The notes under the pieces: generated by a model
Told to the model about the DNA's origin: nothing
What the model saw: only the letters and a program-made list of their open reading frames with translations
Database searches by the model: none
Program-made: the position numbers and the translations under genes
From: an uncultured Bacilli bacterium
Lineage (GTDB): Bacteria > Bacillota_I > Bacilli_A > RF39 > UBA660
Direction of reading: 5' to 3'
Length of the DNA stretch: 32,414 nucleotides
NCBI GenBank assembly: GCA_947628275.1
Contig: CANQZD010000003.1
Coordinates: 1 to 32,414, forward strand
Part shown: positions 1-32,414 of the stretch, piece after piece
Layout of the letters: each line of letters begins with the position of its first letter
Position numbering within the stretch: position 1 is the first letter of the stretch

Positions 1-10
1 TATTTTTATA

Positions 11-95
11 TAGGACATTTTAACTTAAAAATATATTTTAAAAATTAGGACATTTTAACTTGTAAATCACAAAAAAATCAATTCAACTTGTCCTA
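11..95. repeat. Left-edge repeat patch: two direct copies of a 16-mer plus an inverted partial copy
   Basis: The 16-mer TAGGACATTTTAACTT occurs at 11-26 and again, identically, at 46-61. The complement of its first seven bases, TGTCCTA, occurs at 89-95, preceded by CAACT. No ORF of note lies in 1-124. The layout could be the terminal end of a mobile element or a small repeat whose body lies outside the window; no transposase is visible, so the origin is unknown. Confidence 0.6.
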
Positions 96-124
96 GCTTT
101 TTAAAAACTAATTTCTATTAGTAC

Positions 125-153
125 TTGAAAATATTTAATATTTTTCATATAAT
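125..153 (+). promoter_or_regulatory. Sigma-A promoter of the T-box/leuS operon
   Basis: A -35 TTGAAA (125-130) and a perfect -10 TATAAT (148-153) are separated by 17 bases. The predicted transcription start, near 160, falls exactly at the 5' side of T-box stem I, which supports the assignment. Confidence 0.85.
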
Positions 154-159
154 ACATTA

Positions 160-340
160 AAGCGATGAAAAAAGAGTAGTAATAAAAATATTCTTTTAAA
201 GAGACTTTGTGGTTGGTGTAAACAAAGAAAGAAATTTTATGAACTTGCTTTTGGATGCTTATAGGAGATACTCCTTTATCAAAATTAAGTTAAAATTAGG
301 ATGGTACCGTCTTTATGACTCCTTAGGTATCATCTTTTTT
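160..340 (+). ncRNA. T-box riboswitch, leucine-type, with terminator
   Basis: This is a tRNA-sensing leader controlling leuS. The 5' block AGCGATGAAAAAAGAGTAGTA matches the T-box stem I start, and AAGCGAT (160-166) can pair with ATGCTT (255-260). AGAGA is followed by an apical hairpin CTTTGT (205-210)/ACAAAG (222-227) enclosing GGTTGGTG. A CTT (Leu) triplet at 244-246 lies where the specifier codon is expected. The T-box element AGGATGGTACCG begins at 298. The antiterminator can form from AGGA (298-301)/TCCT (320-323) plus GTC/GAC. The competing terminator is GATGGTACC (300-308)/GGTATCATC (326-334) followed by T6 (335-340). Uncharged tRNA-Leu should favour read-through. The specifier is assigned by position and by the downstream leuS, not by a covariance model. 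Confidence 0.9.
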
Positions 341-358
341 ATTGAAGTGGAGGTTAAA

Positions 359-724
359 GTGGAAAATATTATTTATGATATTTTATTCTTTCTGATTGTT
401 TTTTTAGTTATTTTTGTTATCAATTATATATCATCTTTGAAAAAACTCAAAAAGAAAAAGAAATTAGAATTAGTTGATTATTTAGTTACCAGATTTAAAT
501 TAAGTCCTAAGAAAATAAAAGCTCGGAAAATGGTTTTAACAATTAGCTTAATAAATGCTTTTATTATATCTAGTGTAGCAACATGTATAACAATGTTAGA
601 TATTAGTTTTATTTGGCAATTTATGATTGGTTTTGTGTTAGTATTTGCCCTCATATATTCTTTATATGAGATATATGGTAGATATTTAGTTAATAAAGGT
701 TATGGAAAGGAAAATAGAAAATGA
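359..724 (+). CDS. Small three-helix membrane protein between T-box and leuS
   Basis: This is an unrecognised membrane protein of about 121 residues. The ORF track starts at GTG 209, but that start lies inside T-box stem I and the first 50 codons would be riboswitch RNA. The better start is GTG 359, with GGAGG at 349-353 five bases upstream and just beyond the terminator U-run. The protein has a first hydrophobic helix (about residues 4-22), a very Lys-rich cytoplasmic stretch (KKLKKKKK), and two further hydrophobic segments (about 57-77 and 82-103), ending in a basic tail. Its TGA stop overlaps the leuS ATG in an ATGA junction, so the two are probably translationally coupled and both governed by leucyl-tRNA charging. 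I recognise no family and infer no function beyond co-regulation with leuS. Confidence 0.7.
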   Translation: MENIIYDILFFLIVFLVIFVINYISSLKKLKKKKKLELVDYLVTRFKLSPKKIKARKMVLTISLINAFIISSVATCITMLDISFIWQFMIGFVLVFALIYSLYEIYGRYLVNKGYGKENRK

Positions 725-3129
725 ATACTTTAGAAATAGAAAAAAAATGGCAAGATTATTGGGATAATCATCATACATTTGAGGCTAAAAATAATGATTC
801 TAAACCTCCATATTATGTATTGGTAGAATTTCCCTATCCATCTGGTAGTGGTCTTCATGTTGGACATGTTAGAAGTTATACTGCTCAAGATGCTATTGCA
901 AGGATGAAAAGAATGCAAGGGTTTAATGTTTTATATCCAATGGGTTGGGATGCTTTTGGAGCGCCTGCTGAAGCTTACGCTATCAAAAATCATATTCATC
1001 CTAAAGAAGCTGTCAAAGAAAACATTAAAACTTTTAAAAGTCAGATGAAAAATTTAGGTTTTTCATTTGATTGGACCAGAGAATTTTCTACGACAGATCC
1101 AGAATATTATAAATGGACTCAATGGCAATTCTTACAATTTTATAAACATGGGATGGCTTATAAAGATACAGTTCCAGTTAATTGGTGTCCAAATTGTAAA
1201 ACTGTTTTGTCTAATGAAGATGCTGCTGGAGGAATTTGTGAACGTTGTGGAACTAGTGTTACTCAAAAAGAAAAATCACAATGGATGCTTAAAATGTCTA
1301 GCTATGCTGAAGATTTATTAAAAGGTTTAGATGATACTAATTTTGCTAATAAAGTAAAGTTAGGTCAAATTAATTGGATTGGTAAATCAACGGGAGTTGA
1401 AGTTGATATTGATATTGTAGGTGGTGGTAAGTTTAGTATCTTTACTACCTGTATTGAAACTATTTATGGTATTACTTTCTTTGTTATTGCTCCTGATGGA
1501 AAATTAATTAAAGAATTATTACCAAGGGTTTTAAATAAAGAAGAAGTTTTAGCTTATATTGAAGAAACTAAAAAGAAATCAAATATGGACCGGACCGAAT
1601 TAAATAAAGGAAAAAGTGGTTGTGAACTTAAAGGTATTAAAGCCATTCATCCAATTACTAAAGAAGAAGTTCCAATTTTCTTAGGTGATTTTGTTTTAGG
1701 AGAGTATGGAACAGGTGCTGTTATGGCCGTTCCTAGTCATGATGAACGAGACTATGAATACGCTTTAGCTCATAATTTAGAGATGAAACAAGTTATTGAC
1801 GGTAAAGATACATCTAAAGAAGCATATGAAAAACATGAATATTTAGGTGTTGGAGCTAAACTTATCAATAGTGCAGAATTTACTGGTTTAACTGTTGAAG
1901 AAGCTAAAGAAAAAATCACTGAAAAATTAGTTAATGAAGGTATTGGGCGGGTTGTCAATAATTACAAAATGCGTGATTGGATTTTCTCTAGACAAAGATT
2001 CTGGGGTGAACCAATTCCAATGATTTATTGTGAACATTGTGGTTGGGTACCAATGTCTGAAAAAGACCTACCTTTATTACTTCCTGATGTTGCTGAATAC
2101 GAACCAACTGATGATGGAGAAAGCCCTCTTGCTAAAATAACTGATTGGGTTAATACTACTTGTCCAAAATGTGGTGGACCTGCTAAAAGGGAAACTGATA
2201 CAATGCCTAACTGGGCTGGTTCAAGTTGGTATTTCTTAAGATTTATGGATGCTCATAATGACCAAGAATTTGCTAGCATGGATGCTATGAAATACTGGAA
2301 TCATGTAGATTGGTATAATGGTGGTATGGAACACACTGCCAGACATTTATTATATGCTCGGTTTTGGGTTCAATTTTTATATAATATTGGACTAGTTCCT
2401 AAAAAAGAAATGATTTGGACCCGAGTAAGTCATGGGATGGTGTTAGGTTCTAATAATGAAAAAATGAGTAAAAGTAAAGGTAATGTTATCAATCCTGATG
2501 ATATTGTTAATGAGTATGGAGCTGATACATTAAGAGTTTATGAAGTATTTATGGGTGATTATCAAGCTGATGTTCCGTGGAGTACCGAATCGCTTAAAGG
2601 CTGTAGAAGATTTATTGATAAAGTTATTCGTTTAAAAGATAAAGTTGTTGATAAGAAAGGATACTCTAGCGATTTAGAAGCTTTGATTCATAAAAGTATT
2701 AAAAAAGTAACTCATGATACTTTAAATTTAAGTTATAATACGGCTATTTCAACATTAATGATTTTAGCAAATGCTTATCAAGACCATGATGAAATAACTA
2801 AAGATGAATATCACTTATTATTAACCCTTTTAAATCCTTATGCTCCTCATATTACTGAAGAGTTAAATGAACAAATTGGTTATCAACCAATCTGTGAATC
2901 TTCTTGGCCAGAATATGATGAAGCAAAAACAATTGATGATAAAATAACGATTGGTGTTCAAGTAAATGGCAAATTAAGAGGAGAAGTATTAGTTAATACT
3001 GATGAAGAAGAATCTAGTGTTAAAGAAAAGGTTATTAACATTGAAAATATTCAAAAATACTTAGATGGAAAAGAAATAGTTAAGTTTATTTATATACCTA
3101 ATAAGATTGTTAATATCATTATTAAGTGA
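721..3129 (+). CDS. leuS: Leucyl-tRNA synthetase
   Basis: This class I aminoacyl-tRNA synthetase charges tRNA-Leu with leucine in the cytoplasm. At 802 residues it has the usual bacterial LeuS length. Visible landmarks are the HIGH-type motif HVGH (46-49), a Cys-rich zinc element (CPNC...CERC, about 158-176), the CP1 editing domain with MAVPSHDERDYEYA (from about 335), a second Cys pair set (CEHC, CPKCGG), the tryptophan-rich NWAGSSWYFLRF segment, KMSKS (581-585), and the C-terminal VQVNGKLRG motif. It follows the T-box and overlaps the small membrane gene by four bases; GGAAAGG at 704-710 is the ribosome binding site. Expression should respond to leucine starvation through the leader. Nothing is unusual in the protein. 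Confidence 0.98.
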   Translation: MNTLEIEKKWQDYWDNHHTFEAKNNDSKPPYYVLVEFPYPSGSGLHVGHVRSYTAQDAIARMKRMQGFNVLYPMGWDAFGAPAEAYAIKNHIHPKEAVKENIKTFKSQMKNLGFSFDWTREFSTTDPEYYKWTQWQFLQFYKHGMAYKDTVPVNWCPNCKTVLSNEDAAGGICERCGTSVTQKEKSQWMLKMSSYAEDLLKGLDDTNFANKVKLGQINWIGKSTGVEVDIDIVGGGKFSIFTTCIETIYGITFFVIAPDGKLIKELLPRVLNKEEVLAYIEETKKKSNMDRTELNKGKSGCELKGIKAIHPITKEEVPIFLGDFVLGEYGTGAVMAVPSHDERDYEYALAHNLEMKQVIDGKDTSKEAYEKHEYLGVGAKLINSAEFTGLTVEEAKEKITEKLVNEGIGRVVNNYKMRDWIFSRQRFWGEPIPMIYCEHCGWVPMSEKDLPLLLPDVAEYEPTDDGESPLAKITDWVNTTCPKCGGPAKRETDTMPNWAGSSWYFLRFMDAHNDQEFASMDAMKYWNHVDWYNGGMEHTARHLLYARFWVQFLYNIGLVPKKEMIWTRVSHGMVLGSNNEKMSKSKGNVINPDDIVNEYGADTLRVYEVFMGDYQADVPWSTESLKGCRRFIDKVIRLKDKVVDKKGYSSDLEALIHKSIKKVTHDTLNLSYNTAISTLMILANAYQDHDEITKDEYHLLLTLLNPYAPHITEELNEQIGYQPICESSWPEYDEAKTIDDKITIGVQVNGKLRGEVLVNTDEEESSVKEKVINIENIQKYLDGKEIVKFIYIPNKIVNIIIK

Positions 3130-3131
3130 TT

Positions 3132-3159
3132 AGAATAGTTAAAGCTATTCTTTTTTTTA
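3132..3159 (+). terminator. Rho-independent terminator after leuS
   Basis: AGAATAG (3132-3138) pairs with CTATTCT (3145-3151) around a short loop and is followed by a T8 run. It lies two bases past the leuS stop. Confidence 0.85.
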
Positions 3160-3181
3160 TTATTTAGCCTTTTATTCGACA

Positions 3182-3208
3182 AAATATTGGCAATTTTTTT
3201 GATATGAT
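3182..3208 (+). promoter_or_regulatory. Weak sigma-E-like promoter candidate for cse60
   Basis: AAATATT (3182-3188) matches six of seven positions of the sporulation sigma-E -35 consensus (KMATATT). Twelve bases later GATATGAT (3201-3208) matches about five of eight of the -10 (CATACAMT). No well-spaced sigma-A pair is seen. Cse60 in Bacillus is a sigma-E gene, so the idea fits, but in such AT-rich DNA the match could be chance. Confidence 0.35.
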
Positions 3209-3231
3209 TAGTTCAGAAAAGGGAAATGATT

Positions 3232-3411
3232 ATGAAGATAAAATGTTTTGATGAAAATCATGAAAAAGATTTAGAACTGAGTGTGAATACTTTTCTAAAT
3301 ACCATTACTGCCGAGATTATTGATATAAAGTATCAAGTTGCAATTGCAATGCAAGGTGAAGATCAAATATTTTGCTTTTCAGCGATGGTGATTTATTATG
3401 AAAAAGAGTAA
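3232..3411 (+). CDS. cse60: Sporulation protein Cse60-like
   Basis: This is a short acidic protein of about 59 residues that matches my memory of the Spore_Cse60 family: an FDENHEKDLE opening, a VNTFLN helix, the IIDIKYQVA strand, and the C-terminal CFSAMVIYY. The family is sporulation-associated in Bacillus, made in the mother cell, with no known biochemical activity. The track starts at 3226, but GGG at 3221-3223 is only two bases from that ATG and eight from ATG 3232, so 3232 is preferred (start MKIKCFDENHE). The 3' end overlaps the next gene by 14 bases, implying co-transcription with the SpoVB/MurJ-type flippase. The assignment rests on a short sequence and would benefit from a profile search. 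Confidence 0.72.
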   Translation: MKIKCFDENHEKDLELSVNTFLNTITAEIIDIKYQVAIAMQGEDQIFCFSAMVIYYEKE

Positions 3412-5056
3412 GCAACTTCGTAAAAGTACTTTTATTGAAGGAACTGTTTTAGCAACATTTTGTATTGTTGTTACAAAAATTTTAGGAATGGTTTATGTAA
3501 TTCCTTTCTACAGCTTAATTGGACCTAAAGGTAGTGCCTTATATGCTTATGCTTATAATATTTATGTAATTTTTTTAAGTATATCGACCGCCGGTATTCC
3601 AATGGCTATTAGTAAAATGATTAAAGAATATAGTACTTTAAAAAATTTTTCAGCTAAAAAGCAAACATATAATTTAGGTAAAAAATTAATTATGAGTGTC
3701 TCGTTATTAATGTTTCTGATATTGTTTTGTTTTTCTAAACCAATTGCCATTTTAATATTGGGTAATCTAGAAGGTGGTAATACCATTTTAGATGTTAGTT
3801 TAGTTATTCGTTTGATTTCTTTTGCTCTTTTAGTAATTCCTTTTTTAAGTATTAATCGGGGATATTTACAAGGTCATAATATTATAAAAGAATCAAGCAT
3901 TAGTCAAATAATTGAACAATTAGTGCGAATTTTATTTATTTTAGTTAGTTCCTTTATTATCATAAAAATCTGTCATCAAAAGGAGATTACAGCTGTTTCA
4001 TTTGCTGTTTTAGGAGCTTTGATTGGCGGGATAAGTGCCCAGATATATTTATATTATAAAATTAAAAAAAATCGTCATGAGTTAAACTTAGATGTTGAAG
4101 TCAAAGACTTTCAACTAAATAAAGAAATAATTTTAAGAATAATTAAATATGCGATTCCTTTTGTCATTATTGATATTGTTATATCCGTTTATAATTTTAT
4201 AGATATGGTTTTTATTTCGCGAACAATGACTTATTTAGGATTTCCAGGAAGTACTACGGAATTTGTGACTACCTCAATTGCAACCTGGGCTAATAAAATT
4301 AACATGATTGTAAATTCAGTTGCCATTGGCTTGACAATTAGTTTAATTCCAAATATTGTCGAAGCTTTTACATTGAAAAAATGGCAAACTGTCGAGCAAA
4401 GAGTAAACAAAGCTTTACAAATTTTGTTAGTTACAAGTTTGCCAATGACAATTGGAATATCCTTATTAGCAGATGGTATTTGGAGTATTTTTTATGGCTA
4501 CAATAAACTTGGAACTGAAGTGTTAAGCTTAGAAATATTTACAGCTTTATTTTACAATTTCAATACAGTAACTTTTACAATTTTACAAAGTATGGATAAA
4601 TTTAAAACCGTATATTTATCAACTTTTTCTGGCTATATTATTAATGCTTTACTTGATGTACCCTTAATGCTTTTATGTTACCAATTACATTTAAAACCAT
4701 TTTATGGAGCTTTAATTGCTTCGATTATTGGTTTAGGTTTAAGTACTTATCTTGCTTTAAGTAAACTAAAAAAAGAATATAATCTTCAATATCATGAGAC
4801 AACTAAAATATTTAATAAAATAATTATTCCTATAATAATTATGATTTTAATTGTTATTAGTTTAAAAATTATTATTCCTTGTAATTTTAATAGTAAGTTA
4901 TGTTCTATTTTGTATGTTGCCTTTATAAGTATTATAGGAGGTAGTAGTTATTTAATTTTATTATTTAAAAATCACGTTTTAGAAACTGTTTTTGGTAAAA
5001 GTTATCTTCATAAAATTATAAAAAAAATTACTTTTGGAAAAGTAAATTTTTCTTAA
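3398..5056 (+). CDS. SpoVB/MurJ-family polysaccharide or lipid II flippase
   Basis: This is a MOP-superfamily integral membrane transporter of 552 residues with roughly 14 hydrophobic segments. The N-terminus (RKSTFIEGTVLATFCIVVTKILGMVYVIPFY), the GSALYAYAYNIYVIFLSISTAGIPMAISK block and the NRGYLQGHNIIKESS loop are typical of the Firmicute SpoVB/YtgP group, which moves lipid-linked cell wall precursors such as lipid II across the membrane. The gene starts inside the end of cse60 with GGTGA six bases upstream. Linkage to a sporulation gene favours a SpoVB-like (spore cortex) role, but a vegetative MurJ (YtgP) role is equally possible from sequence. Its TAA stop shares bases with the convergent stop of the minus-strand gene. 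Confidence 0.85.
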   Translation: MKKSKQLRKSTFIEGTVLATFCIVVTKILGMVYVIPFYSLIGPKGSALYAYAYNIYVIFLSISTAGIPMAISKMIKEYSTLKNFSAKKQTYNLGKKLIMSVSLLMFLILFCFSKPIAILILGNLEGGNTILDVSLVIRLISFALLVIPFLSINRGYLQGHNIIKESSISQIIEQLVRILFILVSSFIIIKICHQKEITAVSFAVLGALIGGISAQIYLYYKIKKNRHELNLDVEVKDFQLNKEIILRIIKYAIPFVIIDIVISVYNFIDMVFISRTMTYLGFPGSTTEFVTTSIATWANKINMIVNSVAIGLTISLIPNIVEAFTLKKWQTVEQRVNKALQILLVTSLPMTIGISLLADGIWSIFYGYNKLGTEVLSLEIFTALFYNFNTVTFTILQSMDKFKTVYLSTFSGYIINALLDVPLMLLCYQLHLKPFYGALIASIIGLGLSTYLALSKLKKEYNLQYHETTKIFNKIIIPIIIMILIVISLKIIIPCNFNSKLCSILYVAFISIIGGSSYLILLFKNHVLETVFGKSYLHKIIKKITFGKVNFS

Positions 5057-5367
5057 ACCATATACATATTACCATCGGTATTATACGTATCATTAGTAAA
5101 ACTTGTATTAGCACTTTCTAATCTATTTATTCGTGCTTCTAATCTATTTATAGCTCTTTCTAGTTTAGCCATTCTTGCTTCTATTTCATTCATATTCATT
5201 GGCATATCATTGGCATACACTGGATAATTAAGGGGCATATTAGACTGATAATAACTAGAATTAGCCATTACATTTGGCATTGCATTTTGATACATTGGTA
5301 TTGGACTATTATTTGCGCTCATATTAAAATTTGAAGATTGAAAAAATGAATTACGGTCTTTTTTCAT
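5053..5367 (-). CDS. Asn/Met/Pro-rich coiled-coil protein, candidate spore coat-like protein
   Basis: I do not recognise a family for this 104-residue protein. The first 55 residues are low-complexity, rich in Asn, Met, Ser, Pro and Tyr. Residues about 58-88 form a strong amphipathic coiled coil (IEARMAKLERAINRLEARINRLE), and the tail is polar. There is no signal peptide or membrane segment. An AAGGAGG ribosome binding site (5377-5383, read on the minus strand) lies nine bases before the ATG, which supports a real gene. A sigma-E-like promoter can be drawn directly upstream. Composition, size, linkage to cse60 and that promoter suggest a spore coat or morphogenetic protein; this is inference. 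It is tail-to-tail with the flippase gene, overlapping by four bases with no clear terminator between them. Confidence 0.72.
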   Translation of the reverse strand: MKKDRNSFFQSSNFNMSANNSPIPMYQNAMPNVMANSSYYQSNMPLNYPVYANDMPMNMNEIEARMAKLERAINRLEARINRLESANTSFTNDTYNTDGNMYMV

Positions 5368-5391
5368 GAAGCTTATCCTCCTTTTTAATTT

Positions 5392-5419
5392 ATTATATGT
5401 TATTTACCTAGAAAGTTGC
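5392..5419 (-). promoter_or_regulatory. Sigma-E-like promoter candidate for the coiled-coil gene
   Basis: On the minus strand GCAACTT (5419-5413), then 13 bases, then CATATAAT (5399-5392) matches sigma-E consensus KMATATT-N13/14-CATACAMT at five of seven and seven of eight positions. The same -10 also fits sigma-K CATANNNTA. The predicted start would lie almost on the Shine-Dalgarno, a short leader that weakens the case. A sigma-A reading of TATAAT has no good -35. Confidence 0.45.
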
Positions 5420-5443
5420 ATTTTAAAAAAATTATGAGATAAT
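5416..5443 (+). promoter_or_regulatory. Sigma-A promoter for trmB
   Basis: TTGCAT (5416-5421), a 16-base spacer and GATAAT (5438-5443) precede the trmB ATG by 16 bases. It overlaps the -35 area of the divergent minus-strand promoter candidate. Confidence 0.65.
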
Positions 5444-5459
5444 AAAAACGGTGATTTAG

Positions 5460-6089
5460 ATGCGTTTAAGAAATGTAAAAAATGCTGGTGATATTTTAAA
5501 TGATAGTAAATATTTTATTAAGGATAATTATCAAGGTAATTGGTCTAAATTTTTTAAAAATAATTATCCTATATCTTTAGAAATTGGCTGTGGTAAAGGT
5601 GACTTTTTAATTAATATGGCTAAAACTTATCCTCATGTAAACTTTATTGGTATTGAAAAATATGAAAGTGTTTTAGTAAGAGCTATTGAAAAAGTTAATA
5701 ATCTAGAACTTACTAATATATGTTTTATGTGTCTTGATGCTTTAGAACTAAATAAATATTTTAATCGTGAAATAGATACTATTTATTTAAACTTTTCTGA
5801 TCCATGGCCTAAAAAACGTCATGCTAAAAGAAGACTTACTTCACCAATTTTTTTAGATATTTATGAACAAATATTTAAGAGTAATCCGCATCTTTTCTTA
5901 AAAACTGATAATCTAATTTTATTTGCCTATAGTCTTGAAACTTTAAGTAACAAAGATTATAAATTTAATAAAGTATCACTTGACTTAGCAAATGAAAATC
6001 TCTTTAATATTCAAACGGAATATGAAACTAGATTTAGTAATTTAGGATATAAAATTAATTATTTAGAAGCCATTAAAAAAAGGGTGTGA
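5460..6089 (+). CDS. trmB: tRNA (guanine-N7-)-methyltransferase
   Basis: This SAM-dependent enzyme makes 7-methylguanosine at position 46 of the tRNA variable loop. It has 209 residues, a normal length. The SAM-binding motif I is EIGCGKGDF (41-49). The family signature NFSDPWPKKRHAKRRL lies about 113-128 and is followed by LKTDN. GGTGA lies five bases before the ATG. The TGA stop lies just upstream of the next gene, so both are likely one transcript. Ordinary housekeeping gene. Confidence 0.96.
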   Translation: MRLRNVKNAGDILNDSKYFIKDNYQGNWSKFFKNNYPISLEIGCGKGDFLINMAKTYPHVNFIGIEKYESVLVRAIEKVNNLELTNICFMCLDALELNKYFNREIDTIYLNFSDPWPKKRHAKRRLTSPIFLDIYEQIFKSNPHLFLKTDNLILFAYSLETLSNKDYKFNKVSLDLANENLFNIQTEYETRFSNLGYKINYLEAIKKRV

Positions 6090-6094
6090 TTAAG

Positions 6095-8197
6095 ATGATT
6101 AAAAGTAAAAAAATAAAAGTCATATTAATATTAATTCAAACAATTCTAGCATATTTATTAACGGTATATATTTTAAATAATACTCTTAAGTTATCTTTAT
6201 TATTTAATGTTGATATATTTTTATTTTTAATTATCTGGCTTATTAGTTTTCTTGCTTTATGTCATTTTTTCATACCTATAAAAAAACTATATCATTGGTT
6301 ATTTCAAAAAAGATTTATCCTTTCATTTTTATTATTAATTCTATTGGTTTTAGGTAAATTTAACGGTAGTTCTTATGGGATGTGGAATACTTATATTGAA
6401 CCAAATTATCCAGTTTCTAGTTTAAATTCAATTATGGCTCCAATAAGAGCTATTAGAAGTGATGAATGGTTTGTTAATTCTCCTCATGTTTTATCTCAAT
6501 TTAACAATGATTTTGCCTATTATAATTCTTACTCTAGAGGAATATCTACTGATATGTTTACTACTTTACCTGTTCCTATTAAAAGTATCTTGCTAGCTAC
6601 TAAACCATTTTTAATTGGTTATTTAGTATTAGGTAAAGATTATGGAATGTCTTTTTATTGGTGGAGTAGATTAATTGTTTTATTTTTAGTTACTTTTGAA
6701 TTTTTTAGAATTTTTACAAAAGATAATCGACAAATATCTTTACTTGGAACGATTTTAGTAACTTTTTCTCCTGCTATTTTTTGGTGGTATTCCCAATATT
6801 TAGTTGAACAATTAATAGGAGGAAATTTAGCTATTATTATGTTTTATTACTTATTACACTCTAAAGAAAAGAAAAAGAAAATATTATTTTCCCTAGGTTT
6901 AGGTTTTGGCTTTTTAATCTTTTTCTTTACTTTGTATCCAGCTTGGTTAGTGCCTTTAGGTTATTTCTATTTACTTTTAGCTTTATATTTACTTTATGAT
7001 TATCACCAAAAAGAAAAAATTAAGCTTAAAGATTTAGCGTATTTATTAATTCCTCTTAGTATTTTTGCTATATTTTTAACTATTTTCTTGACTAAAAGTT
7101 ATGAAACTATCAAAATAATTAGTAATACTATTTATCCTGGTCAAAGAAATTCTTTAGGAAATGAAGGCTTTTTAAATTTATTTTATTATCCTATATCTCT
7201 TTTCTTACCTTACAAACCAGTTGATAATCCTTGTGATTTAGCCCTTTTTTATTCTTTTTTTCCTTTAAGCATTATTTATGGTATTGAAGTTTTAATTAAA
7301 GAAAGAAAAAAACTGTCAGAAAATTATTTATTATTAATAATCATTATCTTAGTTATTTTATTAAGTGCTTTTACAATTTTTAAAATTCCAAGTTTTTTAG
7401 CTAGAATAACTTTACTATCAAATGTTACTGGTAAAAGATTAAGTGTTATAATTTCTTTTATTAGTTTATTTATCTTTATTCTTTTAGCTAATAAAAAAAT
7501 TGTATTTACTTCTAAAGAAAAAATCTGGCTTTTTATCACCACCATTTTATGTTCAATTTTAACAATTTTAGTAACTAAAAATGCTATTTCTTCTGTCTTT
7601 GTATTAAGTAAAAAAGCATTTTTAATAGCGTTTATTGTTTTACTAATACCTTCTTTAAGTTTAGTTTTTTCTCATTCCATTACTAAAAAAATTCTCACTC
7701 TTAGTATTATAATTATTTCTTTTATATCAACAATTTGGGTAAATCCTTTAATGAAGGGCTTTAATGGTATTTATGAAAAACCTTTGGCTAAAGAATTAGT
7801 AAAATATCAAACTGAAGATAAAAAATGGTTAATCTTAGATAGTTTTGTTCTCCCTAATTATTTTTTAGCAAATGGTTTAAAAGTGATTAATTCGACTAAT
7901 GTTTATCCTAATCTGACTCTTTATCATTTATTAGATAAAGATTTAAAATATGAAGATACCTATAATCGTTATGCTCATGTAGAAATTAAGCTGACTAACG
8001 ATAAGACAAGTTTTACAAGTCCTTATGAAGATCAAGTCCATATTGCTTTAAATCCAACTGATTTATGTCTTTTAAATGTTGATTATCTTGGTTCTTTAAC
8101 TGATGTATCTAAATTTTCTAATCAAAATATTTCTTTTAAAGAATTATATCATTTAGATAATATATATTTATATCAAGTTACGTGTAAAAATTCTTAA
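6095..8197 (+). CDS. Large GT-C-like polytopic membrane protein (putative lipid-linked sugar transferase)
   Basis: This is a roughly 700-residue membrane protein with a dozen or so hydrophobic helices and a soluble C-terminal domain of about 130 residues. The track start GTG 6086 overlaps trmB, but AAAGGG (6079-6084) sits ten bases before ATG 6095, which I prefer. An acidic pair in the first large outer loop (IRSDEWF, near residue 124) is where GT-C glycosyltransferases carry catalytic acidic residues. GT-C enzymes use polyprenyl-phosphate sugars outside the membrane. Its position before a polysaccharide operon and the presence downstream of a polyprenyl-phosphate GT2 fit an acceptor role in side-chain addition, like GacL or YfhO-type proteins. 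The exact family and substrate are not identified. Confidence 0.65.
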   Translation: MIKSKKIKVILILIQTILAYLLTVYILNNTLKLSLLFNVDIFLFLIIWLISFLALCHFFIPIKKLYHWLFQKRFILSFLLLILLVLGKFNGSSYGMWNTYIEPNYPVSSLNSIMAPIRAIRSDEWFVNSPHVLSQFNNDFAYYNSYSRGISTDMFTTLPVPIKSILLATKPFLIGYLVLGKDYGMSFYWWSRLIVLFLVTFEFFRIFTKDNRQISLLGTILVTFSPAIFWWYSQYLVEQLIGGNLAIIMFYYLLHSKEKKKKILFSLGLGFGFLIFFFTLYPAWLVPLGYFYLLLALYLLYDYHQKEKIKLKDLAYLLIPLSIFAIFLTIFLTKSYETIKIISNTIYPGQRNSLGNEGFLNLFYYPISLFLPYKPVDNPCDLALFYSFFPLSIIYGIEVLIKERKKLSENYLLLIIIILVILLSAFTIFKIPSFLARITLLSNVTGKRLSVIISFISLFIFILLANKKIVFTSKEKIWLFITTILCSILTILVTKNAISSVFVLSKKAFLIAFIVLLIPSLSLVFSHSITKKILTLSIIIISFISTIWVNPLMKGFNGIYEKPLAKELVKYQTEDKKWLILDSFVLPNYFLANGLKVINSTNVYPNLTLYHLLDKDLKYEDTYNRYAHVEIKLTNDKTSFTSPYEDQVHIALNPTDLCLLNVDYLGSLTDVSKFSNQNISFKELYHLDNIYLYQVTCKNS

Positions 8198-8207
8198 AAT
8201 AAAATTG

Positions 8208-8240
8208 GAATACATCTTGTTTTTAAGAGTATTCTTTTTT
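8208..8240 (+). terminator. Terminator after the GT-C-like gene
   Basis: GAATAC (8208-8213) pairs with GTATTC (8229-8234), with inner TCTT/AAGA pairs, and is followed by T6. Confidence 0.8.
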
Positions 8241-8264
8241 ATGCCTTAGCAATTATGTGTTGGT

Positions 8265-8293
8265 TTGATATTTTAGATTATAAATGCTATACT
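8265..8293 (+). promoter_or_regulatory. Sigma-A promoter of the polysaccharide operon
   Basis: TTGATA (8265-8270), 17 bases, TATACT (8288-8293), with an extended -10 TGC just upstream. The ABC exporter ATG is at 8315 behind GAGGTG. Confidence 0.8.
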
Positions 8294-8314
8294 ATTAATG
8301 AATTGAGGTGCTAA

Positions 8315-9055
8315 ATGAAAAAAGAAATCGTTAATGCCATTGAAATTCAAAATGTTACTAAAAGTTTTAAGATATATTATGATAAAGCCAGAACTTTAAA
8401 AGAACATTTGGTCTTTTGGCATAAAAGTGAACCGGAATTATTTACAGCTTTAAAAAATATTAGTTTAAATATAAAAAAAGGTGAGACGGTTGGATTAGTT
8501 GGGGTAAATGGTTCAGGAAAATCAACTCTTTTAAAATTAATGACAAGAATAATTTATCCTACTAAAGGTAAAGTCGTTACTCACGGCAAACTAACATCTT
8601 TACTTGAACTTGGTGCAGGTTTTCATCAAGACTTTACAGGTAGAGAAAATATTTATTTTAATGCTTCTATTTTTGGTCTTACTAAAGCTGAAATTGATAA
8701 AAGAATCGATGAAATTATTAATTTTTCTGAATTAGGTGATTTTATTGATAATCCGGTTCGGACATATTCTTCAGGTATGTATATGCGCCTTGCTTTTTCA
8801 ATTGCCATTAATGTTGATGCTGAAATTTTATTAATCGATGAAATTTTAGCTGTAGGTGATCAACATTTTCAAGAAAAGTGTTTTGCTAAATTACAAGAAT
8901 TAAAAGAAAGCGATAAAACAATTGTAATTGTTAGTCATGATTTAGGCAATATTAAAAATTTATGTACTCGGGCTATTTGGATTAATAATGGAGTTATTGC
9001 TGCTGATGGAGAACCAGCTAAAGTTATTAATGAATATTTGAAAAAGTGTGGGTGA
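8315..9055 (+). CDS. Polysaccharide ABC exporter, ATP-binding subunit (Wzt/TagH-like)
   Basis: This cytoplasmic ATPase powers export of a lipid-linked glycan with the permease encoded next. In 246 residues it carries Walker A GVNGSGKST (63-71), the LLELGAGFHQDFTGRENIYFNA block typical of the Wzt/TagH/RfbE group (97-117), signature YSSGM (151-155), Walker B ILLIDE (171-176) and the switch His in IVSHD (208). It lacks the C-terminal carbohydrate-binding domain found in some Wzt proteins, so export is not expected to depend on a terminal sugar cap recognised by this subunit. It is the first gene of the operon, and the permease starts six bases after its stop. Confidence 0.93.
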   Translation: MKKEIVNAIEIQNVTKSFKIYYDKARTLKEHLVFWHKSEPELFTALKNISLNIKKGETVGLVGVNGSGKSTLLKLMTRIIYPTKGKVVTHGKLTSLLELGAGFHQDFTGRENIYFNASIFGLTKAEIDKRIDEIINFSELGDFIDNPVRTYSSGMYMRLAFSIAINVDAEILLIDEILAVGDQHFQEKCFAKLQELKESDKTIVIVSHDLGNIKNLCTRAIWINNGVIAADGEPAKVINEYLKKCG

Positions 9056-9061
9056 TAAAAA

Positions 9062-9835
9062 ATGAGTATTTTTAAAAATTTATATCAATATCGTGAATTA
9101 TTAAAAACTAATGTTCAAAAAGAAATTAGAGGAAAATATAAGGGCTCTTTTTTAGGCGTTTTATGGTCTTTCTTAAATCCTTTATTAACAGTTTTAGTTT
9201 ATGCTATTGTCTTTCCATATATTATGCGAGTTCAAGTTCCCAATTATTTAATTTTCTTAATTGTTGCCATTATTCCTTGGAATTTCTTTACAACATGTAT
9301 TACTACTGGTTGTAACTGTGTTTGGCTAAATGGTGGAATAATAAAGAAAGTATATTTTCCACGAGAAATACTACCTGTATCTGTTATATTAGCTGGTTTA
9401 ATTAATTTCTTGATATCATGTGTTATTATTTTAATCTTTTTACTTTTTGGGGGAGTAGGGTTTAGTATTCAATTGTTATGGTTACCATTAATTGCTATTA
9501 TTCAAAGTCTATTAAGTTTAGGTTTATTATTTATTTTAAGTGCAATAAATGTTTATGTTAGAGATGTTGAATATGTTGTTGCCTTTTTTGTCAATTTATT
9601 ATTTTATGGTACTCCTATTTTATATACTGTGGAAATGTTTCCTAAAAATATTAGTTGGATTTTAAAAATCAATCCTTTAGCGCATTTAATTGATGCCTAT
9701 CGAAGTATTTTTTATTATCAAACAATACCTAATTTTGGTTCATTATTATATTTGACTATTGTCTCTGTAGCTATTTTATTAATTGGTTACAGTGTCTTTA
9801 GAAAATTAGAAAAAGGTTTTGCCGAGGAGGTATAA
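9062..9835 (+). CDS. Polysaccharide ABC exporter, permease subunit (Wzm/TagG-like)
   Basis: This ABC-2 type permease has 257 residues and six predicted helices. The amphipathic N-terminus followed by KEIRGKYKGSFLGVLWSFLNPLL is the hallmark of the Wzm/TagG/RgpC group, and NPLAHLIDAYRSIFYYQ near residue 203 is the usual C-terminal motif. It forms the channel for a polyprenyl-linked polymer finished in the cytoplasm. It overlaps no gene, but its stop lies directly at the next ribosome binding site. Confidence 0.93.
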   Translation: MSIFKNLYQYRELLKTNVQKEIRGKYKGSFLGVLWSFLNPLLTVLVYAIVFPYIMRVQVPNYLIFLIVAIIPWNFFTTCITTGCNCVWLNGGIIKKVYFPREILPVSVILAGLINFLISCVIILIFLLFGGVGFSIQLLWLPLIAIIQSLLSLGLLFILSAINVYVRDVEYVVAFFVNLLFYGTPILYTVEMFPKNISWILKINPLAHLIDAYRSIFYYQTIPNFGSLLYLTIVSVAILLIGYSVFRKLEKGFAEEV

Positions 9836-9836
9836 A

Positions 9837-10673
9837 ATGAAATTTGCAGGGACTGTAATTTTATATAATCCTTTAGAAAATCTTAAAGAAAATATTTTAA
9901 GTTATTTACCATATCTAGATAAACTTTACATAATTGATAATTCTTTAACATCTCATAAAAAAATATTGCCTAAAAGTTCTAAAATAGAGTATTATTGGCA
10001 AGAAAAAAATTTGGGAATAGCTGCGGCTTTAAACTTTGCTTGTCAAAAATCACTTCAAGATGGTTATAGTTTTCTTTTAACAATGGACCAAGATAGTAAA
10101 TTTCTTAATCAAGATATAGTAAAATTGTTGGAATTTGTTAAAAATAATGATTGTCAAAATATTGGTATTATCTCACCTTATCATGATATTTTAACTAAAA
10201 ATTTAAAAAGTAATAATCAACTTGAACATCCATTGGAAGTTATGACATCAGGTAATTTACTTAATTTAGCGATTTATCAAAAAGTCGGACAATTTAATGA
10301 AGATTTATTTATCGATTGTGTAGATACTTGGATGTGTCTAAATATTAAAAAAAATGGTTATGATATTGTTCAGTTAAATGATATTAGCTTAAAGCATCAG
10401 TTAGGAAATGCAACTTTAAAAAAAATTTTTGGTAAGACAATTATTTGCAGTAATCATGAACCTATTAGACGTTATTATATGATGAGAAATACTTTATATG
10501 TTACTAAATATTTTGAACATGATTTTCCTAAATATTGCCAGTACTTAAAAAAAGTTCAACGTCATCAAATGATTATTGTTTTATTTGAACAAGCTGGTTT
10601 TAAAAAATTTAGATATATGCTACAAGGAAGAAAGGATTTCAAAAAGGGGATTAAAGGTAAATATCAACATTAG
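9837..10673 (+). CDS. Family 2 glycosyltransferase, rhamnosyltransferase-like
   Basis: This is a cytoplasmic GT-A transferase of 278 residues. The track begins at TTG 9819, but the ATG at 9837 (MKFAGTVILYNP) has GAGGAGGT six bases upstream and is the obvious start. The order of motifs, AGTVILYNP, LYIIDNS, EKNLGIAAALNFAC, LTMDQDS (the DXD-type site) and DCVDTWMCLNIKKNGYDI, matches the bacterial rhamnosyltransferase subgroup. Together with the Wzm/Wzt exporter this suggests a rhamnose-containing wall polysaccharide. No rml (dTDP-rhamnose) genes are in the window, so the donor sugar is an inference. Confidence 0.85.
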   Translation: MKFAGTVILYNPLENLKENILSYLPYLDKLYIIDNSLTSHKKILPKSSKIEYYWQEKNLGIAAALNFACQKSLQDGYSFLLTMDQDSKFLNQDIVKLLEFVKNNDCQNIGIISPYHDILTKNLKSNNQLEHPLEVMTSGNLLNLAIYQKVGQFNEDLFIDCVDTWMCLNIKKNGYDIVQLNDISLKHQLGNATLKKIFGKTIICSNHEPIRRYYMMRNTLYVTKYFEHDFPKYCQYLKKVQRHQMIIVLFEQAGFKKFRYMLQGRKDFKKGIKGKYQH

Positions 10674-10682
10674 GAGGTAAAA

Positions 10683-12863
10683 ATGAAAAACAATCAAATC
10701 AAAATTAAAAGTATAAAAATAAGTGGTATTAAAAATCCATTATTAACTATTATTGCTGAAGAATTAGAAACTGATAATTCTGAATTGTTAGTTTATGCTG
10801 ATGAAAAATTAGTAGAATGTATTAATAATAACTTAGCTATTAATAAAGTTATGCAAGTTATCTTACCACCTAAGTGCCAAAAAATTACTGTAAAAATCAA
10901 AGAAGGTTCTAAAATAACCGTTATTAAAACTTTAAAAAATAGTACTTTAAAAAAAGTCTTTGCTAAATTATATTCTCTTTTTTATTCTTTTGTTCATAAA
11001 TTGTTTTTGTTAATTAAACTTATTGGTATAGGCATAAAACGTTTATGGCAAGATTATCATTTTTTAGTGCCTCCTAAAATGTGGAAAGTTTATTGGGATG
11101 GCTTAAAAAAACGCTTAAAAAATGGTAATACTTCATTTGCTTATAATCCTCTAAATCCTAGTGAGTACCGCAAATGGCTTAAAAATTATGAACAAATTGA
11201 TGATTATCAAAAACAAAGTTATGAACCTTTAATATCAATTGTTATTCCCGTATATAATATTGATAAAATATATTTAAGTGAGTGTCTTGATTCAATTTTA
11301 AATCAGACTTATCAAAATTTTGAAATAATTTTAGTTGATGATTGTTCAACTAAAGAAGAAACTATATCAACCTTAAAAGAGTATGAAACAAAAGATAAAA
11401 GAATTATTGTTAAATATCGCCAAGAAAATGGTCATATATCTAAAGCTTCTAATGATGGTTTAGCTTTAGCACATGGTGAATTTGTTGGATTAGTTGACAA
11501 TGATGATGTTTTAAGATGTGATGCCCTAGCTGAAGTTGTTAAAGCTTTAAATAGTAATAAACATCTTGATTTGATTTATTCTGATGAAGATAAATTAGAT
11601 TTACAAGGTAAAAGATGTTATCCTAATTTTAAATCAGCTTTTGCGCCAGATAGTTTATTAAGCAGTAATTATATTTGTCATTTTGCCGTTTTAAGAACAT
11701 CCTTGTTAAATAAAATTGGCGGTTTTAGAGTTGGTTATGAAGGCGCCCAAGATTATGATTTGTTTTTAAGATTTACTGAACAAACTACTGCTGATAAGAT
11801 ATATCATATTGCTAAAGTATTATATCATTGGCGAATGGTAGAAGGCTCTACCTCAATGGTTATTGATAATAAAAATTATGCTTTAGAGCGAGGCAAATTA
11901 GCTTTAGAAGATGCTCTTAGAAGAAGAAATATTTCTGGAATTGTCCACATTTGTGAAGATTGTCCTTACTATTATATTGAATATACTTTAAAAAAAGAAC
12001 CAAAAGTTGAAATTATTATTCCAACTAAAGATTATGCTAGTACTTTAGATAAATGTTTAAAATCTATCTATACTAAAACGACCTATCAAAATTTTCATAT
12101 TACTGTTATAAACAACAATAGTAATCTTCCTGAAACTTTTGCGCTATTTAAAAAATATCAAGAAAAATATGATAATTTTAATGTTCTTGATGCTAATATG
12201 GAATTTAATTTTTCCAAAATAAATAATTTGGCTGTTAAAAAAACTAAATCTGATTATTTGCTACTACTAAATAATGATGTTGAAGTAATCACACCAAATT
12301 GGTTAGAATTAATGGTCGGCTATGCTAGTCAAGATCATATTGGGGCTGTTGGCGCTAAACTTAGTTATCCAGATAATACTGTTCAACATGCCGGAGTTAT
12401 TGTTGGCTTAGGTGGAGTTGCAGGTCATGCTTATACTAATATTAATCGGAATGCCGTTATTTGGGGTGGTCGTCTTAGTGTTCCTTATAATTATTCAGCT
12501 GTTACTGCGGCTTGCTTAATGATAAAAAGAAGCAAATTTAATGAAGTAAATGGTTTAGAAGAAGATTTGAAAGTAGCTTTTAATGATATCGATTTTTGCT
12601 TGAAAATTCTTCAAAAAGGCTATTATAATGTATGTGTACCGATGGTTCAATTATATCATTATGAGTCAAAGTCCCGTGGTTCAGATACTACCAAAGAAAA
12701 GCAAAAAAGGTTTTTATCAGAAGTAGATTATATGACTAAGAAATGGGGTAAAAATTTAACTAATGATCAGTTTTATAATCCTAACTTCAGTTTAGAATCA
12801 AGTTTTATGCTAGACAAAAAAAGGGGGAATTTAAATGATGAACAAACTAAAAAAAATAGCTGA
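10683..12863 (+). CDS. Tandem two-domain family 2 glycosyltransferase
   Basis: This 726-residue protein holds two GT-A domains. An N-terminal segment of about 170 residues contains a beta-rich part and a hydrophobic/amphipathic stretch (LYSLFYSFVHKLFLLIKLIGIGI) that may dock it on the membrane. The first GT2 domain begins at SIVIPVYN (about 184) with VDDCS and the DNDD metal site, followed by YSDEDKLD. The second begins at VEIIIPTKDY (about 440) with INNNS, LLLNNDVEV, and the HAGVIVGLGGVAGHAY and NDIDFCLKI motifs. Two active sites in one chain suit a processive or alternating polymerase of the polymer backbone, as in RgpF/RfbC-like enzymes. AGGAGGT precedes the ATG. The next gene starts inside its 3' end. 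Confidence 0.88.
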   Translation: MKNNQIKIKSIKISGIKNPLLTIIAEELETDNSELLVYADEKLVECINNNLAINKVMQVILPPKCQKITVKIKEGSKITVIKTLKNSTLKKVFAKLYSLFYSFVHKLFLLIKLIGIGIKRLWQDYHFLVPPKMWKVYWDGLKKRLKNGNTSFAYNPLNPSEYRKWLKNYEQIDDYQKQSYEPLISIVIPVYNIDKIYLSECLDSILNQTYQNFEIILVDDCSTKEETISTLKEYETKDKRIIVKYRQENGHISKASNDGLALAHGEFVGLVDNDDVLRCDALAEVVKALNSNKHLDLIYSDEDKLDLQGKRCYPNFKSAFAPDSLLSSNYICHFAVLRTSLLNKIGGFRVGYEGAQDYDLFLRFTEQTTADKIYHIAKVLYHWRMVEGSTSMVIDNKNYALERGKLALEDALRRRNISGIVHICEDCPYYYIEYTLKKEPKVEIIIPTKDYASTLDKCLKSIYTKTTYQNFHITVINNNSNLPETFALFKKYQEKYDNFNVLDANMEFNFSKINNLAVKKTKSDYLLLLNNDVEVITPNWLELMVGYASQDHIGAVGAKLSYPDNTVQHAGVIVGLGGVAGHAYTNINRNAVIWGGRLSVPYNYSAVTAACLMIKRSKFNEVNGLEEDLKVAFNDIDFCLKILQKGYYNVCVPMVQLYHYESKSRGSDTTKEKQKRFLSEVDYMTKKWGKNLTNDQFYNPNFSLESSFMLDKKRGNLNDEQTKKNS

Positions 12864-14697
12864 TTATAAATATCTTAATTGTTGTTTAATTATTTTAGCT
12901 AGTATAATATCAATCTTCTGGGTATGTGTTATTGATAATATACATTATTTTAATAACTCTTTTAAAGGAACAGAAACAATTAACAATATAACCTATCAAA
13001 AAGAAGAAAATAATATGGTTGTTAACCTTAAAACTTCTAATAAATATCTTTATGAGTTAGAATTTCTGGGCAAAAATACTACTAAAAATACTATTTATTA
13101 TAATGTTTATGCATATGATAATAAAAAAGAAATCTTTTTAAATCAAGAAAGATTAAGTAATGTTTATGATGGTATTAATGTTATTCGAATTGGTAAAGAA
13201 ACTGATGAGATTAAACTATTATTTGTTGATGCAAATGCCGAAGATTTTGAACTTACTGATTTAAAAGTATCTAATACTTATCAAGTCAATCTTTTAAAAT
13301 TATTTGGTTTAATTGTCAGTATTTATTTAATCTTTGATTTAATTATGTTAGTTTTTAAAACTAATAAACCTAAATTGGCTAATTACTTTTTTAAAGTAGC
13401 TGTTTTAATTGGGATGGTTATAGCTTTTGCATCACCATTATATTATTCTTTAGACGAAAAAGAACATTTTATTAGGGCTTATAATATTTCTGAATTTAAT
13501 TTTTTAAAAACTAAAAATGATATGGTTAAATGGCCAGCTAATTTGGGTCCTGTAATTGATAATCCAGCTTCTATTTTTGTACCATCAACTTATCGTTCTT
13601 ATGTTTATAACTTAAAATATTTAGATGAAATTAGTAAGCAAGATTATACATATCAAGCCCATAATTCTTCAGCTGAACCATATTTATTCCCAGGTTATTT
13701 TGTTAGTGGAGTGGCAATATTTATTACTAAACTTTTTGGCTTGTCATTTCCTTATCAATTTTATTTAGGACGTATTTTTAATGTTATCTTCTATGCTTTT
13801 ATCGTTGCTTTGGCAATTAAACTATGTCCCAAATATGCTAAATTAATATTTGCCTTAGGACTTTTACCAGGCTTACTTTTTCAAAGTGCTTCATATTCAG
13901 CTGATGTTGTAACTAATGCTTTTGCTCTTTTAGCGGTTGCCTTAACTATTTATTATCGTGATTTAACTAGAAAAATAAAATTTAAAGATTTAATCATTTT
14001 ACTATTTAGTTATATTATGGCTTTTATTACAAAAATAGCTTATTTTCCAATTGTTTTATTAATTTATTTAATTCCTAATAAAAAATTTAATAATCAAAGA
14101 AAGGCTCGTTTAGCCAAAATCTTAATTCCTCTTATTGGCTTAATTGTTTTTGCTCTTGCTAGTTTATATGCCCAAAAAATTGGAATTATACAGTGGCCTA
14201 AAGAAGGCGTAAACTCAACATTACAATTAAAGTATATTCTTGCTAATCCAATATCATACTTATATACTCTTTATAAAACTTTACAAGCAAGTATTATTTC
14301 TATTACTGCAACTTTAACAACTCAGTTAGGTTATTGTGGCTTAACTGGTGAATTAGATTTTATTATTATCATTGGTACTATTGTTTTTGCTATTGCTAGT
14401 TGTACTAGTGATTTAAGAAAATTTGACAAAATAGTTTTGGCTTTAATTGTCCTTTGCTGTGTAGGAGCAGCAATGTCTTCAATGTATATTAGTTATAATG
14501 TAGTTGGAAATAGTATAGTTGAAGGTTTTCAAGGCCGTTATTTAGCGCCAGTTTTATTACCATTTTTATTGCTATTTTCAAGTCCTAAGTTTAAAATAGA
14601 TATTAAAGAAAAAAAGATATTAATTAGTTTAATAAGCATTATGGTTTTACTAAATATCCATGCTATTATAACTATTTTTCTAAATGTTTATAATTAG
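12835..14697 (+). CDS. DUF2142-family polytopic membrane protein (GT-C-like)
   Basis: The protein has 620 residues, with one helix near the N-terminus, a roughly 120-residue outer beta-rich domain (about 40-150), then ten or so helices. The DEKEHFIRAYNISEFNF motif, the FVPSTYRSYVY region, GRIFNVIFYAF, and LLPGLLFQSASYSADVVTNAFAL fit DUF2142, a family found in surface polysaccharide clusters and thought to be GT-C glycosyltransferases; the acidic DE pair after the second helix is the probable catalytic site. Start is ATG 12835 or 12838 behind GGGGGAA. It overlaps the tandem GT2 by 29 bases, so the two are translated together. Whether this enzyme or the GT-C-like protein at 6095 uses the polyprenyl-phosphate sugar made by the next gene cannot be decided. 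Confidence 0.82.
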   Translation: MMNKLKKIADYKYLNCCLIILASIISIFWVCVIDNIHYFNNSFKGTETINNITYQKEENNMVVNLKTSNKYLYELEFLGKNTTKNTIYYNVYAYDNKKEIFLNQERLSNVYDGINVIRIGKETDEIKLLFVDANAEDFELTDLKVSNTYQVNLLKLFGLIVSIYLIFDLIMLVFKTNKPKLANYFFKVAVLIGMVIAFASPLYYSLDEKEHFIRAYNISEFNFLKTKNDMVKWPANLGPVIDNPASIFVPSTYRSYVYNLKYLDEISKQDYTYQAHNSSAEPYLFPGYFVSGVAIFITKLFGLSFPYQFYLGRIFNVIFYAFIVALAIKLCPKYAKLIFALGLLPGLLFQSASYSADVVTNAFALLAVALTIYYRDLTRKIKFKDLIILLFSYIMAFITKIAYFPIVLLIYLIPNKKFNNQRKARLAKILIPLIGLIVFALASLYAQKIGIIQWPKEGVNSTLQLKYILANPISYLYTLYKTLQASIISITATLTTQLGYCGLTGELDFIIIIGTIVFAIASCTSDLRKFDKIVLALIVLCCVGAAMSSMYISYNVVGNSIVEGFQGRYLAPVLLPFLLLFSSPKFKIDIKEKKILISLISIMVLLNIHAIITIFLNVYN

Positions 14698-14706
14698 GAG
14701 GAGCAT

Positions 14707-15426
14707 ATGAAGAAGTCAAAGATATTGTTAATTATTCCTGCTTATAATGAAGAGGCTAATATTTTGAAAACCTGTCAAAAAATTATTGATTTTAATCAAA
14801 CCCATAAAATTAATTATGATTTTATTGTTATTAATGATGGCTCATTAGATAATACTAAAAAAATTTTAGAAGAAAATAAATTGCCTCATATTAATCTAAT
14901 TCATAATTTAGGTATTGGTGGAGCCGTGCAAACCGGTTATAAATATGCTTTAAAAAATGACTATGATATTGCTGTTCAATTTGATGGTGATGGTCAACAT
15001 GATGTAACTTATGTTGAAAAATTAATTAAACCAATTATAAATAAAGAAGCTGATTTTACGATTGGAAGTCGTTTTATTGAAAATATTAGTGAATTTAAAA
15101 CTTCTTTTATGCGTCGAGTAGGAATTAAAATTATTACTTTTTTTATTAAAATTGCCTGTGGTTTTAAATTAAAAGATACTACGAGTGGTTTTAGGGCGGC
15201 AAATAAAAAAATTATTAATGAATTTGCTAATTATTATCCTTCTGAATATCCTGAACCAATTTCAACTGTTTTGGTTGTAAAAAAGGGCTTTAAGGTTCAA
15301 GAAATAGGAGTTAATATGTATGAAAGAGATGGTGGTTCATCATCAATTCATTCTTGGAAAAATTTTTATTACATGATTAATGTTTGTTTATCGATTTTAA
15401 TAGCCGGAACTAGGAGGTCCAAATGA
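14707..15426 (+). CDS. Polyprenyl-phosphate glycosyltransferase (DPM/GacI-like GT2)
   Basis: This 239-residue GT2 enzyme transfers a sugar from a nucleotide donor to undecaprenyl phosphate on the cytoplasmic face. Motifs are LLIIPAYNEEANI (7-19), IVINDGSLDNT, HNLGIGGAVQTGYKYA, and the QFDGDGQHD metal site (near 97-105), then GSRFIE, MRRVGIKIITFFIKIACGFKLKDTTSGFRA. It lacks the long C-terminal two-helix domain of ArnC-type enzymes. The downstream DUF2304 gene overlaps it by four bases (ATGA); in group A Streptococcus the equivalent pair GacI/GacJ forms a complex that makes GlcNAc-P-undecaprenol. The sugar here is not predictable. Confidence 0.9.
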   Translation: MKKSKILLIIPAYNEEANILKTCQKIIDFNQTHKINYDFIVINDGSLDNTKKILEENKLPHINLIHNLGIGGAVQTGYKYALKNDYDIAVQFDGDGQHDVTYVEKLIKPIINKEADFTIGSRFIENISEFKTSFMRRVGIKIITFFIKIACGFKLKDTTSGFRAANKKIINEFANYYPSEYPEPISTVLVVKKGFKVQEIGVNMYERDGGSSSIHSWKNFYYMINVCLSILIAGTRRSK

Positions 15427-15764
15427 TAACAGATAATTTAAGATTAGTAGTCATTATTTTTATATTATTTTTATTAATTGTTTATTTGCTTCGAAAAAGA
15501 AAGTTATCAACTAAGTATGCAATTGTATGGTTTTTGGCTATTATTGTTATGCTATTCACAGTTTTATTACCAGATGTCATGAAGTATATAGCTAACTTAA
15601 TTGGTTTTGAATTATTATCTAATATGTTACTTTGTATTTTTATTGTTATTTTATTATTTATTACTTTAGCGCTTACTATTGTTGTTTCATCAAATAAAAG
15701 AAGAATAACTCTTTTAATAGAAGAAGTATCAATTTTAAAAAAAGAATTGGAGGACAAAAAATGA
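15423..15764 (+). CDS. DUF2304 small membrane protein (GacJ-like)
   Basis: This protein has 113 residues and three hydrophobic helices (about 7-23, 31-51 and 64-88), the motif RKRKLSTKYAIVWFLAIIVMLF in its first half and a basic coiled C-terminus (EEVSILKKELEDKK). This pattern is DUF2304, almost always next to a polyprenyl-phosphate GT2. GacJ of this type binds and stimulates its GT2 partner. Its start overlaps the GT2 stop and its stop overlaps the next start (ATGA both times), so the three are tightly coupled. Confidence 0.85.
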   Translation: MITDNLRLVVIIFILFLLIVYLLRKRKLSTKYAIVWFLAIIVMLFTVLLPDVMKYIANLIGFELLSNMLLCIFIVILLFITLALTIVVSSNKRRITLLIEEVSILKKELEDKK

Positions 15765-16108
15765 AAATAATTTTAACAGCTATTTATGTTATTTTAACTA
15801 CTGGTGGTTTATTTTGCATGAAATTAGGTGGTGATTCATTGTCATTGTCTTTAAAAAATGAAATTAGTTTTAAAATTGGGTTTATTACTGCTTTAGGTTT
15901 TTTACTTTATATTTGTAGTTTCTTGTTATGGCAAAAACTAATTGCTACATATGATTTAAATTATATTGTACCTATTGCAACCGGTATTGTTCAAGTTGTG
16001 GTGTTAATTGGTAGTTATTTCTTCTTTAAAGAACCAATGAGTTGGATAAATATTTTAGGAATTATTTTGGTTATTGTTGGTATTATTTTAATTTCTCTTA
16101 AAAGATAA
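15761..16108 (+). CDS. SMR/EamA-type four-helix transporter, candidate polyprenyl-phosphate sugar flippase subunit
   Basis: This protein has 115 residues and four helices, resembling small multidrug resistance and ArnE-type proteins: an N-terminal LTAIYVILTTGGLFCMKLGG helix, a central LLWQKLIATYDLNYIVPIATGIVQVVV, and a C-terminal FKEPMSWINILGIILVIVGIILI. In glycan clusters such proteins are proposed to flip the polyprenyl-phosphate sugar outward. Directly after a GT2-DUF2304 pair that is the most economical role, although a drug exporter of the same fold cannot be excluded from sequence alone. It is the last gene of the operon; the stop lies inside the terminator stem. Confidence 0.8.
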   Translation: MKIILTAIYVILTTGGLFCMKLGGDSLSLSLKNEISFKIGFITALGFLLYICSFLLWQKLIATYDLNYIVPIATGIVQVVVLIGSYFFFKEPMSWINILGIILVIVGIILISLKR

Positions 16109-16129
16109 AACACGGTGGTGTTTTTTTTT
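16107..16129 (+). terminator. Terminator of the polysaccharide operon
   Basis: AAAACAC (16107-16113) pairs with GTGTTTT (16118-16124) around GGTG, within a T9 run. Confidence 0.8.
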
Positions 16130-16135
16130 GGTTGA

Positions 16136-16144
16136 TGTTATAAT
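16136..16144 (+). promoter_or_regulatory. Extended -10 promoter before the wall hydrolase gene
   Basis: TGTTATAAT carries an extended -10 (TGN) and a perfect TATAAT at 16139-16144. No convincing -35 is seen 17 bases upstream. AGAGGTGG precedes ATG 16168. Confidence 0.6.
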
Positions 16145-16167
16145 TAAAATGAAAAAGAGGTGGTAAG

Positions 16168-18729
16168 ATGGATTCTAATGATGTTAATGATACTGAAGAA
16201 CTAACAAACGATGAAGAATTAATGGATAATAATAATCTTCCATCTGAAGAACCGCCTTTAGAAGAAAATGAAGCCCAAATGGATATAGAACCACCAAAAA
16301 GTGGCAATTTTTTGGGTGTGGCTAGTAAGAAATTAATTAATTTACTATTAAAAAGGAAACTTATTGTTATTGGGGCTGTTGGCATTATGTTTATCGTTTT
16401 TTTAGCAGTCTTTTTTGGTTCGAATGTTTCTACTGAAACATACAATTATAAGAAAATGGAGAGTTTAGATGATCCTTGTGATATGGTTGAAGTAACATAT
16501 GCTCCATATGGTAGTAACGAAGTTGAAACATCTTCTCTTGCCCTAGAAGATTATATTGCTAAAGCTACTTATACATATACTAAAGATTTTAAAAATATTA
16601 ATGAAGGAACATATCACTTATATAAAGCTTTAGCTATTGCTTTAAGAACAGAAGTTGTATCTCATGGTTGTAAAGTAACTTATAAAGATAAAAAGTTACT
16701 TAATAAACCGGCTATTGAAGGTAAATACAATATCTTAAACAATGCTTTAGAATCAGCTGAAGGAGTAATTATATCTAAAGCTGGTAAAAAAAAGATTATG
16801 AGTACTGAAGTATCTGATTTTTGCTATAGTAATAATGATGGCAATAATTATACAATTTTTCAAGTCCCAGACTTTTTAATTCCTAGTGAATGGGTAGATA
16901 AAAATGTCCCTAGTCGTTATAAAGATTGTCCTTGTAATCAACCTGATGAAAACTTAAGTGCTTGTTATGAAGAAGGAGATTTTAAAGAATGGGCTCACCA
17001 AGATGACACAAGTGGTTTTAATGTTTATGCAGCATATTATTTACTTGATGAATATAAATTAAGTTGGTCAGATATTTTAAAATATTTTGTTGGTGACCAT
17101 AATTATTGGACAATTAAAGAAGAAGATGAAGAAGAAAACGAAAATGCTTTAAATGAAAATTGTGGAGCGATGGATTTACATAAAACTAGTCTAAGTAAAT
17201 CTCAATTTGTTGCGGGTATGAAATCTTATAATTACAATGGAGCAAGTCCTGCTGGTTGGCAAAAATTTGTTAATAATGCTGAAACTATTTATGATGTTGC
17301 CGTAGCTAATAGTATTAATCCTGAATTTGTCGTTGTAAGAGCAATATTAGAAGGTTTTTCACCAGGGGAAGGGAAAAATAATTATTGGGGCTGGACCTGC
17401 TATAACACCTGCCCAAGTTGTTGTACTGATTTTGGGGCTAATTTTAAAGATGCTGTTGCCTCATATTGCCAAGCTGTATACAAACAATACACTGATTATA
17501 ATGATTTATTAAGAAGTTATGCTTATTTAGGTGATTATTGGTATAATCCTGGTGATGAAAGTATAGGTGGTTGCTATTATGCTCCATATATTTTCCCAGA
17601 TGGAATTCCTAAAAGAGTTGAACAAGCATGTAATGGTCCCGCTTGTAGTTCTGGTAATCCTGCTAGTTGCACTAAAACTACTGAAGAAGAACAAATCTTA
17701 TATGGTAAATATCAAGATCGTAATACTCAAACATACCGAAAAGCAATATGGAATATTAGTGAAACTGATTGTAAAATGCAAAATAGTGGAGCCGGTTGTC
17801 TATGGTGGCCAATTGGTTCTAAAAAAACAACTGTAAGAGATGAAATAACTTATGCTGATGGAGAGCCTGAAACAACTACTATAACTAGCGGTTTTGGTAA
17901 ACGTGATGCTCCATTATCTGGGGCAAGTACTAATCATAATGCCATTGATATTGGTGGTGGCGAAGAATTTAATACTAATATAATTGCGGCTGCTGATGGA
18001 ACTGTTAAAAATATAAATACTGGGTGTGTAGCTGGAAATTATTCTTGTGGTGGTCAATTAGGAAATTATGTCTTTATTGCTCATGATGATGGAAGTCTAA
18101 CTAGATATGGTCATATGAGTAGCGTCTTGGTTAACGAAGGTGATCAAGTTAAGCAAGGAGAAGTTATTGGTAAATTAGGAAATACGGGAAATTCAACTGG
18201 CCCTCATTTAGATTTCCAAGTTCAAGTAAATGGTCAAATTGTCGATCCGACAAACTATGTATCTGCTAGTGACCCAAGAAAAGTTTGTAGTGGTTCTGGA
18301 AGCATCGTAAATGGTGATAATAATAAACAAACTATTTGTTTAACTTTAAAAAATAGTGGCTATAGTACTAATGCTATTGCCGGAATTATGGGCAATTTAC
18401 AACACGAAAGTGGGTTTGATCCTGAAAGTGTTAATGACTCAAATCGTAAAGGAATTGCTCAGTGGAGTCCAACTAGATTTAATAAATTAACTAGTATTTA
18501 TGGAAGTAATAGTTATTCAGTTGAAAGTCAAATTAAGTTCTTAATTAAGGAATTAAATGAATCTTATCCAGAAGCTGAAAAATATTTAGGCGAAAAACAT
18601 TCAGCTAAAGACCAAGCATATAATTTCTGTGTGGCTTATGAAAAACATAGTAAAAGTGAATGTGATAATTCCTTAAGAGAAGATTATGCTACTGAATTAG
18701 TTAGTTATGTAAAAAATGATTGTAGTTAG
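16168..18729 (+). CDS. Membrane-anchored multi-domain peptidoglycan hydrolase: SpoIID-like, glucosaminidase, M23, phage-lysozyme
   Basis: This protein has 853 residues. Residues 1-60 are an acidic cytoplasmic tail, 64-84 a single transmembrane helix; the rest is outside. Domains by eye: SpoIID-like (about 105-312; LALEDYIAKATY, LYKALAIALRTEV, ending FNVYAAYYLLDEY...DILKYFVGD); glucosaminidase-like (about 345-470; catalytic Glu in AILEG, E395, then NNYWGW); M23/LytM endopeptidase (about 572-696; H590-x3-D594, H649, and GPHLD at 678-682); and a C-terminal phage-type lysozyme (about 718-850; GIMGNLQHESGF with E747, GIAQW). The SpoIID catalytic Glu seems absent and the M23 HxH is HxD. The outer part holds 25 cysteines. 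It opens a three-gene block with a VirB8-like and a VirD4-like gene, which points to the wall-opening (VirB1-like) component of a type IV secretion-type machine. Confidence 0.85.
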   Translation: MDSNDVNDTEELTNDEELMDNNNLPSEEPPLEENEAQMDIEPPKSGNFLGVASKKLINLLLKRKLIVIGAVGIMFIVFLAVFFGSNVSTETYNYKKMESLDDPCDMVEVTYAPYGSNEVETSSLALEDYIAKATYTYTKDFKNINEGTYHLYKALAIALRTEVVSHGCKVTYKDKKLLNKPAIEGKYNILNNALESAEGVIISKAGKKKIMSTEVSDFCYSNNDGNNYTIFQVPDFLIPSEWVDKNVPSRYKDCPCNQPDENLSACYEEGDFKEWAHQDDTSGFNVYAAYYLLDEYKLSWSDILKYFVGDHNYWTIKEEDEEENENALNENCGAMDLHKTSLSKSQFVAGMKSYNYNGASPAGWQKFVNNAETIYDVAVANSINPEFVVVRAILEGFSPGEGKNNYWGWTCYNTCPSCCTDFGANFKDAVASYCQAVYKQYTDYNDLLRSYAYLGDYWYNPGDESIGGCYYAPYIFPDGIPKRVEQACNGPACSSGNPASCTKTTEEEQILYGKYQDRNTQTYRKAIWNISETDCKMQNSGAGCLWWPIGSKKTTVRDEITYADGEPETTTITSGFGKRDAPLSGASTNHNAIDIGGGEEFNTNIIAAADGTVKNINTGCVAGNYSCGGQLGNYVFIAHDDGSLTRYGHMSSVLVNEGDQVKQGEVIGKLGNTGNSTGPHLDFQVQVNGQIVDPTNYVSASDPRKVCSGSGSIVNGDNNKQTICLTLKNSGYSTNAIAGIMGNLQHESGFDPESVNDSNRKGIAQWSPTRFNKLTSIYGSNSYSVESQIKFLIKELNESYPEAEKYLGEKHSAKDQAYNFCVAYEKHSKSECDNSLREDYATELVSYVKNDCS

Positions 18730-18737
18730 GAGATTCT

Positions 18738-19631
18738 ATGAAAAAAAAGAAAGTTATTCGTTTTGTTATCATTATAAGTATCTTCTTATTAATTTTTCTT
18801 CTTGTTTATCTAATTAATGGTAAGAACAGATTAGGAATTGAAAAATATGAAGAACCACCTGCTGAAAAAATTCCTTATGATATGACACTTGTTGATGATT
18901 ACAGTTATTTCTTTTCCGTTGTTAATATCATAAATAATTATTTGAATTATGTTAAAAATCAAGATACGGAAGCTTTAATTAATATTTTACATCCTGAGTA
19001 TCTTGATTCATATAAAATAAATAGCAATAATTTATATGAAAATTTAGGCACTTTTACTGAGGGTTTACAACTAGCTTATGAAGCCAAAAATATGGATTAT
19101 AAAATTTATGATAATCGGTATCTTTACTATGTTAAAGGGGATATTATTGAAAATGATTTTGAAGATAGTAAAATCATTATGAATGATGTAATGTTTTTAG
19201 TTAATATTGATTATGATAATATTACTTATGCAATCTATCCTCTAAATTATCTTTATGAAACCTTACCAATTATCAACCCTCAAAAGCCTATTAATTTAAA
19301 TGCTTATAATGAATTAATTGGTTCAAATGTTATAACTAAAGATTATTTGTGTAATTTATACTTAAATGATTTTATTATTAAGCTAAATAATAACTTGGAA
19401 AATACTTATGATTTATTAGCTAATAATTTTCGACAAAAATCTTTTGCCCACAAAAAAGATTATTTAAATTATATGCAAAATGTTAAAGATAAAATTAGTT
19501 CACAAGTATTTAGTTGTAGCTCATTAAGTGGTAAGAAAAAAGTTTATGAAGTTAAAGATATGAATTTTAATGTTTTTACTTTTACAGAAGAAAGTATTAT
19601 GAATTATAAAGTTGAATTTACAATCAATTAA
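18738..19631 (+). CDS. Membrane-anchored two-domain protein, VirB8/TcpC-like candidate
   Basis: The protein has 297 residues: a basic N-terminus, one transmembrane helix (about 7-27), then an outer part that appears to contain two similar helix-plus-sheet modules, one from DDYSYFFSVVNIINNYLNYVKNQDTEALINIL (about 51-83) and one from TKDYLCNLYLNDFIIKLNNNLENTYDLLANNF (about 200-231). Each pairs an opening helix with later strands, as in NTF2-like folds. A single anchor followed by two NTF2-like domains is the architecture of TcpC and related VirB8 proteins of Gram-positive conjugation systems. Direct sequence similarity is too weak for certainty; context (hydrolase before, VirD4 after) drives the call. 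TAGGAGA lies four bases before the ATG, and it follows the hydrolase stop by eight bases. Confidence 0.55.
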   Translation: MKKKKVIRFVIIISIFLLIFLLVYLINGKNRLGIEKYEEPPAEKIPYDMTLVDDYSYFFSVVNIINNYLNYVKNQDTEALINILHPEYLDSYKINSNNLYENLGTFTEGLQLAYEAKNMDYKIYDNRYLYYVKGDIIENDFEDSKIIMNDVMFLVNIDYDNITYAIYPLNYLYETLPIINPQKPINLNAYNELIGSNVITKDYLCNLYLNDFIIKLNNNLENTYDLLANNFRQKSFAHKKDYLNYMQNVKDKISSQVFSCSSLSGKKKVYEVKDMNFNVFTFTEESIMNYKVEFTIN

Positions 19632-19635
19632 TATT

Positions 19636-19663
19636 TTGTGGTTTTAGTATTTTGTAGTATAAT
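19636..19663 (+). promoter_or_regulatory. Possible internal promoter before the VirD4-like gene
   Basis: TTGTGG (19636-19641), 16 bases, TATAAT (19658-19663). AAAGGAGG (19674-19681) lies six bases before ATG 19688. The -10 is perfect, the -35 poor. Confidence 0.5.
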
Positions 19664-19687
19664 AATGAAAGTTAAAGGAGGGCGACT

Positions 19688-21799
19688 ATGAAATTCCGAG
19701 TTTCACCAAAAGATTTTACAATTTTCATCATTTTTTGCATTTTTTTGCTTTATTTATGTGCTATTGCTGTTTTAAATTTTTCTTCATTTGCTAATGATGG
19801 AACCTTTCATGGCTTAAATCCTTTTCCGGCTTTTGGACCTGATTATATCTTTTTAACTTTATTTATGTTTGTGATGGCATTAGTTATGATATTTTCTAGT
19901 GTTTCATCTTATATTTTTGAAAAAGATAAAAGTGGTAAAAGATTAATTAATGTTAAAGAAAAAGAAGAAAAAGGTTATTCTCGTTGGGCTAAAGAAAAAG
20001 AAATCAAAGAAGATAAAGGAATCGTTCATATTAAAGCGATTGATAAAAATATTGAAGGTGCAGGAATTCCAATTATTAATAATGGTACTGATTTATGGGT
20101 TGATAATGGGGAATATCATACTTTAATTATTGGTACAACTGGTAGTGGTAAATCTGAATGTGTGGTTAAACCTCAAGTTAATGTTTTGGCTAAAAAAGGC
20201 GAAAGTATGATTGTTACTGACCCTAAAGGTGAACTATATAAATATTGTGGAAGTTATTTAAAAGAACAAGGTTATAATATTATTGTTTTAAATTTTAGAG
20301 ATCCTGAAGAGGGTAATGCTTGGAATCCCTTGACGGCGCCTTATCAAAATTATAAAAATGGTAATCGTGATAAAGCTACTGAATTATTAGATGATATTGC
20401 TACTAATATTTTAGTGGACCCAAAAAACAAAGAATCTGCCTTTTGGGAAAGAAGTGCAGCTGACTATTTTTGTGGTCTTGCTTTAGGCTTATTTAAAGAT
20501 GCTAAAGAAAGTGAAGTAAATTTAAATTCTATAAATGTTATGAGTACTATTGGCGAAGAACGTTTTGCAACTAGTCATTATATTAATGAATATTTTAACT
20601 TAAAAGGTGCTGATTCTTCTGAATATATCTTTGCTTCAAATACAATTAATGCTCCAAATGAAACCAAAGGGGGTATTTTATCAACCTTTAGACAAAAAAT
20701 AAGAATTTTTTCTTCAAGAGAAAAATTAAGTGAAATGTTATCTTATAGTGATTTTGATATGCGTTCTATAGGTGAACAAAAAACGGCTGTTTTCTTAATA
20801 ATTCATGATGAAAAAACGACTTATCATAGTTTATTAACCGTCTTTTTAAAACAATGTTATGAAACACTAATTGATGTAGCTAAACAACATGGTGGTAAAT
20901 TACCAGTTAGAACCAATTTTATTTTAGATGAATTTGCCAATATGCCACCTTTAAGTGATGTTGATTCCATGGTTTCAGCGGCAAGAAGTCGGGATATTAG
21001 ATTTACCTTTATTATTCAAAACTTTTCCCAATTAGATGACGTGTATGGTAAAGAAGTCGCCCAAACAATTAAAGGAAATTCTAACAATTGGATATATTTG
21101 ATAAGTACAGAAATGGCTGCTTTAGAAGAAATTAGTAAAATGTGCGGTGAAGTTAAAAGTAAAGAAAAAGATAAAACAGCATCAACGCCATTAGTAACTA
21201 TTACAGATTTACAAAAGATGAAACTTTTCCAAGCCATCATTATCCGTTCAAGAATGGCTCCATTTAAAACTCAACTAGAACCAGACTTTAAAATGGATTG
21301 GGGAATTGAACGTAAGGAAATGGCTTTCCCTCATCGTCAGATGAAACATGTTGATACTTTCGATATTAAAAACTATGTTTCCGAAGCTAAAAGAAAACAA
21401 ATGATGGAAAATAATTCTAGTGATTCAAATCCTTTTAATCCTTTTGCTAATCCTAGTTTACCTCCAATGGGCTTTAACCCTTTTGGTGGAATTCCAATTA
21501 ATAACGGTGGTGCAATGCCTACAATGAATAGACCAGCTGGCAATTTAACAAGTGAAGAAATTGATAAAATGATTGCCGATATCGATAAAAAATTGGCTGA
21601 ATTAGATGAAGAAGAAGCAAAAGAAAAAGCAAATCTTGAAAATCAAGTATCTAATAAAGACAAAGTTAAACCAATTATTAAAGAAGAAACACCTAAGGAA
21701 GAGGAAAAGCCAAAAATTAATGTTGATACTGATGCCATTATTATGAATGATAATATGATTACTGATGATGAATTTTTTGATGATTTTTTTAATGATTAA
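19688..21799 (+). CDS. VirD4/TraG-type coupling ATPase
   Basis: This protein has 703 residues. Two N-terminal transmembrane helices (about 10-32 and 53-77) are followed by a RecA-like hexameric ATPase domain with Walker A GTTGSGKS (149-156), the T4CP motif IVTDPKGELY (about 176-185), FRDPEEGNAWNPL, and Walker B NFILDEFANMP (about 407-417), then AARSRDIRFTFIIQNFSQLDDVYG typical of VirD4/TraG. In conjugation and effector secretion these ATPases bring substrates to a type IV secretion channel. The C-terminus (from about 570) is a Pro/Asn/Gly-rich linker, a short coiled coil (EEIDKMIADIDKKLAELDEEEAKEK) and an acidic end (DDEFFDDFFND), possibly a substrate-docking tail. No relaxase or VirB4 is nearby, so it may serve a split or non-mobile secretion system. 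Confidence 0.93.
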   Translation: MKFRVSPKDFTIFIIFCIFLLYLCAIAVLNFSSFANDGTFHGLNPFPAFGPDYIFLTLFMFVMALVMIFSSVSSYIFEKDKSGKRLINVKEKEEKGYSRWAKEKEIKEDKGIVHIKAIDKNIEGAGIPIINNGTDLWVDNGEYHTLIIGTTGSGKSECVVKPQVNVLAKKGESMIVTDPKGELYKYCGSYLKEQGYNIIVLNFRDPEEGNAWNPLTAPYQNYKNGNRDKATELLDDIATNILVDPKNKESAFWERSAADYFCGLALGLFKDAKESEVNLNSINVMSTIGEERFATSHYINEYFNLKGADSSEYIFASNTINAPNETKGGILSTFRQKIRIFSSREKLSEMLSYSDFDMRSIGEQKTAVFLIIHDEKTTYHSLLTVFLKQCYETLIDVAKQHGGKLPVRTNFILDEFANMPPLSDVDSMVSAARSRDIRFTFIIQNFSQLDDVYGKEVAQTIKGNSNNWIYLISTEMAALEEISKMCGEVKSKEKDKTASTPLVTITDLQKMKLFQAIIIRSRMAPFKTQLEPDFKMDWGIERKEMAFPHRQMKHVDTFDIKNYVSEAKRKQMMENNSSDSNPFNPFANPSLPPMGFNPFGGIPINNGGAMPTMNRPAGNLTSEEIDKMIADIDKKLAELDEEEAKEKANLENQVSNKDKVKPIIKEETPKEEEKPKINVDTDAIIMNDNMITDDEFFDDFFND

Positions 21800-21803
21800 C
21801 TAT

Positions 21804-21830
21804 AAGAGGCTTAAAGCCTTTTTTCTTTTT
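21804..21830 (+). terminator. Terminator after the VirD4-like gene
   Basis: AAGAGGCT (21804-21811) pairs, allowing G-T, with AGCCTTTT around a short loop and is followed by a T-rich run. Confidence 0.7.
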
Positions 21831-21843
21831 GTCAAAAAAGCCA

Positions 21844-21874
21844 TTGACTAGGGGGGGGGGTCTTATGTTATAAT
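21844..21874 (+). promoter_or_regulatory. Promoter with a G10 homopolymer in the spacer, candidate phase-variation switch
   Basis: The -35 TTGACT is at 21844-21849 and the -10 TATAAT at 21869-21874, with extended TGT before it. The spacer of 19 bases contains ten consecutive G residues (21851-21860). With this count the spacer is two bases over the 17-base optimum; eight G residues would give 17. Slippage of the run would change spacer length and so promoter strength. Confidence 0.75.
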
Positions 21875-21901
21875 TGCTTTATAATAGAAAAGAGGATAAT
21901 A

Positions 21902-24900
21902 ATGAAAAAAATAAGTGTGAATTTGATTATGGTATTTAGCTTTTTCTTAGCATTTCTTCCCCATAATGTAAATGCTTGTACTGCCAATAGTGCATCTACT
22001 TTAAGAAGTTGCTTGGAAGGTGCTGATGAAATTATTAATATTGATTCTACTGGTTTGGGCAATACTTATAAAGAAGTTTTTGAAATTAAGCGAGATGTTC
22101 AAATTATTGGTAGTTCTGATAAAAGTAGTTTCGCAGGTCAATTTAAAATTGTTAACACTAATAGCAACAATAAAGTAGTTATTAAAAATCTTAAAATTAG
22201 TTTTCGACTTGATGTTGATGATAATAACTATAGTAATATTTTGGTAACATCACCAGTTGATTTAACCATCAGCAATATTTATACTTCATATGCATCTGGA
22301 ACACTTTCTACTCTTGAATTTAGAACTATTAATTTTGAAGGAAATATTGATGATTCTAAGGTAAATATTGAAAATAGTACAATTAATGGCTTTTTTGATG
22401 GTATAAGAATTGGTGGCGATAATGTAACAGTTAATATTAAAGATTCTTATATTCATAGTCGTTATGCTCTAGCTATTGGTAAAGAAGGAGAGCAACATTC
22501 TAAAAATCGTGTAAATATTTCTAATTCTAAATTGTATGCAACTTCTAATAATGAAGCTGAAGCTGCTTTAATTATTGGTGGTCAAGACGATTTAGAAGTT
22601 AACATTGATGGCAAAAGTGAGCTTAGTAATTCCAACTATGACAATGCTAATAAGCCTAAAGCTGCTGATATTATTCGCTTTTATAATGGTAAAGACAATA
22701 CTCTAAAAAATACTAATGTAACCATTAACATTAAAGATCAAACTATTATTGATGATGAGTCTATAAATAATGCTCCTAATCATCTTTTCCATTTTGGTGC
22801 AGCTAATTTAGATAGTAATAACGTTATTAATATTGGTAAAGATGTAAAAATGGAATTAAATGGTAAAGATAAAATTGAAATTGCCAAGAAATATAATAAT
22901 GACCAAACAGGTTATTATATTGTTGGTTTATATGACTTTGATGGTAGTTCTACAATTAAAACATACCCAACCAGTGATGTTGATGAACAGACTGATTTAG
23001 CAATGCAAGAAATTGCTAATAAAGTTGAAGAAAATTATAAATTTAAGGGTTGGTATACCGATGTTGATTTAACAAATTCTAAACCAACTAATATTACTAG
23101 TAATATTGATTTATATCCTAAAAAAGTAAAAATTTATACAGTTACTATTGCGGGTGAAGAGTTCAAAGAGGTTGAAGAAGGACAATCTTTAAAAGATTTT
23201 GCTTTAAGTAAAATTAATGAACTAAAAAATCCTGGCAATAAAATTATTGAAAATTTTTATAAAGAAAATGCTGATGGTAGTGAAACCGTTATTGATAAAG
23301 ATAGTATATTAGATTATGAAGTTTATGAAGATTTAAAAATAAATGTTAAATATAATGTTAAAATAACAATTAAAGATGATTCAGAAACTGAGTTCATTAT
23401 TCCTGAAGGTGGAACTTTAGATGGTCAAGACCTTGAATCTTTAAAAGAGGCAACTGACAAACAATTTGATCATTTTGAAGCTAATAATGAAAAAGTAATT
23501 GAAAGTGGCGATGGTGCGACAAAATTTACTGAAAATACTGAATTAGTTAGAAAATATACGGTTAATGTTACCATTGAAGGTCAAACTAATAATCCTTATA
23601 AATTAAATGAAGGTGATACACTTGATACATTAGATACTAAATATGATAAAATTTTAGAAAAACTAGAAAAAGTAACCAATGGTGGCAAGAAAACCTTTAA
23701 AGAATTTAGAAATACAGCAACTAATACTAAGATTGATAAAACTTCTCAAGTAACTAAAAATATTACCATTAAACCAATTTATGAAGTAGAAGTTACGATT
23801 GGTAAAACTAAAATTTCTGTTGAAGAAGGAACGACTTGGGAACAATTACAAACTAATGATTTGGCTAAACAAGCTTTAAGTGAATTAGAAAATATTAATG
23901 CTTCTCGTTTTGTACGTTTTGAAATTAATGGAACTCCTTTAACAAATGAATATGTTTTCAATGAGCCAGAAGAAATAACAGCTAGATTTAAAATTATTAT
24001 AACTATTGGTGAAGAACAACTAAGTTTATTAGAAGGTGAAAATTTTAATAATTTAAGTGCTAGTGATGAAGAAAAAGTTACTAATCTTAAAAATGTTGCT
24101 AATAAAACTTTCAGTCATTTTGAAAAAACTGGTGAAGAAATTGATGTTTATAATACCCCATTCAATGAAGATACCGTGTTGACCCCAGTATATAATGTTA
24201 ATGTATTACTTAATGGTAAAACTTACACTTTAAGAGATGACCAATCAATATTAAGTTACAATAATACCGAAATAAATGAATTATTAGATAATGTTGTTGC
24301 TAAACGCTTTTCTCACTTTTTAAATGAAAAAAATGAGGTAATAAATCGTGATACTATTATTACTGAAAATATGGAATTAAAACCTATCTATGTTATTGAT
24401 ATTACTATTGGCGATGAGAGCGTTACAGTTAATGAAAATAGTACATGGCAAGAAATTTTAACTAAAATTAATAGTAGCAGTTTAACTCAAGAAGCTTTAG
24501 AAAATTTAAAAAATTCTGGTTCTAAAAAATGGGCATACTTCGTTGATGATGATAATAATAAAATTGAAAATGATACAATATTTACTAAACATACTACTAT
24601 TAGTTCTAAATTTTATGTTAAAGTAACTATTCAAAATCAAGCTTTTGCTGATAAATATCTAGAAGTAATTGAGGGTGAAAATTTAAATTCTCTAACTCCT
24701 GATAATCAAGCTATATTAGATGAAATAAAAAATCAAGCTAATAAAACTTTCAGTCATTTTGCAAAAGATGGTGAAGTATATAATCTTGAAGATGCTATCA
24801 ATGAGGATGTAACTTTAACAGCTGTATATGAAATAATTATTACAATTAATGAAGAAGAATTTACTTTATATGATAATCAAACTTTAAATAGTTTAGGTGA

Positions 24901-26167
24901 TAAGTTAGACCATTTTAAAAATATTTCTGATAAATCTTTTGCTTATTTTGCAAAAGATGGTGCGAAAGTATTTGAAGATAGTACAACTTTCAGTGAAAAT
25001 ACTACAATTACTCCAATATATACAATTACTATAACAATTGAAGATGAAGAATTTTCTAATATTGCGGATAACTTAACTTTTGAAGAAATTAAAAATATAA
25101 GTGGAATAAAAGAAAAATTAGCTAGTTTAGAAAATGATCATTTTGCTTATTATGAAATTCTTGGTAAAGAAGTCAAAGATACTGATGTAATATCTACTAA
25201 TACTACAATTACTCCAGTATATTATGTTTTCTTAAAAGTTAATGATGTAACAATTAAATTATTAAAAGGTCATAGTTTTAAAACATTGACTTCTACAGAA
25301 AAAGCTAAAATAAGTCAATTTGAAAATCCTAGTGATAAATCTTTTAAATATTATTTAGCAAACAATGAAATAGTTACCGATGAAACTACTTTTGATACTG
25401 ATACTATTTTAGTACCTAAATATACAATTAAAATTACGATTGATGATGAAGAATTTACTCTTGATGAAGGTTCTAAATTAACTGACCTTGCTACTCAAGA
25501 AAAATATCAAGCTCTTAAAAATCCTCAAGATAAACAATTTAAATACTTTAAAAATGGTAATGAAATTGTTAATGAAGAGCAAGATATCTTTACTAGTAAT
25601 ACTACGTTAGATGCAATCTATGAAGTAACTGTTACTATTGGTAGTGAAAAAATCAATGTTTTAGAAAATACTAGTTTTCAACAATTAAAAGAAAATAGTG
25701 ATGTTAATAATTGGCTAGCTAACTTAAAAGATAATTCTAATAAAGAATTTGCTATGTTTGTTGATGAAGATAATCAAGAAATTTTGGATACAACCTTATT
25801 TATTAAAAATACAACTATTTTACCTAAATTTTCTATTATCATCTCAGTAGCTGACCATGAATTTAAATTACTAGAAGGTCAAACATTAAATGATTTAAGC
25901 GAAGAAGATAAAGCTATTTTAGAACAACTAATGGAATCTAGTAACCAAGTATTTAGTCATTATATCAATAAAGAAACTAAAGAAGTTGTAAATAATGATA
26001 CTAAACTTTATGAAAATACAACTTTAGAAATGGTGCTTGAAGAACAAGAAAATATTAATAATCCTCAAACTGGTGATAATATTTTTAAATATATTGGTCT
26101 AGCTATTGTAATGATAATTCTTATTGGTAGTTGTCTAAAAAAATTAATGGCTTATAATAAAAATTAA
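21902..26167 (+). CDS. Giant repeat-containing wall-anchored surface protein (adhesin-like)
   Basis: The protein has 1421 residues. A signal peptide (KKISVNLIMVFSFFLAFLPHNVNA) likely cleaves after residue 25, before Cys26. Residues about 27-345 are beta-rich, with NVTVNIKDSYI- and VVIKNLKI-type strands that look like a right-handed beta-helix. A short KFKGWYTD segment (about 380-400) recalls InlB B-repeats (Flg_new). From residue 411 to about 1380 there are roughly 14 tandem units of 64-75 residues, each with a V/I-T-I strand, a LxEGxxLxxL turn, a central helix, K-x-F-x-H/Y-F, and a closing strand (TxITPxYx). The C-terminus is NPQTGDN (1387-1393), a hydrophobic helix and a Lys-containing tail: a sortase signal. 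AAAAGAGG precedes the ATG. Likely an extended adhesin stalk with a beta-helix head, controlled by the poly-G promoter. Confidence 0.85.
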   Translation: MKKISVNLIMVFSFFLAFLPHNVNACTANSASTLRSCLEGADEIINIDSTGLGNTYKEVFEIKRDVQIIGSSDKSSFAGQFKIVNTNSNNKVVIKNLKISFRLDVDDNNYSNILVTSPVDLTISNIYTSYASGTLSTLEFRTINFEGNIDDSKVNIENSTINGFFDGIRIGGDNVTVNIKDSYIHSRYALAIGKEGEQHSKNRVNISNSKLYATSNNEAEAALIIGGQDDLEVNIDGKSELSNSNYDNANKPKAADIIRFYNGKDNTLKNTNVTINIKDQTIIDDESINNAPNHLFHFGAANLDSNNVINIGKDVKMELNGKDKIEIAKKYNNDQTGYYIVGLYDFDGSSTIKTYPTSDVDEQTDLAMQEIANKVEENYKFKGWYTDVDLTNSKPTNITSNIDLYPKKVKIYTVTIAGEEFKEVEEGQSLKDFALSKINELKNPGNKIIENFYKENADGSETVIDKDSILDYEVYEDLKINVKYNVKITIKDDSETEFIIPEGGTLDGQDLESLKEATDKQFDHFEANNEKVIESGDGATKFTENTELVRKYTVNVTIEGQTNNPYKLNEGDTLDTLDTKYDKILEKLEKVTNGGKKTFKEFRNTATNTKIDKTSQVTKNITIKPIYEVEVTIGKTKISVEEGTTWEQLQTNDLAKQALSELENINASRFVRFEINGTPLTNEYVFNEPEEITARFKIIITIGEEQLSLLEGENFNNLSASDEEKVTNLKNVANKTFSHFEKTGEEIDVYNTPFNEDTVLTPVYNVNVLLNGKTYTLRDDQSILSYNNTEINELLDNVVAKRFSHFLNEKNEVINRDTIITENMELKPIYVIDITIGDESVTVNENSTWQEILTKINSSSLTQEALENLKNSGSKKWAYFVDDDNNKIENDTIFTKHTTISSKFYVKVTIQNQAFADKYLEVIEGENLNSLTPDNQAILDEIKNQANKTFSHFAKDGEVYNLEDAINEDVTLTAVYEIIITINEEEFTLYDNQTLNSLGDKLDHFKNISDKSFAYFAKDGAKVFEDSTTFSENTTITPIYTITITIEDEEFSNIADNLTFEEIKNISGIKEKLASLENDHFAYYEILGKEVKDTDVISTNTTITPVYYVFLKVNDVTIKLLKGHSFKTLTSTEKAKISQFENPSDKSFKYYLANNEIVTDETTFDTDTILVPKYTIKITIDDEEFTLDEGSKLTDLATQEKYQALKNPQDKQFKYFKNGNEIVNEEQDIFTSNTTLDAIYEVTVTIGSEKINVLENTSFQQLKENSDVNNWLANLKDNSNKEFAMFVDEDNQEILDTTLFIKNTTILPKFSIIISVADHEFKLLEGQTLNDLSEEDKAILEQLMESSNQVFSHYINKETKEVVNNDTKLYENTTLEMVLEEQENINNPQTGDNIFKYIGLAIVMIILIGSCLKKLMAYNKN
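23132..26042 (+). repeat. Array of about 14 tandem protein repeats inside the surface protein
   Basis: The units average about 69 codons. They are diverged at DNA level, but a few stretches are identical: a 25-mer GCTAATAAAACTTTCAGTCA... at 24098-24122 and 24737-24761 (639 bases apart, in frame), and AATACTACAATTACTCCA near 24998 and 25198. These mark local duplication or gene conversion. Confidence 0.8.
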
Positions 26168-26188
26168 AAAACTCGTTTGAGTTTTTTT
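26166..26188. terminator. Bidirectional terminator between the surface protein gene and clpP
   Basis: AAAAACTC (26167-26174), GTTT loop, GAGTTTTT (26179-26186). There is a T run on the plus side and an A run before it, giving a U run on the minus transcript, so it can serve both convergent genes. Confidence 0.8.
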
Positions 26189-26765
26189 AATTTTCAGTAA
26201 TAATCTCATCAATTAATCCATAGTTTTTAGCTTCTTTTGCTGACATATAATTATCTCGGTCAGTATCAATAATTATTTGTTCTAATTTTTGTTTTGTATT
26301 TTTAGCTAATATTTTATTTAATTTTTCTTTAACTTTTAAGATATGTTCACAAGCTATTTTCATATCGGAAGCTTGTCCTTGCATTCCTCCTAAAGGTTGA
26401 TGAATCATTACCTCAGCATTTAATAAAGCAAATCTTTTTCCTTTCGCACCAGAAGAAAGAATAAAAGCACCCATTGATGCTGCTAGGCCAACACATATTG
26501 TCCGTACCTCACTTTTAATATAATTCATTGTATCATATATTGCTAAACCACTTGTAACTTGACCACCAGGACTGTTAATATATAAATAAATATCATCATG
26601 ATTTTTACTATCTAAATATAGTAATTCACTGATTATTATATTGGCACTTGTATCATCTATTTCTCCTGTTAAAAATACAATTCGATCTTCAAGTAATCGG
26701 GAATATAAATCATAAACTCGTTCTTTGTTATTTTCTTTTTCTAAAACTGTTGGAATAATGTTCAT
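26187..26765 (-). CDS. clpP: ATP-dependent Clp protease proteolytic subunit
   Basis: This serine peptidase has 192 residues and forms the tetradecameric ClpP barrel that degrades proteins fed by ClpX or ClpC. The catalytic triad is in place with standard numbering: Ser97 in [11 protein letters not shown], His122 in MIHQPLGG, Asp171 in [10 protein letters not shown]. The INSPGG oxyanion region is at about 64-68. AGGTGA lies five bases before the ATG. No clear CtsR operator repeat (GGTCAAA pairs) is visible upstream, so heat-shock control by CtsR is not supported here. Confidence 0.98.
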
Positions 26766-26784
26766 TTAATCACCTATAATTATC

Positions 26785-26812
26785 ATAGTAAGATTTTGTA
26801 AAAAGTATTCAA
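26785..26812 (-). promoter_or_regulatory. Weak promoter candidate for clpP
   Basis: On the minus strand TTGAAT (26812-26807), 16 bases, TACTAT (26790-26785); an alternative -10 TATGAT gives a 19-base spacer. Neither is strong. Confidence 0.35.
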
Positions 26813-26863
26813 AAAAAAAATAATTTATGATAAAATTAATTAGAATAAGAGGGAGTTAAGAAG

Positions 26864-28483
26864 ATGAAGGTAACATATCAAAATGAAACAAAAATCTTTT
26901 CTAAGCCAATTACTTATTATGAGGCGAGTCAACAATTTGGGGTTAGTCACGCCATGGTTGCTTTAGTTAATTTTAACTTAGTCTCTTTAAGTGACAAAAT
27001 TACTAATGATGTAACAGTTAATTTTTTAGATATTAGACATGTTACTGGTTATAAAATATATCAAGCCGGTTTAAAATATTTATTTTTAGAAGCCATAAAT
27101 GAATTATATCCTAATAGTAAAGTTAAATTTTTGCACAGTGTACCTAAAGGTATTTTATGTGAAGTAAATATTAATCATGAATTAACAAGTACTGATATTT
27201 CACGTATTAAAGGTCAAATGGCTCATCTAGTAAGTAGTAGTGAACCATTTATTCCCTATCATTTGAAACCTATTGATGCTTATAATTACTATATTCAACT
27301 TCATGAAGAAGAAAAAGCCGAAATGATAAAAACATTAAGTAGTGATTTAGTAACTATGTATCGTTTAAAAAATAGCTTTAACTATTTTTATACATTTATG
27401 CCTTATGATACTTCTAGTTTAAATCGTTATTCAATTGTTTATATTGGTAAAAATAGGTTAGTTCTTGTTTGTCCAAGTTTAGCATTAAATGGTAAATTAC
27501 CAGATTATGTTCATTATGATAATATTATTAATAATTTTATGGAAACTCAAAGTTGGCTTAAATTAATTCATTGCCCTTATTTAGCTGATGTAAATACTTT
27601 AGTAAGTGAACAAAAAATTCAGAATTTCATTTCTATTAATGAAATAAGATTTCATGAAGATATTTTAAAATGTAGTGAACAAATTATGCAAAGTAAAGAT
27701 GTTAAATTTATATTAATTGCTGGTCCATCTAGTAGTGGTAAAACTACAACAACTAAAAGATTAAGTACTTTTTTAAGAAGTAAAGGGTATGATACTATAT
27801 GCCTTTCAACTGATGATTTTTTTGTTGAACGTAAAGATACTCCAAGAAATGCTCAAGGGGAAATGGACTTTGAATGTATAAGAGCTATTGATTTAGAATT
27901 ATTTAATGATACTTTAAATAGATTATTAAATCATGAAAAAGTTGAAATACCGGAATATAATTTCAAAGAAGGTAAAAAAATTTTTAATGGTCATTATATT
28001 GAATTAAAAGAAAATACGCTTATTTTAATTGAAGGACTTCATTGTCTAAATGATGATTTATTGCCTTTTATTGATAATAAATATAAATTTAAAATTTATT
28101 TAAGTCCTTTTATGCCTTTAAATATTGATCGGCATAATTATATATCAACATTAGATTTAAGATTAATTAGAAGAATTGTTAGAGATAGTAAAACAAGAGG
28201 TGTGAGTGTTGAAAGAACCATTTTAGATTGGAAGATGGTTAGAAATGGCGAGGAAAATTATATTTTTCCTTATGTAAGCCAAGCTAATATTATAATTAAT
28301 ACCGCTCTAGCGTATGAATTAGGCGTTTTAAAAGTTTATGCTTTACCGTTATTATATTCTGTTGCTTTAGATAGTACTTGTTACTCTGAAGCTCGGCGAT
28401 TAATAAAAAGTTTAGACCCATTTTTTACTATTAATAGTGAAATAGTTCCAAAAGATTCTATTTTAAGGGAGTTTATTGGTTAA
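26864..28483 (+). CDS. Nucleoside (uridine) kinase with N-terminal TGS/ThrRS-like domain
   Basis: The protein has 539 residues. The N-terminal 60 residues resemble a TGS domain, followed by a segment like the second additional domain of threonyl-tRNA synthetase (HVTGYKIYQAGLKYLFLEAINELYP, then SVPKGILCEV). A P-loop kinase follows: GPSSSGKT (287-294), LSTDDFFVER, YNFKEGKK, LIEGLHCLND, and RLIRRIVRDSKTRGVSVERTI. This fusion is widespread in Firmicutes and is annotated as nucleoside or uridine kinase; it phosphorylates a nucleoside with ATP. The function of the TGS part is unknown. AGAGGGA is nine bases before the ATG. Only 19 bases separate it from gap, so it may lead the glycolytic transcript. 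Confidence 0.9.
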   Translation: MKVTYQNETKIFSKPITYYEASQQFGVSHAMVALVNFNLVSLSDKITNDVTVNFLDIRHVTGYKIYQAGLKYLFLEAINELYPNSKVKFLHSVPKGILCEVNINHELTSTDISRIKGQMAHLVSSSEPFIPYHLKPIDAYNYYIQLHEEEKAEMIKTLSSDLVTMYRLKNSFNYFYTFMPYDTSSLNRYSIVYIGKNRLVLVCPSLALNGKLPDYVHYDNIINNFMETQSWLKLIHCPYLADVNTLVSEQKIQNFISINEIRFHEDILKCSEQIMQSKDVKFILIAGPSSSGKTTTTKRLSTFLRSKGYDTICLSTDDFFVERKDTPRNAQGEMDFECIRAIDLELFNDTLNRLLNHEKVEIPEYNFKEGKKIFNGHYIELKENTLILIEGLHCLNDDLLPFIDNKYKFKIYLSPFMPLNIDRHNYISTLDLRLIRRIVRDSKTRGVSVERTILDWKMVRNGEENYIFPYVSQANIIINTALAYELGVLKVYALPLLYSVALDSTCYSEARRLIKSLDPFFTINSEIVPKDSILREFIG

Positions 28484-28502
28484 TTAGAAAGGATGATAAA
28501 AA

Positions 28503-29507
28503 ATGATTAAAGTAGCAATTAACGGTTTTGGAAGAATAGGAAGATTAGCGTTACGAGAAATGTTGATAACTACTGATTTTGATGTTGTAGCTATTAATGA
28601 TTTAGGAAGTGCCAGTGATTTAGCTTATTTATTTAAATATGATACTACTCACCGACGTTTTCATGATGATTTAATATCTTATGAAGATGATATGTTAGTT
28701 ATTAACAATGTTAAAAAAATTCCTGTTTTAAATGAAAAAGATCCTAAAAAATTACCTTGGGAAAGTCTAGATGTTGATTTAGTTTTAGAATGTACAGGAT
28801 TATTTACAAAATATGAAGATGCCTATGCTCATATTAAAGCTGGAGCTAAAAAAGTTTTAATTTCTGCACCTAGTAAGGGTGATGCTAAAACTATTGTATA
28901 TGGCGTTAATGATGATATTATTGATGGGAGTGAAGAAATCATCAGTGCTGCATCTTGTACCACTAATTGTCTAGCTCCAGTCTTAAAAGTTTTAGATGAT
29001 GAATTTAAAATAGTTAAAGGCTTTATGAGTACTATTCATGCTTATACAAATGACCAAGCCACATTAGATATCGCTCATAAAAAAGGTATTTTAAGTCGAA
29101 GAGGAAGAGCCAGTGCTGCTAACATTGTTCCAAGTAGTACTGGAGCTGCAAGTGCAATAGGTAAAGTTTTACCTAACTTAGAAGGAAAATTACTTGGTGG
29201 GGCTTATCGTGTTCCTGTTCTTGATGGTTCAATGATTGAATTAACTTTAGAATTGAAAACTAAAGTATCAGTTGAGATGATTAATAAAGCTTTTAAAAAA
29301 CATGCCAGTGATACTTTAAAATTCACTATGGATCCTGTTGTTTCTAGTGACATTATTGGTTGTTCATGTGCAGCTTTAGTAGATGGGTTATTAACAAGTG
29401 TTTTAGAAAGTGATAATAAACAATTAGTCAAAGTAGTCGCATGGTATGATAACGAATATGGTTATACTTGTCAGATGCTTAAAACAGCTAAAAAATTATT
29501 TAGATAG
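28503..29507 (+). CDS. gap: Glyceraldehyde-3-phosphate dehydrogenase
   Basis: This cytoplasmic glycolytic enzyme has 334 residues and the usual length. Motifs: NGFGRIGRLAL (7-17) for NAD binding, IND with Asp33 (favouring NAD over NADP), catalytic Cys152 in SAASCTTNCLAPV, STIHAYTNDQ, the RGRASAANIVPSSTGAA segment, and WYDNEYGYTCQM near the C-terminus. It is followed by pgk and tpiA, a classical lower-glycolysis block; the regulator CggR is not present upstream. Confidence 0.97.
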   Translation: MIKVAINGFGRIGRLALREMLITTDFDVVAINDLGSASDLAYLFKYDTTHRRFHDDLISYEDDMLVINNVKKIPVLNEKDPKKLPWESLDVDLVLECTGLFTKYEDAYAHIKAGAKKVLISAPSKGDAKTIVYGVNDDIIDGSEEIISAASCTTNCLAPVLKVLDDEFKIVKGFMSTIHAYTNDQATLDIAHKKGILSRRGRASAANIVPSSTGAASAIGKVLPNLEGKLLGGAYRVPVLDGSMIELTLELKTKVSVEMINKAFKKHASDTLKFTMDPVVSSDIIGCSCAALVDGLLTSVLESDNKQLVKVVAWYDNEYGYTCQMLKTAKKLFR

Positions 29508-29519
29508 GTTTGTGATTTT

Positions 29520-30737
29520 ATGAAAAAATGTTTACAAAACATGATTGTCAAAAATAAAAAAGTTATTTTAAGAGTTGATTATAATGTCCCCATATTAAAT
29601 GGTAAAATATTAGATGATTCTAAAATTAAACTTACATTAGATACTATTTATTATTTATTAAGTGAAAATTGCAAAATTATTATTCTTAGTCATTTAGGAA
29701 AAGTCCGTAATAATAATGATAAAAAGAAAAATTCTTTAGAACCAGTTGCTAATCATTTAAAAAGTATTTTAAATAAAGAAGATGTTTATTTTTCTAAAGA
29801 AAATTATGGTGTAGAAGTAATAAATAGAGTTAATAGTATGTTACCTGGTGAAATCCTTTTTTTAGAAAATACTCGTTTTATGGATGTCCCTAATCGCTTA
29901 GAAAGTAATTGTGATGCCCAATTAGCAGAATTTTGGGCTAGTTTAGGTGATGTCTTTGTAAACGATGCTTTTGGTTGTGCTCATCGGGCCCATGCTTCAA
30001 ATTATGGTATTAGTAAATATGTCCCTAGTTGTCTAGGCTTTTTAATGCAAAAAGAACTAGGAATGTTAAATCGTTTAGTTCTTCATCCACTTCATCCTTT
30101 TACAGTTATAATGGGTGGAGCTAAAATAGATGATAAATTAGAATTAATGGCTAGTTTACTTCCTAAATGTGATTATTTACTTTGTGGAGGAGGAATTGCC
30201 AATAGTTGTTTAGAAGCTTTAGGTTTTAATATTGGGGAGTCTTTAGCTACTACTGATGAAAAAACTATTAAAAAAATTCAAAAATTATTATTAAAATATA
30301 AAGAAAAATTTGTTTTACCATTAGATGCCGTTGTTGGCAGTACTTACGATGCAAATTTTGCTCAATATAAATTAATTGATAAAATAATTGATAATGATGT
30401 TATTTTTGATATTGGCAATAAAACTATTCAAAAATTTTCTGATATTATCATGAAAAGTGAAACTATATTTTTAAATGGAACTGTAGGTATTTACGAAAAT
30501 GTTATGTTTGCTAATGGAACAAAAGAATTACTTAAACTTTTAAAAAAGAGTGAAGCAATAGTTGTAGTTGGTGGTGGTGATGCTTCTAGTAGTGTTAACA
30601 ATTTAGGCTATGCTAATGCTTTTACTTATGTTTCAAGTGGCGGTGGGGCAACCTTAGAATATATAGCTACTGAACATTTAGTCGCTTTAGAGCCAATAGG
30701 AAAGGAAGAAGATGAAGTTGAAAAGCTTGATATGTAA
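29520..30737 (+). CDS. pgk: Phosphoglycerate kinase
   Basis: This 405-residue kinase converts 1,3-bisphosphoglycerate and ADP to 3-phosphoglycerate and ATP. RVDYNVPILNGKI (19-31), SHLGKVR, LLENTRF-like ILFLENTRFMDVPNRLES, VNDAFGCAHRAHAS, GGAKIDDKLELM and the C-terminal GGGDASSSVNNLGY...SSGGGATLEYI are all present. It is about ten residues longer than typical, mainly at the C-terminus. The ribosome binding site is weak (GTGAT). Its last 26 bases overlap tpiA. Confidence 0.97.
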   Translation: MKKCLQNMIVKNKKVILRVDYNVPILNGKILDDSKIKLTLDTIYYLLSENCKIIILSHLGKVRNNNDKKKNSLEPVANHLKSILNKEDVYFSKENYGVEVINRVNSMLPGEILFLENTRFMDVPNRLESNCDAQLAEFWASLGDVFVNDAFGCAHRAHASNYGISKYVPSCLGFLMQKELGMLNRLVLHPLHPFTVIMGGAKIDDKLELMASLLPKCDYLLCGGGIANSCLEALGFNIGESLATTDEKTIKKIQKLLLKYKEKFVLPLDAVVGSTYDANFAQYKLIDKIIDNDVIFDIGNKTIQKFSDIIMKSETIFLNGTVGIYENVMFANGTKELLKLLKKSEAIVVVGGGDASSSVNNLGYANAFTYVSSGGGATLEYIATEHLVALEPIGKEEDEVEKLDM

Positions 30738-31419
30738 CTTAAAAGCTAATTTTAATCTTGAAGATGTTTTAGAATATAAGAAAGTTTTAGTTAATCATGG
30801 TGATATACCTAATTTAATTGTTTGCCCATCTTTTTGCTTTCTACCAGTTATGTATTCTAAAAATTATCAAATCGGGGCTCAAGATGTCAGTGAATATGGC
30901 AATGGAGCTTACACTGGCAAAGTAAGCGTTAGAATGCTTAAAAGTTTAAGAGTTTCAGCCGTTTTATTAAATCATGCTGAATTAAAAAATAAAAAAAGTA
31001 AAGTTTTAGCTAAACTAAAAAAATGTTTGAAAGCTAAAATGCCTATTTATATATTTATAAGTGAAACTGCTGAAGAACATAATTATCAATATACCCTTAA
31101 AGTTTTACAAAATCAAATAGCCTATTATTTAAAAAATATTTCTCATGATAACTATCAATATATTTCATTTATTTATGAACCAAATTGGCTAATTGGCGAA
31201 ACCTCTTTAGAGGCTACTGAAATAAATAATCTTATTTATATTTTAAAAAAAGAATTAGAAAATACTTATCAACATTCATTTAATATTTTATATGGTGGTG
31301 GTGTAAACTTATCTTTAGTAGAAGCTTTAAAAGATAGTTTTGTTGATGGTTTTGCCATTGGAAATAATAGTCTTGATGTTAATAATATCCTTAATATTGT
31401 AAATACTCTTAAAAAGTGA
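30712..31419 (+). CDS. tpiA: Divergent triosephosphate isomerase
   Basis: The protein has 235 residues, about 15 shorter than usual. The three catalytic residues are retained: Lys11 in CNLKANF (usually NWKMN), His88 in LLNHAELK (usually IGHSERR) and Glu156 in FIYEPNWLIGETS. AQDVSEYGNGAYTGKVS and the phosphate-binding YGGGVN also match. The conserved Ser and the Arg pair after the active-site His are replaced, and the segment after it is Lys-rich. Translation starts inside pgk. It interconverts dihydroxyacetone phosphate and glyceraldehyde 3-phosphate; the context supports it strongly, but its divergence is marked. Confidence 0.88.
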   Translation: MKLKSLICNLKANFNLEDVLEYKKVLVNHGDIPNLIVCPSFCFLPVMYSKNYQIGAQDVSEYGNGAYTGKVSVRMLKSLRVSAVLLNHAELKNKKSKVLAKLKKCLKAKMPIYIFISETAEEHNYQYTLKVLQNQIAYYLKNISHDNYQYISFIYEPNWLIGETSLEATEINNLIYILKKELENTYQHSFNILYGGGVNLSLVEALKDSFVDGFAIGNNSLDVNNILNIVNTLKK

Positions 31420-31459
31420 CAATACTCGACATAAATAGACAGTATTTGTCATTTTATTT
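31417..31459 (+). terminator. Terminator after the glycolytic genes
   Basis: TGACAATACT (31417-31426) pairs, with one bulge, with AGTATTTGTCA (31441-31451), followed by TTTTATTTT. The tpiA stop codon is part of the stem. Confidence 0.75.
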
Positions 31460-31481
31460 TCTTTTAATTTGACGTTTTATC

Positions 31482-31490
31482 TGGTATTAT
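31482..31490 (+). promoter_or_regulatory. Extended -10 promoter candidate for spo0A
   Basis: TGGTATTAT gives an extended -10 with TATTAT at 31485-31490. TTGACG at 31469-31474 is too close (10 bases) to act as its -35. No sigma-H pattern is clear. Confidence 0.45.
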
Positions 31491-31534
31491 GTTCTTGGGT
31501 GTTGTAAATAGGAAGTACTAGAAAGGAAAAGAAA

Positions 31535-32299
31535 ATGAAAAAATTTAAAGCATTAGTAGTAGATGATAATAAGGAGTTTACGAATAATGTCTTAGAACAT
31601 TTTAAAAAAAGTGAAGTACTTGAAGTTACAAAAGTTATCCACAATGGAGAGGAAGTAATTAACTATTTAAAAGAACCCAATGACATTGATATTATCTTCT
31701 TAGATTTTTTAATGCCAGGGATGGATGGAGTTGCAATTTTAGAAGAAATGCAACGTTCTAAAATTCAAAAGAAAGTTATAGTTTTATCAAGTTTTTTAGA
31801 AGACTATACTATGAAAATGATTAAAAAATATCATGTTGATTATTATATGTTAAAACCAATATCTCTAGATTCACTAGAGAAAAGAGCTATAGAAATTTTA
31901 GAATCAGAACCTAATTCATCAGTAAATAAAGAAATTAATGAAGATATTGCTATTAAAACCAGTGAATTGTTACATAATTTAGGAATACCTTCTCAAATTA
32001 AAGGATATCAATATTTAAGAGAAGGAATATTAATGATATATCAAAATAATAATTTTATTGGTAGTATTACTAAATATTTATATCCAGAAATAGCTAGACG
32101 GCACGCGACAACTGCTTCAAGAGTTGAAAGAGCAATTAGACATGCTATTGAAGTTTCTTGGAATAGAGGCGACTACAAAATGATGAATAAATTATTTGGT
32201 AATAGTATTGACTATGATCGAGCTAAACCAACCAATTCAGAATTTTTAGTTACTATAAGTGATGCCTTAAGAATAGGCAATAAAGCAATCTTTGCTTAA
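31535..32299 (+). CDS. spo0A: Sporulation response regulator Spo0A
   Basis: This is a 254-residue two-domain regulator. The receiver has Asp10/Asp11, phospho-acceptor Asp57 in FLDFLMPGMDG, Ser at the switch position (VLSSF) and Lys107 in MLKPIS. The C-terminal Spo0A domain (about 145-250) carries ELLHNLGIPSQIKGYQYLREGI and the diagnostic recognition segment YPEIARRHATTASRVERAIRHAIEVSWNRG. When phosphorylated it would bind 0A boxes and start sporulation. AAAGGA precedes the ATG. Its usual neighbour spoIVB is not upstream; tpiA is. Length is slightly short of the Bacillus protein (267), with the difference in the linker. Confidence 0.96.
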   Translation: MKKFKALVVDDNKEFTNNVLEHFKKSEVLEVTKVIHNGEEVINYLKEPNDIDIIFLDFLMPGMDGVAILEEMQRSKIQKKVIVLSSFLEDYTMKMIKKYHVDYYMLKPISLDSLEKRAIEILESEPNSSVNKEINEDIAIKTSELLHNLGIPSQIKGYQYLREGILMIYQNNNFIGSITKYLYPEIARRHATTASRVERAIRHAIEVSWNRGDYKMMNKLFGNSIDYDRAKPTNSEFLVTISDALRIGNKAIFA

Positions 32300-32311
32300 A
32301 TAAAATAATAT

Positions 32312-32342
32312 AGAATACAAATTTTAAAATGTATTCTTTTTT
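32312..32342 (+). terminator. Terminator after spo0A
   Basis: AGAATACA (32312-32319) pairs perfectly with TGTATTCT (32330-32337), followed by a T run. Confidence 0.85.
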
Positions 32343-32352
32343 GGTACTATAA

Positions 32353-32401
32353 AAGTGTAATAATTAACTACAAAAAGTAGTTGAATATTACACTTCTTTT
32401 T
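32353..32401. repeat. Long hairpin at the right edge
   Basis: The arms are 19 bases, AAGTGTAATAATTAACTAC (32353-32371) and GTAGTTGAATATTACACTT (32377-32395), around a loop of five A residues. Pairing is 17 Watson-Crick, one G-T and one mismatch, followed by CTTTTTA. It could be a second terminator (including for a gene arriving from the right), or an inverted-repeat element. Confidence 0.7.
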
Positions 32402-32414
32402 ATTATGATTGAAG

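Follow-up and report, generated by a model that had tools for sequence, protein, structure and literature searches.

Three co-directional genes in the window analyzed here (the whole 32,414-nucleotide stretch of DNA, from an uncultured bacterium of the order RF39) code for a wall hydrolase (HYD), a 297-residue protein and a VirD4/TraG-type coupling ATPase (T4CP). It is likely that this trio represents the distal half of a complete, chromosomal type IV secretion system (T4SS) of the monoderm, MPF-FATA-like type, which is core to an order of genome-reduced gut Bacilli. The genome codes for a VirB4 ATPase at another site, and many relatives carry all parts in a single operon. What is new here is that the C-terminal domains of the hydrolase and the next gene are replaced as a linked pair. 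The system is probably a domesticated, order-wide T4SS with a polymorphic hydrolase-partner cassette that is used in cell-cell contact.

The trio and its genomic setting

The three ORFs are complete and follow one another in the order hydrolase, 297-residue protein (the "slot-B partner") and T4CP, with the positions and shared strand given in an earlier note on this DNA (Table 1). Upstream are genes for glycosyltransferases and for DUF2304 and EamA proteins, and downstream are clpP and gapdh/pgk/tpi; the annotated ORFs thus agree with the polysaccharide operon and the clpP/glycolysis genes named as flanks in that note. The same trio was found again in dozens of relatives and is therefore far beyond chance. 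No relaxase, integrase, VirB4 or VirB6 was seen among the annotated ORFs of the window, the window holds no tRNA gene, and a search of it returned no long direct-repeat pair bracketing the trio.

Table 1. Positions in the window of the trio and of its domains and motifs
Feature	Position	Strand	Description
Wall hydrolase HYD (VirB1-like)	16168..18729	+	853-aa ORF
Slot-B partner	18738..19631	+	297-aa ORF
T4CP (VirD4/TraG-type coupling ATPase)	19688..21799	+	703-aa ORF
Peptidase_M23 (LytM) domain	17932..18249	+	HYD residues 589-694; motifs HNAID, PHLDF
Phage_lysozyme2 domain	18322..18705	+	HYD residues 719-846
NTF2-like module 1	18900..19244	+	Slot-B residues 55-169, predicted structure
NTF2-like module 2	19338..19622	+	Slot-B residues 201-295, predicted structure
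T4CP Walker A, GTTGSGKS	20132..20155	+	Residue 149; Walker A in 139/139 relatives
T4CP Walker B region, ILDEFA	20921..20938	+	Residue 412; Walker B-like motif in 139/139
T4CP C-terminal tail motif, FFDDFF	21773..21790	+	Near-invariant, 133/139 relatives
Putative exchangeable cassette, approximate	17200..19631	+	By analogy with the L154/L155 and L166/L168 breakpoints; not observed directly in the window

HYD has one transmembrane segment near residue 56, preceded by a cytoplasmic tail, and matches Peptidase_M23 (E = 9.5e-27) and Phage_lysozyme2 (E = 3.1e-28), the make-up of a VirB1-type wall hydrolase of a T4SS. Its N-terminal half is common to relatives of every cassette type and is followed by the M23 and then the Phage_lysozyme2 domain. 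A SpoIID-like nature of this half was a motif impression that found no Pfam support in the window protein, and it was dropped; the Pfam SpoIID domain is present in the hydrolase of one relative (L107).

The ATPase is a VirD4-type coupling protein of a T4SS by its match to T4SS-DNA_transf (PF02534; E = 8.3e-57) and by its score with the NCBIfam model of the VirD4-like CD1115 family (290.5 bits, cut-off 250). It has two N-terminal transmembrane segments. In the T4CPs of the order, the FFDDFF tail stands behind a variable linker, and it may be a docking peptide. A gene for a rhodanese-like single-domain protein lies within three genes downstream of T4CP in 92 of the 151 mapped loci, often accompanied by DedA and RmuC genes; none is found beside the T4CP gene of the window.

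Two other features of the window were recorded. A promoter-like sequence at 21844-21874 (TTGACT-N19-TATAAT) contains a run of ten G (21851-21860) in its spacer, the layout expected for slipped-strand phase variation. It sits just upstream of the gene for a 1421-residue repeat protein with an NPQTG-like C-terminal sorting signal, and this adjacent adhesin gene is missing at the corresponding site in close relatives. At the other end, the identity of leuS (window 721-3129) is out of step with taxonomy, at 47% to 79% with congeners and reaching 80% with several other genera. This pattern suggests replacement through horizontal transfer, or paralogues.

VirB4 and the probable second half of the system

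The window's own assembly comprises 948 kb in 51 contigs and is 67% complete. It codes for a 594-residue VirB4 on a contig other than that of the trio (G000:C47:535-2316), between gltX, which follows, and the gene for a separate VirB4 N-terminal protein (VirB4N), which precedes it and is cut by the contig end. The Walker A motif is present in 89/89 core VirB4s. The absence of VirB4 reported in the earlier note thus holds for the window and does not extend to the genome. That note had also proposed a genome search for VirB6 and relaxases, and in the 67%-complete assembly neither VirB6 nor MOBP, MOBV or MOBT relaxases gave a match; VirB3 and VirB2-like genes were not recovered from it.

In congeners, VirB6-like and PrgI/VirB3-like genes adjoin VirB4 (G041, G220, G087 and G123; family matches weak), and the block is ordered (VirB2-like)-VirB6-PrgI-VirB4N-VirB4 (L111, L113, L274 and L276). 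As contig C47 starts inside VirB4N, the species of the window presumably has VirB6, VirB3 and VirB2-like genes as well. PrgI, VirB4N and VirB4 cover positions 2-96, 93-276 and 294-891, respectively, of model NF045975 (mycoplasma-ICE VirB4), below its cut-off.

Relatives carry a single operon of VirB2-like, VirB6, PrgI/VirB3, split VirB4, hydrolase, a variable gene, VirD4 and rhodanese genes, and in many genera the VirB4, hydrolase, slot and T4CP genes lie side by side (L096-L100, L102, L107 and others). In all examined members of the window's genus, the genes fall into two blocks, which lie on different contigs and share no flanking genes: VirB6-PrgI/VirB3-VirB4N-VirB4 at one site and hydrolase-partner-VirD4 at another. 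The ancestral operon would have broken in two in this genus. In G111, which is assembled as one contig, the two blocks lie about 42 kb apart, and both halves can therefore share one chromosome.

The block of hydrolase, slot gene and T4CP has no fixed site. In the window and the closest relatives (L144-L149, L153) it lies at a polysaccharide operon, and elsewhere (L156, L157, L162, L170, L178) at a Tad-pilus-like locus with a T2SSE match. Tad-pilus-like genes lie directly upstream of the hydrolase in the latter loci and in L273 and L275, and directly upstream of VirB6 in L101-L104, L106 and L107. The set consists of the T2SSE match and TadB/C-like, Flp-like, TadE-like and TadZ-like genes, most of which were assigned from size and position alone. 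In genus g3 (L185-L217, e.g., L280), the operon has been split independently in another way, in that T4CP lies behind uppS and the gene for a small single-TM protein, with the hydrolase and slot B elsewhere (L279).

Distribution and inheritance in the order

Among the 241 genomes of the order, 219 have a VirB4 match and 226 a T4CP match, compared with 231 for the housekeeping gene leuS; both ATPases were absent from about 5% of the genomes searched, which are incomplete MAGs. The VirB4 matches listed for the order are without internal stops. Identity among core VirB4s is 64-100% within the order and at most 34% outside it, in class- and phylum-wide samples, and many of the nearest related loci come from animal gut. 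A tree was built from 89 core VirB4s and, as the outgroup, two VirB4s of ICEs. Each of the 12 genera represented by two or more members was monophyletic, and the number of changes was the minimum of 11, against a mean of 35.9 after shuffling. Genus labels were taken for this analysis in place of leuS, which was rejected as a species-tree proxy because its identity does not track them.

These comparisons support a chromosomal, vertically inherited T4SS that is core to the order. The trio is thus core rather than sporadic, a distinction that the earlier note had put forward for a synteny check, and the first of its two alternatives, namely that the remaining parts lie elsewhere as a domesticated apparatus, is supported: VirB4 is present in the genome, and the system is chromosomal and vertically inherited.

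Three kinds of gene between hydrolase and T4CP

Between the hydrolase and T4CP there is usually a gene of one of three kinds, called slots B, A and L, which are unrelated to one another. Slot B, the kind of the window, has two NTF2-like modules, which in several genera are separate adjacent genes. Slot A proteins, of about 257 residues, are mostly beta; their fold had no match in the PDB, the best being latexin with a nonsignificant E value of 0.12, and assignment to a known fold was rejected. Slot L proteins, of about 230 residues, are lipoprotein-like with a C-terminal TM segment and gave one weak LppM match. All three kinds occur in the window's genus, and the T4CP tree, a quick tree with several long branches, implies at least 25 changes of kind.

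The 297-residue protein has no family match. We modelled it with AlphaFold2 from a 35-sequence alignment (mean pLDDT 90.7), and the predicted structure has one N-terminal anchor helix and two alpha-beta4 modules, with helices followed by four strands. The six best Foldseek matches in the PDB were OrfG of ICESt3 (four entries/chains), an uncharacterized Clostridium leptum protein and TcpC, all with weak E values (0.002-0.03). A likeness to OrfG and TcpC is suggested by topology and consistent ranking. The VirB8/TcpC assignment of the earlier note, which would have fallen had the protein not been NTF2-like, is therefore borne out at the level of a predicted anchor and tandem NTF2-like modules. 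A VirB8 would also be a constant part of the channel, and most relatives have slot A or slot L proteins instead. As one of three unrelated slot occupants, the 297-residue protein is therefore not a universal VirB8.

Linked exchange of hydrolase domains and partner

The kind of slot gene goes with the kind of hydrolase. Slot B stands behind an M23 hydrolase in 37/37 cases; slot A stands behind a C39-like hydrolase in 22 of 26 and never behind M23, and slot L mostly behind CHAP/NlpC (20), sometimes M23 (10) or C39. Of 14 phylogenetically independent contrasts of M23 against slot B, about 13 were for the association and none against (sign test, p about 0.00024). Pairwise coverage relative to the window's HYD showed that slot-A hydrolases match it up to residue about 530 but hardly at all over 600-853; the M23 part is common to all slot-B hydrolases.

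Two pairs of near relatives, L154/L155 and L166/L168, delimit the exchanged segment. Their T4CPs are 91-92% identical and residues 1 to 340-355 of their hydrolases 75% identical, but there is no similarity in the hydrolase C-terminus or the slot gene. DNA similarity ends at hydrolase residue about 340-355 and returns just past the stop codon of the slot gene, so that blocks of about 2 kb containing the hydrolase C-terminal domains and the next gene were exchanged together. As unrelated folds replace the slot gene along with the hydrolase domain, the protein encoded there would be a functional companion of the hydrolase and not of the constant channel. Tandem hydrolase-partner pairs between VirB4 and T4CP were also observed, in L105, L106, L252, L266 and L270.

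Polymorphic toxins are characterized by a conserved N-terminus, a swapped C-terminal enzyme and a swapped cognate downstream gene. The hydrolase with its constant N-terminus, exchanged C-terminus and linked downstream gene has the same architecture, which by analogy speaks for immunity: the hydrolase C-terminus would be a polymorphic toxin with the slot gene as its immunity partner, and either the T4SS or the anchored hydrolase would serve as an antibacterial weapon against neighbors. Four of the tandem arrays (L105, L106, L252 and L266) fit such pairs, as do partners predicted to lie outside the membrane, where the enzyme acts. However, the swapped domains found are all wall hydrolases, as expected for VirB1, the hydrolases are membrane-anchored and not obviously exported, and slot B has the predicted fold of VirB8, a structural part of T4SSs. 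Orphan immunity genes are usual in toxin systems, whereas a search of 241 genomes for slot B returned single genes or adjacent split pairs and no orphan away from the locus; this lack of scattered copies argues mildly against immunity. We consider the weapon doubtful.

Relaxases and mobile elements

Relaxases are patchy in the order. The searches covered three families in 146 genomes, of which 35 gave a match to MOBP, 79 to MOBV and 3 to MOBT. No relaxase was found in the core loci mapped in relatives. About ten genomes that are 91-97% complete (G087, G123, G003, G004, G006, G009, G011, G014, G018 and G025) keep VirB4 and T4CP with no match to MOBP, MOBV or MOBT, and the system is therefore kept without those families. 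ICEs of the same order differ from it: L277 has a full-length 778-residue VirB4, a 221-residue hydrolase, a 609-residue T4CP with a relaxase-sized ORF next to it, and a MOBP match on the same contig (G035:C7).

The core system thus has no relaxase of its own among MOBP, MOBV and MOBT in the window's assembly and the mapped core loci, and its core distribution and the monophyly of genera differ from sporadic spread. The earlier note had named a recognizable integrated element with att sites as a finding that would count against its reading; none was seen, and we rejected an integrated element given the lack of tRNA, bracketing repeats and integrase and the order-wide vertical pattern.

Resident elements that have a relaxase (MOBV, MOBP) and no channel might use the T4SS in trans, the machine being a host-owned conjugation platform whose upkeep is thereby selected. 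The frequency of MOBV and MOBP is in keeping with this proposal, as is the assignment of the T4CP to the CD1115 type, which couples DNA. Nevertheless, it is an unlikely explanation: at least nine or ten of the near-complete genomes keep both ATPases without the three relaxase families, the mapped core loci are devoid of relaxases, and the linked hydrolase-partner exchange is left unexplained.

Discussion

We favor a domesticated T4SS for cell-cell contact. VirB4 with VirB3 and VirB6 would form the membrane translocon, and VirD4, with its nearly invariant acidic-aromatic tail, would bring the substrate in. The anchored hydrolase would open the wall locally, and the partner encoded by the neighboring gene would position or restrain it, presumably as its cognate adaptor or inhibitor. 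We infer that the machine is assembled and that its main job is contact-dependent translocation of protein or nucleic acid between cells, not self-transfer of its own genes.

The closest parallel described is the T4SS of Patescibacteria (PMC12102498). Both are lineage-specific, chromosomal, related to MPF-FATA and usually without relaxase, and both comprise VirB4 and wall hydrolases as well as PrgI/VirB3, VirB6 and VirB2-like pilins, which here are known from congeners; the patescibacterial system also has a separate VirB4-N-terminus-like protein (TrsD), like VirB4N here, and VirB8 is rarely found in it. In contrast, the host here is a Bacillota order, T4CP adjoins the hydrolase while patescibacterial T4CPs are mostly far from virB4, and the VirB1 counterpart is a large, anchored enzyme of several domains whose partner gene is swapped. 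The parallel, drawn from gene content and descriptions of lifestyle, is suggestive.

It raises the alternative that the machine imports nucleic acid or other nutrients scavenged from other cells, as proposed for T4SSs of auxotrophic Patescibacteria. RF39 is genome-reduced and reported to have no genes for de novo nucleic-acid synthesis (PMC13155120), and the chromosomal, relaxase-poor patescibacterial T4SS is essential for epibiotic growth in one species (PMC12102498). Import is nonetheless improbable, as a VirD4-type coupling protein, which points to export, is kept in 94% of genomes. A stand-alone trio, the second alternative of the earlier note, or a decaying relic of an integrated element is consistent with the absence of other T4SS genes from the window but can be dismissed as extremely improbable, since VirB4 is present in the same genome, relatives have intact operons, which together refute a stand-alone trio, the ATPase motifs are intact in all relatives examined, and inheritance is vertical throughout the order without element boundaries.

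The domesticated contact T4SS that we favor can be set beside other known systems. In pCF10 of Enterococcus, the order is PrgH-PrgI-PrgJ-PrgK-PrgL-PcfC, i.e., VirB6-VirB3-VirB4-VirB1-VirB8-VirD4, and the functional gene order here matches it. By gene order and fold, slot B would be the positional counterpart of PrgL, a VirB8-like protein bound by the hydrolase PrgK and thought to target PrgK to the channel (PMC11323569). Unlike that of pCF10, the system here is not on a plasmid and has no relaxase in the loci examined, and unrelated folds replace the partner in most genomes. TcpC of pCW3 and OrfG of ICESt3 have a single anchor and two NTF2-like domains, as predicted for slot B, but slot B shares no detectable sequence similarity with them, the structural matches being those weak ones given above, and is not universal in the system. 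In the mycoplasma ICE, the Mbov_0397 VirB4 model aligns end to end with PrgI, VirB4N and VirB4 together, and the MMCAP2_0566 family weakly matches VirB6, both below the curated cut-offs; the system here differs in not being a mobile element and in having three genes for the VirB4 region. Polymorphic toxin systems likewise have a constant N-terminus with an exchanged C-terminal enzyme and cognate downstream gene, and recombination with toxin cassettes has been described for them (PMC3482391). In contrast to these, the enzymes here are anchored wall hydrolases in a T4SS operon, and orphan slot-B genes are lacking.

A search of the open-access literature found nothing relevant on a T4SS in RF39. 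To our knowledge, no effector-immunity-like hydrolase-partner cassette has been described for a monoderm T4SS, and hardly any core, relaxase-poor T4SSs are known from bacteria other than diderms, the patescibacterial case being recent. We tentatively raise the possibility that a whole Gram-positive gut order has a domesticated contact T4SS in which the anchored hydrolase and its cognate partner form a polymorphic, effector-immunity-like cassette that passes between relatives. If true, such a T4SS would be convergent with, or akin to, the apparatus of Patescibacteria. The linked exchange of hydrolase domain and partner offers a natural experiment in the control that a monoderm T4SS exerts over its wall-opening enzyme, and the unrelated proteins at the VirB8 position bear on the apparent lack of VirB8 in many monoderm T4SSs. 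That such a machine occurs throughout an order of abundant, uncultured, auxotrophic gut Bacilli suggests a role for machines of this kind in a life in close contact with other cells.
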